Position numbers and translations under genes: made by a program
Part shown: one piece after another, positions 1-46,854 of the stretch
How positions within the stretch are numbered: position 1 is the stretch's first letter
Layout: each line of letters begins with the position of its first letter
The notes under the pieces: generated by a model
Databases searched by the model: none
Told to the model about the DNA's origin: nothing
Seen by the model: the letters and a program-made list of their open reading frames with translations, nothing else
From: an uncultured Flavobacteriales bacterium
GTDB taxonomy: Bacteria > Bacteroidota > Bacteroidia > Palsa-965
Length of the DNA stretch: 46,854 nt
NCBI GenBank assembly: GCA_903873905.1
Contig: CAIQQJ010000062.1
Location: 1 to 46,854 of the forward strand
Direction of reading: 5' to 3'

Positions 1-4
1 TCAT

Positions 5-12
5 TAACTTTG
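5..12 (+). promoter_or_regulatory. Bacteroidota -7 box (TAACTTTG) ahead of the tRNA pair
   Basis: TAACTTTG matches the Bacteroidota housekeeping consensus TAnnTTTG. It lies 19 bases before the first tRNA-like copy, so a transcript would run through the broken copy into the intact tRNA-Arg. The -33 region lies outside the window. Assignment by motif and position only. Confidence 0.5.
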
Positions 13-30
13 CCCTCGCATTCAAAAAAT

Positions 31-109
31 GCACCTGTAGCTCAACTGGATAGAGCATCGGTTTTTCCCGGAGGGACTCCTTCGGAGCTAAACCGAGAGT
101 TGCGTGTTC
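31..109 (+). pseudogene. Broken tRNA-Arg copy with 22-base insertion in the anticodon loop
   Basis: Bases 31-65 are identical to the 5' half of the intact tRNA-Arg at 130-203 (acceptor 5' strand, D arm, 5' anticodon stem). Then 22 extra bases (66-87) interrupt the anticodon loop next to the anticodon. The insert can fold as CTCC-TTC-GGAG. After it the tRNA resumes with CTAAACCGA. The variable loop and 5' T-stem (97-109) have about three mismatches, and the sequence then runs into a T tract. The 3' T-stem strand and the 3' acceptor strand are missing, so it cannot form a complete tRNA. A decaying tandem duplicate is the simplest reading. Confidence 0.8.
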
Positions 110-129
110 TTTTTTTATACTATTTTTTT

Positions 130-203
130 GCACCTGTAGCTCAACTGGATAGAGCATCGGTTTTCTAAACCGACGGTTTCGTGTTCGAGTCACGACAGGT
201 GTA
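130..203 (+). tRNA. tRNA-Arg (anticodon TCT)
   Basis: A full cloverleaf can be drawn. Acceptor GCACCTG (130-136) pairs with CAGGTGT (196-202) with a G-U at the end, and the discriminator is A203. The anticodon arm is TCGGT/ACCGA with loop TTTCTAA, giving anticodon TCT, which reads AGA/AGG. The T arm is TCGTG/CACGA with loop TTCGAGT. CCA is not encoded. A near-copy with a disrupted anticodon loop sits just upstream. Confidence 0.93.
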
Positions 204-209
204 CTCGGT

Positions 210-247
210 AAATCCTCAATAAATTATATTTGTTGAGGATTTTTTTG
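210..247 (+). terminator. Rho-independent terminator after tRNA-Arg
   Basis: A perfect 10-bp inverted repeat, AAATCCTCAA (210-219) and TTGAGGATTT (233-242), is followed by a run of T. It starts six bases after the tRNA, so the tRNA unit is closed before the next gene. Confidence 0.85.
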
Positions 248-294
248 ATAGAAACCAACAGCAACCAAATCCAATTTTTAATTTTATTACCTCA

Positions 295-310
295 TGTGAC
301 TAATGTTACA
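295..310 (+). promoter_or_regulatory. Candidate Crp/Fnr-family operator
   Basis: TGTGAC-TAAT-GTTACA is an imperfect dyad (five of six positions symmetric) of the Crp/Fnr type. Its centre (302.5) falls about 41 bases before the start expected from the -7 box at 332-339, which is the classical class II activator position. Seen: dyad and spacing. Inferred: activator and target. Confidence 0.45.
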
Positions 311-331
311 AATCAGAAGTGCCGTTATGAC

Positions 332-339
332 TACGTTTG
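332..339 (+). promoter_or_regulatory. -7 box TACGTTTG for the CoA-disulfide reductase gene
   Basis: Matches TAnnTTTG and lies 24 bases before the ATG at 364. It excludes a start codon at the TTG at 337, which overlaps the box. Confidence 0.6.
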
Positions 340-363
340 TATCATAATTACAAAATCAAGACT

Positions 364-2046
364 ATGAAATATCTAATTATAGGAGCAGTTGCAGGAGGAG
401 CTAGCACTGCAGCAAGATTGAGAAGATTGGATGAACAGGCTGAAATTGTTCTTTTCGAAAAAGGAGAATATATTTCTTATGCCAATTGTGGTTTGCCCTA
501 TTACATTGGTGATGTAATTAAAAATAGAAATTCATTGTTGATCCAAACCGCAACCTCATTCAATCAAAGATTCAATGTTGATGTGCGAACAATGACAGAG
601 GTTATTGCCATTAATCCTGCAACAAAAACGATAACGGCATTAAATCACAAAACAGGAAAAAGTTTCGATGAGACGTATGACAAATTGGTTTTGTCACCTG
701 GTGCTGAACCCATGCGCCCTCCTCTTCCTGGAATTGCCAATGATGGCATTTTCACACTGAGAAATGTTGCGGACACTGACTATATCAAAGCATACGTACA
801 AAAGAAGAATGTAAAAAAAGCAGTTGTGATTGGTGCTGGGTTTATCGGATTGGAAATGGCTGAAAATCTGCACGACCTTGGTTTGGAAGTTTCAATCATT
901 GAAATGGGAAATCAAATATTGGCTCCTTTGGATTTTCCAATTGCTGCAATTGTTCAACAACACATTCGTTCAAAAGGAGTCAACTTGCTTCTCAATAATG
1001 CAGTTGCTTCGTTCGAGAAAACGGATTCGAATCTAAAAGTGATTCTAAAAAGTGGTGAAGCATTGGATGCAGATATTGTATTGCTTTCAATTGGTGTCAA
1101 ACCTGATACAAAATTGGCAATCAATGCTGGTCTTAAACTTGGGAATGCAAAAGGAATTTGGGTCAATGAATATTTGCAAACTTCTGATCCAGATATTTAT
1201 GCAGTTGGTGATGCGATTGAATTTGAGAATCCAATTACCAAACAATCCATGAATACTTATTTGGCTGGTCCTGCCAACAAGCAAGGAAGAATTTGTGCCA
1301 ATAACATTGTTTTAGGCAATAAGCAAAAATACAACGGTGCAATTAATACTGCAATTGTAAAAGTGTTTGACATGACCATTGCAACTGCGGGAACTGCATC
1401 TAAGAATCTGACCAAAGCGGAAATTAAGCATGTCGTTTCTACAACGAGTAGCGGTTCGCATGCCGGCTATTATCCGGGTGCAAAACAAATGAGCATTCAA
1501 ATTGCTTTTTCTCCGGAAGACGGGAAAATTTTCGGTGCGCAGATTGCAGGTTATGATGGTGTGGATAAACGAATTGATATTTTGTCTTCCGCAATACAAA
1601 GAGGAAGTACAATTTATGAATTGACAGAATTTGAACATGCTTATGCCCCACCCTATTCGTCTGCGAAAGATCCTGTTAACATGGCAGGTTTTGTTGCGGA
1701 AAATATTTTATCGGGAAAACTAAGTGTTTTCTATTGGAATGAATTTGATAAAGTTTCTGCCAATGATATTTTACTCGATGTCAGAAATAAAGATGAATTT
1801 GAAAGAGGTTCAATTGCCAATGCAATAAATATTCCAGTCGATTCTCTTCGAGAGAGATTAGGTGAATTAGACAAAAACAAAAACATTTTCATTTATTGTC
1901 AAATTGGATTGAGAGGATATCTTGCTCATCGAATTCTAAAACAAGTTGGCTTCACGAAAGTTTTAAATATGTCCGGTGGATATCAATTATGGGAAATTTG
2001 CAATAAGGAAATGAAGTTGTCAGAACCTTCGAAAGTATTGAGCTAA
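364..2046 (+). CDS. CoA-disulfide reductase-like flavoprotein fused to a rhodanese domain
   Basis: 560-residue cytoplasmic FAD/NAD(P)H disulfide reductase with a C-terminal sulfurtransferase domain. Visible: N-terminal FAD-binding motif GAVAGGA (7-13); the single redox Cys42 in NCGLPYYIG, as in CoA-disulfide reductases and NADH oxidases; a second dinucleotide fold GAGFIG (157-162); the FAD-contact motif YAVGDA (279-284); and a rhodanese domain (about 460-550) with active loop CQIGLR and Cys512. The family (CoADR-RHD) reduces CoA disulfide or polysulfide/persulfide using NAD(P)H; the fusion suggests persulfide handling. The ATG at 364 is chosen because it directly begins the FAD fold and the upstream in-frame TTG overlaps the promoter box. 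It looks monocistronic and may be controlled by the Crp/Fnr-like site at 295-310. The exact substrate is not decidable from sequence. Confidence 0.9.
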   Translation: MKYLIIGAVAGGASTAARLRRLDEQAEIVLFEKGEYISYANCGLPYYIGDVIKNRNSLLIQTATSFNQRFNVDVRTMTEVIAINPATKTITALNHKTGKSFDETYDKLVLSPGAEPMRPPLPGIANDGIFTLRNVADTDYIKAYVQKKNVKKAVVIGAGFIGLEMAENLHDLGLEVSIIEMGNQILAPLDFPIAAIVQQHIRSKGVNLLLNNAVASFEKTDSNLKVILKSGEALDADIVLLSIGVKPDTKLAINAGLKLGNAKGIWVNEYLQTSDPDIYAVGDAIEFENPITKQSMNTYLAGPANKQGRICANNIVLGNKQKYNGAINTAIVKVFDMTIATAGTASKNLTKAEIKHVVSTTSSGSHAGYYPGAKQMSIQIAFSPEDGKIFGAQIAGYDGVDKRIDILSSAIQRGSTIYELTEFEHAYAPPYSSAKDPVNMAGFVAENILSGKLSVFYWNEFDKVSANDILLDVRNKDEFERGSIANAINIPVDSLRERLGELDKNKNIFIYCQIGLRGYLAHRILKQVGFTKVLNMSGGYQLWEICNKEMKLSEPSKVLS

Positions 2047-2080
2047 TGTGCTGATGTGCTAATGTGCTGATGTGCTGATG
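2043..2080. repeat. Short tandem repeat (TGTGCTGA/TGTGCTAA, about 4 units)
   Basis: Four to five copies of a TGTGCTGA/TGTGCTAA-like unit begin right after the stop codon of the flavoprotein gene, in the 44-base space before the end of a convergent gene. No hairpin terminator is visible here. It resembles the other intergenic microsatellites of this window but uses a different unit. Confidence 0.75.
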
Positions 2081-2090
2081 AAACGTAAGA

Positions 2091-3173
2091 TCATCTTTTC
2101 TTTTTTCTTGGTTCTGGCAATGAGTAAAACCTCTTTGTAAATCCATTTTCACCGCCACAATAAAAAATGGTTGCTCCATAAGTACCATTATTTTTACCGA
2201 CCGTTTTTCGAATTGTATTGGATCGGCAACACATCATATCCAGTTCCCATTGCTTTCCTTCATTATATGAATAGATTGCTTGAAAAGTCCCTGTCGCTAA
2301 TATTCCTTTTTTAACGGAGATATATTCAACACATGAAAAATATCCTTGCACAGGTTGATTTGGGCTTGTCCAAGATTTTCCTCCATCACTCGTTGTGAAA
2401 TAATTATTTCCCCATAGAGTATCATTCAAATAATCTCCTCCCACAATTATTCCATTCAACGTATCACTAAATGCAATTGAAAAAATTCCTTGAGAAGGTT
2501 TTCCTTGTAGAATTGGCGTATCAAAAACTTCCCAATGATGTCCATAATCTCGTGAATGCCAAAGTCGAGAAACAATTCCACCTGTTGCAATGAAAATTTG
2601 TCCATTAGGTAAAGTGCGAATGGTTGTTCCACTGGCTGCGAATGCGGCTTCTCCATTTTGCAATTGTGGTCGATCGTCAAAAGGAATTTCTTTCCAGGTT
2701 TTTCCACCATCGAATGTTTCGGACAAATACATTTTTCCATTAACAGGATCACCGAAAATCATTCCATGTTTATTATCACCCGAAGGGTCAAGCCAAAAAT
2801 CAATTCCATCAAAAAACATTGCGCTGTCTTTGCTAATAAAAGAAACGCTCCATTTTTTCCCACCGTTCCTAGTAATTAATATTGTAGCAGGAAATCCTGC
2901 ATTCGCAATCACTGCATTATTTTTATCAAACGCATAAATGCTTCTGAAATCAGATTTCTCAAATCCCTTTACACGATTCCATTTCCATTTTCTCCCTCCG
3001 TCATAAGAATTTCCAATCAACCCTTTCTGCCCACTCATCCAAATCACATTTTCATTCACAACACTCAAGCCACGAAAACCTTTCTTAACACTGTCTGCCA
3101 ATTGCGCAGGAGTTTGTGCGAAAAGAATTGAAGTAATTGAGAAAAATAAAAACAGAAAGAATTTTTTTTTCAT
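2091..3173 (-). CDS. Secreted Ycf48/BNR-type beta-propeller protein
   Basis: 360 residues with a clear Sec signal peptide (MKKKFFLFLFFSITSILFAQ). The mature part consists of propeller-type repeats with Asp-box-like motifs: SYDGGRKWKW, TRNGGKKWSV, TFDGGKTWKEI, SRDYGHHWEVF and TSDGGKSWTS. This is the pattern of Ycf48/HCF136-related and sialidase-like propellers, often annotated only as oxidoreductase or YCF48-related. Ycf48 in phototrophs is an assembly factor; nothing here supports photosynthesis, so the role in this heterotroph-like genome is unknown. No lipobox or sorting domain is present, so periplasmic or extracellular location is inferred. It stands alone, convergent with the flavoprotein gene. 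Confidence 0.75.
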   Translation of the reverse strand: MKKKFFLFLFFSITSILFAQTPAQLADSVKKGFRGLSVVNENVIWMSGQKGLIGNSYDGGRKWKWNRVKGFEKSDFRSIYAFDKNNAVIANAGFPATILITRNGGKKWSVSFISKDSAMFFDGIDFWLDPSGDNKHGMIFGDPVNGKMYLSETFDGGKTWKEIPFDDRPQLQNGEAAFAASGTTIRTLPNGQIFIATGGIVSRLWHSRDYGHHWEVFDTPILQGKPSQGIFSIAFSDTLNGIIVGGDYLNDTLWGNNYFTTSDGGKSWTSPNQPVQGYFSCVEYISVKKGILATGTFQAIYSYNEGKQWELDMMCCRSNTIRKTVGKNNGTYGATIFYCGGENGFTKRFYSLPEPRKKKR

Positions 3174-3224
3174 GATCGTAATGAAACTGATTCGCCAAGA
3201 ATTTCCTTAATTTGGAATGTGTAT

Positions 3225-3347
3225 TGAAGTAACGAAAAAAAAAGCCACGGAGGCACAGAGACACGGAGATTTCTACTTTACCAATCTTTCATTTCGTAAC
3301 TTTAAACTTTCAAACTTTTCAACCTTCCAACCTTTCAACTCATTATT
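3225..3347. repeat. Dispersed GCCACGGAGGCACAGAG repeat plus CTTTCAAC-type microsatellite
   Basis: 3241-3270 holds the phrase GCCACGGAGGCACAGAGACA, which in frame gives the peptide ATEAQRHG. I recall that peptide as a recurrent spurious N-terminus in unrelated genomes. 3300-3340 follows with degenerate CTTTCAAAC/CTTTCAACC units. Together they fill the space between the propeller gene and the aldo/keto reductase and extend the latter's reading frame artificially. Confidence 0.65.
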
Positions 3348-3348
3348 T

Positions 3349-4314
3349 ATGGAAATGCAATATCGCCGATTAGGCAAAAGTGGTTTACAGGTAAGTGTAT
3401 TATCGTTTGGTTCTTGGGTAACATTCGGATCGCAAATTGGCGATGATGTTGCGGAGAAATGCATGAAACTCGCTTATGATAATGGCGTGAATTTTTTCGA
3501 TAATGCCGAAGCTTATGCCAGTGGAAAATCGGAAGAAGTGATGGGGAATATTCTGAAGAAGATGAATTGGGATCGTTCCAGCTATGTTGTTTCCACAAAA
3601 GTTTTCTGGGGTGGAAAAAAACCAAATCAATTGGGACTTTCACGCAAACATATTTTTGACGCTTGTCATAATGGATTGAAACGTTTGCAAGTGGATTATC
3701 TCGATTTGTATTTCTGCCATCGCCCGGATCCAAATACGCCGATAGAAGAAACCGTTCGTGCCATGAGTGATTTAATTTCACAGGGGAAAGTTTTGTATTG
3801 GGGAACTTCAGAATGGAGTGCTGCACAAATTGAAGAGGCCTATCAAATTGCAGAAGATTTTAATTTGAATCCTCCCACAATGGAGCAACCACAATACAAT
3901 TTATTTAATCGGGATCGTTTTGAAATTGAATATGCTCCACTTTACCACGACCGAGGAATGGGAACCACAATTTGGTCCCCAACCGCATCTGGATTGCTTA
4001 CAGGAAAATACAACACAGGAACTCCTGACGACACGCGCATTTCTCGTCCGGGGATGGAATGGTTGAAAGAGAAATTGGTTGGGCCAGATTCAAAAGTAAA
4101 TCTTGAGAAAGCAAAAAAATTCACTGCACTTGCAAAAGAATTGGGAGTATCAGGAGCTTGTCTGTCCATTGCTTGGGTAATCAAAAACCCTAATGTAAGT
4201 ACTGCAATTCTTGGCGCTTCGAAAGTGGAACAGTTGGAAGAAAATTTGAAAACCTTAGAGGTACTTCCGCTATTGACAGATGAAGTGATGAAAAAGATTG
4301 AGCTGATCTTTTAA
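3349..4314 (+). CDS. Aldo/keto reductase (Kv-beta/YghZ-like)
   Basis: 321-residue cytoplasmic NADPH-dependent oxidoreductase with a TIM-barrel fold. The catalytic tetrad is visible: Asp51 and Tyr56 in FFDNAEAYASGKSEE, Lys84 in VVSTKVF and His124 in YFCHRPDP. WSPTASGLLTGKYN, the following loop and the C-terminal GASKVEQLEENL (NADPH-binding) place it in the potassium-channel beta-subunit-like branch, which reduces aldehydes and ketones such as methylglyoxal. The open frame extends upstream to 3217, but those 44 residues are translated repeat DNA; the ATG at 3349 begins the conserved strand MEMQYRRLGKSGL. A second ATG at 3355 is equally possible. No partner gene; substrate unknown. Confidence 0.92.
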   Translation: MEMQYRRLGKSGLQVSVLSFGSWVTFGSQIGDDVAEKCMKLAYDNGVNFFDNAEAYASGKSEEVMGNILKKMNWDRSSYVVSTKVFWGGKKPNQLGLSRKHIFDACHNGLKRLQVDYLDLYFCHRPDPNTPIEETVRAMSDLISQGKVLYWGTSEWSAAQIEEAYQIAEDFNLNPPTMEQPQYNLFNRDRFEIEYAPLYHDRGMGTTIWSPTASGLLTGKYNTGTPDDTRISRPGMEWLKEKLVGPDSKVNLEKAKKFTALAKELGVSGACLSIAWVIKNPNVSTAILGASKVEQLEENLKTLEVLPLLTDEVMKKIELIF

Positions 4315-4343
4315 TACAAACTTTTCTGAAATACTATTTTTGA

Positions 4344-4412
4344 AAGTTGATGTTTGATGTTTGATTGTATTTATCCCTTCAATCAACCATCTACTATCAA
4401 AAATCAAAAATC
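4344..4412. repeat. TGATGTTTGATG microsatellite with TTGATTG hairpin
   Basis: GTTGATGTTTGATGTTTGAT is a three-unit tandem repeat, followed by TTGATTG (4358-4364) and CAATCAA (4377-4383), which can pair, then by ATCAAAAATCAAAAATCA. It fills the convergent gap between the aldo/keto reductase and the cation transporter. The hairpin lacks a T tract on either side, so it is not a standard terminator. Confidence 0.5.
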
Positions 4413-5394
4413 ATTTACTGTTGATGCTGTGTTTGGAATCGGGAAGCATATTGGCTTCAGTCCATTCCAACTTTTTCACTTGTTCTGATTTTCTTTCAGG
4501 ACAATTCTGCACAGCACAAATCGCACAACTTTGTGTAAGGCATGGATCGGCATGAATGAAGAACTCTATCTCTGCACCAATCTCTTTTGCAATTAATTTT
4601 TCCACTGCATCCACTTCATCATGTGATTTCTCCAATGAAAGATACCAAGGAAGTGTAATGTGCGCATCAACATGCAAACCGGAACCATATTTCAGAATCC
4701 GAAGGTTGTGCATATCAATCCAATTGTCCCTTCTGTTATTGTTCAGGATCGTAATGAGTTGATTTATTTTTTCCTGATCCTGTTCATCCAAAAGACTTCC
4801 AAAAGATTCACGGACGATTTTATATCCAGTATAAAAAATATAAAGTCCAAATACAATTGCAAGCGCATTATCAATTTGAATCCATCCAGTGAAATGAATT
4901 AGAAAAAGTCCAATTACCAAACCTATGCTGGAAACAGTATCGGAAATTAAATGCCTTCCATTCGCTTGCATCAAGGCGGAATGTTGGTCCTTCCCTCTCT
5001 TCACAAGAAAATATCCCATCAAAAAATTACAAATACCAGCAGCTCCTGATAAATAAGCTCCAACATCTGCTTTTGGAATGGCGTGAGGTGAAATAAAACC
5101 AAGAATGGATTGATAAATAATAAATCCTCCTGCAAGGAAAATCAATGCCCCTTCGAATCCTGCAGAAACAAATTCAATTTTACCATGACCATAAGGATGG
5201 TCCTCATCGCGTGGACGAGCTGCATAAGTGATGCTGAATAAGGCAAAAGCTCCTGCAACAACATTTACAATACTCTCTAATGCATCTGTAAAAATTGCAT
5301 TTGATTTTGTGATCCACCAGGCAAAAAACTTTACGCACAACAATGCAATACTAAAAAGAAGCATTAGTCGCATTATTTTTACTTTCCCTTGCAT
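4411..5394 (-). CDS. Cation diffusion facilitator (CDF) transporter
   Basis: 327-residue inner-membrane metal/proton antiporter of the CDF family (Zn2+, Fe2+, Co2+ or Mn2+ efflux). Six hydrophobic segments lie in the first 200 residues. The intramembrane metal site is suggested by Asp in FTDALESIVN (TM2) and His/Asp in HLISDTVSS (TM5), and the family loop DHPYGHGKIEF is present. The C-terminal cytoplasmic domain (about 205-300) carries HVDAHITLPW, followed by an unusual cysteine-rich tail (CLTQSCAICAVQNC) that could bind metal. An in-frame GTG at 5412 would add six residues; I prefer the ATG at 5394. It is last in the run of minus-strand genes headed by nrnA, 84 bases after an FKBP gene, so co-transcription is possible. 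Metal specificity cannot be called. Confidence 0.88.
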   Translation of the reverse strand: MQGKVKIMRLMLLFSIALLCVKFFAWWITKSNAIFTDALESIVNVVAGAFALFSITYAARPRDEDHPYGHGKIEFVSAGFEGALIFLAGGFIIYQSILGFISPHAIPKADVGAYLSGAAGICNFLMGYFLVKRGKDQHSALMQANGRHLISDTVSSIGLVIGLFLIHFTGWIQIDNALAIVFGLYIFYTGYKIVRESFGSLLDEQDQEKINQLITILNNNRRDNWIDMHNLRILKYGSGLHVDAHITLPWYLSLEKSHDEVDAVEKLIAKEIGAEIEFFIHADPCLTQSCAICAVQNCPERKSEQVKKLEWTEANMLPDSKHSINSK

Positions 5395-5478
5395 GGTATT
5401 ATTTACAGACACAGTTCACAAGATTAAAATATTACCAATTTCAGAAAAAAAAACAGCCAATGACAAAATGGGGTTTTA

Positions 5479-6336
5479 TTATTTAACGTTCACCAATTGA
5501 ACATCAAATACCAATGTTGCCTTTGCGGGAATGATTGGAGGTCTTCCTCCTGCGCCATAAGCAAGTTCATAAGGAATAATCAATTTTGCTTTATCACCTT
5601 TATGCAACAACGCAATCCCTTCATCCCAGCCCTTAATAACTCGTCCTTGTCCAAGTGGAAAATCAAAAGGAGTTCCGCGTTCCACAGAAGAATCAAACAT
5701 GGATCCATCTAATAAATATCCACTGTAATGAACTGAAACAGTTTGTCCAAGTTTTGGCATGATGCTATCACGATGCGTTTCAAACATTACGACTTTCAAA
5801 CCACTTGCAGTAGTAATGGTATCTTTCCCTTTCGCATCCCAAGGACTTGGAGGTGAAACAACATCAAGTACTTCAACAATAAAAATCAAGGTGCTGTTTG
5901 CAGGAATGGCTCCGTTTGTACGCGCACCATAGCCATATTTTGCTGGAATCGTCATGATGGCTTTATCTCCGCCATGCAAATGAACAATTACAGAATCCCA
6001 TCCAGGAATTACTTCATGTTTAAAAAGTTTAAATGTAAACGGAGTATTTCCATGGCGCGACGAGGCATCGAAAATTGTATCATTCGGAAGTTTTCCAGTA
6101 TACAACATTGACAAATGATCACCTGGTTTTGCTGCCGGCCCATTTCCTTTTGCTGTAATGGTATATTCAATTCCATCACTGAGTTTCACAACAACAGGAT
6201 TTTTCACAACTTGACTTGTGTATTTTCTTTTTACACCATCAGAAGCTGCAACAGTTTTATCCTTGTGCTTGAAAAGATTGCATGCAGCAGTTGAAGCAAT
6301 CGCAACAATCAGAATTATCGGAATAAATCGTTTCAT
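5479..6336 (-). CDS. Exported two-domain FKBP-type prolyl isomerase
   Basis: 285 residues with a signal sequence ending in STAAC, a weak lipobox (Cys19), so a periplasmic or outer-membrane lipoprotein is likely. It has two complete FKBP domains, about 51-158 and 177-285. Both keep the catalytic-pocket residues: Phe89-Asp90, Trp113 and YGYGA in the first; Phe214-Asp215, Trp237 and LAYGAGG in the second; both have the flap Pro-containing segment (AIPANSTLIF, IIPAKATLVF). FKBP enzymes isomerise prolyl peptide bonds and can act as folding helpers. It is the fifth and last FKBP gene of the array, 26 bases after the previous one, and the only one in which every FKBP domain looks fully canonical. 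Confidence 0.9.
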   Translation of the reverse strand: MKRFIPIILIVAIASTAACNLFKHKDKTVAASDGVKRKYTSQVVKNPVVVKLSDGIEYTITAKGNGPAAKPGDHLSMLYTGKLPNDTIFDASSRHGNTPFTFKLFKHEVIPGWDSVIVHLHGGDKAIMTIPAKYGYGARTNGAIPANSTLIFIVEVLDVVSPPSPWDAKGKDTITTASGLKVVMFETHRDSIMPKLGQTVSVHYSGYLLDGSMFDSSVERGTPFDFPLGQGRVIKGWDEGIALLHKGDKAKLIIPYELAYGAGGRPPIIPAKATLVFDVQLVNVK

Positions 6337-6362
6337 GAAATTTTATTTAAATTATTTTGAAA

Positions 6363-7352
6363 TTATTTTGTTTTCGCACCTACAATTTCAACTTCGAAAA
6401 TACGGGTAAGACCGTCATTGTATCCAAGACGTGGAGGAAGAATAAAAATTGCTTTCGTTCCAATTTTCATTTTTGATATGCACATGTTAAAACCAGAAAT
6501 CAATCTGGTATCACCTAATTGAAAAGTCATAGGTTGCTGATCAGGGAAAAGATTATTAGAATCGAAAATTGTTCCGTCGAGATATTTCCCTGTATAGCGC
6601 AAGCTTACAATAGCACCATTTTGCAAAACATCACCAATACCAGCAGTAGTTTCCATATAAAATACGCCATCATTATCGGGATTTCTAGGACCTTTCCAGG
6701 TATTCTTAATATAGTTGGACAGTAAATCGAAATCCTTTTCTTTCAGCATAGGCTCTTTCACTTTTGCACTATCATGAATCGGTTTTATTTCCGCCATGAT
6801 TTTCTGCATTTCTTCCTGTTGCTTTTGTTTTTCTAATTGTTGTTTCTGATTTTCAGCATCTGCTTTTGCCTGTATCTCTGCTACTTTCCCTTTTGTATAT
6901 ATGCTGTCGATCTTTACTGAAAACCCGAGGTATTTCATTGAATCGAATTTAGGTTCGAATCCAAATTCTTTCGGATAATATTTTTTCAAGGAATCAAGGC
7001 TTACAAAAAATGATGCGCTATCACCAATATGAAGTTTCAAAAAGAAATCTTGAAAATCTCCTTTGAATAAGGGTTGTGCAATTCGCAAAGGATAGGAGGC
7101 AGAATTTGTAGCCTTATTGATATCAATGAAAACAGAATCATATTCCGTTTTGAATTTCATTTTCACAAATATGGCACCGCCCGTATCAACTGGGATAAGG
7201 CTTGTGCCTTTTACATGCAATAGAAAATAGGAATTCCCCTCACATTTTTGATATCCAGGGAATTTTTTCTTTCCTCCTTTTGAAAAAGAAGAAAACGCAA
7301 TCACCAGAATTGCCACTGTTGTGAGTAACAAAAATTGATGATTGCGTTTCAT
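6363..7352 (-). CDS. Exported FKBP-like protein, flap-less, with degenerate N-terminal domain
   Basis: 329 residues with a Sec signal (MKRNHQFLLLTTVAILVIAF) but no lipobox cysteine, unlike its neighbours. Residues about 34-150 look like a degenerate FKBP fold (FPGYQKCEGNSYFLLHVKG, then LHIGDSASFFVSLDSL). A charged helical linker follows (QKQQLEKQKQQEEMQK). The C-terminal FKBP domain (about 228-326) keeps Phe263-Asp264 but has Phe288 in place of the pocket Trp, and it goes straight from LGYNDG to LTRIFEVEI, so the usual 80s-loop with its IPP segment is missing. It is closely similar along its whole length to the next upstream gene, so the pair arose by tandem duplication. Isomerase activity is uncertain; a chaperone or scaffold role is possible. 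Confidence 0.82.
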   Translation of the reverse strand: MKRNHQFLLLTTVAILVIAFSSFSKGGKKKFPGYQKCEGNSYFLLHVKGTSLIPVDTGGAIFVKMKFKTEYDSVFIDINKATNSASYPLRIAQPLFKGDFQDFFLKLHIGDSASFFVSLDSLKKYYPKEFGFEPKFDSMKYLGFSVKIDSIYTKGKVAEIQAKADAENQKQQLEKQKQQEEMQKIMAEIKPIHDSAKVKEPMLKEKDFDLLSNYIKNTWKGPRNPDNDGVFYMETTAGIGDVLQNGAIVSLRYTGKYLDGTIFDSNNLFPDQQPMTFQLGDTRLISGFNMCISKMKIGTKAIFILPPRLGYNDGLTRIFEVEIVGAKTK

Positions 7353-7381
7353 GAAAATATTTTTAATTCGATTCGAAAATA

Positions 7382-8368
7382 TTAGTTGCCTCTTTGACCA
7401 GGACCTTGTTGTTGTATTGGACCACCTTCTTTCACATCAATCACCTCAACATCGAATACACGTGTAAGACTATCGTTGTATCCCATTTTTGAAGGAAGGA
7501 TAAAAGTTGATTTTCCGCCTTTTTTCATTTTGGCAACAGCATTTGTAAATCCTGGGATAAGACGACCATCTCCCATTTGGAAAGTCATTGGTTCTTGTCC
7601 ATCGATTAATGTATTGGTATCAAACATTGTTCCGTCAAGATATTTTCCAACGTAACGAACGCTCACCACATTACCTTGAGTAATTCCAGGACCAGTTCCA
7701 GCAAGAATTTCCTGGTAATAAACACCATTTTCATCTGGCTTAGCTGTGATTTTATTTGCAGCCAAATATGGTTTCAAAAGTGTTGCATCTTTTTTCTTCA
7801 ACATTGGTTCAAGTGCTTTAGCTTTTTCCTGGATAGGTTGCATAACAGCTTGTTGTTTTGCCATCATCTCTTGCTGTACCTTTTGCTCAGCTTCAGCTTT
7901 TGAACGAAGTTCTTGAACTTTTGTTCGTGGATAAATACTGTCAATTTTCACTGCGAATCCAAGATACTTCATGGTATCATAACGTGGCTCGAATTTGAAT
8001 TCATCCTTGTAATGTGCCTTCAAGGAATCGAGACTAATGAAGAATGTTGCACTATCTCCAACGTGAAGACGGGTAAACATATCAAGGAAATCTCCTTTAA
8101 ATGAAGATTTATCAACGCGCATTGGATAAGAAACAGCATGTGTTCTCTCGTTAATATCGAGGAAAACTGAATCCTTCGCGGTCATGAATTTAATTTTTAC
8201 GAATACGGCACCACCGGTGTCAACTGTTACGGTTCCATCTCCCTTTTTTAGGAGTTTGAAATAAGTTCCGTTTTCTGCTTCATCATATCCTGGGAAGCGA
8301 GAGTGTCCACCGCAAGAAGCAAATAAAATTGTGCCTGCAGCTCCAAGAGCAATTAGAAAATTTTTCAT
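7382..8368 (-). CDS. FKBP-like lipoprotein, flap-less, with degenerate N-terminal domain
   Basis: 328 residues with a clear lipobox (LFASC, Cys19). It has the same layout as the downstream paralogue: N-terminal FKBP-like pseudo-domain (FPGYDEAENGTYFKLLKKG to LHVGDSATFFISLDSL), helical linker (QKVQQEMMAKQQAVMQP), and C-terminal FKBP domain with Phe249-Asp250, Phe274 instead of Trp, and a shortened flap (MGYNDSLTRVFDVEV). A Gly/Gln-rich tail (GGPIQQQGPGQRGN) is unique to this copy. Gaps to its neighbours are 16 and 29 bases, which supports one transcript. Location: lipid-anchored in the envelope, facing the periplasm or surface. Confidence 0.85.
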   Translation of the reverse strand: MKNFLIALGAAGTILFASCGGHSRFPGYDEAENGTYFKLLKKGDGTVTVDTGGAVFVKIKFMTAKDSVFLDINERTHAVSYPMRVDKSSFKGDFLDMFTRLHVGDSATFFISLDSLKAHYKDEFKFEPRYDTMKYLGFAVKIDSIYPRTKVQELRSKAEAEQKVQQEMMAKQQAVMQPIQEKAKALEPMLKKKDATLLKPYLAANKITAKPDENGVYYQEILAGTGPGITQGNVVSVRYVGKYLDGTMFDTNTLIDGQEPMTFQMGDGRLIPGFTNAVAKMKKGGKSTFILPSKMGYNDSLTRVFDVEVIDVKEGGPIQQQGPGQRGN

Positions 8369-8384
8369 GAGGGTAATTACGTTT

Positions 8385-9227
8385 TTATTCTACTGAGACT
8401 AGTTCCACTTCATATACAACAGGAGTGTGTGGAGGAACAATACCTGTGCTGGAACCATCGGCTCCAAAAGCCAGCGGCGAAGGTAATATTATTTTCGCTT
8501 TCCCTCCCGCTTTCATATGTGAAAGTGCGTTAATAATGCCAGGTAGCATTTGGCCTTCCTGTCCCCAAATCATGGAAAATGGGGCGGCATTTTCAGGGCC
8601 ATTTGAATCGAAAACATGATTATTAAACAGCATTCCAGTGTACTTGACTTTTACAAGCTTCCCACTGGTAGGTTTAGCGCCAGTTCCAACTTTTTCAGGA
8701 ATTACATAGAGGCCAGCTGTATCGGGCTTTCCAGTCAACTTGTTTTTTGCAAGATATCGCTGAATCAGAATTTGTTCGTTCATTTCCGGATCATCAGCTT
8801 TCTCCAATTTATCAACTTCATCAGCAGAAAGAATGCGGACAATTTTGACATTCATCTCAACCATTCCTGTGTCGGGCATACCCGGCATCATTAAATCGCC
8901 TCCAGGAAGCAGAAATGTTGCACTGTCCCCTTCCGCCAAAACGCTGAAATATTTGCTAGCCGACGATTGCATGAAAAGTGTGCCACGCGCATTTTCAAAA
9001 TCAGAATCGAAAAATATTTTCTCTCCAAACTTGTTTTGCATCCGCACTTCATAAAAATCATTTTCACCAGCCTTTTTCCCGTTTTCACCAGGGATATGGA
9101 GTTTATAATAAATACCCTTTTCAACTTCTGTAAATCCAGGATATTTGGAGGATGGATTGCACTGAGAAAAAAGCAGTGCTAAAAATAAAATCGTCGATTG
9201 TAAAACACGTTTGAAAAAAAGATCCAT
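8385..9227 (-). CDS. FKBP-type prolyl isomerase lipoprotein
   Basis: 280 residues with lipobox LFSQC (Cys23). The N-terminal region (about 30-135, starting YPGFTEVEKGIYYKLHIPG) shows the same degenerate FKBP-like pattern as the two downstream paralogues, including AEGDSATFLLP. The C-terminal FKBP domain (about 168-280) keeps Phe206-Asp207 and a full flap (GIVPPHTPVVYEVEL) but has Ile231 where FKBPs carry the pocket Trp. It lies 14 bases after gldI. It is intermediate between the canonical and flap-less members, which helps order the duplications. Confidence 0.85.
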   Translation of the reverse strand: MDLFFKRVLQSTILFLALLFSQCNPSSKYPGFTEVEKGIYYKLHIPGENGKKAGENDFYEVRMQNKFGEKIFFDSDFENARGTLFMQSSASKYFSVLAEGDSATFLLPGGDLMMPGMPDTGMVEMNVKIVRILSADEVDKLEKADDPEMNEQILIQRYLAKNKLTGKPDTAGLYVIPEKVGTGAKPTSGKLVKVKYTGMLFNNHVFDSNGPENAAPFSMIWGQEGQMLPGIINALSHMKAGGKAKIILPSPLAFGADGSSTGIVPPHTPVVYEVELVSVE

Positions 9228-9241
9228 TCTTATAAAATCAT

Positions 9242-9772
9242 TTATTTATTTTCGGTTAATCCAAGAAGTTCAATTTCATAAACAACACTTGACAAAGGTG
9301 GAATCTTGGTTTGATCTCCCGTTAATCCATGAGCCAAATGTGAGGGAAGAACAAAACGCATTTGATCACCAACATGCATGAGTTGAATTCCTTCATGAAT
9401 ACCGGATTCGATATAATCTTTTCCAATGAGAAATTCTTTTGCGCTGTCTCGTGGGGCCGAATAACAAAGTGATCCATCGAGCAAAAAAATCTTGTAAGCC
9501 ACTTTTGCAATTTGTCCCGTTTGTGCCAATGGCCCTTTTCCTGGTTTAATCAACATATACCTCAAACCGGAAGTTGTAGTTTCCATTTCCCAGTTATGCT
9601 GTTTCAAATATTGATTGATTTCATCGTTTTGTCGTTTCTCATCCCACATATTCATTTGCACAGAGAGATCTTTCACCTCCTGAGTTGTATACTGCTGCTT
9701 CGCCTTCGGCTTTTCTGTTTCACCACAGGACGCAAGCAAGATGATAAAGGAAATGAAAATGAAACGGCTCAT
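9242..9772 (-). CDS. gldI: GldI-like gliding/FKBP-family lipoprotein
   Basis: 176 residues with lipobox LLASC (Cys16). One FKBP domain (about 72-172) is preceded by a helical stretch (MWDEKRQNDEINQYLKQHNW). The phrase ESGIHEGIQLMHVGDQMRF followed by LPSHLAHGLTGD and KIPP is characteristic, as I recall it, of GldI, the FKBP-like lipoprotein needed for gliding motility and associated with T9SS function in Flavobacterium. The catalytic Phe-Asp pair of FKBPs is replaced by Cys103-Tyr104, which I also associate with GldI. Context supports this: it follows nrnA by 30 bases, next to ndk, an arrangement I associate with gldI loci in Flavobacteriia. Isomerase activity of this copy is doubtful. Confidence 0.72.
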   Translation of the reverse strand: MSRFIFISFIILLASCGETEKPKAKQQYTTQEVKDLSVQMNMWDEKRQNDEINQYLKQHNWEMETTTSGLRYMLIKPGKGPLAQTGQIAKVAYKIFLLDGSLCYSAPRDSAKEFLIGKDYIESGIHEGIQLMHVGDQMRFVLPSHLAHGLTGDQTKIPPLSSVVYEIELLGLTENK

Positions 9773-9802
9773 AGAATGATCTTCTAAATACTAGAACGAA
9801 GT

Positions 9803-10819
9803 TCAGGCTTTTTTAATCTTTGAATTATACTCTAGAAGCATCGATTTGAATTTTTTAACAACTTCTTCGAGTGAAAGCTCCAACATTCCACCTGCTGCAT
9901 TCTTGTGTCCGCCTCCGTTGAATCCTGCTCGTGCAAAAAGGTTGACATCAAAATTCCCTTTAGACCGAAATGAACATTTTACTTTTCCATCACGTTCGGC
10001 GAAAAAAGCTGCAAATACGATTCCACGCATGGTCAAGGCATAATTCACCAATCCTTCCGTATCTCCTTTTTGATAATGGAAACGCTCGTGTTCACTGTCA
10101 TTCAATGTAAAAAATGCAGTGTGAAATTCTGGTAACACAATTAATTTTTCACTCAATGCAAAACCCAGCAATCGCAATCTGTTTTCCGTGTTGTCATCGT
10201 AAATGCGATTGTGATTTAAGGAATTTTCAGCACCGGCATCCATCAAATGCGCGACCACACGATGTGTTTTTACAGATGTGCTTGGAAAACGGAATGACCC
10301 TGTGTCGGTCATGATTCCTGTATAAAGGCAATTCGCAATATGCTTATCCACCAATCTCGCGCCACCCATTTTCACAATAAAATCATACACCAATTCCGCA
10401 GTTGAACTTGATTCCACTTTATGAAAAACATAATCGGCAAATTCAGAAGGATTCGGATGATGATCGATCAAAACTTTTGGAACGGAAAGTTTCACAATTA
10501 TCTCACCAAGTGAATTTATGCGCTTCAGTTCATTGAAATCTAGGCAAAAAATAATTTCGGCATTTTTTAAAGCCGTTTCCGCTTTCTTCTTATTCTTCAT
10601 TGCATCCACCACTTGTTTGTGTCCATGCATCCAATGAAGAAATTCAGGATATTCATTCGGAACAATAACAGTAACAGCATGCCCTTTTTTTTGCAGAAAA
10701 TTCGAAAGGCCTAACGAAGAACCAATCGCATCACCATCGGGCGACCAATGTGTAACAATTGCAATTCGTTTCGGTTTCGAAAGAAGTTTTTTTAATGGGG
10801 CGAGTCCTTTTGTTTTCAC
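9803..10819 (-). CDS. nrnA: DHH-family oligoribonuclease/pAp phosphatase NrnA
   Basis: 338-residue cytoplasmic phosphoesterase. Motifs: His24, Asp28 and Asp30 in THWSPDGDAIGSS; Asp94 in FCLDFNE; DHH at 119-121 (LIDHHPNPSEF); Asp172 in GIMTDTGSFRFPS; and the DHHA1 substrate motif GGGH (302-305) in GFNGGGHKNAAGG. The family degrades 2-5-nucleotide RNAs and removes the 3' phosphate from pAp. Length is typical. It is first in the minus-strand run that continues with gldI and the FKBP genes. Its leader contains the eight-copy GTTGAAAA tract and a -7 box at 10960-10967. Confidence 0.93.
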   Translation of the reverse strand: MKTKGLAPLKKLLSKPKRIAIVTHWSPDGDAIGSSLGLSNFLQKKGHAVTVIVPNEYPEFLHWMHGHKQVVDAMKNKKKAETALKNAEIIFCLDFNELKRINSLGEIIVKLSVPKVLIDHHPNPSEFADYVFHKVESSSTAELVYDFIVKMGGARLVDKHIANCLYTGIMTDTGSFRFPSTSVKTHRVVAHLMDAGAENSLNHNRIYDDNTENRLRLLGFALSEKLIVLPEFHTAFFTLNDSEHERFHYQKGDTEGLVNYALTMRGIVFAAFFAERDGKVKCSFRSKGNFDVNLFARAGFNGGGHKNAAGGMLELSLEEVVKKFKSMLLEYNSKIKKA

Positions 10820-10829
10820 AGAGTACTAA

Positions 10830-10893
10830 GTTGAAAAGTTGAAAAGTTGAAAAGTTGAAAAGTTGAAAAGTTGAAAAGTTGAAAAGTTGAAAA
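10830..10893. repeat. Eight-copy tandem repeat GTTGAAAA in the nrnA leader
   Basis: Eight 8-base units of GTTGAAAA (CAAC-rich on the nrnA strand), essentially perfect, run head to tail from 10830 to 10893. They lie between the nrnA start codon (10819) and its candidate -7 box (10960-10967), so they would be transcribed in the 5' leader. The unit length is prone to slippage. Confidence 0.9.
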
Positions 10894-10959
10894 AAAAAGT
10901 AAAATCTTAATCATTATGATTTAACCTTCAAAATTTTCAACATTCACACTGTATTACAA

Positions 10960-10967
10960 CAAAGTTA
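10960..10967 (-). promoter_or_regulatory. -7 box TAACTTTG for the nrnA-gldI-FKBP genes
   Basis: On the minus strand TAACTTTG matches TAnnTTTG, 141 bases before the nrnA ATG. It sits back to back with the ndk box at 11010-11017, as expected of a divergent promoter region. Confidence 0.5.
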
Positions 10968-11009
10968 CAGGAAAGGATCGTTGGTAAGATTTTGAAAATG
11001 AAAAATGAT

Positions 11010-11017
11010 TAGTTTTG
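11010..11017 (+). promoter_or_regulatory. -7 box TAGTTTTG for ndk
   Basis: Matches TAnnTTTG and lies 56 bases before the ndk ATG. Confidence 0.5.
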
Positions 11018-11073
11018 GGCTCGAAATTAAATAAGTGCGGAATTAAGGATTTTCACAATAAAAATTAATCACC

Positions 11074-11493
11074 ATGGCAACGAACAGAACATTTACAATG
11101 ATCAAACCTGATGGGGTTGCGAACAATTACATCGGAGCAATTCTTGCAAAAATCAACGAAGCTGGATTTCGTATTGTAGCAATGAAATACACAAAACTTA
11201 CTGCTGAAACCGCAGGTAAATTTTATGAGGTTCACAAGGAACGTCCTTTTTATGGCGAACTTGTTACTTACATGTCTTCAGGACCAATTGTGGCTGTTAT
11301 TCTTGAAAAAGATGACGCAATTGCTTCCTTCAGAAAATTAATTGGAGCTACTGACCCTTCAAAAGCGGAAGCAGGCACAATTCGTCAGCTTTATGCAAAA
11401 TCTATTTCTGCAAATGCAGTTCATGGATCTGACAGCGACGAGAATGCTGCCATCGAAGGCAATTTCTTCTTTTCCGAGATGGAAAGATTCTAG
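11074..11493 (+). CDS. ndk: Nucleoside diphosphate kinase
   Basis: 139-residue cytoplasmic enzyme that moves the gamma phosphate of ATP to other nucleoside diphosphates through a phosphohistidine. The active-site His117 lies in the family signature NAVHGSDS. Lys11 and the N-terminal [11 protein letters not shown] strand are present, as are the conserved [16 protein letters not shown] and GATDP segments. Length is that of the short bacterial family. It is transcribed away from nrnA and closed by a strong terminator, so it is a single-gene unit. Confidence 0.97.
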
Positions 11494-11601
11494 TCGGACT
11501 TCGTTTCGTTTTCATCAAAAGATTTTTTTTTAAAAATGAATCTCTTTTCTTGAAAAGAAATAAGTCTCTCTGAAAATCTAAATTATCATTTCAAAAATTT
11601 C

Positions 11602-11635
11602 AAAGCCGATTCACTGAAAAGAATCGGCTTTTTTA
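11602..11635 (+). terminator. Rho-independent terminator after ndk
   Basis: An 11-bp perfect stem, AAAGCCGATTC (11602-11612) and GAATCGGCTTT (11621-11631), with an 8-base loop and a T run. The A-rich flank upstream could also let it work for the convergent comEC. Confidence 0.88.
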
Positions 11636-11678
11636 TGTTTTTATATTCTAATGTGATGAATGAATTACTTTTAAATTA

Positions 11679-13793
11679 TTAATTATCAATCACCAAGGCA
11701 CCACTTTCATTCACATCGTAAAACTTCAGATTGCTCTTCACACATATTTCCTTCCATTTTTTAATTTTCCATTTCCCATCAGAACCATCCACGACAATTA
11801 ATTCAGGCTTGAATTTCTCAATAAGTAAATCCAACTTTGCGTTGGAGTTGTCCTTCATCAATAAGATATCAATGTTTGAATAATCACCTCCATTGAAATT
11901 CTTCCCTACTACTGCAATTCTTTTTCCCAAAGCCATCAAGTAATTTTTTCCTTCATGAACAAAATCGTTTGTAAAAACAGTGGAATCTTGCATTGAAATT
12001 ATTTTTTCTTCTTCCATCCCATTCGCTTTCAAAAAAGGCTCAATGTGAAAATCAATATCGCCTTCGTGTTTTAATAAGGACGTATCGGCAAATAAAACAT
12101 GGTCCTTCCCATTTACAACAACAATTCCTGTCTCCCGTTTCAAACTGAAAATCACAATTTCATTCTTCTCAGATAATTTTCTTGCGTTGCATCCAACAAG
12201 CACCAACAATAATAAAAAGGTTGAAAGTCCCAACTGCAAAAATCGTTTGTGATTCCTTACCAGAAAAATCAAAATGAAAATGAGGAAAGCATACAGCAGC
12301 AACAATTCAGATTTTTCCCAATTCGAGGAATGTATTACAGCGTGTGGTAAATGTTCAATTCCTGTAACTGATGCATTCAACAATTCAACCAGAAAGGCAA
12401 ATAAAACTGAAATTGGTTTTGCAAGAATTACAATCGGAGAAATTATTAACAAAACCAAGCCAGCATACATTACAACAGTAGAAAGCGGAATGACCACAAG
12501 ATTGGAAATGAGAAAGTACGTTGGGAATTGATGGAAATAATAAAGTCCCAATGGAAAAGTGAATATCTGTGCAACCAGTGTCACGGAAATCAAAGTCCAA
12601 ACATGAGCTTTTATTTTACCGAAATAAGTATCTGTTTTCGGTTCCCACGCACTTGCAAGTTTCGGTTGCAGCATCACAATTCCTCCAACAGCGAGATAGG
12701 ACAATTGAAACCCGATGTCCAACAAAAGCAATGGATCGCTGATCAAAAGAATGATTGCTGAAGCTGCTAGTGAATTTAAAATGTGTGCATTTCTATTGAA
12801 TGCTCTTCCTGCTATCACAACACTCAACATGGTTACCGATCGCAACACAGAAGGACATAAACCAGTGAGTGTTGCGTAAAACCAAATGAAAATCAATTGC
12901 AAAAAAATACTCGCCCATTTCCCCCAACGTCTTTTTTCCAATGGCGCGAGTAGTTTTAATAAAACGACATATACCAACGCCACATGCATTCCTGAAACAG
13001 AAAGCACATGCAATGTTCCTGATGCACTATACGCCTGAAGAATTCCCGGATCCAAATGATCGGAAGCGCCAAGTAATAATGCGGCAGCAACTCCAAAAGA
13101 GGAACCACTCAATCCATATTCCTGCAATTTTCCAAGGTAATATCTTCGCAAATCAAGCGCACATGCCTTGAACCAATTTCCATTTCCATGCGAAATAATT
13201 TTCCATGAACCTGATTTACCATACGCTTGTCCATTTATTCCTTGACGTTTTAACCATTCCCTAAAATCAAACTCGTTTGGATTTTTCGGTCCTTCGACTT
13301 TTGTCGGTGAAACACCAATAAGAATTTCATCACCATAATGTAATTTTTCCGCAGCAGGTTCTCGTTGCAGATAGACCAACATTTTTTCATTGGAAGGTTT
13401 CCATTGCAGTGCGTCTTTCCATTCACAAACTTCTACCAAAAGTTTTATGCTTTTTTCTTTTACAACAGGATCATTCAGCAAACGCACATTTATTCCCTGC
13501 ACTTTCATTGGCAAATTCATAGGACTGGAAATATTCGGAATCAATTTCTGTGAGGTAATTCCTATTCCTAAAATTAGAAATGCGAATGAAATGAAAATTC
13601 CATCCATGCCAATCCATTTCAATGAGCGCTGTAGAAATTTTCTTTGAAGAAAAATAAGAAGGACAAAACAAAACAGAATTGGCAGGAAGAATGAAAAATG
13701 AATTTGAATTTGAAATGAATATGCAAGAATAATTCCAATCACAAATGGAATCAGTAATCGAACCAAGGGAATTCTTGCAAGAAAATTGTTCAT
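11679..13793 (-). CDS. comEC: ComEC/Rec2-family DNA uptake channel protein
   Basis: 704-residue polytopic membrane protein. The N-terminal part has two or three hydrophobic helices, then an OB-fold-like soluble region (about 90-215). The Competence domain (about 240-540) contains the signature TLHVLSVSGMHVALVYVVLL and many hydrophobic segments. ComEC carries single-stranded DNA across the inner membrane in natural transformation. The C-terminal 160 residues have the position and partial fold pattern of the metallo-beta-lactamase-like domain but lack a recognisable HxHxDH motif. It stands alone, convergent with ndk. Competence in the organism is inference. Confidence 0.88.
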   Translation of the reverse strand: MNNFLARIPLVRLLIPFVIGIILAYSFQIQIHFSFFLPILFCFVLLIFLQRKFLQRSLKWIGMDGIFISFAFLILGIGITSQKLIPNISSPMNLPMKVQGINVRLLNDPVVKEKSIKLLVEVCEWKDALQWKPSNEKMLVYLQREPAAEKLHYGDEILIGVSPTKVEGPKNPNEFDFREWLKRQGINGQAYGKSGSWKIISHGNGNWFKACALDLRRYYLGKLQEYGLSGSSFGVAAALLLGASDHLDPGILQAYSASGTLHVLSVSGMHVALVYVVLLKLLAPLEKRRWGKWASIFLQLIFIWFYATLTGLCPSVLRSVTMLSVVIAGRAFNRNAHILNSLAASAIILLISDPLLLLDIGFQLSYLAVGGIVMLQPKLASAWEPKTDTYFGKIKAHVWTLISVTLVAQIFTFPLGLYYFHQFPTYFLISNLVVIPLSTVVMYAGLVLLIISPIVILAKPISVLFAFLVELLNASVTGIEHLPHAVIHSSNWEKSELLLLYAFLIFILIFLVRNHKRFLQLGLSTFLLLLVLVGCNARKLSEKNEIVIFSLKRETGIVVVNGKDHVLFADTSLLKHEGDIDFHIEPFLKANGMEEEKIISMQDSTVFTNDFVHEGKNYLMALGKRIAVVGKNFNGGDYSNIDILLMKDNSNAKLDLLIEKFKPELIVVDGSDGKWKIKKWKEICVKSNLKFYDVNESGALVIDN

Positions 13794-13960
13794 CTTCCGA
13801 ATTGAACTGCGAAACTAATTCTCCATGGTGAAATTACTCGGTAATAAACGTTTGTAAATGGTATAGAACGAATGAACTTCCTTCACAAAATTTGACCAAA
13901 ATAAAAATTAGAATAAAAAAAACGCATAGGAAGGTTCGTCATTTGTACCTTATCAATTCG

Positions 13961-13968
13961 TAAATTTG
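13961..13968 (+). promoter_or_regulatory. -7 box TAAATTTG for the T9SS propeller operon
   Basis: Matches TAnnTTTG and lies 26 bases before the ATG of the 930-residue exported protein. It is the likely promoter for that gene and the kinase-regulator pair behind it. Confidence 0.5.
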
Positions 13969-13994
13969 AAATTCTCCATATTATAAAAGCCAAC

Positions 13995-16787
13995 ATGAAA
14001 AAACTCTACCAATTAGCAGCAGTCACCATTCTTTGTGGTTCCAATTTGCTTTGCACGCATCCAATTGAAAAAAAATCTGTTGCAAAACAAGGTGATGCCA
14101 TGGAAGACGATGCACGTCGACGACTTGATTGGGAATTCAAACGACTAGCAAGTCCTGATGGAACAATTCCTGCGCACATGCGTGAAAAAGAATTGGCTTT
14201 TGCTGCAACATTGCCAAGCAATATTTCTCTTCAAGAAAATTCAAATGCCAGAAGTATGCAACAAGCAACTTGGAATGCACGCGGTCCTTGGAATGTTGGA
14301 GGAAGAACTCGTTCTTTTGGAGTTGACAAATTGAATGAAAATCATTTTATCGCTGGAACTCCAAGTGGTGGAATTTGGACAAGTGCGGATGCTGGAACAA
14401 GCTGGTCTCAATTGTCTCCATTGGCAAATTACCATGGAATATCTTGTCTCGCGCAAGACGTGCGAAATGGCCATGAAAGCACTTGGTACGCAGGATCAGG
14501 TGAACCTTACGGACAATCTGCATCAGGAGGCAGTGCTTATTTTATTGGAAATGGAATGTTGAAGAGCACGGATAATGGAGCAACATGGCAAGCATTAGCA
14601 GCAACAGTAACAAATACACCACAATCATTTGATTCCTTTTGGGATATGGAATGGGGAATCGCGCTTGATTTGCATGATACAACAAATGATATTATTTACG
14701 CTGCGAATCTTGGTGGAATTTACAAAAGTGCTAATGGAGGAACCTCATGGACTGCCATTCGTGGTGGAAATACAAGTGCCTATTCTTATTTCACAGATGT
14801 TGCCGTTACAAAAGATTCAGGAATTGTTTATGCAACATTAAGTTCAGATGGTCCAACAAAAGGAATTTGGAGAAGTGTAAATCAAGGCGTGACCTGGTCG
14901 CTCATTTCGAATCCTTTATTTGGTGATTCACTTTGCAATCGTGTGGTGATTGGAATAAATCCATCCAATGAAAATGAAATTTATTTTTTGGGAAATACAA
15001 ATGGAATTGGAATGCCCGATACAAATTTCATGGGTGATATCGAATGGGATGTGTTGTGGCGTTACACCTACTTGAGTGGAAATGGAAGTGGCGCTGGAGG
15101 AATGTGGGAAGATTTGTCAATGAATTTACCCAATAGTGAACGTTGGGGAATGTTCGGAGATTTTAACGCACAAGGTTCTTATGATTTAGTGGTGCGCGTA
15201 AAACCAAATGACCCAAACACAGTTTTCATTGGAGGAACAAATATTTATAGAAATACAAACCGGTTCAATGACACAACGAATACAAGATTTGTTGGTGGTT
15301 ATCTCCCCTACTCTGCGCTTCCTGTCATTGCAAGTTATCCTAATCACCATCCCGATCAACACACGATAACTTTCCTTCCTTCAAATCCTGATGTGATGAT
15401 CAGCACAAACGATGGTGGAATTTTCAGAACAAATGATTGCACACAAAATGCTCCAACGTGGAATTCACTCAATAATGGTTATCTCACTAGCATGTTTTAT
15501 ACCGTTGCAGTTGATCATGCCACTCCTGGAAATAACATTATCATTGGTGGTGCACAGGATAATGGAAGTTGGTATACCAACAATGCTACATTGACAAATC
15601 CGTGGGTACAACCAAATAGTGGCGATGGTTCGTATTGTGCTATTGCCGATAATCAATCTGCCTATTATTTTTCCATTCAACTTGGAAAAATGCGAAGAAC
15701 AATTTTAGATGGTGCTGGAAATGTAACCTCCTTCGCTCGCATTGATCCAATTGGTGGAAAAGGTTATCAATTCATCAATCCATTTGTTTTGGATCCGAAT
15801 AATAATAACATCATGTATCTCGCTGGTGGAAAATATCTTTGGAGAAATGATAATCTTTCAACCATTCCAATGATCGGAAATTGGGATTCTATTTCCACCA
15901 ATTGGGTGCGTTGGAACGATTCAGTTCCACAAGCTAATGTCAATATTACAGCTCTTGCGGTATGCAAAACTCCTGCAAACAGAGTTTATTATGGAACAGA
16001 TAAAAAAAGAGTTTTCCGTATTGATAATGCAAACACAGGTACACCCATTCCACTTGACATTTCGGCAACCGCATTTCCTGCAACAGGATTTGTAAGTTGC
16101 ATTGCAACGGATCCCAACAATGGCGATCACGTGATGGTTGTATTTTCGAACTACTCCATATATAGTTTATTTTATTCCGCTGATGCTGGAGCAACTTGGC
16201 AAAAAGTTGCTGGCAACCTCGAACAAACTTCTACAGGAAGTGGAAATGGTCCTTCCTTACGTTGGGCATCTTTCCTTCCTGTGAGTGATGGAATGATTTA
16301 TATCGTGTCAACAAGTATCGGAGTTTTTGCAACGGATACCTTGAAAGGATTAACAACTACTTGGGTAAATCAAGCAGCCAATACAATTGGAAATGAAGTT
16401 TGTGACATGACGGATGTGCGAGTTTCTGATGGACTTGTCGTAATGGCTACACACTCACATGGTATTTTCTCTACGAATTTCATCAGCGTAAATGACATTG
16501 TTACCGTTCATGAACTTGCTGCAAATGTTTCTCTTGACACAAAACTTTATCCAAATCCTACAAGCGATGAAGTGAATATCAATTATGAAATTCCAACAAA
16601 TTCTGATGTTGAAATAATTCTTCTCGATGAAATGGGAAGATCAATTCGCACGACCAGTAAGAAACATCAATCCAAAGGAAATTATTCTGAAAAGATGAAT
16701 GTCAATGATCTTGCAAGTGGAATTTATTACGTTTCAATTCATGCTGGACAAATTTCAGAAACAAAAGCAATTATTGTCGCGAGATAA
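13995..16787 (+). CDS. T9SS-exported sortilin/BNR-type propeller protein
   Basis: 930 residues with an N-terminal export signal; Cys20 in SNLLCTHP could alternatively serve as a weak lipobox. The body carries sialidase/VPS10-like propeller motifs: TSADAGTSWSQL, STDNGATWQAL, SANGGTSWTAI, SVNQGVTWSLI and SADAGATWQKV. The pattern ARGPWNVGGRTRSFGVD opens the first propeller. The last 85 residues form a type A T9SS sorting domain (LYPNPTSDEVNINYEI, then LASGIYYVSI and a basic terminus IIVAR), so it should cross the outer membrane by the type IX system and be attached to the surface or released. No glycosidase catalytic residues can be assigned, so it may be adhesive or carbohydrate-binding. It is followed after 33 bases by a sensor kinase. 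Confidence 0.88.
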   Translation: MKKLYQLAAVTILCGSNLLCTHPIEKKSVAKQGDAMEDDARRRLDWEFKRLASPDGTIPAHMREKELAFAATLPSNISLQENSNARSMQQATWNARGPWNVGGRTRSFGVDKLNENHFIAGTPSGGIWTSADAGTSWSQLSPLANYHGISCLAQDVRNGHESTWYAGSGEPYGQSASGGSAYFIGNGMLKSTDNGATWQALAATVTNTPQSFDSFWDMEWGIALDLHDTTNDIIYAANLGGIYKSANGGTSWTAIRGGNTSAYSYFTDVAVTKDSGIVYATLSSDGPTKGIWRSVNQGVTWSLISNPLFGDSLCNRVVIGINPSNENEIYFLGNTNGIGMPDTNFMGDIEWDVLWRYTYLSGNGSGAGGMWEDLSMNLPNSERWGMFGDFNAQGSYDLVVRVKPNDPNTVFIGGTNIYRNTNRFNDTTNTRFVGGYLPYSALPVIASYPNHHPDQHTITFLPSNPDVMISTNDGGIFRTNDCTQNAPTWNSLNNGYLTSMFYTVAVDHATPGNNIIIGGAQDNGSWYTNNATLTNPWVQPNSGDGSYCAIADNQSAYYFSIQLGKMRRTILDGAGNVTSFARIDPIGGKGYQFINPFVLDPNNNNIMYLAGGKYLWRNDNLSTIPMIGNWDSISTNWVRWNDSVPQANVNITALAVCKTPANRVYYGTDKKRVFRIDNANTGTPIPLDISATAFPATGFVSCIATDPNNGDHVMVVFSNYSIYSLFYSADAGATWQKVAGNLEQTSTGSGNGPSLRWASFLPVSDGMIYIVSTSIGVFATDTLKGLTTTWVNQAANTIGNEVCDMTDVRVSDGLVVMATHSHGIFSTNFISVNDIVTVHELAANVSLDTKLYPNPTSDEVNINYEIPTNSDVEIILLDEMGRSIRTTSKKHQSKGNYSEKMNVNDLASGIYYVSIHAGQISETKAIIVAR

Positions 16788-16820
16788 TATTTAATAATTC
16801 AAAAACTCAGCATTCAAAGA

Positions 16821-18833
16821 TTGAAACATTTCATTCGTATTGTTGTCATTTTCTGTCTATCAATATCTGTCCTTCACAGTCAGAAAATTGATTCCGTTGC
16901 CATTGTGCGAATGACGTTGACAAATGGAAATGTGATATTGAGAAACGATACGGCGAAAGCACTTTCAACAATTGATGAGGCGTGCAAAATGGCAATTCGC
17001 CTGAATAGAAAAGATTTGGCAGCAGAAGCTTTTAGAAACAAGGCCGACATATTAATTTATTATGACAGTGTTTCTACGGTAATGAAATATTATCAGCAGT
17101 CGGCTCAGTATTTTTCAGAGGGAAATAAAAAAGAAGATGCCGCAGAAACAAATATCCGACTTGGAAAGTTTTTGTGTGATCGTGGATATTTTGACAAATC
17201 ACAGGCTGCCTATTCCCTTGTACTGAATGATTCCTTACTACTTAAAAACAAATCGATTCACGCAAAAGCCTTATTGGGCTCAGGCATAGTTTATACACAA
17301 CAGGGATTCCTGTCGCTGGGATTAAAAAACTTTGTTGCTGGACTTGAATTATATCAGCAGATGAAAAACCAACAAGGAATTGCAGATGCGTGGCACAGCA
17401 TTGGAATCATCCATTGGAAAGAAGGGAAAAATATGGAAGCCCTTGAAGCCTATCAAAAATCATTGGCTATTCGATATCAAATTTCTGATAGTTTGGGAAT
17501 TGCTTCATCCTTAAGCAATATTGGCGTCATTAATCGTATTGAGAAAAAATATGTTGAAGCTCAAAATTACTACTTGCATTCATTGGGAATTCGTCAGCGC
17601 AATCATGATTTGAAAGGTGAAGGGCAATCGTTGATGAATTTGGGATCCTTGTATTTTGAATTGGGAAATTATTCCAAATCCATTGATTATTATAATCTAT
17701 CACTGGAAATAAAAAGTAAAATTCGAGACAATTATGGAAAGTTATCTGCCTACTTAAATCTTGGTCAGGTTTTCCTGAAAATTGGAGACAATAAAGGTTG
17801 TGAAGAAAATTTATTAATCGGTCTGGCACTTGCAGAAAAAATTGAAGCATTGGACTTCATTAAATCATTTCACCGCGATCTTTCAGATTATTACGCAGGA
17901 ATAAAAGATTACGAAAAAGCATTTACGCAGCATGTCATGTATATGACGATGAAAGACTCGCTCATCACGACAAAGAAAAACCACGATCTCGCCGAAATGC
18001 AAAAGAGTTATGACCTTTCGGAAAAACAAAGAAAAATTGAAACACTGACCCAACAGGACAAATTACTCGAAGAAAAAAATATCGCAGGTAGAGCATTCCG
18101 TAATTCCCTTATTCTAATAATTGCATTGGTTTTGGTTTCTGTTGTGGTTTTAATAAATAGGACAAGAGCTTTAAAAAAATCAAATCTCGAACTTGCAGCG
18201 CAAAAAAAATTGGTTGAACAGCGAGAAAAGGAAAAAGAACTTTTATTGCGTGAAGTACACCATCGAGTAAAAAATAATTTGCAACTCACTTCCAGCTTAC
18301 TGAATCTTCAAGCAAGGCAAATGAAAGATACCGAAGCTTCCCAAGCACTCAAGGAAGCGCGTGACCGAATTTTAGCTATCAGCTTAATTCACCAAAAACT
18401 TTTTGCAAAAGATGAATTTGAATCCATCAACCTTGCAGATTACATTCCCGATTTGTGCAATGCAATTGTAGAATCGAACAGAAATGAAACGACACATATT
18501 AAAATGAAATACGCACTCGATGCGATTTTTATTCCGTTAGACGAATCAATTTCCATCGGACTTTTCATCAATGAAGCAATAATCAATTGTCTAAAGCACG
18601 CGTTTCCTAAAAAAGACGCAGGGGAAATTCAGCTCGTGGTAAAGCGGAAGGAAAATAAATTATTGATTTCAATTTCGGACAATGGTGTTGGAATGAGGAA
18701 CATTTCATATGAGGAAAACGCTGGAGGTTTTGGATTTCAATTATTAAATTCAATGGCAGTGAAATTAAAGGGAACACTTAAATTCGAAAACAAATCTGGC
18801 ACCTCCATTTCACTTGAAATTCCAATACACTAG
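16821..18833 (+). CDS. TPR-containing sensor histidine kinase (HisKA_2 type)
   Basis: 670-residue membrane kinase. Signal sequence 1-20 (ending LHSQ), then about 350 residues of TPR helices outside the inner membrane (for example 186-225, 227-265, 267-305), one transmembrane segment (about 429-446), a charged coiled coil, the phosphoacceptor region LREVHHRVKNNLQ (His480/481) and an HATPase domain with Asn584 (NEAIINC), DNGVG (620-624) and GGFGFQLL. Start: TTG at 16821; it is the only start that keeps the signal peptide, and the next ATG lies after it. It is 33 bases after the T9SS propeller gene and 3 bases before the response regulator, so all three probably form one transcript. The ligand is unknown. 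Confidence 0.9.
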   Translation: MKHFIRIVVIFCLSISVLHSQKIDSVAIVRMTLTNGNVILRNDTAKALSTIDEACKMAIRLNRKDLAAEAFRNKADILIYYDSVSTVMKYYQQSAQYFSEGNKKEDAAETNIRLGKFLCDRGYFDKSQAAYSLVLNDSLLLKNKSIHAKALLGSGIVYTQQGFLSLGLKNFVAGLELYQQMKNQQGIADAWHSIGIIHWKEGKNMEALEAYQKSLAIRYQISDSLGIASSLSNIGVINRIEKKYVEAQNYYLHSLGIRQRNHDLKGEGQSLMNLGSLYFELGNYSKSIDYYNLSLEIKSKIRDNYGKLSAYLNLGQVFLKIGDNKGCEENLLIGLALAEKIEALDFIKSFHRDLSDYYAGIKDYEKAFTQHVMYMTMKDSLITTKKNHDLAEMQKSYDLSEKQRKIETLTQQDKLLEEKNIAGRAFRNSLILIIALVLVSVVVLINRTRALKKSNLELAAQKKLVEQREKEKELLLREVHHRVKNNLQLTSSLLNLQARQMKDTEASQALKEARDRILAISLIHQKLFAKDEFESINLADYIPDLCNAIVESNRNETTHIKMKYALDAIFIPLDESISIGLFINEAIINCLKHAFPKKDAGEIQLVVKRKENKLLISISDNGVGMRNISYEENAGGFGFQLLNSMAVKLKGTLKFENKSGTSISLEIPIH

Positions 18834-18836
18834 AAT

Positions 18837-19559
18837 ATGGAAAACAAAAGAATTTTTATTGTTGAAGACGATCCCATCATTGCTTCAGATTTGCAAGGAA
18901 TTCTTACGGATCTCGGGTACACCATTTGTGGTGTAGCACACCAACCTTTCGAGGCAAAGAAAAAAATCGAAAGTGAAAAACCGAATTTACTTTTGCTCGA
19001 CATCAATCTCAACAGCGAAATTGATGGAATTGATTTAGCAACCTTGCTAAAGAATTACAACATTCCAATCATTTTCATTTCCGCCTTTACCGACAAAAGC
19101 ACACTCGACCGCGTAAAACAAATTCAACCCTTGGGTTACATCATCAAACCTTTCAATGAAAAGGAAATTGCAATCACGATTGATTTGGCTTTCCATACGA
19201 TTTCCCAAAAAGAGAATTCAACGAATTCCATTCACACTATTGCTGACGGCAGTATTTTTATCCGTACCGGAAATAACAACAGTCAAAAACTTCGCTTCGA
19301 AGATATTCTTGTGATGGAAGCTTATGATAATTATGCATACATCCACACCACAACAGAACGCTTGATGGTGAGTTTTACCTTGAAGGATTTGGAACAAAAA
19401 ATGACAGCTCCTTTTTTATTACGCGTGCATCGTTCGTTCATTGTCAACACAAAACGCGTGGAAGCGATTCACAATAGTGCATTGATTATCGGGAAACATG
19501 AAATTCCTATTGGGAAATCTTATAAGGAAGAGGTGTTGAAGTTGTTTCCAATGTTGTAA
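18837..19559 (+). CDS. LytTR-family response regulator
   Basis: 240 residues. The receiver domain (1-120) has acidic pocket Asp11-Asp12, phosphoacceptor Asp55 (LLLLDINL), the Ser/Thr position in FISAF and Lys104 in YIIKPF. The LytTR DNA-binding domain (about 135-240) shows EAYDNYAYIHT, LRVHRSFIVNTKRV and IPIGKSYKEEVLK. LytTR regulators bind pairs of short direct repeats and often control surface or secreted functions. It starts three bases after the kinase stop, so it is its evident partner. Targets cannot be named from this window. Confidence 0.94.
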   Translation: MENKRIFIVEDDPIIASDLQGILTDLGYTICGVAHQPFEAKKKIESEKPNLLLLDINLNSEIDGIDLATLLKNYNIPIIFISAFTDKSTLDRVKQIQPLGYIIKPFNEKEIAITIDLAFHTISQKENSTNSIHTIADGSIFIRTGNNNSQKLRFEDILVMEAYDNYAYIHTTTERLMVSFTLKDLEQKMTAPFLLRVHRSFIVNTKRVEAIHNSALIIGKHEIPIGKSYKEEVLKLFPML

Positions 19560-19737
19560 GGAATAAGCTTAACAAATTCTTCACAATAGCGCAAGAGAGA
19601 AGGCATTGGATTCAAAACAAAAAATCCAACTTAAAATCAAAAATCTCCCCCATTTCCCTTCACCCTCCATTTGCTTCCTTTCACTCAATTTTCCACATCC
19701 CTCACGTAATAAACTTCCACTATTCGGCTTCCTGAAG

Positions 19738-19745
19738 TACGTTTG
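19738..19745 (+). promoter_or_regulatory. -7 box TACGTTTG for the Asp-box lipoprotein gene
   Basis: Identical to the box at 332-339 and followed, as there, by TCATAATTA. It lies 29 bases before the ATG at 19775, so the lipoprotein and its downstream partner have their own promoter after the regulator gene. Confidence 0.55.
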
Positions 19746-19774
19746 ATTCATAATTAATCTAAACTCCTTACAAA

Positions 19775-20782
19775 ATGAAAAAATTACTCGCTTTTACACT
19801 GCTACTTTCTGCAACAGGATTCATGTCCTGCAAAACGGACACTAAAAGTGCCGACGATGCACAGAAATCCAATGACATTCTTCCTCGCAATAACGGTCAT
19901 TTCCTAATGTATTATTATCCCACTTCTTCTATTTTCAATTCCGACAATGGAAAAGAATTTACCAAGAAAGATACTTGCATTGGTTATCCAACTTATATCA
20001 CATCTGATGATGATGGAAATTTGTACAGCAGTGTCATGTCGAAAAAAGTGAGTGTTACTAAATCAACTGACGGAGGAAAAACTTGGAATGCAGTAGCAAC
20101 AAATGATCCTGAACAACCTGCAAATTCCCAATATGTTATTGCTGCTGGAAAAGCAAAATCAATTTATGCTTTGAGTTCAAATGGTTCGTTCTTCGTTTCA
20201 CACGATGGCGGAGCACATTTTGACAAAGCATCAACTCCTTGTAAAAAAGACACCATTCATTCCAGCCCAGCTTTCGGAATGTCAGGATGGCTTGCTGTTT
20301 CTGCCGATGGAAAAAAGATTTTGGCACAAGCATGGTATTTTGAAGAAACCGTTTTATCTGTAAGTAGCGATGAAGGAAAAACTTGGACTGCAATAAAAGC
20401 ACCAACTGATAGAAATGAATCCAGAGGAATCGGTTTCTGTAGCGACAGGATCATTTATGCTTCTTACGATCAACTTTTCCGCACCGATGACATGGGAAAA
20501 ACATGGATTGCCTCTTCACCAGAAAAAATGTATGCTCCGAATTGCGAATCATCTTATTACGGATATCGCCACTTTATCACCGATGGAGATCAGTTTGTAA
20601 TTGGAGTTGAAGTTCCTTCTGCAGAAACTTCACGCGATGCAAAAAATAAATATCCAGGTGCCGTTTTCTATTCACACGATGGTGGAAAAACATTTGAAAC
20701 ACACCCTTTCCCATTCTCCGTAGATCCAACACCAAATACTTCGGATGAATATGTTTATCTAGCATTTGTCCCTAAGAAATAA
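19775..20782 (+). CDS. Asp-box (sialidase-like) propeller lipoprotein
   Basis: 335 residues with lipobox GFMSC (Cys19). At least five Asp-box motifs of the form S-x-D-x-G-x-T-W/F are visible: STDGGKTWNAV, SHDGGAHFDKA, SSDEGKTWTAI, TDDMGKTWIAS and SHDGGKTFETH. This indicates a six-bladed propeller as in exo-sialidases. Catalytic residues of sialidases (Arg triad, Tyr/Glu pair, FRIP motif) are not evident, so enzymatic activity should not be assumed. It lies downstream of the LytTR system with its own promoter and is followed after 21 bases by an unknown secreted protein. Confidence 0.75.
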   Translation: MKKLLAFTLLLSATGFMSCKTDTKSADDAQKSNDILPRNNGHFLMYYYPTSSIFNSDNGKEFTKKDTCIGYPTYITSDDDGNLYSSVMSKKVSVTKSTDGGKTWNAVATNDPEQPANSQYVIAAGKAKSIYALSSNGSFFVSHDGGAHFDKASTPCKKDTIHSSPAFGMSGWLAVSADGKKILAQAWYFEETVLSVSSDEGKTWTAIKAPTDRNESRGIGFCSDRIIYASYDQLFRTDDMGKTWIASSPEKMYAPNCESSYYGYRHFITDGDQFVIGVEVPSAETSRDAKNKYPGAVFYSHDGGKTFETHPFPFSVDPTPNTSDEYVYLAFVPKK

Positions 20783-20803
20783 AAACGCAATAATCAACCC
20801 TTT

Positions 20804-21997
20804 ATGAAAAATTCACTTCTAACTTTAATGATGGTTGGCTTATTATCAAACTTTGCCAATGCTCAAGATGCAAAGTTTTTTGTAGACAAAGCAACCACAG
20901 TGAGTACTACTTGTGATTGTGCAACGATCAAATCCATAAAAGTTACGATTCCAATTCCTTCCAATGTTTCAACTTTTGACAATTATACGCTGTATGTAAA
21001 TTTGAGTAGTCTGGATGTGCCAACGTATATCAGTTTCGAAAAAAAGGATATTACAGCAAAGCTTGTTGGCAAAAAAGAGTACTCCGCATATTTGTTAAAG
21101 GAAGATGGAACTTCAGATTTCACTTTTGATGATGCAGCTTTTTCAAAAAAAGATTTATGCAGCACACCAAGAATGTGGGGAATGAAAGAAATGACAATGG
21201 AAGCTAGTGGTGCTGGCTACAAAATCACAGGCTACCATTATGAAGATAAATGGAACGAATATTATAAAAAATGGGAAAGCACAAAACTGACGGATTATGA
21301 CGAAGGTGTTGGGTATGGTTCTGGCTCTTTAACAATTAAGCAAACACCACTTTCAGACGGTTTTTCAGATGAAACTGGGCTTATTACGGTAAAAGCTGCC
21401 AACACTGATAGCTGCAGTTATTCCATTTCAGAAGATTTACAATTGAAAGGTGCTTTGAGAATTGAAGACAATTCAGAAGATTTTCAGACGACAGTTACTT
21501 ATGCTTACTTCGACGACCAAACATTTAGTTACGATGCACTGAAAGACGAATTGAATAAATCAATGAGTGGAAAATTTCAGGTTGGAGATGAAAGTCCTTT
21601 TTATTATTTAAGGGATGTAATGTCAACGCAGAAAAAAGAAATTCCTGGAAAATCTTCCAGTTTTTCAAAAACAACAATCAATGGCACTTCCTATGAAACA
21701 GCTTCGTATTATCAAAGTTTCTATTTCGCCCATCGCAGTGGTGGTGGGTATGAAATAAAAGCAGGAGTTTATGCCACTTTTTATTTGACCAAAGTTGGAA
21801 AATATTCATTGGTAATTCTTGTTCAAACCAAAGATATAATTGAGCTCAACACTTCGAGCACTTCATTTGGTGAAGAGCCCGATGCAAAGGAGGTCGACGC
21901 AAAATGGTTTACGTCACACTTTACGGAAAGTGACTTTCCTAAAATGGATAAGATTGCAGAAAAATGGATGAAAGCAACAACGTATAAAACCAATTAG
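20804..21997 (+). CDS. Secreted protein of unknown function
   Basis: 397 residues with a Sec signal (MKNSLLTLMMVGLLSNFANA, cut before QDAK). I do not recognise the family. The mature part is rich in beta-forming and charged residues, has paired cysteines (STTCDCAT near the start; DLCSTP; DSCSYS), and a region with KTTINGTSYETASYYQSFYFAHRSGGGYEIKAG that resembles lipocalin-like or beta-barrel strands. There is no sorting domain and no transmembrane segment. It is probably co-transcribed with the Asp-box lipoprotein 21 bases upstream and ends at a clear terminator. Confidence 0.7.
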   Translation: MKNSLLTLMMVGLLSNFANAQDAKFFVDKATTVSTTCDCATIKSIKVTIPIPSNVSTFDNYTLYVNLSSLDVPTYISFEKKDITAKLVGKKEYSAYLLKEDGTSDFTFDDAAFSKKDLCSTPRMWGMKEMTMEASGAGYKITGYHYEDKWNEYYKKWESTKLTDYDEGVGYGSGSLTIKQTPLSDGFSDETGLITVKAANTDSCSYSISEDLQLKGALRIEDNSEDFQTTVTYAYFDDQTFSYDALKDELNKSMSGKFQVGDESPFYYLRDVMSTQKKEIPGKSSSFSKTTINGTSYETASYYQSFYFAHRSGGGYEIKAGVYATFYLTKVGKYSLVILVQTKDIIELNTSSTSFGEEPDAKEVDAKWFTSHFTESDFPKMDKIAEKWMKATTYKTN

Positions 21998-22026
21998 AAT
22001 TAATTAGGATTTGTTTGTTTAACCTG

Positions 22027-22068
22027 AAAGCCCTCGGTCAGAAATGATCGGGGCTTTTTATTTTTTTG
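22027..22068 (+). terminator. Rho-independent terminator
   Basis: AAAGCCC (22027-22033) pairs with GGGCTTT (22051-22057), with a partly paired inner loop and a T-rich tail. It closes the 19775-21997 unit. Confidence 0.8.
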
Positions 22069-22317
22069 AACCGATACCACTAAACTCTATCGATAGTCTC
22101 AAAAACTTTTTTTTCGCCTGCCGCCTTTTTTGACTGCCGCCTTTATTTATGCCTCGCAGATTCAAATGATTTCGCAGATGTTTTTCGACTGACTCCTGCC
22201 ATTTTTCCCCTGCCGCCTTCACCTCAATTTATTATTTGAAACAGCTACCACATCTGTTCATTTGTAATCTGCCACATAGTGGTCCCTTTGGGATAATCAA
22301 ACAATCTGTAATCATTA
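22069..22317. other. Gene-free spacer with CTGCCGCCTT phrases
   Basis: I see no gene here. The phrase CTGCCGCCTT or a close form recurs three times (about 22120, 22134 and 22211), and GCCTCGCAGATT/TTTCGCAGATG forms a loose direct repeat. It leads into the structured repeat at 22318. Function unknown. Confidence 0.4.
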
Positions 22318-22400
22318 GGGCGTGCCCTTCGTGCCTCAGGTCGGGCTATGCGCTCCAAGTCCTCGTTCCTGCGGGCTTTCCACTACTATCCCTCACGCAG
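22318..22400. repeat. Dispersed structured repeat, copy 1
   Basis: An 83-base element begins GGGCGTGCCCTTCGTGCCTC, contains GGTCGGGCTATGCGCTCC and GCGGGCTTTCCACTACTATC, and ends CCCTCACGC; the ends GCGTG and CACGC are complementary. It is much richer in GC than its surroundings. Copy 2 at 37024-37152 shares both ends and the CGGGCTT core. I recall many such hairpin repeats in Bacteroidota intergenic DNA; that part is from memory. Confidence 0.7.
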
Positions 22401-22496
22401 TATATAAAATTCAAATATATCATTGTCCACCGTAGCTTTTTTAGCGCAGGTAGAATCACGCAAAAAAAAACATTTTCATAATTCGCTGAAAACAAT

Positions 22497-22562
22497 TTCA
22501 AATTGTCGAATTTTCGAATCACGAATTTTTGAATCTTTGAATTCTTAAATTTTTGAATCAAA
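22497..22562. repeat. TTTTGAATC-type microsatellite
   Basis: Degenerate repeats of TTCGAATC/TTTGAATC/TTTGAATTC run up to six bases before the start codon of the UPF0316 gene. They extend its reading frame artificially (in-frame TTG at 22553). Confidence 0.6.
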
Positions 22563-22567
22563 AAACC

Positions 22568-23152
22568 ATGCATATTTCTGATGAAGTCCTAAACTGGGTA
22601 ATTCTCCCGCTCCTTATTTTTTGTGCGAGAATGAGTGACGTTACCCTTGGAACACTACGAAACATTTTCATGTCTCGAGGATTTAGAAAAATTGTTCCAT
22701 TTGTAGGATTCTTCGAAGTGCTGATTTGGTTGGTCGCCATGAAACAAGTAATGAATCGTGCAGATAATGTGGCCTGCTATCTCGCATGGGCAGGAGGATT
22801 CTCAATGGGAACATATGTTGGAATGCGAATTGAAGAACGACTTGCCTTAGGAATGCAAGTAATTCGAATTATTACAAGTGAATCAAGCGAGAAATTAGTC
22901 AACGCATTACGCAATGCGAATCATGGCATGACCATTGTGGATGCGCAAGGAGCGATAGGTCCAGTCAAAATGATTTTCTCCATTGTGCAAAGGAAATACC
23001 TCAAGGAAGTTATTGCGATTATAGAAGAGAATCAACCAAATGCTTTCTATTCAATTGAAGATGTGAGAAACGCTCATCACGGCGTATTTCAACCAGGAGG
23101 AGGTAAATTCTCAACCATGAAAGACTTGTTTTCCGTTAGAAAAGGGAAGTAA
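22568..23152 (+). CDS. UPF0316/DUF2179-type membrane protein
   Basis: 194 residues. Three hydrophobic helices fill the first half (about 9-25, 40-57, 70-88), including the family-like phrase RMSDVTLGTLRNIFMSRG and FFEVLIWLVAM. The soluble C-terminal half (about 95-175) resembles the DUF2179 domain, with TIVDAQGAIGPVKMIFSIVQRK and AFYSIEDVR. Function of the family is not established. The ATG at 22568 is preferred to the in-frame TTG at 22553, which lies in repeat DNA. Confidence 0.82.
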   Translation: MHISDEVLNWVILPLLIFCARMSDVTLGTLRNIFMSRGFRKIVPFVGFFEVLIWLVAMKQVMNRADNVACYLAWAGGFSMGTYVGMRIEERLALGMQVIRIITSESSEKLVNALRNANHGMTIVDAQGAIGPVKMIFSIVQRKYLKEVIAIIEENQPNAFYSIEDVRNAHHGVFQPGGGKFSTMKDLFSVRKGK

Positions 23153-23165
23153 ATCTTCTTCTAGA

Positions 23166-23195
23166 ACTGAAATCAATTTTCTTTTTCAGTGATTT
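23166..23195 (+). terminator. Weak terminator candidate
   Basis: ACTGAAA (23166-23172) and TTTCAGT (23184-23190) can form a 7-bp stem followed by GATTTT. The stem is AT-rich and the tail short, so the call is tentative. Confidence 0.3.
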
Positions 23196-23252
23196 TCGTC
23201 ACACCGTTTTTATTCATGATACTGCACCTTTATAGAAACAAAAACGATTATC

Positions 23253-23687
23253 ATGAAACATTTCCCTAATCATATAGCTGTGTGGATGGATCATCATCAA
23301 GCACATTTGATTTATCTGAAAACAAAGGATGAATATTCAATTGAATCTCTTGAATCTACCTATGATGCTCGACCAAGAATCGACGGCGAAGAAGCAACAG
23401 GTGTGATCATTGGAAAATATCGTGCTACCAATAATGAATACAAAAAACACAATATTGAGAATAATCATTTGCAAGAGTTCTATGATGCACTAAGGAAAAC
23501 CCTTCAGAAGTACGATGAAATTCTGCTTTTCGGACCAACTACTGCAAAAGTGGAATTTTTCAATATTCTTTTCGATGATAAATCCTTTTCAGGAAAGCGA
23601 ATTTCAATGGAGTCTGCAGATAAAATGACAGCTCCTCAAATGATAGCATTTGCAAAATCTTTCTATTCTGAGGAAGTGAAAAAATAG
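23253..23687 (+). CDS. Small cytosolic protein, eRF1-like/host-attachment-type fold possible
   Basis: 144 residues without signal or membrane segment. The N-terminal phrase HIAVWMDHHQAHLIYL resembles the start of a family of small bacterial proteins related to eRF1 domain 2 (WxDHxxA pattern), and the middle YDEILLFGPTTAKVEFFNIL fits the second conserved stretch (glycine-containing loop after a strand). Such proteins have been linked to translation or stress, but function is unproven. No TAnnTTTG box is obvious upstream. It is not part of an operon. Confidence 0.65.
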   Translation: MKHFPNHIAVWMDHHQAHLIYLKTKDEYSIESLESTYDARPRIDGEEATGVIIGKYRATNNEYKKHNIENNHLQEFYDALRKTLQKYDEILLFGPTTAKVEFFNILFDDKSFSGKRISMESADKMTAPQMIAFAKSFYSEEVKK

Positions 23688-23772
23688 CCAAAGGATATTA
23701 AGCAAACTACAATAATTGTAAAATAAATCGGTTCCTAAATGGTTCCCATTTGTATCTATGTATAATCTGCGG

Positions 23773-24414
23773 CTAGTTTCTAGCCTGAATATAATCGGAC
23801 CTTACAAGCACTTTCGGAACAAACCACTTCTCTTGATATTGCGATAAAACAATTAAACGTCCGGTTTCATCCACGAATTGTCCCGCTGCATTTTTTTTGA
23901 TGATCACAAGTTTTCCCAACTTGTCGGCTTGCAAAACTTTTTCCACAAGTGAGATTTTATTAGACGCAGTATCATTTCTGAAACTTTTGCCAATATCAAT
24001 TCCCGACAAATTATTTTTCAAATCCATTGCACACATCATCGAATCAGCTCTTACACTGTCTTCTTTCATTCCTTCTTTCCAATCACAATAATTTCCTTTC
24101 TCATGTGCCTTACCAAGTTTCTCCGCTTTATTGGAAGGAATTTCCTGAGTCAATAATGCCATCCAATACGCATGACGAAATGCATCAAGTTGTCCTCCAT
24201 TTCCATCTTTCAGTATTTTATTTTTCTGCATGGAATCGGTAACAAATCGAGCACGTTCGGTACAATTAAAAGCTTTCTTCGCAATGAAAGGATGAGCCAT
24301 AACCCAATGCTTTTCTGGCCGTGATAAATTTTGGAAACCCTTTCTCGCATTTTGCGCAAAAAGATTTCCACTTATCATTCCAAGGAAAAAACAGATTGAG
24401 ATAAATCGCTTCAT
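23773..24414 (-). CDS. Secreted protein with GGQLDAFRHAYW motif, function unknown
   Basis: 213 residues with a Sec signal (MKRFISICFFLGMISGNLFAQ). The central conserved-looking block is GNGGQLDAFRHAYWMALLTQEI followed by KAEKLGKAHEKGNY; two histidines and an aspartate in it could form a metal or catalytic site. I have seen this block in small secreted Bacteroidota proteins (possibly the DUF6973 group, from memory and not certain). The ATG at 24414 is used because the in-frame TTG at 24426 would start inside the TAACTTTG box at 24424-24431; the transcript would then have an almost absent leader. It is divergent from the sigma-54-type small gene. Confidence 0.7.
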   Translation of the reverse strand: MKRFISICFFLGMISGNLFAQNARKGFQNLSRPEKHWVMAHPFIAKKAFNCTERARFVTDSMQKNKILKDGNGGQLDAFRHAYWMALLTQEIPSNKAEKLGKAHEKGNYCDWKEGMKEDSVRADSMMCAMDLKNNLSGIDIGKSFRNDTASNKISLVEKVLQADKLGKLVIIKKNAAGQFVDETGRLIVLSQYQEKWFVPKVLVRSDYIQARN

Positions 24415-24434
24415 AATTCTTTGCAAAGTTATTC

Positions 24435-24444
24435 GTTCGCGAAC
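24435..24444. promoter_or_regulatory. GTTCGCGAAC palindrome between divergent genes
   Basis: A perfect 10-base palindrome 29 bases upstream of the -24 element at 24474 and about 20 bases upstream of the divergent minus-strand start. Possible operator; position is the only support. Confidence 0.3.
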
Positions 24445-24473
24445 ACACTCAGCAGATCAAGTCGTTAGAAAAT

Positions 24474-24489
24474 TGGCACAGAATTAGCA
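24474..24489 (+). promoter_or_regulatory. Sigma-54 (-24/-12) promoter candidate
   Basis: TGGCACAGAATTAGCA fits the RpoN consensus TGGCACRNNNNTTGCW at all fixed positions but one (TAGCA for TTGCA), with exact GG-GC spacing. It lies 30 bases before the ATG of a 76-residue gene, and no TAnnTTTG box is present for that gene. Confidence 0.6.
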
Positions 24490-24519
24490 AGCTTAGTATT
24501 AACAACAACCACCAAGATC

Positions 24520-24750
24520 ATGGAAAGCAATAAAGTGCTTGGAATTTTTGAAAGGATAAGCAGCAGTATTTTATCCAGTAACTCATTGTTGCAACTCGAA
24601 ACGGCAGAACGACTTTTGAATTTATTCCAACAACAAAATATTCAACCAGAATTGAACGAAAAGCTAAACATCATTTTCGTTAACAAAGCCAAAACACTTC
24701 ATTACTTCGAGTGGAAGAGTTTTCGCGATTGTGGCCTGGAGGCAGCGTAA
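24520..24750 (+). CDS. 76-residue protein of unknown function, own transcription unit
   Basis: Unrecognised. The predicted protein is mostly helical and amphipathic (RISSSILSSNSLLQLETAERLLNLFQQQNIQPELNEKLNIIFVNKAKTL), with no signal or membrane segment, and ends WKSFRDCGLEAA. That it is real is supported by a near-consensus sigma-54 promoter 30 bases before the ATG and a strong terminator whose stem starts within the last codons (24744). The whole unit is only about 280 bases. A protein dimer or a regulatory adaptor is conceivable, but nothing in the sequence decides this. Confidence 0.6.
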   Translation: MESNKVLGIFERISSSILSSNSLLQLETAERLLNLFQQQNIQPELNEKLNIIFVNKAKTLHYFEWKSFRDCGLEAA

Positions 24751-24783
24751 GGTTTTCTGAAAAGAGACCTTGCGCTTTTTTAT
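24744..24783 (+). terminator. Terminator overlapping the stop codon of the small gene
   Basis: AGCGTAAGGT (24744-24753) pairs with ACCTTGCGCT (24767-24776) with a single G-U, followed by a T run. The stop codon TAA lies inside the 5' arm. Confidence 0.85.
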
Positions 24784-24877
24784 TTTTTCTCAATAAAAAA
24801 ACAAGTAGTGGAGTTTAGTGCAAGCAATAGCTGTAGGAAATTTTTGACTACACCAATGCTAAAAACAACCTATAATA

Positions 24878-25699
24878 TTATTTATCAGGATTAATATCAA
24901 TCGGAACTTCTTGTTTTCTTTTTTCAATAGCCAAAAGATTCAAATAATAATCGGTTTTCTTTTGGTCATTGTGCCTTTGGAAATAATTTGCAAGGTTCTG
25001 AAGTCTGTTCAAATCACCCTTGTAAATTTGTGCTGCCTTTTCCAAGGATGCCATTGCATTTGCGGAATCATTGTATGAAATATAAATCGTCGACATGGTA
25101 ACCCATGGAACTTCAGAAGTAGGTTTGTAAAATGCTGCCAGTCGCAACAAATTAAGTGCAGATGCGGAATCTTTTCCGTTCAACATAATCAATCGACTCA
25201 GTTGAATGTAAGCTAGCATGTAAGTAGAATCGGTACGAATGCAACGATGAAAGGAATAGATGGCAGAATCCTTCTTGGCAAGCGCATCATATGAAACTCC
25301 TAGATTATACCACGCCGAGGAATAATTTTCATTGATCAACAAGGCCTTTCGATAACAAGGAATTGATGCCTTTGGCAAATCTTGCATGTAGTAGGTAGTG
25401 CCAATATTAGTCCAAGCAGGATAATAATTCTTATCAATTTTAATGGCCTTCCAATAATACTGCCTGGATTGCAAAAAAAGATTCTCCGCTTCTGCAGCCT
25501 TTTGTCTTTTCTGAATGGGTTCGCTCAACTTTTGAGCTTCGCTTTTTGTTTGAAGAGCATCAATTGACAGCAATGCTCCTTGAAACATCATCTCAATTAC
25601 CGAATCTCGCCTGGCAAGGGAATCTCTTCTAGCCACATTTTTCTGAGAGAAGGCCGGAAATACGCTCAAAACAGCAAAAAAGAGGATGCAATACTTCAT
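24878..25699 (-). CDS. Secreted TPR-repeat protein
   Basis: 273 residues with signal MKYCILFFAVLSVFPAFSQ. After a charged, Arg/Asp-rich segment come at least five TPR units, for example YYPAWTNIGTTYYMQDLPKA, YSSAWYNLGVSYDALAKKDS, YMLAYIQLSRLI, VPWVTMSTIYISYND and LNRLQNLANYFQRH. TPR domains bind other proteins; the partner is unknown. The frame stays open to 25765, but the start at 25699 is chosen because it gives a clean signal peptide and lies downstream of the minus-strand -7 box at 25745-25752. Confidence 0.82.
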   Translation of the reverse strand: MKYCILFFAVLSVFPAFSQKNVARRDSLARRDSVIEMMFQGALLSIDALQTKSEAQKLSEPIQKRQKAAEAENLFLQSRQYYWKAIKIDKNYYPAWTNIGTTYYMQDLPKASIPCYRKALLINENYSSAWYNLGVSYDALAKKDSAIYSFHRCIRTDSTYMLAYIQLSRLIMLNGKDSASALNLLRLAAFYKPTSEVPWVTMSTIYISYNDSANAMASLEKAAQIYKGDLNRLQNLANYFQRHNDQKKTDYYLNLLAIEKRKQEVPIDINPDK

Positions 25700-25744
25700 T
25701 GGAAAAATTGAAAATAGAGGGGCTAAGGGGTTTTTCATAAGCAA

Positions 25745-25752
25745 CAAAAGTA
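25745..25752 (-). promoter_or_regulatory. -7 box TACTTTTG for the TPR protein gene
   Basis: On the minus strand TACTTTTG matches TAnnTTTG, 45 bases before the chosen ATG at 25699. It supports rejecting the longer in-frame starts. Confidence 0.5.
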
Positions 25753-25834
25753 GTGTTTTCTGCAATTTCCATTTTTCGACTGTTTTTCACCATTTGTCGA
25801 GTGAAAAATATTTAATTGGACAGAAATAAAAAAC

Positions 25835-25864
25835 TTGTCACTTGTCCCCTGTCCCCTGTCCCTT
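25835..25864. repeat. TGTCCCC microsatellite
   Basis: Three to four direct TGTCCCC/TTGTCCCC units precede the ABC-F promoter. GC-rich against an AT-rich background. It belongs to the set of short intergenic repeats of this window. Confidence 0.6.
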
Positions 25865-25871
25865 TTCAGCT

Positions 25872-25879
25872 TACCTTTG
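25872..25879 (+). promoter_or_regulatory. -7 box TACCTTTG for the ABC-F gene
   Basis: Matches TAnnTTTG and lies 20 bases before the ATG at 25900, giving a short leader. Confidence 0.55.
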
Positions 25880-25896
25880 CACTCTTATTTTTATAA

Positions 25897-27546
<1,650 letters not shown>

Positions 27547-27549
27547 TTG

Positions 27550-27690
27550 ATTTTCAGATTTCAGATGTGCAAATTTCAGATGAACTAACTCTAGGTTTTC
27601 TACCCCGAAATTTAGATTTAGCCATAATGATTTTGTGTTAAAAAGGAATCTGCACATCTGTAATCTGCAAATCTGCACATCCTTTTTTCA
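27550..27690. repeat. CAGATTTCAGATG / CTGCACATCTG microsatellite stretch
   Basis: Phrases TTTCAGAT, GTGCAAATTTCAGATG, CTGCACATCTGTAATCTGC and AATCTGCACATC recur on both sides of this spacer; TGCAAATCTG/CAGATGTGCA phrases are mutually complementary and could fold. The reading frame of the M1 peptidase extends through part of it (from 27635), which is not coding. Confidence 0.5.
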
Positions 27691-27698
27691 TATCTTTA
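27691..27698 (+). promoter_or_regulatory. -7-like box TATCTTTA for the M1 peptidase gene
   Basis: Seven of eight positions agree with TAnnTTTG; 23 bases before the ATG at 27722. It supports that start over the upstream in-frame one. Confidence 0.35.
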
Positions 27699-27721
27699 TT
27701 ATTCTCGCAAATAATTTCTAC

Positions 27722-30139
27722 ATGAAGAAAATTGCTACACTTCTTTTCAGTTTGTTCGTTGTAATTTCAGCAAATTCACAAACGCAAACAAATGTTCCTG
27801 TTCAAACACAGGCGCAAAATTCCATTAGCGACACCATTGACATTCTACATTACACCGTAAAACTCAACATCACAGATTTTACAACAGACACTATTCGCGG
27901 AGGAACAATAATAAAATTTACTCCAAAAATAAATAATGTCAATATCCTTCCCCTAGATTTATTGCACATGAGAATTGATTCCATCGTGGAGACCAATACG
28001 CTACTCACCTACACGTATTCGGATACCTTATTGAAAATTAATTTACCCGCAAGCATGAACATCGGTGACACAGCTAACCTTGCAGTTTGGTATCATGGGA
28101 AACCTCAATTGGATCCTGGTCCGAATGTTTGGGGAGGATTTTATTTTCAGGCGCCTTACGCGTATAATCTAGGTGTAAGTTTTAATGCCAATCCGCATGC
28201 CTTTGGAAGAGTCTTTCATCCTTGCTTCGATAATTTTGTTGAACGTGCCTCTTATACTTTTGTCATTGGCACAAATAACGGACACACCTCCTACTGTAAT
28301 GGCGTTCTTGGTGCAGATACAATAGATTTAAACTCCATTCGTTGGCGCACTTGGAATCTGACAGAAACAATTCCTTCCTATCTCGCATCCATCTCAACGG
28401 CAACCTACACCCAAGTTAATTGGACACACACGGGAATTTACGGATCCTATCCGATCATTTTAACCGCGTTGCCTTCTGACACAACCAATTTAAAAAACTC
28501 ATTTGTGCATTTGAATGACGCTTTGGCTGCATTTGAAACACGCTTTGGCCCTTACGAATGGCCTCGTGTTGGTTATTGCCTCGTTCCTTTCAGCAGTGGA
28601 GCAATGGAACATGCAACAAACATTTCTTATCCGAGAGTTTGTGCAAACGGCTCGCTCACGTATGAAGCAAGTATCATGGCACACGAACTTTCACATCATT
28701 GGTTCGGCGATTTGGCAACTTGCAACAATGAAGGTGAAATGTGGTTGAATGAAGGTTGGGCTTCCTATGCAGAATACGTTTTTACTGAATGGGAATATGG
28801 TCATACTGCTTATAAAAATGGTATTCGCACCAATCATGATGAAATGGTTCATCTTGTTCACCTTCGTGAAGGCGGCTATCTTCCTTTGAATACCATTCCG
28901 CATGCGTATACGTATGGTGACAATGTTTACCTGCGTGGCGCAGATGTTGCACATACCTTACGCGGATACATGGGCGATTCACTTTTTTGGATTGGAATAC
29001 ATCATTATTTGGCAAATCGACAATACACCGATGTTACTAGCGTTCAATTTCGTGATGATCTAATTGCAGCAACTGGTCTCACTTATTTAAATGATTTTTT
29101 TAACGATTGGGTTTTTAATGCAGGATGGCCACATTTTTCAATCGATTCAACAGTCAGTGTTCCAAATGGGCCGAATTATGATGTAACCGTTTATGTTCGA
29201 CAGAAACTTACTGGAGCTACAAATTATTTTACAAATATTCCGCTGGATTTCACATTTCTAAAAAGTGATTGGAGCAAAACAACATCAAGACAATTTATTT
29301 CCGGGCAATACACAAGTTTCATCGTCACGCTTCCATTCAATCCTGCAATGACTGCAATTGACATGGATGAAAAAATCAGTGATGCTATTGTTGATGAGGC
29401 AGGAACTATTTCTACAATTGGTGCGCATAACTTTACGACCGCTCGATGTAGTTTGACCGTAATTTCAATTGTAGATTCCGCATTCGTTCGCGTTGAACAT
29501 AATTATGCCAAACCGGATCCGATCATTAACAACACAAATAATTATCGAATTTCAGATCAGCGTTATTGGACAATTGATGGCATTTTCCCTACAACATTTA
29601 TTGCCAAAGCAAGATTGTATTATGATGGCCGAACTTCCACAACAGCAGGGCCAGGGAATTATTTGGACGATCACCTTACTACTCCAAATGGTGACAGCAT
29701 TATTCTTTTATATCGTCGTAATCCAGCAGATGATTGGCATGAATATCCGCATCACTATATCAAATCTATTGTTGGTCCACATGCAACTTCGAAATATGGT
29801 TATGTAGAAGCAGACACATTAATGAAAGGTCAATATTGTTTTGCAAATGGCGTTTCGCATATGCTCATTGGTGTAGAAGAATTGCCTCCGCTTCCATCAG
29901 AAATTTTTGCTTATCCAAATCCCGCGGGAAATAGTGTTACAGTTGAATGGGATGAAAATTCAAATGAACCGGTTCTTGTCAATATTTATGATGGCGAAGG
30001 AAAATTGACATTCACGAAAACCATGACTGGCGCACTGGCCAAACTGGAAACATCACGTTGGATGGATGGATTATATACTGTGGAAGTGATTCAGCAGGGA
30101 AAATTATTGGGAAGAAAGAAAGTAATGATTATTCACTAA
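27722..30139 (+). CDS. M1-family metallopeptidase with T9SS sorting domain
   Basis: 805 residues: Sec signal (MKKIATLLFSLFVVISANSQ), M1 N-terminal beta domain (about 30-210), and a thermolysin-like catalytic domain with the zinc site HELSH (His321, Glu322, His325) and the third ligand Glu344, spaced HExxH-X18-E. The substrate-amine motif is GAMEH (293-297) rather than the usual GAMEN. A type A sorting domain (about 728-805; AYPNPAGNSVTVEW to LLGRKKVMIIH) indicates export by T9SS and surface attachment or release. M1 enzymes remove N-terminal residues from peptides; secreted ones would feed on protein. The start at 27722 gives the signal peptide; upstream in-frame residues are repeat DNA. Confidence 0.92.
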   Translation: MKKIATLLFSLFVVISANSQTQTNVPVQTQAQNSISDTIDILHYTVKLNITDFTTDTIRGGTIIKFTPKINNVNILPLDLLHMRIDSIVETNTLLTYTYSDTLLKINLPASMNIGDTANLAVWYHGKPQLDPGPNVWGGFYFQAPYAYNLGVSFNANPHAFGRVFHPCFDNFVERASYTFVIGTNNGHTSYCNGVLGADTIDLNSIRWRTWNLTETIPSYLASISTATYTQVNWTHTGIYGSYPIILTALPSDTTNLKNSFVHLNDALAAFETRFGPYEWPRVGYCLVPFSSGAMEHATNISYPRVCANGSLTYEASIMAHELSHHWFGDLATCNNEGEMWLNEGWASYAEYVFTEWEYGHTAYKNGIRTNHDEMVHLVHLREGGYLPLNTIPHAYTYGDNVYLRGADVAHTLRGYMGDSLFWIGIHHYLANRQYTDVTSVQFRDDLIAATGLTYLNDFFNDWVFNAGWPHFSIDSTVSVPNGPNYDVTVYVRQKLTGATNYFTNIPLDFTFLKSDWSKTTSRQFISGQYTSFIVTLPFNPAMTAIDMDEKISDAIVDEAGTISTIGAHNFTTARCSLTVISIVDSAFVRVEHNYAKPDPIINNTNNYRISDQRYWTIDGIFPTTFIAKARLYYDGRTSTTAGPGNYLDDHLTTPNGDSIILLYRRNPADDWHEYPHHYIKSIVGPHATSKYGYVEADTLMKGQYCFANGVSHMLIGVEELPPLPSEIFAYPNPAGNSVTVEWDENSNEPVLVNIYDGEGKLTFTKTMTGALAKLETSRWMDGLYTVEVIQQGKLLGRKKVMIIH

Positions 30140-30234
30140 TTTTTTTCGAAAAGCAAGTTCCAATCAATAGGTTTCAATCAATACCGTACCATAATTCAGA
30201 GGATTCTATGGTGGTTCTGTGATACAATTGTCAG

Positions 30235-30258
30235 TTTTTTAGCGACAGTTGCTAAAAA
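30235..30258. other. TTTTTAGC/GCTAAAAA stem-loop upstream of the A2M gene
   Basis: TTTTTAGC (30236-30243) and GCTAAAAA (30251-30258) can form an 8-bp hairpin with loop GACAGTT. It could be a bidirectional transcription signal or part of the leader. There is no T tract after the 3' arm on the plus strand. Confidence 0.35.
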
Positions 30259-30280
30259 CAACCAACATCATAGGGCTATT

Positions 30281-30294
30281 TTGCATTTATGCAA
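30281..30294. promoter_or_regulatory. TTGCATTTATGCAA palindrome in the A2M leader
   Basis: A perfect 14-base inverted repeat, extendable to GCTA...TAGC with a two-base bulge, ends 28 bases before the start codon at 30323. Candidate operator or leader hairpin. Confidence 0.35.
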
Positions 30295-30322
30295 TAGCTT
30301 CGTAGTACCAAACCACAACCAA

Positions 30323-33300
30323 ATGTCCAAACGTGTCATTCTTGCATTAGCAGCAATCGTTGTCCTCACAATGATCGCAATTCCTTTTATCTCTCACAGC
30401 AAAAAATCTGCTGTAGAAATCACGAAAGTTGATCCTGCGTTTAGCGCATACATATCAGCTTTCACTTCCGGAACAATTTCAAACGAGTCATACATACGGG
30501 TAAGTCTCGCTTCCGATTATACCGGGCCAATTACCTTCGACAAACCTGTTGAAGAACCCTATTTTTCTTTCGATCCTGCTATTGAAGGAAAAACATTTTG
30601 GCTCGACAGTCGAACTTTGGAATTCCGTCCTGACAAAAGACTTTCTTCAGATCAGGTATTCAATGTGGAATTTGATTTGAGTAAACTGGTGACGGATGTT
30701 CCAAAAGAATTGGGAACCATGCGATTCGGTTTCAAAACCATGAAACAAGGATTGACAGTTTCAGTTGATGGCATGCATACAACAGATAAAAAATCAATGC
30801 GCCAACAGCAACTAAAAGGAACACTGCTAACCGCTGATGCAGCTGATGCAAAATTGGTAGAACAATTATTGGTTGTTAAACAAGACAACAAGAACTTGAA
30901 CATCCATTGGATACATGAAGGAGATAATGTCACTCATACTTTTACAGTTGACAGCATTTCTAGAAGAGAAAAAGAAGGTTCAGTTCAACTCGCATGGGAT
31001 GGGAAATTATTGGGAATCGACGTGCAGAAATCCGATACCCTTACCATCCCTTCACTCAAGGATTTTAAAGTAACCAATGTTCGTGTTGATCAAGGTCAGG
31101 AACAATGTATCGTTGTGGAATTTTCTGATCCAATTGCAGAGAAACAAAATCTCGATGGACTTATTTCAATAAAAGGAATCGATACAGGGTTGAAATTTAC
31201 TGTTGAGGATAATGATATAAAAGTTTATCCAGAATCAATGATTAGCGGAGATTATAGCCTAAGCATTGCTCAAGGGATAAAAAATATTGTAGGATTTCCC
31301 CTTCCTCATGCATTCACACAAGTCTTGACATTTGAAGAATTAAAACCTCAAGTAAAATTAGTCGGTAAAGGAGTTATTCTTCCGAATAGTGGTAATGGTT
31401 TATTATTCCCATTCCAAGCCGTGAGCTTGAAATCTGTTGATGTAAAAATCATTCGTGTTTATGAAAACAATATCCCTCAATTCCTTCAAGTAAATTCGCT
31501 TGACGGTGGAAGTGAATTGTATCGTGTAGGAAAAGTGGTATTGAAGAAAAGAATTGATCTCAATGTAAAAAACAAAGCTGATTATGGACGATGGTGCAAT
31601 TATTCACTCGACATGGCAGATCTTATTAAAACAGAACCTGGAGCAATCTATAGAGTTTCAATCGGTTTCAAAAAACAATATGCTGTTTATAAATGTGCAA
31701 ATGACACAACTAAAAAAACAGATGATAATGAAACCGAAAACAATCAATTCGCAAATCCTGCAGAGGATGATGATTACAGTGATGTAGGAAGTTATGGCTA
31801 TTATGGTGGCGACTATTATGACGATGGTGGTTATTACGATTACTACGGTGATGGCAATAACGCTGATGCTTGTGATGATTCCTATTATTATGGAAAAACT
31901 CAAACAAGAAATATTCTTGCTTCTGATCTAGGTCTTCTTGCAAAACGTGGCAATGATGGAGGAATGTTATTCGCCGTGAACGATTTAATTACTACCAATC
32001 CGGTTTCAGGTGCACAACTTGAAGTGTATGATTATCAGCATCAGTTATTGGCTAAATCCACAACGGGAGTTGATGGGATTTCAAAATTTGATCTTCCGAA
32101 AAAGAAACCATTTTTATTAATTGCGAAAAGTGGTAATCAAAGAGGTTATTTGAAACTCGATGATGGTTCTTCTCTTTCAGTAAGCGCATTCGACGTTTCT
32201 GGAACAACTGTTCAGAAAGGATTGAAAGGATTTATTTATGGTGAACGCGGCGTTTGGCGTCCAGGTGATACTTTGTTTTTAAGTTTTATTCTCGAAGACA
32301 AACAACATCTTCTTCCTGCAACGCATCCCGTAACTTTTGAATTGACAAATGCTCGAGGACAATTGGTAAGTCGTGTTGTGAAGGCGCAATCGATGAATGG
32401 ATTTTACAATTTCACAACTACAACAGATCCGGATGCCCCAACGGGAACTTGGACTGCGCGAGTGCGTGTGGGTGGCGCAACTTTTTCAAAAGACATAAAA
32501 GTTGAAACCATCATGCCGAATCGTTTAAAAATAAATCTCGATTTCGGTGGTGTTACTGCATTGAAAAACGACAAGGATCAAAAGGTAAAAGTGAATGCGC
32601 GATGGTTGCATGGTGCAATTGCAAAAAATCTCAAAACGCAAGTGGATGTAAGTTTATATCAAACAAAAACTTCCTTCAAAGGTTATGACAATTACACTTT
32701 TGATGATCCTGCAACAAATTTCAGCACTGAAAATAAAACCATCTTCGACAACACACTCGACGAAAATGGAAATGCGGAATTCAATCCACTCCTCTCTGCA
32801 GAAAATGCTCCCGGAATGTTGCGCGCTTCTTTCAACACACGTGTCTTTGAAGAAGGTGGAGCATTCAGTAGTGATCGTTTCTCTGTAGATTTTTCTCCTT
32901 ATGATAATTACGTTGGAATTCTCGTCCCGAAAGGTGATGATTGGGGAGGAATGTTGTCGACAGGAAAAGATTGGGGAATTCGTGTTGCTTCGGTTGACAA
33001 AAATGGAAAAGCAACTTCGCGTTCTAAAATTTCTGTGAAAATTTATAAAGTAGATTGGCGTTGGTGGTGGAGTGATGATTATGATAATCTCGCTCGCTAT
33101 GTAAGCAGTGAATATTACAGTCCATATCTGGAACAGGAAATTGAAACCAAAAATGGAATTGGGAAATTCAACATCAATGTAAAGAACGAAGATTACGGTC
33201 GTTATTTAATTCGCGTGACAGATGAAGAAAGTGGTCATTCCACTGGAACACTTGCTTGGTTCGACTGGCCCTATTGGGAAGGTAGTGGCAGCAATGCAAA

Positions 33301-35959
33301 CAATATGGACATCGCAAGTTTGCTTCAATTCTCTTCTGATAAAACGAAATACAATGTTGGTGAAACAATGAATCTCACCATTCCTTCACCAGGACAAGGT
33401 CGCGCACTCATTAGCATTGAAAATGGATCAAAAGTGCTGAATGCATTTTGGGCACAAACGGAGAAAAAAGGAAACATCACCTATCAAGTTCCTATCACTT
33501 CTGATATGGCTCCAAATATTTATGTGAACGTAACACTCATTCAACCGCACGCGCAAACAATTAATGATGCGCCAATCAGAATGTATGGAGTGATTCCAAT
33601 TTCAGTTGAAGATCCGAAGACTCATATCACCCCGCAAATTTCCACTGCTGCAGTTTGGAAACCAGAAGAAAATGCAAGTGTAACCGTTTCAGAAAAAGAT
33701 GGAAAACCAATGACCTATACACTCGCTGTAGTAGATGATGGTTTGCTTGATCTCACACATTTCAAAACGCCAGATCCTTGGTCCAATTTTTATTCACGTG
33801 AAGCACTTGGAGTAAAAACTTGGGACATGTACGATTTGGTAATGGGTGCATATGGTGCAGAAATGGAACGCGTTCTTGGAATTGGTGGTGATGGTGACAA
33901 TGGAAAAACAGGTGGACAAAAAGCAAATCGTTTTAAACCAATGGTGAAATTCATGGGACCATTCGAATTGAAAGCGGGCGAACATCAAACACAAACTTTC
34001 ATGATGCCACAATATGTTGGTTCGGTTCGTGTGATGGTGGTGACAGGTGAAGATCTCGCTTATGGCAATGCGGAAAAAACAGTTCCCGTTCGAAAACCAT
34101 TGATGATCCTTGGAACATTACCTCGTGTTGTTGGACCAGGAGAAACTGTAGAACTTCCAGTAGATGTTTTTGCAATGGAGAAAAAAGTGAAAAATGTTAC
34201 GGTCACAATCACACCGAATAATTTATTTACGGTTGAAGGTGGTTCTACAAAATCAACTTCATTCAAGGACGTTGGTGACAATATTGTTTCGTTCAAACTT
34301 CATGTTGCTGATGCTGCTGGAATTGGAACAGTGAAAATTGTTGCAACAGGTGGTGGAGAACGTGCGGAATATAATATTGAACTCGATGTTCGAAATCCGA
34401 ATACAACAATGACAGATTCGTATGATGCTGTTCTTGATCCTGGAAAAAGTTGGACTTCAACTTATGTTCCAATTGGAGTTGCAGGTACAAATTCTGGAAC
34501 ACTTGAAATCAGTACTGTTCCACCGCTGAATTTAGGTGAACGATTGGAATATCTCATTCATTATCCTTACGGTTGTATTGAACAAACAACTTCCTCGGTG
34601 TTCCCGCAACTTTATCTTGCTGATTTGATGAAAATCGATGACAAGAAGAAAAAGAAAATTGATATGAATATCAAAGCAGGAATAATACGTTTGAGAAATT
34701 TCCAGACTTCAAGTGGAGGACTTTCGTATTGGCCAGGAGAAAATTCTGTAAGTGAATGGGGAAGCAATTATGGTGGTCATTTCCTATTGGAAGCGGAATT
34801 AAAAGGCTACACTTTGCCTGCAGGACTAATTGATGGATGGAAAAAATTCCAACGTGAACAAGCCATCAATTGGACACCTCGTAATGATCGATATTATTAT
34901 TACAATGATGATCTCATTCAGGCTTATCGTCTCTATACGCTCGCACTTGCGAAATCACCAGAGCTTGGTGCAATGAACAGGTTACGCGAAGTGAAATCAT
35001 TAAGCATTGCCGCAAAATGGAGATTGGCTGCAACCTACCAATTGGCGGGACAAGGAGAAATTGCAAAACAAATTGTTGCAGGGCTCACAACAACAATTCC
35101 TTCCTACACAGAATTGTCCTACAGCTACGGAAATTCAGATCGTGATGAAGCGATGATTCTTGAAACAATGAGCATCATGGGTGGACCTATGCGTGTGAAA
35201 GCTGCGCCACTTGCAAAAATAGTCTCAGAAACATTGAACCGTCATGATTATTGGATGAACACACAATCCACAGCGTATTCACTTATCGCATTATGTAAAT
35301 TCAGTGGTGCAGATAAAACTACGGGCGGAATCAATTGTGATTATTCTGTAAATAAATTGAACGGAAATATCAACGGAAAAGAAACTGTTGCAACTGTTGA
35401 CATGAATGTCACTAACACCAAATCAGGAAAGGTTGTAATTAAAAACAACGGAAGCAATACACTTTTCGTACGTATGGTTCTTGCCGGTGTCCCTGCTGCT
35501 GGAGATGAAACGGATGCAGAAAGCAATCTTGGAATGACAGTCCAATTCACAACCATGAACGGACAAACACTTGATCCTTCAAAAATTGAACAGGGAACTG
35601 ATTTCCTTGCGTCCGTCACAATTTACAATCCAGGCATAAGAGGTGAATACAAGGAAATGGCGCTTGCTGAAATTTTCCCTTCCGGTTGGGAAATCAGAAA
35701 CCAACGAATGGAAGATGGTCCAAATGTTATTTCGAATGACACCTACGATTACCAAGACATTCGTGACGATCGTGTTTACACCTTCTTCTACCTCAGTCCA
35801 CAAAAAACCAGGACCTACACGGTTCAATTGAATGCAACTTATTCAGGACATTTTTACCTTCCTGCATTCTACTGTGAAGCGATGTATGATCATACCATCA
35901 ATGCAAGAAAAGCCGGCAAATGGGTGGATGTTGTTTCTGCGAATAGTGATATTCAGTAA
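30323..35959 (+). CDS. Bacterial alpha-2-macroglobulin (thioester-type)
   Basis: 1878 residues. An N-terminal hydrophobic segment (about 5-24) serves as signal or anchor; no lipobox Cys is present, unlike many bacterial homologues. Then come macroglobulin-type beta domains, with the MG2-like block FIYGERGVWRPGDTLFLSFIL (about 650), a bait-like region, the A2M domain (about 1200-1290; PQYVGSVRVMVVTGEDLAYG) and the thioester domain with GCIEQ (Cys1418), PYGCIEQTTSS. In this family a protease that cuts the bait is trapped as the thioester reacts. A Tyr/Asp/Gly-rich stretch is inserted at about 481-525. The neighbour is an exported protease, not the usual PbpC. Start at 30323: the preceding 14 in-frame residues overlap the leader palindrome and begin with a non-ATG codon. 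Confidence 0.92.
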   Translation: MSKRVILALAAIVVLTMIAIPFISHSKKSAVEITKVDPAFSAYISAFTSGTISNESYIRVSLASDYTGPITFDKPVEEPYFSFDPAIEGKTFWLDSRTLEFRPDKRLSSDQVFNVEFDLSKLVTDVPKELGTMRFGFKTMKQGLTVSVDGMHTTDKKSMRQQQLKGTLLTADAADAKLVEQLLVVKQDNKNLNIHWIHEGDNVTHTFTVDSISRREKEGSVQLAWDGKLLGIDVQKSDTLTIPSLKDFKVTNVRVDQGQEQCIVVEFSDPIAEKQNLDGLISIKGIDTGLKFTVEDNDIKVYPESMISGDYSLSIAQGIKNIVGFPLPHAFTQVLTFEELKPQVKLVGKGVILPNSGNGLLFPFQAVSLKSVDVKIIRVYENNIPQFLQVNSLDGGSELYRVGKVVLKKRIDLNVKNKADYGRWCNYSLDMADLIKTEPGAIYRVSIGFKKQYAVYKCANDTTKKTDDNETENNQFANPAEDDDYSDVGSYGYYGGDYYDDGGYYDYYGDGNNADACDDSYYYGKTQTRNILASDLGLLAKRGNDGGMLFAVNDLITTNPVSGAQLEVYDYQHQLLAKSTTGVDGISKFDLPKKKPFLLIAKSGNQRGYLKLDDGSSLSVSAFDVSGTTVQKGLKGFIYGERGVWRPGDTLFLSFILEDKQHLLPATHPVTFELTNARGQLVSRVVKAQSMNGFYNFTTTTDPDAPTGTWTARVRVGGATFSKDIKVETIMPNRLKINLDFGGVTALKNDKDQKVKVNARWLHGAIAKNLKTQVDVSLYQTKTSFKGYDNYTFDDPATNFSTENKTIFDNTLDENGNAEFNPLLSAENAPGMLRASFNTRVFEEGGAFSSDRFSVDFSPYDNYVGILVPKGDDWGGMLSTGKDWGIRVASVDKNGKATSRSKISVKIYKVDWRWWWSDDYDNLARYVSSEYYSPYLEQEIETKNGIGKFNINVKNEDYGRYLIRVTDEESGHSTGTLAWFDWPYWEGSGSNANNMDIASLLQFSSDKTKYNVGETMNLTIPSPGQGRALISIENGSKVLNAFWAQTEKKGNITYQVPITSDMAPNIYVNVTLIQPHAQTINDAPIRMYGVIPISVEDPKTHITPQISTAAVWKPEENASVTVSEKDGKPMTYTLAVVDDGLLDLTHFKTPDPWSNFYSREALGVKTWDMYDLVMGAYGAEMERVLGIGGDGDNGKTGGQKANRFKPMVKFMGPFELKAGEHQTQTFMMPQYVGSVRVMVVTGEDLAYGNAEKTVPVRKPLMILGTLPRVVGPGETVELPVDVFAMEKKVKNVTVTITPNNLFTVEGGSTKSTSFKDVGDNIVSFKLHVADAAGIGTVKIVATGGGERAEYNIELDVRNPNTTMTDSYDAVLDPGKSWTSTYVPIGVAGTNSGTLEISTVPPLNLGERLEYLIHYPYGCIEQTTSSVFPQLYLADLMKIDDKKKKKIDMNIKAGIIRLRNFQTSSGGLSYWPGENSVSEWGSNYGGHFLLEAELKGYTLPAGLIDGWKKFQREQAINWTPRNDRYYYYNDDLIQAYRLYTLALAKSPELGAMNRLREVKSLSIAAKWRLAATYQLAGQGEIAKQIVAGLTTTIPSYTELSYSYGNSDRDEAMILETMSIMGGPMRVKAAPLAKIVSETLNRHDYWMNTQSTAYSLIALCKFSGADKTTGGINCDYSVNKLNGNINGKETVATVDMNVTNTKSGKVVIKNNGSNTLFVRMVLAGVPAAGDETDAESNLGMTVQFTTMNGQTLDPSKIEQGTDFLASVTIYNPGIRGEYKEMALAEIFPSGWEIRNQRMEDGPNVISNDTYDYQDIRDDRVYTFFYLSPQKTRTYTVQLNATYSGHFYLPAFYCEAMYDHTINARKAGKWVDVVSANSDIQ
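31765..31896 (+). other. Tyr/Asp/Gly low-complexity segment in the A2M protein
   Basis: About 44 residues made almost wholly of Y, D, G, N and S (phrases such as YGYYGGDYYDDGGYYDYYGD) interrupt the macroglobulin domains. The DNA is built of GAT/TAT/GGT codons. Likely a flexible, exposed linker. Confidence 0.75.
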
Positions 35960-36009
35960 TTGATTACAGATTTTTTGATTTCAAATTTCAGCTGAAAATT
36001 TATTTTAAG

Positions 36010-36044
36010 AAAAACTCTCTTGGAAACAGGGGAGTTTTTCTTTT
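36010..36044 (+). terminator. Rho-independent terminator after the A2M gene
   Basis: AAAAACTCTC (36010-36019) pairs with GGGAGTTTTT (36030-36039) with one G-U, followed by CTTTTC. Confidence 0.75.
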
Positions 36045-36143
36045 CTGGCTTTACAAGTTTGCGAATTGGATAAAAGAAACATTCACTTTTTCCTAGAAAA
36101 ATCCAAAATCCCCCATTCAAACATCATACATCACCCATTTTTA

Positions 36144-36151
36144 TATCTTTG
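36144..36151 (+). promoter_or_regulatory. -7 box TATCTTTG
   Basis: Matches TAnnTTTG and lies 51 bases before the ATG at 36203. Confidence 0.5.
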
Positions 36152-36202
36152 ATAGGAGAAACGGCATACTTATTGCCTTTTTCCAAGTGTCGCCCCTAAG
36201 CT

Positions 36203-36982
36203 ATGAAACAAACCTACTTTAGAATCTTACTTTCACTACTTCTACCACTAAGCACTACCACTGTTTTAGCGCAGGGGTTCGGATTACCACCAGGGTTTGA
36301 ATTGAAAAAATTTCAGGCCAATGAAGATCAGGCGATGTTTTTTCTTCAATACGATAGCGCATGGCAACGAGTCGCAACTTTCGATCATCTTCCTGCAACT
36401 AAAGATTTTATCTGTTATCCAAACAAGAGCGGTTGGAAAGTTGTTGCGGGAACTGTTGATTCTTCCGGATTTAAAAAAGATGCAACTTACTATATGGTCG
36501 ATGCAAAAAATATCGTCACCATTTCAAAAAAGAAATTCGATACCATTCAAGTTGCTTCCATGGCACGCGCACTTTACAATTCTTCCATTGCACTTTCCAA
36601 ACTCAACATGAAGGTTTCAGGATGGAAAAAATTCTCCAAAATAAATCTTGATCAAAGCATTACAATTTGGAATTTTCCCGATGCTGATGCCTCCGGAAAT
36701 ATTTGGTACGGTCCTGAATGCACTTGGTATTATTCTTCAAATGGAAGAGTTCCAGTTACCAGTAAAATTGTAAATAAGGTTCCTCTGATGTCGGGTAAAT
36801 CAGGAGCTGTTTTGAATCTCTCCTGCCCTACTGAAAAAATGCCAACGATCGGCTTGATTTGGCTTGCACACCGGTACAAATTATCCTACAACGAAATCAA
36901 CATTTCCTATAAGACAGGAACGAGTACGCTACATTATAATGTGGCCGAAAAAACCTACGCTTGGGATCATGTGGCAAATTGA
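36203..36982 (+). CDS. Secreted protein of unknown function
   Basis: 259 residues with a Sec signal (MKQTYFRILLSLLLPLSTTTVLAQ). I do not recognise the family. The mature sequence is strand-rich with aromatic residues (SITIWNFPDADASGNIWYGPECTWYYSS) and has no lipobox, sorting domain or membrane helix. Three cysteines are spread out (FICYP, PECTW, NLSCP). It forms a single-gene unit, convergent with the MoxR operon, and is followed by the second structured repeat. Confidence 0.7.
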   Translation: MKQTYFRILLSLLLPLSTTTVLAQGFGLPPGFELKKFQANEDQAMFFLQYDSAWQRVATFDHLPATKDFICYPNKSGWKVVAGTVDSSGFKKDATYYMVDAKNIVTISKKKFDTIQVASMARALYNSSIALSKLNMKVSGWKKFSKINLDQSITIWNFPDADASGNIWYGPECTWYYSSNGRVPVTSKIVNKVPLMSGKSGAVLNLSCPTEKMPTIGLIWLAHRYKLSYNEINISYKTGTSTLHYNVAEKTYAWDHVAN

Positions 36983-37023
36983 TAATTCAAGGATTCAAGA
37001 ATTTTGATATTCCATATTTTTAT

Positions 37024-37152
37024 GGCGTGCCTTTCGTTCCTCAGGCCGGGCTTTCGGCAGTCGCTTTTTTGTTTTTATTTCCTGAAAAATATTTTCGTGA
37101 ACAAAAAGAGCTCCAATCCCAATACTGCTGTTGGGACCTCAATCCCTCACGC
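37024..37152. repeat. Dispersed structured repeat, copy 2
   Basis: 129 bases from GGCGTGCCTTTCGTTCCTCA to CCCTCACGC, with the core GGCCGGGCTTTCGGCAGTCG. Inside, CTTTTTTGTT and AACAAAAAG form an internal inverted repeat that is absent from the shorter copy at 22318-22400, so ends are shared but the centre differs. It starts 41 bases after the secreted-protein gene. Confidence 0.7.
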
Positions 37153-37199
37153 AAATAAGTCTTTATCAAGAAAGCAATTAAGAAATAAGTTCTACAAAT

Positions 37200-37228
37200 A
37201 AAAAATCGCCCCACAACAGAAGCGATTT
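37200..37228 (-). terminator. Terminator of the parvulin-MoxR operon
   Basis: On the minus strand AAATCGC (37228-37222) pairs with GCGATTT (37209-37203) and is followed by a T-rich tail. It lies about 110 bases after the moxR-type stop codon. Confidence 0.6.
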
Positions 37229-37257
37229 CATACTTAATTACTTTGTCAGACTGAGTG

Positions 37258-37323
37258 TTTTTCTTTTTTGTCAACCAAAAATATTTCGCTTCTATATACA
37301 ATCACTTTGACAAAAAAGAAAAA
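37258..37323. repeat. 17-bp inverted repeat after the MoxR gene
   Basis: TTTTTCTTTTTTGTCAA (37258-37274) and its exact complement (37307-37323) flank a 32-base loop, between the MoxR stop codon and the terminator. No T tract beyond the arms. Role unknown; possible RNA 3'-end stabiliser or short mobile-repeat remnant. Confidence 0.7.
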
Positions 37324-37340
37324 TGTATCGAAGGCGGCAA

Positions 37341-38303
37341 TTACAACAAGCCCTTAATAATCTCTTCCACACTCACACCTTCTGCTTCCGCTTTATAATT
37401 TCGCACAATGCGATGACGTAAAATCGGCGCAGCAACTGCTCGAACATCTTCGATGTCTGGAGAATATTTTCCTGTAACCACTGCATGACATTTTGCACCC
37501 AAAACCAAATACTGAGAAGCACGTGGACCAGCACCCCATGAAAGCAAACGATTCACATCAGCAGTTGCACTTGGTGTATTTGGGCGCGTTTTGGTTGCGA
37601 GTTTAACAGCGTATTCCAAAACATTATCAGCCACAGGAACACGGCGAACCAATTCCTGTAAAAAAATAATTTCTTCCGCATCCAAAACTTTTTCAAGTTT
37701 AACTGTGCGATCAGATGTGGTGTTTTTCACAACCAATAATTCTTCCTGATAAGATGGATAATCCAACCAAACATTAAACATGAATCGGTCAAGCTGTGCT
37801 TCTGGTAATGGATAAGTTCCTTCTTGTTCAATTGGATTTTGTGTTGCCAAAACAAAAAATGGCTTTGCCAATTCATATCGTTTTCCTGCCGCAGTTACAG
37901 AACGTTCCTGCATCGCTTCCAAAAGTGCAGATTGTGTTTTTGGCGGTGTACGATTGATCTCATCGGCCAAAATAATATTCGAAAACAATGCGCCTTTAAT
38001 GAATTTGAATTGGCGATTTTCATCTAGAATTTCAGTTCCAATAATATCCGAAGGCATTAAATCGGGAGTAAATTGAATTCTGTTATAACTCAAACCAAGC
38101 GATTGCGCAATGGTATTTACCAACAATGTTTTTGCAAGACCTGGCACTCCAACTAGCAAACAATGTCCGTTGCTAAAAATGGAAATAAGCACGTCCCTGA
38201 TCACATCATCTTGTCCAACAATCACCTTGCCGATTTCAGCACGGAGCTTATTGTGTTTATCCCTGAAAAAATCTACGGCTTCAACATCTGACTTGAAATT
38301 CAT
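37341..38303 (-). CDS. MoxR-family AAA+ ATPase
   Basis: 320 residues. Walker A GVPGLAKT (52-59), Walker B with ADEIN (112-116) in IILADEINRTPPKTQSALLEAMQE, sensor 1 ATQNPIEQEGTYPLPEAQLDRF and the C-terminal lid (PRASQYLVLGAKCHAV) are all typical. MoxR ATPases act as chaperones for metal-enzyme or envelope complexes, usually with VWA-domain partners; none is encoded here, though the neighbouring sequence to the left is on the other strand. It is the last gene of the surA-type operon, 112 bases after SurA, with a hairpin in the gap. Confidence 0.93.
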   Translation of the reverse strand: MNFKSDVEAVDFFRDKHNKLRAEIGKVIVGQDDVIRDVLISIFSNGHCLLVGVPGLAKTLLVNTIAQSLGLSYNRIQFTPDLMPSDIIGTEILDENRQFKFIKGALFSNIILADEINRTPPKTQSALLEAMQERSVTAAGKRYELAKPFFVLATQNPIEQEGTYPLPEAQLDRFMFNVWLDYPSYQEELLVVKNTTSDRTVKLEKVLDAEEIIFLQELVRRVPVADNVLEYAVKLATKTRPNTPSATADVNRLLSWGAGPRASQYLVLGAKCHAVVTGKYSPDIEDVRAVAAPILRHRIVRNYKAEAEGVSVEEIIKGLL

Positions 38304-38335
38304 AAAAATGTGATTTGGTGATTAGTGATTTTTCT

Positions 38336-38399
38336 TGGTGATTGGCATTCGATGATTCTGAAATTGGTTCATTTTTTTTAAACAAATTACCAATCACCA
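38336..38399. repeat. TGGTGATTGG hairpin and GTGATTT microsatellite between surA and MoxR genes
   Basis: TGGTGATTGG (38336-38345) is exactly complementary to CCAATCACCA (38390-38399); further GTGATTT and ACCAATTAC units flank it (38308-38412). Within the operon it could attenuate or stabilise mRNA. Confidence 0.6.
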
Positions 38400-38415
38400 T
38401 TTACCAATTACTAAT

Positions 38416-39792
38416 TTACTTGTTATACTGCAACCAAGGATATGTAAAATGATATTTTTTATAATCATCTGCAACACGAACGTAAGTGGTGATCAAACGT
38501 TTATTCACCCAAGCATCAACCACTGCATTTTGTTTTTCCTGCAAGGCCTTGTCTTGAATCATTTGGTAATCGTCTTTCAGATTTGCGCGATGCGGTTCTG
38601 TGCGTGAACGTAAATAAAGAATTCTATATCCTTGCTTTCCGCCAGGTGAAACTGCAGGTTGTGCAGAAGATATTGAACCAACTTTCATTTGACTTACGAG
38701 CAGTGGGAATTGCGGATCAGGATCCAATTGGCCAAGTAGTTCAACACTAATTCTTGATGTACCCGTTTCAGGATTTACAAAAAGGCCACAATTATATTTT
38801 GATTCATCATCCATCGAAAATTTTGCTGCGGCTTTACAAAATGTGGTAGAATCTTTACGAATCAAAATCAGAATGGAATCCAATTTTGTTTTGCATTGTT
38901 TCAAATCATCTGGTGAAGATGGAATTGATTTCAATATATGGCGAATGGTAACTTCTTCTCCCTTACGCGAAATAAGTTGCACAAAATGGAAACCATAATC
39001 CGTTTCGAAAACAGGTGATGTTTCACCTTCTTTCAAATTAAAACAGATTGCATCAAATTCCGGAACGAAAGTACCTCGTCTAACATTTTCATATGTTCCA
39101 CAATTTTCCTTTGAACCTGGATCTTCAGTATATAATCTTACAGCATCACAAAACTTCAAATCACCTTTTAAAATTCGCTGGCGAATAGCCTCCAAACTTT
39201 TTCTTGTATCTTCTTTCAATTCCTGATTCACTGGAGGGATAATAATGATCTGGCCCAATTCAACTTCTGCATTGATATAAGGAAGGCTATCGGGTATCTG
39301 TTTATTAAAAAAATCCTGTACTTCCGCAGGGGAAACTGTAATGTCTGCAGTTATTTTTCCTTGCATTTTCTGTGCAAGCAAAAGCTCTTTCACCTGATCA
39401 TGCAATTCAAATTTAAAAGCATCAACTGTTTTTCCATAAAAGGCTTCGAAATCCTTATCTGATTTGAATTGTGTGAGAAAATATCGCATACGGCGATCTG
39501 TTTCACCTGTAATTTCAGATTCTGTAACAGCAAGACTATCATGATTTGCCTGACTCACCAACAACTTCTTAAACATTAACTGATCGTAAATCGCTCCTTT
39601 CAAACTATCTGTTATTGGAACATTCGCTGTTGTATATTGGTGCAACGCATCTTGAACATCCGATTCTTTCACAATCTGATTTCCCACTACACCGATAATT
39701 CGATCCACCAAGTCTCCGTTCACTTGAGCGGAAATTGTAAAGGAGGAAATTAGAATTGCAAGTACAGTAAATTGTTTTTGAATATTCTTCAT
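38416..39792 (-). CDS. surA: SurA-like periplasmic chaperone with two parvulin domains
   Basis: 458 residues with signal MKNIQKQFTVLAILISSFTISAQ. The SurA N-terminal chaperone domain (about 25-170) starts DRIIGVVGNQIVKESDVQDAL. A first parvulin domain (about 175-285) contains ELGQIIIIPP and ends ETDYGFHFVQLISRKGEE; a second (about 286-400) begins VTIRHILKSIP. SurA helps outer-membrane proteins fold in the periplasm. Length agrees with SurA. Six bases separate it from the preceding gene in the operon, so co-transcription is nearly certain. Confidence 0.88.
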   Translation of the reverse strand: MKNIQKQFTVLAILISSFTISAQVNGDLVDRIIGVVGNQIVKESDVQDALHQYTTANVPITDSLKGAIYDQLMFKKLLVSQANHDSLAVTESEITGETDRRMRYFLTQFKSDKDFEAFYGKTVDAFKFELHDQVKELLLAQKMQGKITADITVSPAEVQDFFNKQIPDSLPYINAEVELGQIIIIPPVNQELKEDTRKSLEAIRQRILKGDLKFCDAVRLYTEDPGSKENCGTYENVRRGTFVPEFDAICFNLKEGETSPVFETDYGFHFVQLISRKGEEVTIRHILKSIPSSPDDLKQCKTKLDSILILIRKDSTTFCKAAAKFSMDDESKYNCGLFVNPETGTSRISVELLGQLDPDPQFPLLVSQMKVGSISSAQPAVSPGGKQGYRILYLRSRTEPHRANLKDDYQMIQDKALQEKQNAVVDAWVNKRLITTYVRVADDYKKYHFTYPWLQYNK

Positions 39793-39798
39793 GATTTT

Positions 39799-40695
39799 TT
39801 ATTTGCGATAAATTTGAATGTCTTTATTTTCCATTGCCTCTTTGTAGAGATCGGTATGCATGCGTTCAATCATATCTCGTTTCCGTTGATTGACGATAAT
39901 ACTGCGAATGTTTTCCTTTTCAAACGCAAGTGGCGAATGACTATTGCGAGTCATGAATCCTCTAATACTAACAAAATACAAACTCGAAGAATCTGCCAAT
40001 TCCACAAATCGGTTATTCTGTAGAAAGAGTTCTTTATTGTATGTTTCAATTGGAACCTCTTTCAGCAAATCATCAAACAATAACCACACATCATCATCCA
40101 AGAAATAATTTTGTCCGAACTGTTTGCAATAACCTTCAAGATCTTTTCTGTCTTGAGGTTTTATGGATTGAATGAGCGTTCTCAATTTCGCGATGTTCGG
40201 TGCTTTCTTATCCACCTTAACATAAATGACTTTGAGAATATTATCCTTCAACTCGAAATCGTTCGGATGTTCATCATAATATTTTTGAATCACCTCTTCA
40301 GAAACAACCGTGTCCAATTTCTGTCGAACCAACTCCTTTTCATAAGCATAAATGATCAATGAATTTCGATAATCCGCTAATTGTTTGTCTACATTTTTAT
40401 GCTCATTACCCAAATTGGTTTCCGCTTTATGGACGAGTAATTTTTCTTTCACCCAGGAGTTGATGAAATTTTCAGCACGACGTGCACTGTCATCGGAAGG
40501 AATTCCAGCAGGAATAACATCGCGCAAATCAGAAACGTATAATTTATAATCAAAAACGCGTGCCACTATTTTCCCTTTTTCAGATTGATTTTGAGTTTCA
40601 GGAGTATTGCAGGATGCGGCTAAAAAGAGAGCCAGCGTCCCCCAGAGGAAGACGCTGACCAACTCAATTCGTTGCCTATTTAAAAAACTACTCAT
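39799..40695 (-). CDS. SurA-N/PpiC-like lipoprotein without clear parvulin active site
   Basis: 298 residues with lipobox LAASC (Cys29). Residues about 40-175 resemble the helical SurA/PpiD N-terminal chaperone region (ARVFDYKLYVSDLRDVIP, then FINSWVKEKLLVHKAE). The remainder (SLYFVSIRGFMTRNSHSPLAFEKENIRSIIVNQRKRDM) matches the end of a parvulin-type protein, but the canonical parvulin core with GGxLGW and HGxH/GYHII is not seen. It may be a chaperone that has lost isomerase activity. It lies between the two larger parvulin genes in the operon. Confidence 0.7.
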   Translation of the reverse strand: MSSFLNRQRIELVSVFLWGTLALFLAASCNTPETQNQSEKGKIVARVFDYKLYVSDLRDVIPAGIPSDDSARRAENFINSWVKEKLLVHKAETNLGNEHKNVDKQLADYRNSLIIYAYEKELVRQKLDTVVSEEVIQKYYDEHPNDFELKDNILKVIYVKVDKKAPNIAKLRTLIQSIKPQDRKDLEGYCKQFGQNYFLDDDVWLLFDDLLKEVPIETYNKELFLQNNRFVELADSSSLYFVSIRGFMTRNSHSPLAFEKENIRSIIVNQRKRDMIERMHTDLYKEAMENKDIQIYRK

Positions 40696-40753
40696 CCTTT
40701 CGGTTTAATTCCTTAAAAACGAGATGCACTCAAGCTTGAAAATAAAAATGAAT

Positions 40754-42880
40754 TTATTTTACTTGTTTAAGCACATCACGATTAATTACAACAGGATATT
40801 TTTTCTTCAAACTTCCAACCCAATCTTTTTCCAATTGGTTCTGATAATCTGAAGTGATTACACCACGTGCTTCTTGTAAAGTTTTTGGAGTTGGCGGAAT
40901 GATTTTCGTTGTTGAAACAAAAACAATACGGCCATCTTTTGTCTGATCAGGGGAAATTCCAATGTTCCAATTCCCATCAACCAAAGCATTTTCAGCTTTG
41001 TTCCAAACTTTATGATCTACAGTAACATTGAGTTGTGAATCCTTATTCAAAGTTGCAAGAATTGTTTTTTCATCCTTACCAGCTTTCAAAAGTTTTCGAA
41101 GCGCTTTCGATGTTGCAGCATCTTTACAGGAATAAACAGTTGCATCAGCACGTTCTCCCCACATGTATTTCGTTTTATTCAACTCATAATAATTACGAAG
41201 TCCTGTTGTGTCCTTAACGGCTTTCGACCAAACTTTTTTGTCCATTAAGTCAAATAATAAAATGCCATCACGATATTCTTGCATCAGGTTGCGGAAATCA
41301 GAATATTTTATTTCGAGCATGCTGTCTTCATAAGCTACACAAGCGTCATCAACGAAATTTTTATAAGCTTCATCAATGAGTGTTTTGTTATCCGCTTTTG
41401 GGCGACGGGTTTGATGATTTTCAAGGTAAACTGCAAAATCATGTTGGGTGTAACTAGTCGTTCCAAGTGTAAACATTACTTTATTCAAACTTTTTACTTT
41501 GTCTGAAGACCATTTTCCTTGGTAAAAAGTAGAATCCAATAGCTTATAATAATCTTGTTTCGTAACCGGATATTCAGTGAACTTATTATCCACTTTCACT
41601 TTTGCAATAAGAGATGTTCGCCCTTGCATTGCTCGTTGATCACGGCTTACACGAGTTTTCAATTCACCTTTCATGGATTCAAAAGATGCAATTCCTCTTT
41701 TGTCAACCCGTTTGATAATGTGCCAACCCCAAGCTGTTTTGATGGGTTCAGAAACATCTCCATTATTCGCCAAAGCAAATGCTGCTTTTTCAAATGTTTG
41801 TGGCATTTTGTAAAGTCCAAACCATGGCAGTTGTCCGCCATTTACAGAAGTTGGTTTGTCATCAGAAAACTGTTTTGCGAGTGTAGCGAAATCTTCACCT
41901 GCTTTTACTTTTGCATAAATCTCATAGATTTTTGCTCTTGCAGTAATGGAATCAGCAGAAGGCATTCCTTCAGGAGCCTTAACCATGATATGAGCAACCA
42001 AAATTTCTCCTTGTGCAGGACGACGATCTGTAACTTTTATGATATGATATCCAAAACGTGTACGAAGTGGGCCACCAACTTTTCCAACAGGTGTTTTATA
42101 CGCCATTGTCTCAAAAGGATAAACCATTGAAAATGCGGTAAAATATCCAAGATCACCACGGTTTTGTTTTGCTGATTCATCTTCGGAAACAAGAAAGGCA
42201 ACCTCATCAAATGGAGCTGGTTTACCTCTGTATTTCTTCTCAAGTTGGCGAAGTGGACTTACCAAATTGTAAATTTTCATTGTGTCGGCTGGAGGTGACG
42301 CTTTTGTGATTTTGTATTTCGCTTTTAATTTCGCCTCGTAATCATTGATCTGTTTTACGTTTGCTTTTCCGGCAATAAGTCCGTTCACAATAATCGCTTT
42401 TGACCATGCGATTTCAGTATCCTGCGGCAAAGCATTTTCATCGCAGCGAATGAGCACATGGCTTGCACGTAGATCTTCCTGCATACGGGAATAAGCTTCC
42501 ATCAACAAGCTATCATTTACTTTTTTATCGGTGAGATAAGGCTGTGCCACTTGGTGGCGATAACCAGCCAGTTCATTTTTAAAGGAAGCGGAAGTATCCA
42601 GTGATAATTCTTCTGCCTCTTTCACTTTCATTTTAAAAGTGGTGAAGAGATCAAGATAATTTTCCAAAGCCGCTGGATCATTCGCCTGATCTTTGTTGTT
42701 CTTTTTATAAACATACATGAACTCAGAAAGGTGAACTTTTGTATCACCGATGGTCATGAGAATTGGATCATTAGGATCCGGTGTTCCTGCAACAGGAACA
42801 ACAGGAGTCGTTTTAACCTGTGCGAATGAAGTAACCGTTAACAGGATCGAGCTTGCAAACAGCAGAATACTTTTTTTCAT
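40754..42880 (-). CDS. Large exported parvulin-type prolyl isomerase (PpiC/SurA-like)
   Basis: 708 residues with signal MKKSILLFASSILLTVTSFAQ. Chaperone-type N-terminal helices precede a first parvulin domain (about 130-270, ASHVLIRCDE to GGPLRTRFGYHIIKVTDRRPAQ) and a second (about 275-385, ILVAHIMVKAPEG to TAWGWHIIKRVDKRG), each with its GYHII/GWHII closing motif and, in the second, NGGQLPWFG. A long C-terminal half (about 390-700) is helical and of unknown role. It is the first gene of the operon; the -7 box TACTTTTG lies 30 bases upstream. The open frame continues 136 codons further, but that extension overlaps the divergent lipoprotein gene and has no signal function. Confidence 0.85.
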   Translation of the reverse strand: MKKSILLFASSILLTVTSFAQVKTTPVVPVAGTPDPNDPILMTIGDTKVHLSEFMYVYKKNNKDQANDPAALENYLDLFTTFKMKVKEAEELSLDTSASFKNELAGYRHQVAQPYLTDKKVNDSLLMEAYSRMQEDLRASHVLIRCDENALPQDTEIAWSKAIIVNGLIAGKANVKQINDYEAKLKAKYKITKASPPADTMKIYNLVSPLRQLEKKYRGKPAPFDEVAFLVSEDESAKQNRGDLGYFTAFSMVYPFETMAYKTPVGKVGGPLRTRFGYHIIKVTDRRPAQGEILVAHIMVKAPEGMPSADSITARAKIYEIYAKVKAGEDFATLAKQFSDDKPTSVNGGQLPWFGLYKMPQTFEKAAFALANNGDVSEPIKTAWGWHIIKRVDKRGIASFESMKGELKTRVSRDQRAMQGRTSLIAKVKVDNKFTEYPVTKQDYYKLLDSTFYQGKWSSDKVKSLNKVMFTLGTTSYTQHDFAVYLENHQTRRPKADNKTLIDEAYKNFVDDACVAYEDSMLEIKYSDFRNLMQEYRDGILLFDLMDKKVWSKAVKDTTGLRNYYELNKTKYMWGERADATVYSCKDAATSKALRKLLKAGKDEKTILATLNKDSQLNVTVDHKVWNKAENALVDGNWNIGISPDQTKDGRIVFVSTTKIIPPTPKTLQEARGVITSDYQNQLEKDWVGSLKKKYPVVINRDVLKQVK

Positions 42881-42909
42881 ATAGAGAGTAGTGTCGATTT
42901 TTGAGGAAG

Positions 42910-42917
42910 CAAAAGTA
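42910..42917 (-). promoter_or_regulatory. -7 box TACTTTTG for the parvulin operon
   Basis: Minus-strand match to TAnnTTTG, 30 bases before the ATG at 42880. It supports that start and rejects the 136-codon upstream extension. Confidence 0.55.
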
Positions 42918-42984
42918 GCTAATTCCATCTGAACGGGGGAATACTTTAACATATTGAAACAAACTGCCAATTCCCCGATTTTTT

Positions 42985-42992
42985 TACCTTTA
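42985..42992 (+). promoter_or_regulatory. -7-like box TACCTTTA for the divergent lipoprotein
   Basis: Seven of eight matches to TAnnTTTG, 30 bases before the ATG at 43023. Confidence 0.35.
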
Positions 42993-43022
42993 CCCCGTTG
43001 TAACCCAATAAACACTTCTCTT

Positions 43023-43877
43023 ATGAAAATACGTTTCGCTGCCCTTGTCTCAGTCCTTTTTGCTGTGGCTTGCAGTAATGAGTCTCCAACTAACAATGGA
43101 ACAGACACTCTCAAAAAAGACACTGTGGTAGCCACAGTTGAAGCACCTGAATCCAAATCTTCATTGCCATCTCCATTACGAGTTGCCGCTATGTTTAAAA
43201 GGTCTGGACTCAAATTCTTGCCTGGCCTTATCAATTCAAACGAAAATGCCGCAAAATATTCTACCACTTTTGTTCGTGCCGAAAACATGGGAGTTTATAG
43301 TGCCGATATGGCCTATTGCGTACTGAACAAACAAACCAATGATGGTCAGCAATTGCTTAAAACCATCCGTGATTTGGGTTCAAAAATCAATCTTGGGAAG
43401 GTGTTTGAGCAGTCAAGTCTTTATGATCGTTTCAATAAGAATATTGACAATGAAGATTCTCTTGGTTCAATCATTGCTGAAATCCAATTTCAAACCGACC
43501 AGCAATTGGATGAAAATCAACAAAACGAACTTTATGGAGTTATCTTTTCAGGTGCATGGATCGAGTCTATGTATTTAGGTGGACAAGTTTATCGCAAGGA
43601 TGGTAATGAGAAAATTGTTCAGGCTTTGTTGGAACAAATGGCTGTTTGTAAAGATATCATTGATGAATTGAAATTATATTCTGCTAAAGATCCAAGTATT
43701 GCAACCCTTATGACCGATATGCAAGGAGTGCAGGATGCGATCAGTGCTATGCCTTCCTTGAAAAAACTTTCTGAAAATCCAGATCTTGATTTTAAAGATG
43801 TTCATCCTGATAAAGCGGAAATCGAATCAGTCCTTTCAAAAATCGAGGAATTACGTAAGAAAATCACTAATGGCTAA
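43023..43877 (+). CDS. Lipoprotein of unknown function
   Basis: 284 residues with lipobox FAVAC (Cys17). I do not recognise the family. The N-terminal part after the anchor is low-complexity and Thr/Lys/Asp-rich; the rest is predominantly helical (ADMAYCVLNKQTNDGQQLLKTIRDLGSKIN; KAEIESVLSKIEELRKKITNG). No catalytic motif is evident. The start at 43023 is taken from the signal peptide; the frame stays open to 42954. It shares a 142-base divergent promoter region with the parvulin operon and is followed after 41 bases by another exported protein. Confidence 0.75.
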   Translation: MKIRFAALVSVLFAVACSNESPTNNGTDTLKKDTVVATVEAPESKSSLPSPLRVAAMFKRSGLKFLPGLINSNENAAKYSTTFVRAENMGVYSADMAYCVLNKQTNDGQQLLKTIRDLGSKINLGKVFEQSSLYDRFNKNIDNEDSLGSIIAEIQFQTDQQLDENQQNELYGVIFSGAWIESMYLGGQVYRKDGNEKIVQALLEQMAVCKDIIDELKLYSAKDPSIATLMTDMQGVQDAISAMPSLKKLSENPDLDFKDVHPDKAEIESVLSKIEELRKKITNG

Positions 43878-43918
43878 CCCCTGCCGAAGATCTTTCCTTC
43901 GGAAAAAACATACAATAC

Positions 43919-44386
43919 ATGAAACGTTTTAACCTTTTTCTAATACCAGCAGCGCTAATTTTTGTCGGTCTTACTTGCGCATTTATTCAAGCTTCAGATA
44001 CCTGCGATGTAAAGACATTGAAGGAAAATGCCAAGGCTGCGCTTGATCCATTCAAATACGACTCCGGTAAAGTAACTCGTCTTTATTACAAGAAAAAAGA
44101 ACAAATGAAAGAATTGGAAATTCCAGTTTTCATTGGTGAAAAATACCGAGTAGTTTGGAATACTGAAGGAATTACTCGTAACGTTACGATTAACGTCTAT
44201 AACAAAGACAAGGATTCTAAAAACCGCAAAGCGTTGTTTACAGCAACAGCGAAGCCAGGAGAAAAAATTCACACCTTCGAACCTGAGGGTTTGAAATTCA
44301 AATTTTATGTTGATTACGAAATTCCTTCTGTCAACGATTCATTGCCACCTTCAGAATGTATGGTGATGATGCTTGGATACAAATAA
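43919..44386 (+). CDS. Small secreted protein of unknown function
   Basis: 155 residues with a signal sequence (MKRFNLFLIPAALIFVGLTCAFIQAS); Cys20 may lie inside the signal. The mature part is strand-rich (ELEIPVFIGEKYRVVWNTEGI, ITRNVTINVYNKDKDS, FYVDYEIPSVNDS) and looks like a single beta-sandwich domain. Two further cysteines (DTCDV, SECMV) could pair. Probably co-transcribed with the upstream lipoprotein; a very strong terminator follows. Confidence 0.72.
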   Translation: MKRFNLFLIPAALIFVGLTCAFIQASDTCDVKTLKENAKAALDPFKYDSGKVTRLYYKKKEQMKELEIPVFIGEKYRVVWNTEGITRNVTINVYNKDKDSKNRKALFTATAKPGEKIHTFEPEGLKFKFYVDYEIPSVNDSLPPSECMVMMLGYK

Positions 44387-44411
44387 AGAAATCATTTTTT
44401 TATTTTATAAG

Positions 44412-44450
44412 AAAGCCGTCCCAACAGAATTGTTGGGACGGCTTTTCTTT
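44412..44450 (+). terminator. Strong rho-independent terminator
   Basis: A perfect 15-bp stem, AAAGCCGTCCCAACA (44412-44426) and its complement (44431-44445), with a GAAT loop and a CTTT tail. Confidence 0.93.
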
Positions 44451-44688
44451 TGAAAAAAAATAATTGTTGAAAACTAATTTTTTAAAAAATTTCTTCCGCT
44501 TACGATATTAACAAAAACTAGCCCTATAACAAAAATCTATACAACCTAGCAATAGCAAGCATTTCAGGACATTTTTTCCTTTCCAACACACACTTATCAA
44601 CAGAGAAAGGGTGTTTTTGAAATACTCCGCTAACAGGCTAATGTAGAAAACTTCGAAACGCCATCTCATTGTCTATAGTAGTGGCATC
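44451..44688. other. Gene-free spacer
   Basis: Only ATTTTTTAAAAAAT near 44475 and low-complexity AT sequence are visible; I find no gene, RNA or repeat family member here. The promoter box for the next gene follows at 44689. Confidence 0.4.
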
Positions 44689-44696
44689 TACTTTTG
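44689..44696 (+). promoter_or_regulatory. -7 box TACTTTTG
   Basis: Matches TAnnTTTG and lies 28 bases before the ATG at 44725. Confidence 0.5.
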
Positions 44697-44724
44697 ATCG
44701 CAACGAAAAAAGAAAAAAAAACTT

Positions 44725-45042
44725 ATGGCGCTAAATGTATTGGAAATGACAACCGGATTCCGGATCATACCTGTTAATGCAGAGCGAATGCTCAATGGCA
44801 GCCACGGATTCCCAAATGCCGAATTTGACAAATGGGTTCAATTTAAATTTACCGAAGTATCCGAACCACTTGCACAAGTATGGACAGGAATCCCTTTTCA
44901 GTTCATTATTCGTTTGGAACAATTGAATGAAGGTCGCCCAGTTAGAAATTACGCATTACGCCAATTAGCAGAAGCTTTACTTGAACATGAACCTGGATTT
45001 AATCCAGCTAATGACTACATCTACATCTGCCCTGAGGAATAA
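44725..45042 (+). CDS. Small cytosolic protein of unknown function
   Basis: 105 residues, no signal, no membrane segment. I do not recognise it. Mixed strand/helix character: TGFRIIPVNAERMLNG, NAEFDKWVQFKFTEV, then a helix LRQLAEALLEHEPGF and the acidic end YIYICPEE. It has its own -7 box and terminator, so it is a single-gene unit and very likely expressed. Could be a small regulator or an adaptor; no evidence decides. Confidence 0.65.
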   Translation: MALNVLEMTTGFRIIPVNAERMLNGSHGFPNAEFDKWVQFKFTEVSEPLAQVWTGIPFQFIIRLEQLNEGRPVRNYALRQLAEALLEHEPGFNPANDYIYICPEE

Positions 45043-45072
45043 TTTTATTTCATTATAAGATTCCCTATTATT

Positions 45073-45104
45073 AATCTCTCATTAAACTGAGAGATTTTTT
45101 TTAT
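45073..45104 (+). terminator. Rho-independent terminator
   Basis: AATCTCTC (45073-45080) pairs perfectly with GAGAGATT (45089-45096), followed by eight or more T. Confidence 0.85.
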
Positions 45105-45149
45105 TCAAGAATAATCATCGTGCGGTTTATTGCCGGTATGTGTATTCGA

Positions 45150-45157
45150 TAGGTTTG
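45150..45157 (+). promoter_or_regulatory. -7 box TAGGTTTG for the aldehyde dehydrogenase gene
   Basis: Matches TAnnTTTG, with a TTG (45130-45132) about 17 bases upstream that may serve as the -33 element; 61 bases before the ATG. Confidence 0.5.
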
Positions 45158-45218
45158 TGTGAAAAGTTCTTGGTGAAGATAAAAAGATGAAGCATTTCAC
45201 TGGAAGAAAATAAATAAA

Positions 45219-46604
45219 ATGAGCATTATGGAAGAAATCTCTAAACTCCAAATTGAGAATAAACTGCATGCGCATCGTGCCTTTTTTGCGACACATCAGA
45301 CGAAGGAAATTTCGTTTAGAAAAAAACAGTTGAAGTCACTCAAAACTGCCATTCGAAAGTACGAAGGGAAAATTGTCGATGCTCTATTCAAGGATTTGCG
45401 TAAATCATTTGAGGAATCCTTTTTAACAGAAATCAGCATTGTATTGCAGGAAATTGATTTGCACATTGAGAATCTATCCTTATGGTCAGGTGCAAAAAAA
45501 GTGGAAACGCCATTTCATCTTTTGCCATCGTCGAGCGAAATACAATATGAACCACTTGGTGTCGCATTGATTATTGCACCTTGGAATTATCCATTTCAAT
45601 TGTTGATGAATCCTTTAGTGGGCGCAATTTCATCGGGATGTTGTGCTTTGTTGAAGCCCTCTCCTGATGCACCGAATATTGCATTGGTCATGCATGAAAT
45701 GATTTCGGAAACATATGAAGAGAATTACATTAGTTTGCTTCAGGGAGAAAAAGAGGTAAATGTAATTTTGCTTCAACAACGATTTGATTTGATTTTCTTC
45801 ACAGGAAGTTCATCTGTTGGAAAAATCATCATGAAAGCGGCTGCAGAATTCCTCACGCCTGTGATTTTGGAATTGGGTGGAAAAAGTCCTTGTATTGTTG
45901 ATGCCGATGCGAACATTGATTTGGCAGCCAAAAGAATTGCTTGGGGAAAAACCATTAATGCGGGCCAAACATGCATTGCACCCGATTATCTTTTTGCTCA
46001 TGCTTCCATCAAGAATGAATTGGTGGAGAAAATTGCGTTTCAAATTGAAGCGATGTATGGAAAGAACATACAGGAAAATAAATTCTATCCTAGAATCATC
46101 AACCTGAAAGCGATGGATCGTTTGCAGAAATTGATGAAGGATGGCGTAATAAAATTTGGTGGAATAATTGACCGTGAGGATCGATTCATTTCTCCTACTA
46201 TAATTGATGAGGTGAAGTTGGATTTCCCCATTATGCAGGAAGAAATATTTGGACCAATATTACCAGTGCTTTCTTTTGAAAATATTGACGAACCCATTCG
46301 ATATGTTAATGCAATGGAAAAGCCACTTGCCTTTTATTATTTTGGATCAAACAGAAAGGCAAAGGAGATTTTAGCAAAGACAAGTTCTGGTGGCGCCTGC
46401 ATCAATGACACCATCATGCATATTGCCAATCATCATTTGCCTTTTGGTGGTGTAGGAAACAGTGGAATTGGAAAATACCACGGGCATTCCAGCTTTTTTG
46501 CTTTCAGCAATGAACGGGCAGTTGTTATAACACCAACTTGGATAGACCTTCCAATGAAATATGCACCATTCAAATATTTCAACTTCATCCGAAGAATCAT
46601 TTAA
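45219..46604 (+). CDS. Aldehyde dehydrogenase (ALDH3-like)
   Basis: 461-residue NAD(P)-dependent enzyme oxidising aldehydes to acids. Motifs: APWNYPFQLLMNPLVGAISSG (cofactor fold), FFTGSSSVGKIIM, catalytic Glu in LELGGKSP and the nucleophile Cys in NAGQTCIAPDY, plus EEIFGPILPV and the C-terminal NHHLPFGGVGNSGIGKYHG. The length, the short spacing and the absence of an N-terminal extension fit the ALDH3 branch (fatty or medium-chain aldehydes). The C-terminal end is somewhat aromatic and basic (YAPFKYFNFIRRII), possibly membrane-associating. Single-gene unit; physiological substrate unknown. Confidence 0.94.
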   Translation: MSIMEEISKLQIENKLHAHRAFFATHQTKEISFRKKQLKSLKTAIRKYEGKIVDALFKDLRKSFEESFLTEISIVLQEIDLHIENLSLWSGAKKVETPFHLLPSSSEIQYEPLGVALIIAPWNYPFQLLMNPLVGAISSGCCALLKPSPDAPNIALVMHEMISETYEENYISLLQGEKEVNVILLQQRFDLIFFTGSSSVGKIIMKAAAEFLTPVILELGGKSPCIVDADANIDLAAKRIAWGKTINAGQTCIAPDYLFAHASIKNELVEKIAFQIEAMYGKNIQENKFYPRIINLKAMDRLQKLMKDGVIKFGGIIDREDRFISPTIIDEVKLDFPIMQEEIFGPILPVLSFENIDEPIRYVNAMEKPLAFYYFGSNRKAKEILAKTSSGGACINDTIMHIANHHLPFGGVGNSGIGKYHGHSSFFAFSNERAVVITPTWIDLPMKYAPFKYFNFIRRII

Positions 46605-46728
46605 TTTTTGATTTACCGATTTGATTTCAAATATTATTGCGTTTAGTTTCGACAGTTTTTTTGTCAATGCAAAACCTTTTGTTGGGATTTCAAAATAATG
46701 TCTCGCAATTAACTTCAAATACAAAAAC

Positions 46729-46766
46729 AAAGAGAGGCGAACCGCATTGGCTCGCCTCTCTTTTTC
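46729..46766. terminator. Bidirectional terminator between convergent genes
   Basis: AAAGAGAGGCGA (46729-46740) pairs perfectly with TCGCCTCTCTTT (46752-46763), flanked by an A-rich tract on the left and T on the right. It separates the aldehyde dehydrogenase from the minus-strand T9SS gene. Confidence 0.88.
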
Positions 46767-46790
46767 AAACAAACTTACTCTCGATAAGTC

Positions 46791-46854
46791 TTATTGAGCG
46801 AAAATCTTTCTTGTTTCCATTGTTCCTTCGTGGCTGATTACTTGGATCAAATAA
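46791..46854 (-). CDS. C-terminal end of a T9SS-sorted protein (partial, runs off the window)
   Basis: On the minus strand the last 20 codons before a TAA (46791-46793) read YLIQVISHEGTMETRKIFAQ. This is the typical end of a type A T9SS sorting domain (GxYLIxV...G...TRKIxxx). Everything upstream lies beyond the window, so the passenger domain is unknown. The bidirectional terminator is placed correctly 28 bases after its stop codon. Confidence 0.7.
   Translation of the reverse strand, partial: YLIQVISHEGTMETRKIFAQ

Follow-up and report, generated by a model that had tools for sequence, protein, structure and literature searches.

Recurrent palindrome-interrupted copies of tRNA genes in a family of Bacteroidota

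In an uncultured Flavobacteriales bacterium, an intact tRNA-Arg(UCU) gene is preceded by a truncated copy of itself, broken in the anticodon loop by a 22-nt palindrome. The locus opens a stretch of 46,854 nt ("the window"), which is contig C62 of genome G000, with position 1 at the contig end. It very probably belongs to a recurrent class of palindrome-interrupted, displaced tRNA gene copies found in this Bacteroidota family. Such copies recur at different tRNAs with the same architecture, carry palindromes, and at several loci stand next to genes for small GIY-YIG nucleases. We propose, with a probability of about 0.6, that they arise through recurrent duplication of tRNA loci with capture of palindromes, plausibly driven by GIY-YIG homing nucleases.

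The duplicated tRNA-Arg(UCU) locus

The features of the locus are collected in Table 1. The partial copy (31-109) starts 99 bp before the intact gene, which is the sole UCU tRNA gene found in the genome. Positions 31-65 equal 130-164 (35 nt, or 36 counting the preceding T), and the insert lies between gene nucleotides 35 and 36, after U34, the first anticodon base. The copy then resumes in register and fades out in the T arm, so that a preliminary description, made from the letters of the window, had the coordinates, the placement and the end of the copy right. ARAGORN and Rfam make no tRNA call at 31-129, recognising there no complete cloverleaf of a functional tRNA gene, and call only 130-204.

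Table 1. Features at the start of the window (contig C62)
Feature	Position	Strand	Basis or remark
Leader	1..30	+	30/30 identical on contig C89, ahead of C89's insert-bearing unit
TAACTTTG, Bacteroidota-type -7 box (TAnnTTTG)	5..12	+	Read from sequence
Copy of tRNA-Arg(UCU) nt 1-35, 100% identical	31..65	+	Sequence comparison
22-nt insert, two 11-nt mini-hairpins (TCCC-GGA-GGGA, CTCC-TTC-GGAG)	66..87	+	Dispersed palindromic repeat member
Copy of tRNA nt 36-57, 86% identity to 165-186	88..109	+	Ends in T arm
T/A-rich spacer	110..129	+	Second occurrence only on C89
Intact tRNA-Arg, anticodon UCU	130..204	+	ARAGORN and Rfam, 66 bits
Intrinsic-terminator-like hairpin and T run, after intact tRNA	210..242	+	Sequence

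The -7 box ahead of the broken copy, already pointed out in the preliminary description, would act as a promoter element, judging from the known Bacteroidota promoter consensus, and its position makes it plausible that the broken copy is co-transcribed with the intact tRNA. At the single-copy, intact Arg-UCU locus of the relative G003, a similar leader and box stand directly before the tRNA. The Arg-UCU flanks read in G003, G006, G007, G008, G009 and G012 hold no comparable broken copy; this absence from relatives, named beforehand as an observation that would count against the feature, thus holds for six genomes, and at Arg-UCU only.

A second contig extends the locus. C89 ends in this leader followed by a complete unit with its insert and by 50 nt of the next unit's start, with a period of 99 nt as in the window; the complete unit differs from that of the window at only two positions (window 71 G/A and 101 T/C). 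The locus is therefore an array with at least two insert-bearing units; the copy first described as a tandem duplicate is real, but it is not single. Since the leader is present on both C89 and C62, either variants of the locus were co-assembled, or there truly are two leaders, as at the tRNA-Ser locus described below. The assembled flanks of the window and of C89 contain no GIY-YIG gene; the contig break falls within the array, and between C89 and C62 there is possibly an unassembled middle part which, like the tRNA-Ser locus, may hold a nuclease gene.

After the tRNA comes a CoA-disulfide-reductase-like gene with a rhodanese-like C-terminus (337-2046, identified by eye), which is absent beside the orthologous tRNA of G003, whose neighbours are rearranged. 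An Rfam match to V_AS7 under the gathering score (383-551, minus strand) lies antisense to this gene and probably reflects coding similarity. Further on, positions 10828-10893 hold a perfect 8-bp tandem repeat, AAGTTGAA, in 8.2 copies. The genome also encodes a T9SS sorting domain protein, which together with the TAnnTTTG box is in keeping with Bacteroidota.

The insert as a dispersed palindrome

The insert consists of exactly two 11-nt mini-hairpins, each with a 4-3-4 layout. The fold CTCC-TTC-GGAG proposed at the outset is real, but it is only half of a double mini-hairpin, TCCC-GRA-GGGA plus CTCC-TTC-GGAG. The genome holds 17 sites in all with at most two mismatches to this unit, compared to none for a reversed-pattern control, and at up to three mismatches there are 36 strand matches, a count that includes palindromic double counting, with 0-1 in the control. 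In an alignment of 22 variants, the two 4-bp mini-stems are paired in 95.5% of cells, and there are 14 double-sided compensatory cells, a value as high being reached in 0 of 500 shuffles. Because the aligned sites were picked by pattern similarity, the percentage paired is partly built in, which is not so for the compensatory changes of the second stem. Two mini-stems have better support than one long hairpin. These repeats and their covariation argue for the captured hairpin repeat that was among the origins first suggested, and the insert is very probably a captured dispersed palindrome; the idea that it might occur nowhere else does not stand. In a simple inverted-repeat count, the window insert and both inserts of the tRNA-Ser locus are not unusual, and the evidence for them lies in the repeat family, with its covariation. 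With the undisturbed tRNA at 130-204 used as the empty site, the insert shows no target-site duplication. Public genomes contain no exact match to the unit and two matches to a degenerate pattern (one a run of N, the other without a tRNA call from ARAGORN), and viral contigs contain no match to the unit.

Short palindromes that are dispersed and can lie within genes are known as REP elements, with their RAYT/TnpAREP transposases (PMC3733652, PMC6006769). Like them, the 22-nt insert is a short (20-40 bp) dispersed palindrome, although its copies number in the tens and not the hundreds. It differs in being a double 4-3-4 mini-hairpin, in its flanks, which are mostly TTTT or TTGT/GTGT where the GTAG/CGTC foot tag would be expected, and in having no adjacent RAYT. 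The three Y1_Tnp genes of G000 lie on C137, C23 and C106, contigs on which none of the listed repeat sites falls, and the link between a RAYT and the 22-nt palindrome thus failed. With neither the tag nor the adjacency, the palindromes can therefore only be called REP-like. The Y1-type transposase genes of this genome (L101, L102 and L103) each sit amid palindromic repeats of their own (e.g., ATCCCGTTAGGGAT near L101), which are unlike the 22-nt repeat.

Group I introns of bacterial tRNAs are inserted in the anticodon loop, as is the 22-nt insert. An intron is ruled out here by a length of 22 nt, far too short for this class, and by a host copy without its 3' third; the intact copy follows.

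Recurrence across the family and GIY-YIG neighbours

When the flanks of the tRNA genes of G000 are searched for partial copies, other broken ones appear. Upstream of Arg-CCG, a copy of nucleotides 1-12 and 13-30 is separated by the 22-nt palindrome TCCCATAGGGATCCCTTCGGGA. Upstream of Ser-UGA, a copy of the leader and nucleotides 1-53 holds two 22-nt palindromes, CCACATAGTGGTCCCTTCGGGA between nucleotides 1/2 and CCACAGGGTGGTCCCTTCGGGA between nucleotides 36/37. The order at this Ser locus (C145, L083 1030-1586) is leader and interrupted 5' part, GIY-YIG gene, repeated leader, and intact tRNA-Ser(UGA). The Cys locus is more decayed: its 3' half and terminator are copied downstream, with the palindrome GTCCCAACAGAATTGTTGGGAC before the copy. 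At Arg-CCT, the 3' end is copied downstream, at a contig end. To call the window feature a decaying duplicate, as was also suggested at first, is thus partly right, but overlooks that other tRNA genes, in this genome and across the family, show the same architecture.

Counting as a partial copy any match within 800 bp of a tRNA gene, on the same strand and at E≤1e-4, such copies stand beside 28 of the 193 tRNA genes in seven genomes of the family, compared to 0 in the minus-strand control and 1 when flanks were swapped. Other families, represented by four complete or near-complete genomes, give 3/86, so that the pattern is rarer there, yet present. Matches found upstream are 5' parts of the tRNA (10/12), and those found downstream are 3' parts (21/22). 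In copies that retain two collinear tRNA pieces, these are usually separated by a palindrome (e.g., TCCCGACACATGTCGGGA, CTCCGATAGCTATCGGAG, CCGGCTGAAAAGCCGG and TGGCGCCGAAGGCGCCA), which lies inside or replaces the D arm, the anticodon arm or loop, or the T loop. For most of the listed inserts, such inverted repeats arise in fewer than 1% of shuffles; the interruptions downstream at L156 and at L219 contain no clear palindrome. Lone downstream pieces begin at nucleotides 57-60, a pile-up to which the detection limit of ~14 nt may add. Different genomes have different palindromes, none of them linked to an enzyme.

Tandem arrays recur as well, with units spanning 74-99 bp. Directly upstream of an intact tRNA-Leu(UAG) on G002:C4, there are at least four units of 98-99 nt, each made of tRNA-Leu nucleotides 1-30, a palindrome and a spacer. 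In another family, the array of G013:C24, at a contig end, has three or more 74-nt units whose 5' part is tRNA-like, and Ala-GGC of G007 has a two-unit array. Tandem TCCCGATAGCTATCGGGA clusters were predicted to be pseudo-tRNAs, and among the matches listed, both of the clusters fetched were. Most single palindromes fetched alongside have no tRNA nearby, and the palindromes are therefore not restricted to tRNAs. In the limited set of journals covered, literature searches turned up neither palindrome-interrupted tRNA copies nor the TCCCGATAGCTATCGGGA palindrome.

Two sequence resemblances were seen along the way. Downstream broken copies at different tRNAs and in different genomes (L243, L152, L172 and L192) carry a T-arm motif, GGGCGAGAAG followed by a hairpin and AGCCC, behind which there may be a common element inserted in T loops. 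Upstream broken units at unrelated tRNAs (window 106-129; L292, L186 and L180) end in GTTC, after which a T-rich tract precedes an AT-rich leader.

Small GIY-YIG genes are found beside tRNAs far beyond expectation. In a hand tally over the seven genomes, ~13 of 32 small GIY-YIG genes adjoin a tRNA, compared to ~0.4 expected, for a rough binomial probability of 1e-17 in which tandem copies are not independent. G000 has three such genes, one ~115 bp after tRNA-Ala and one between the broken and intact tRNA-Ser. The gene separates an intact tRNA from a palindrome-interrupted copy at this Ser locus, and likewise at Met in G003, Asn in G005, Val in G007 and Leu in G002; at the Leu and Asn loci, the nuclease gene extends at its end into the tRNA fragment. 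The proteins linked to Ser, Leu and Asn match PF01541 above the Pfam cut-off. Single-domain GIY-YIG proteins are thus encoded beside tRNA genes at loci other than that of the window, where the assembled sequence shows none, and no GIY-YIG gene is seen alongside most other broken copies. On contig C70 of G002 (L188, L293 and L294), several GIY-YIG genes, tRNA-Leu fragments and palindromes occur together, possibly as a spreading series.

Competing explanations and a proposed mechanism

The broken copies could be plain decaying tandem duplicates, produced by chance duplication of tRNAs, with abundant REP-like palindromes entering any neutral DNA. The dispersal of the palindromes outside tRNAs and the divergence of some tRNA parts, including window 88-109, are consistent with this. 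However, with a few tens of copies per ~4 Mb, finding several within tRNA fragments of ~50 nt far exceeds random insertion, and the bias toward 5' parts upstream and 3' parts downstream and the recurrence of arrays at different tRNAs also make such passive decay improbable. The displaced part might instead be the other attachment site of a lost integrative element of the tyrosine-recombinase type. A partial tRNA copy distant from the intact gene is indeed what tRNA-integrated genomic islands leave, with their attL/attR repeats, and the many downstream 3' pieces starting in the T loop resemble classical tRNA attachment sites. But the intervals here are only tens to hundreds of bases, too short for an integrase gene, several copies extend 5' of the interrupting palindrome, and the palindrome interruptions set these copies apart from islands; neither upstream 5' copies nor tandem arrays are expected of this origin, which is quite unlikely.

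Slightly less likely still is a functional RNA device, in which co-transcribed, hairpin-bearing tRNA mimics would be decoys, attenuators or regulators of the downstream tRNA. The units, placed between promoter and tRNA, are capable of strong folding, and in a predicted fold of leader, unit and tRNA, the 5' strand of the mimic would compete for the 3' acceptor strand of the tRNA, whose own acceptor pairing probability is 0.06. The relatives that lack the copy at Arg-UCU argue against such a role. The copy might also give rise to tRNA-half-like RNA, another of the possibilities first suggested. A terminator or attenuator was rejected: the unit can form a rod with U7 behind it, yet ~18-30% of random tails fold equally well, and the C89 variant is weaker. 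An assembly artefact would fit the position at a contig end and the C89/C62 overlap with two mismatches, but it is hardly credible when the same architecture is found inside contigs at Ser, Arg-CCG and Cys of G000 and in separately assembled genomes.

A precedent for nuclease-driven duplication exists in T-even phages. SegB is a free-standing GIY-YIG homing endonuclease (PMC13096335; PMC2988022) which cuts tRNA-containing DNA, leading to tandem segmental amplification of the tRNA and nuclease genes (PMC13096335). A free-standing GIY-YIG nuclease gene adjoining tRNA genes is common to both cases. It is because SegB cuts and amplifies in this way that a GIY-YIG driver is plausible here. The genes of this family differ in being chromosomal in Bacteroidota and in encoding small single-domain proteins, and the tRNA copies differ in being partial and palindrome-interrupted, a form absent from the available parts of the SegB accounts.

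In the duplication-and-capture model, the most likely start would be a GIY-YIG homing-type nuclease breaking DNA in or near a tRNA gene. Recombination would then repair the break and duplicate a segment of the tRNA locus, repeatedly. Selection would keep one tRNA copy intact, while the other would capture a mobile palindrome and be inactivated by it, perhaps losing the cleavage site as well. The array of the window would be an example that has no nuclease. That GIY-YIG activity was the original driver of the duplications is a tentative part of the model, to which we give somewhat less than an even chance. More doubtful is a full tRNA-gene-targeting mobile system, in which the nuclease would cut in the loops of tRNA genes, spread by segment duplication and leave palindrome-armoured, uncuttable copies, some of them growing into tandem arrays between promoter and intact tRNA.

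The hairpin-broken copies beside tRNAs point to an undescribed activity, mobile or recombinational, that targets tRNA genes. What looked like a one-off oddity becomes a repeatable pattern, with about one in seven tRNA genes of the family having a partial copy as a neighbour, and annotators should be warned not to take the tRNA-like fragments of these genomes for tRNAs. If the process is nuclease-driven, it would be a chromosomal, bacterial counterpart of phage SegB, it would illustrate how essential tRNA genes can harbour selfish nucleases, and it would give palindromic repeats both a target and a trace.
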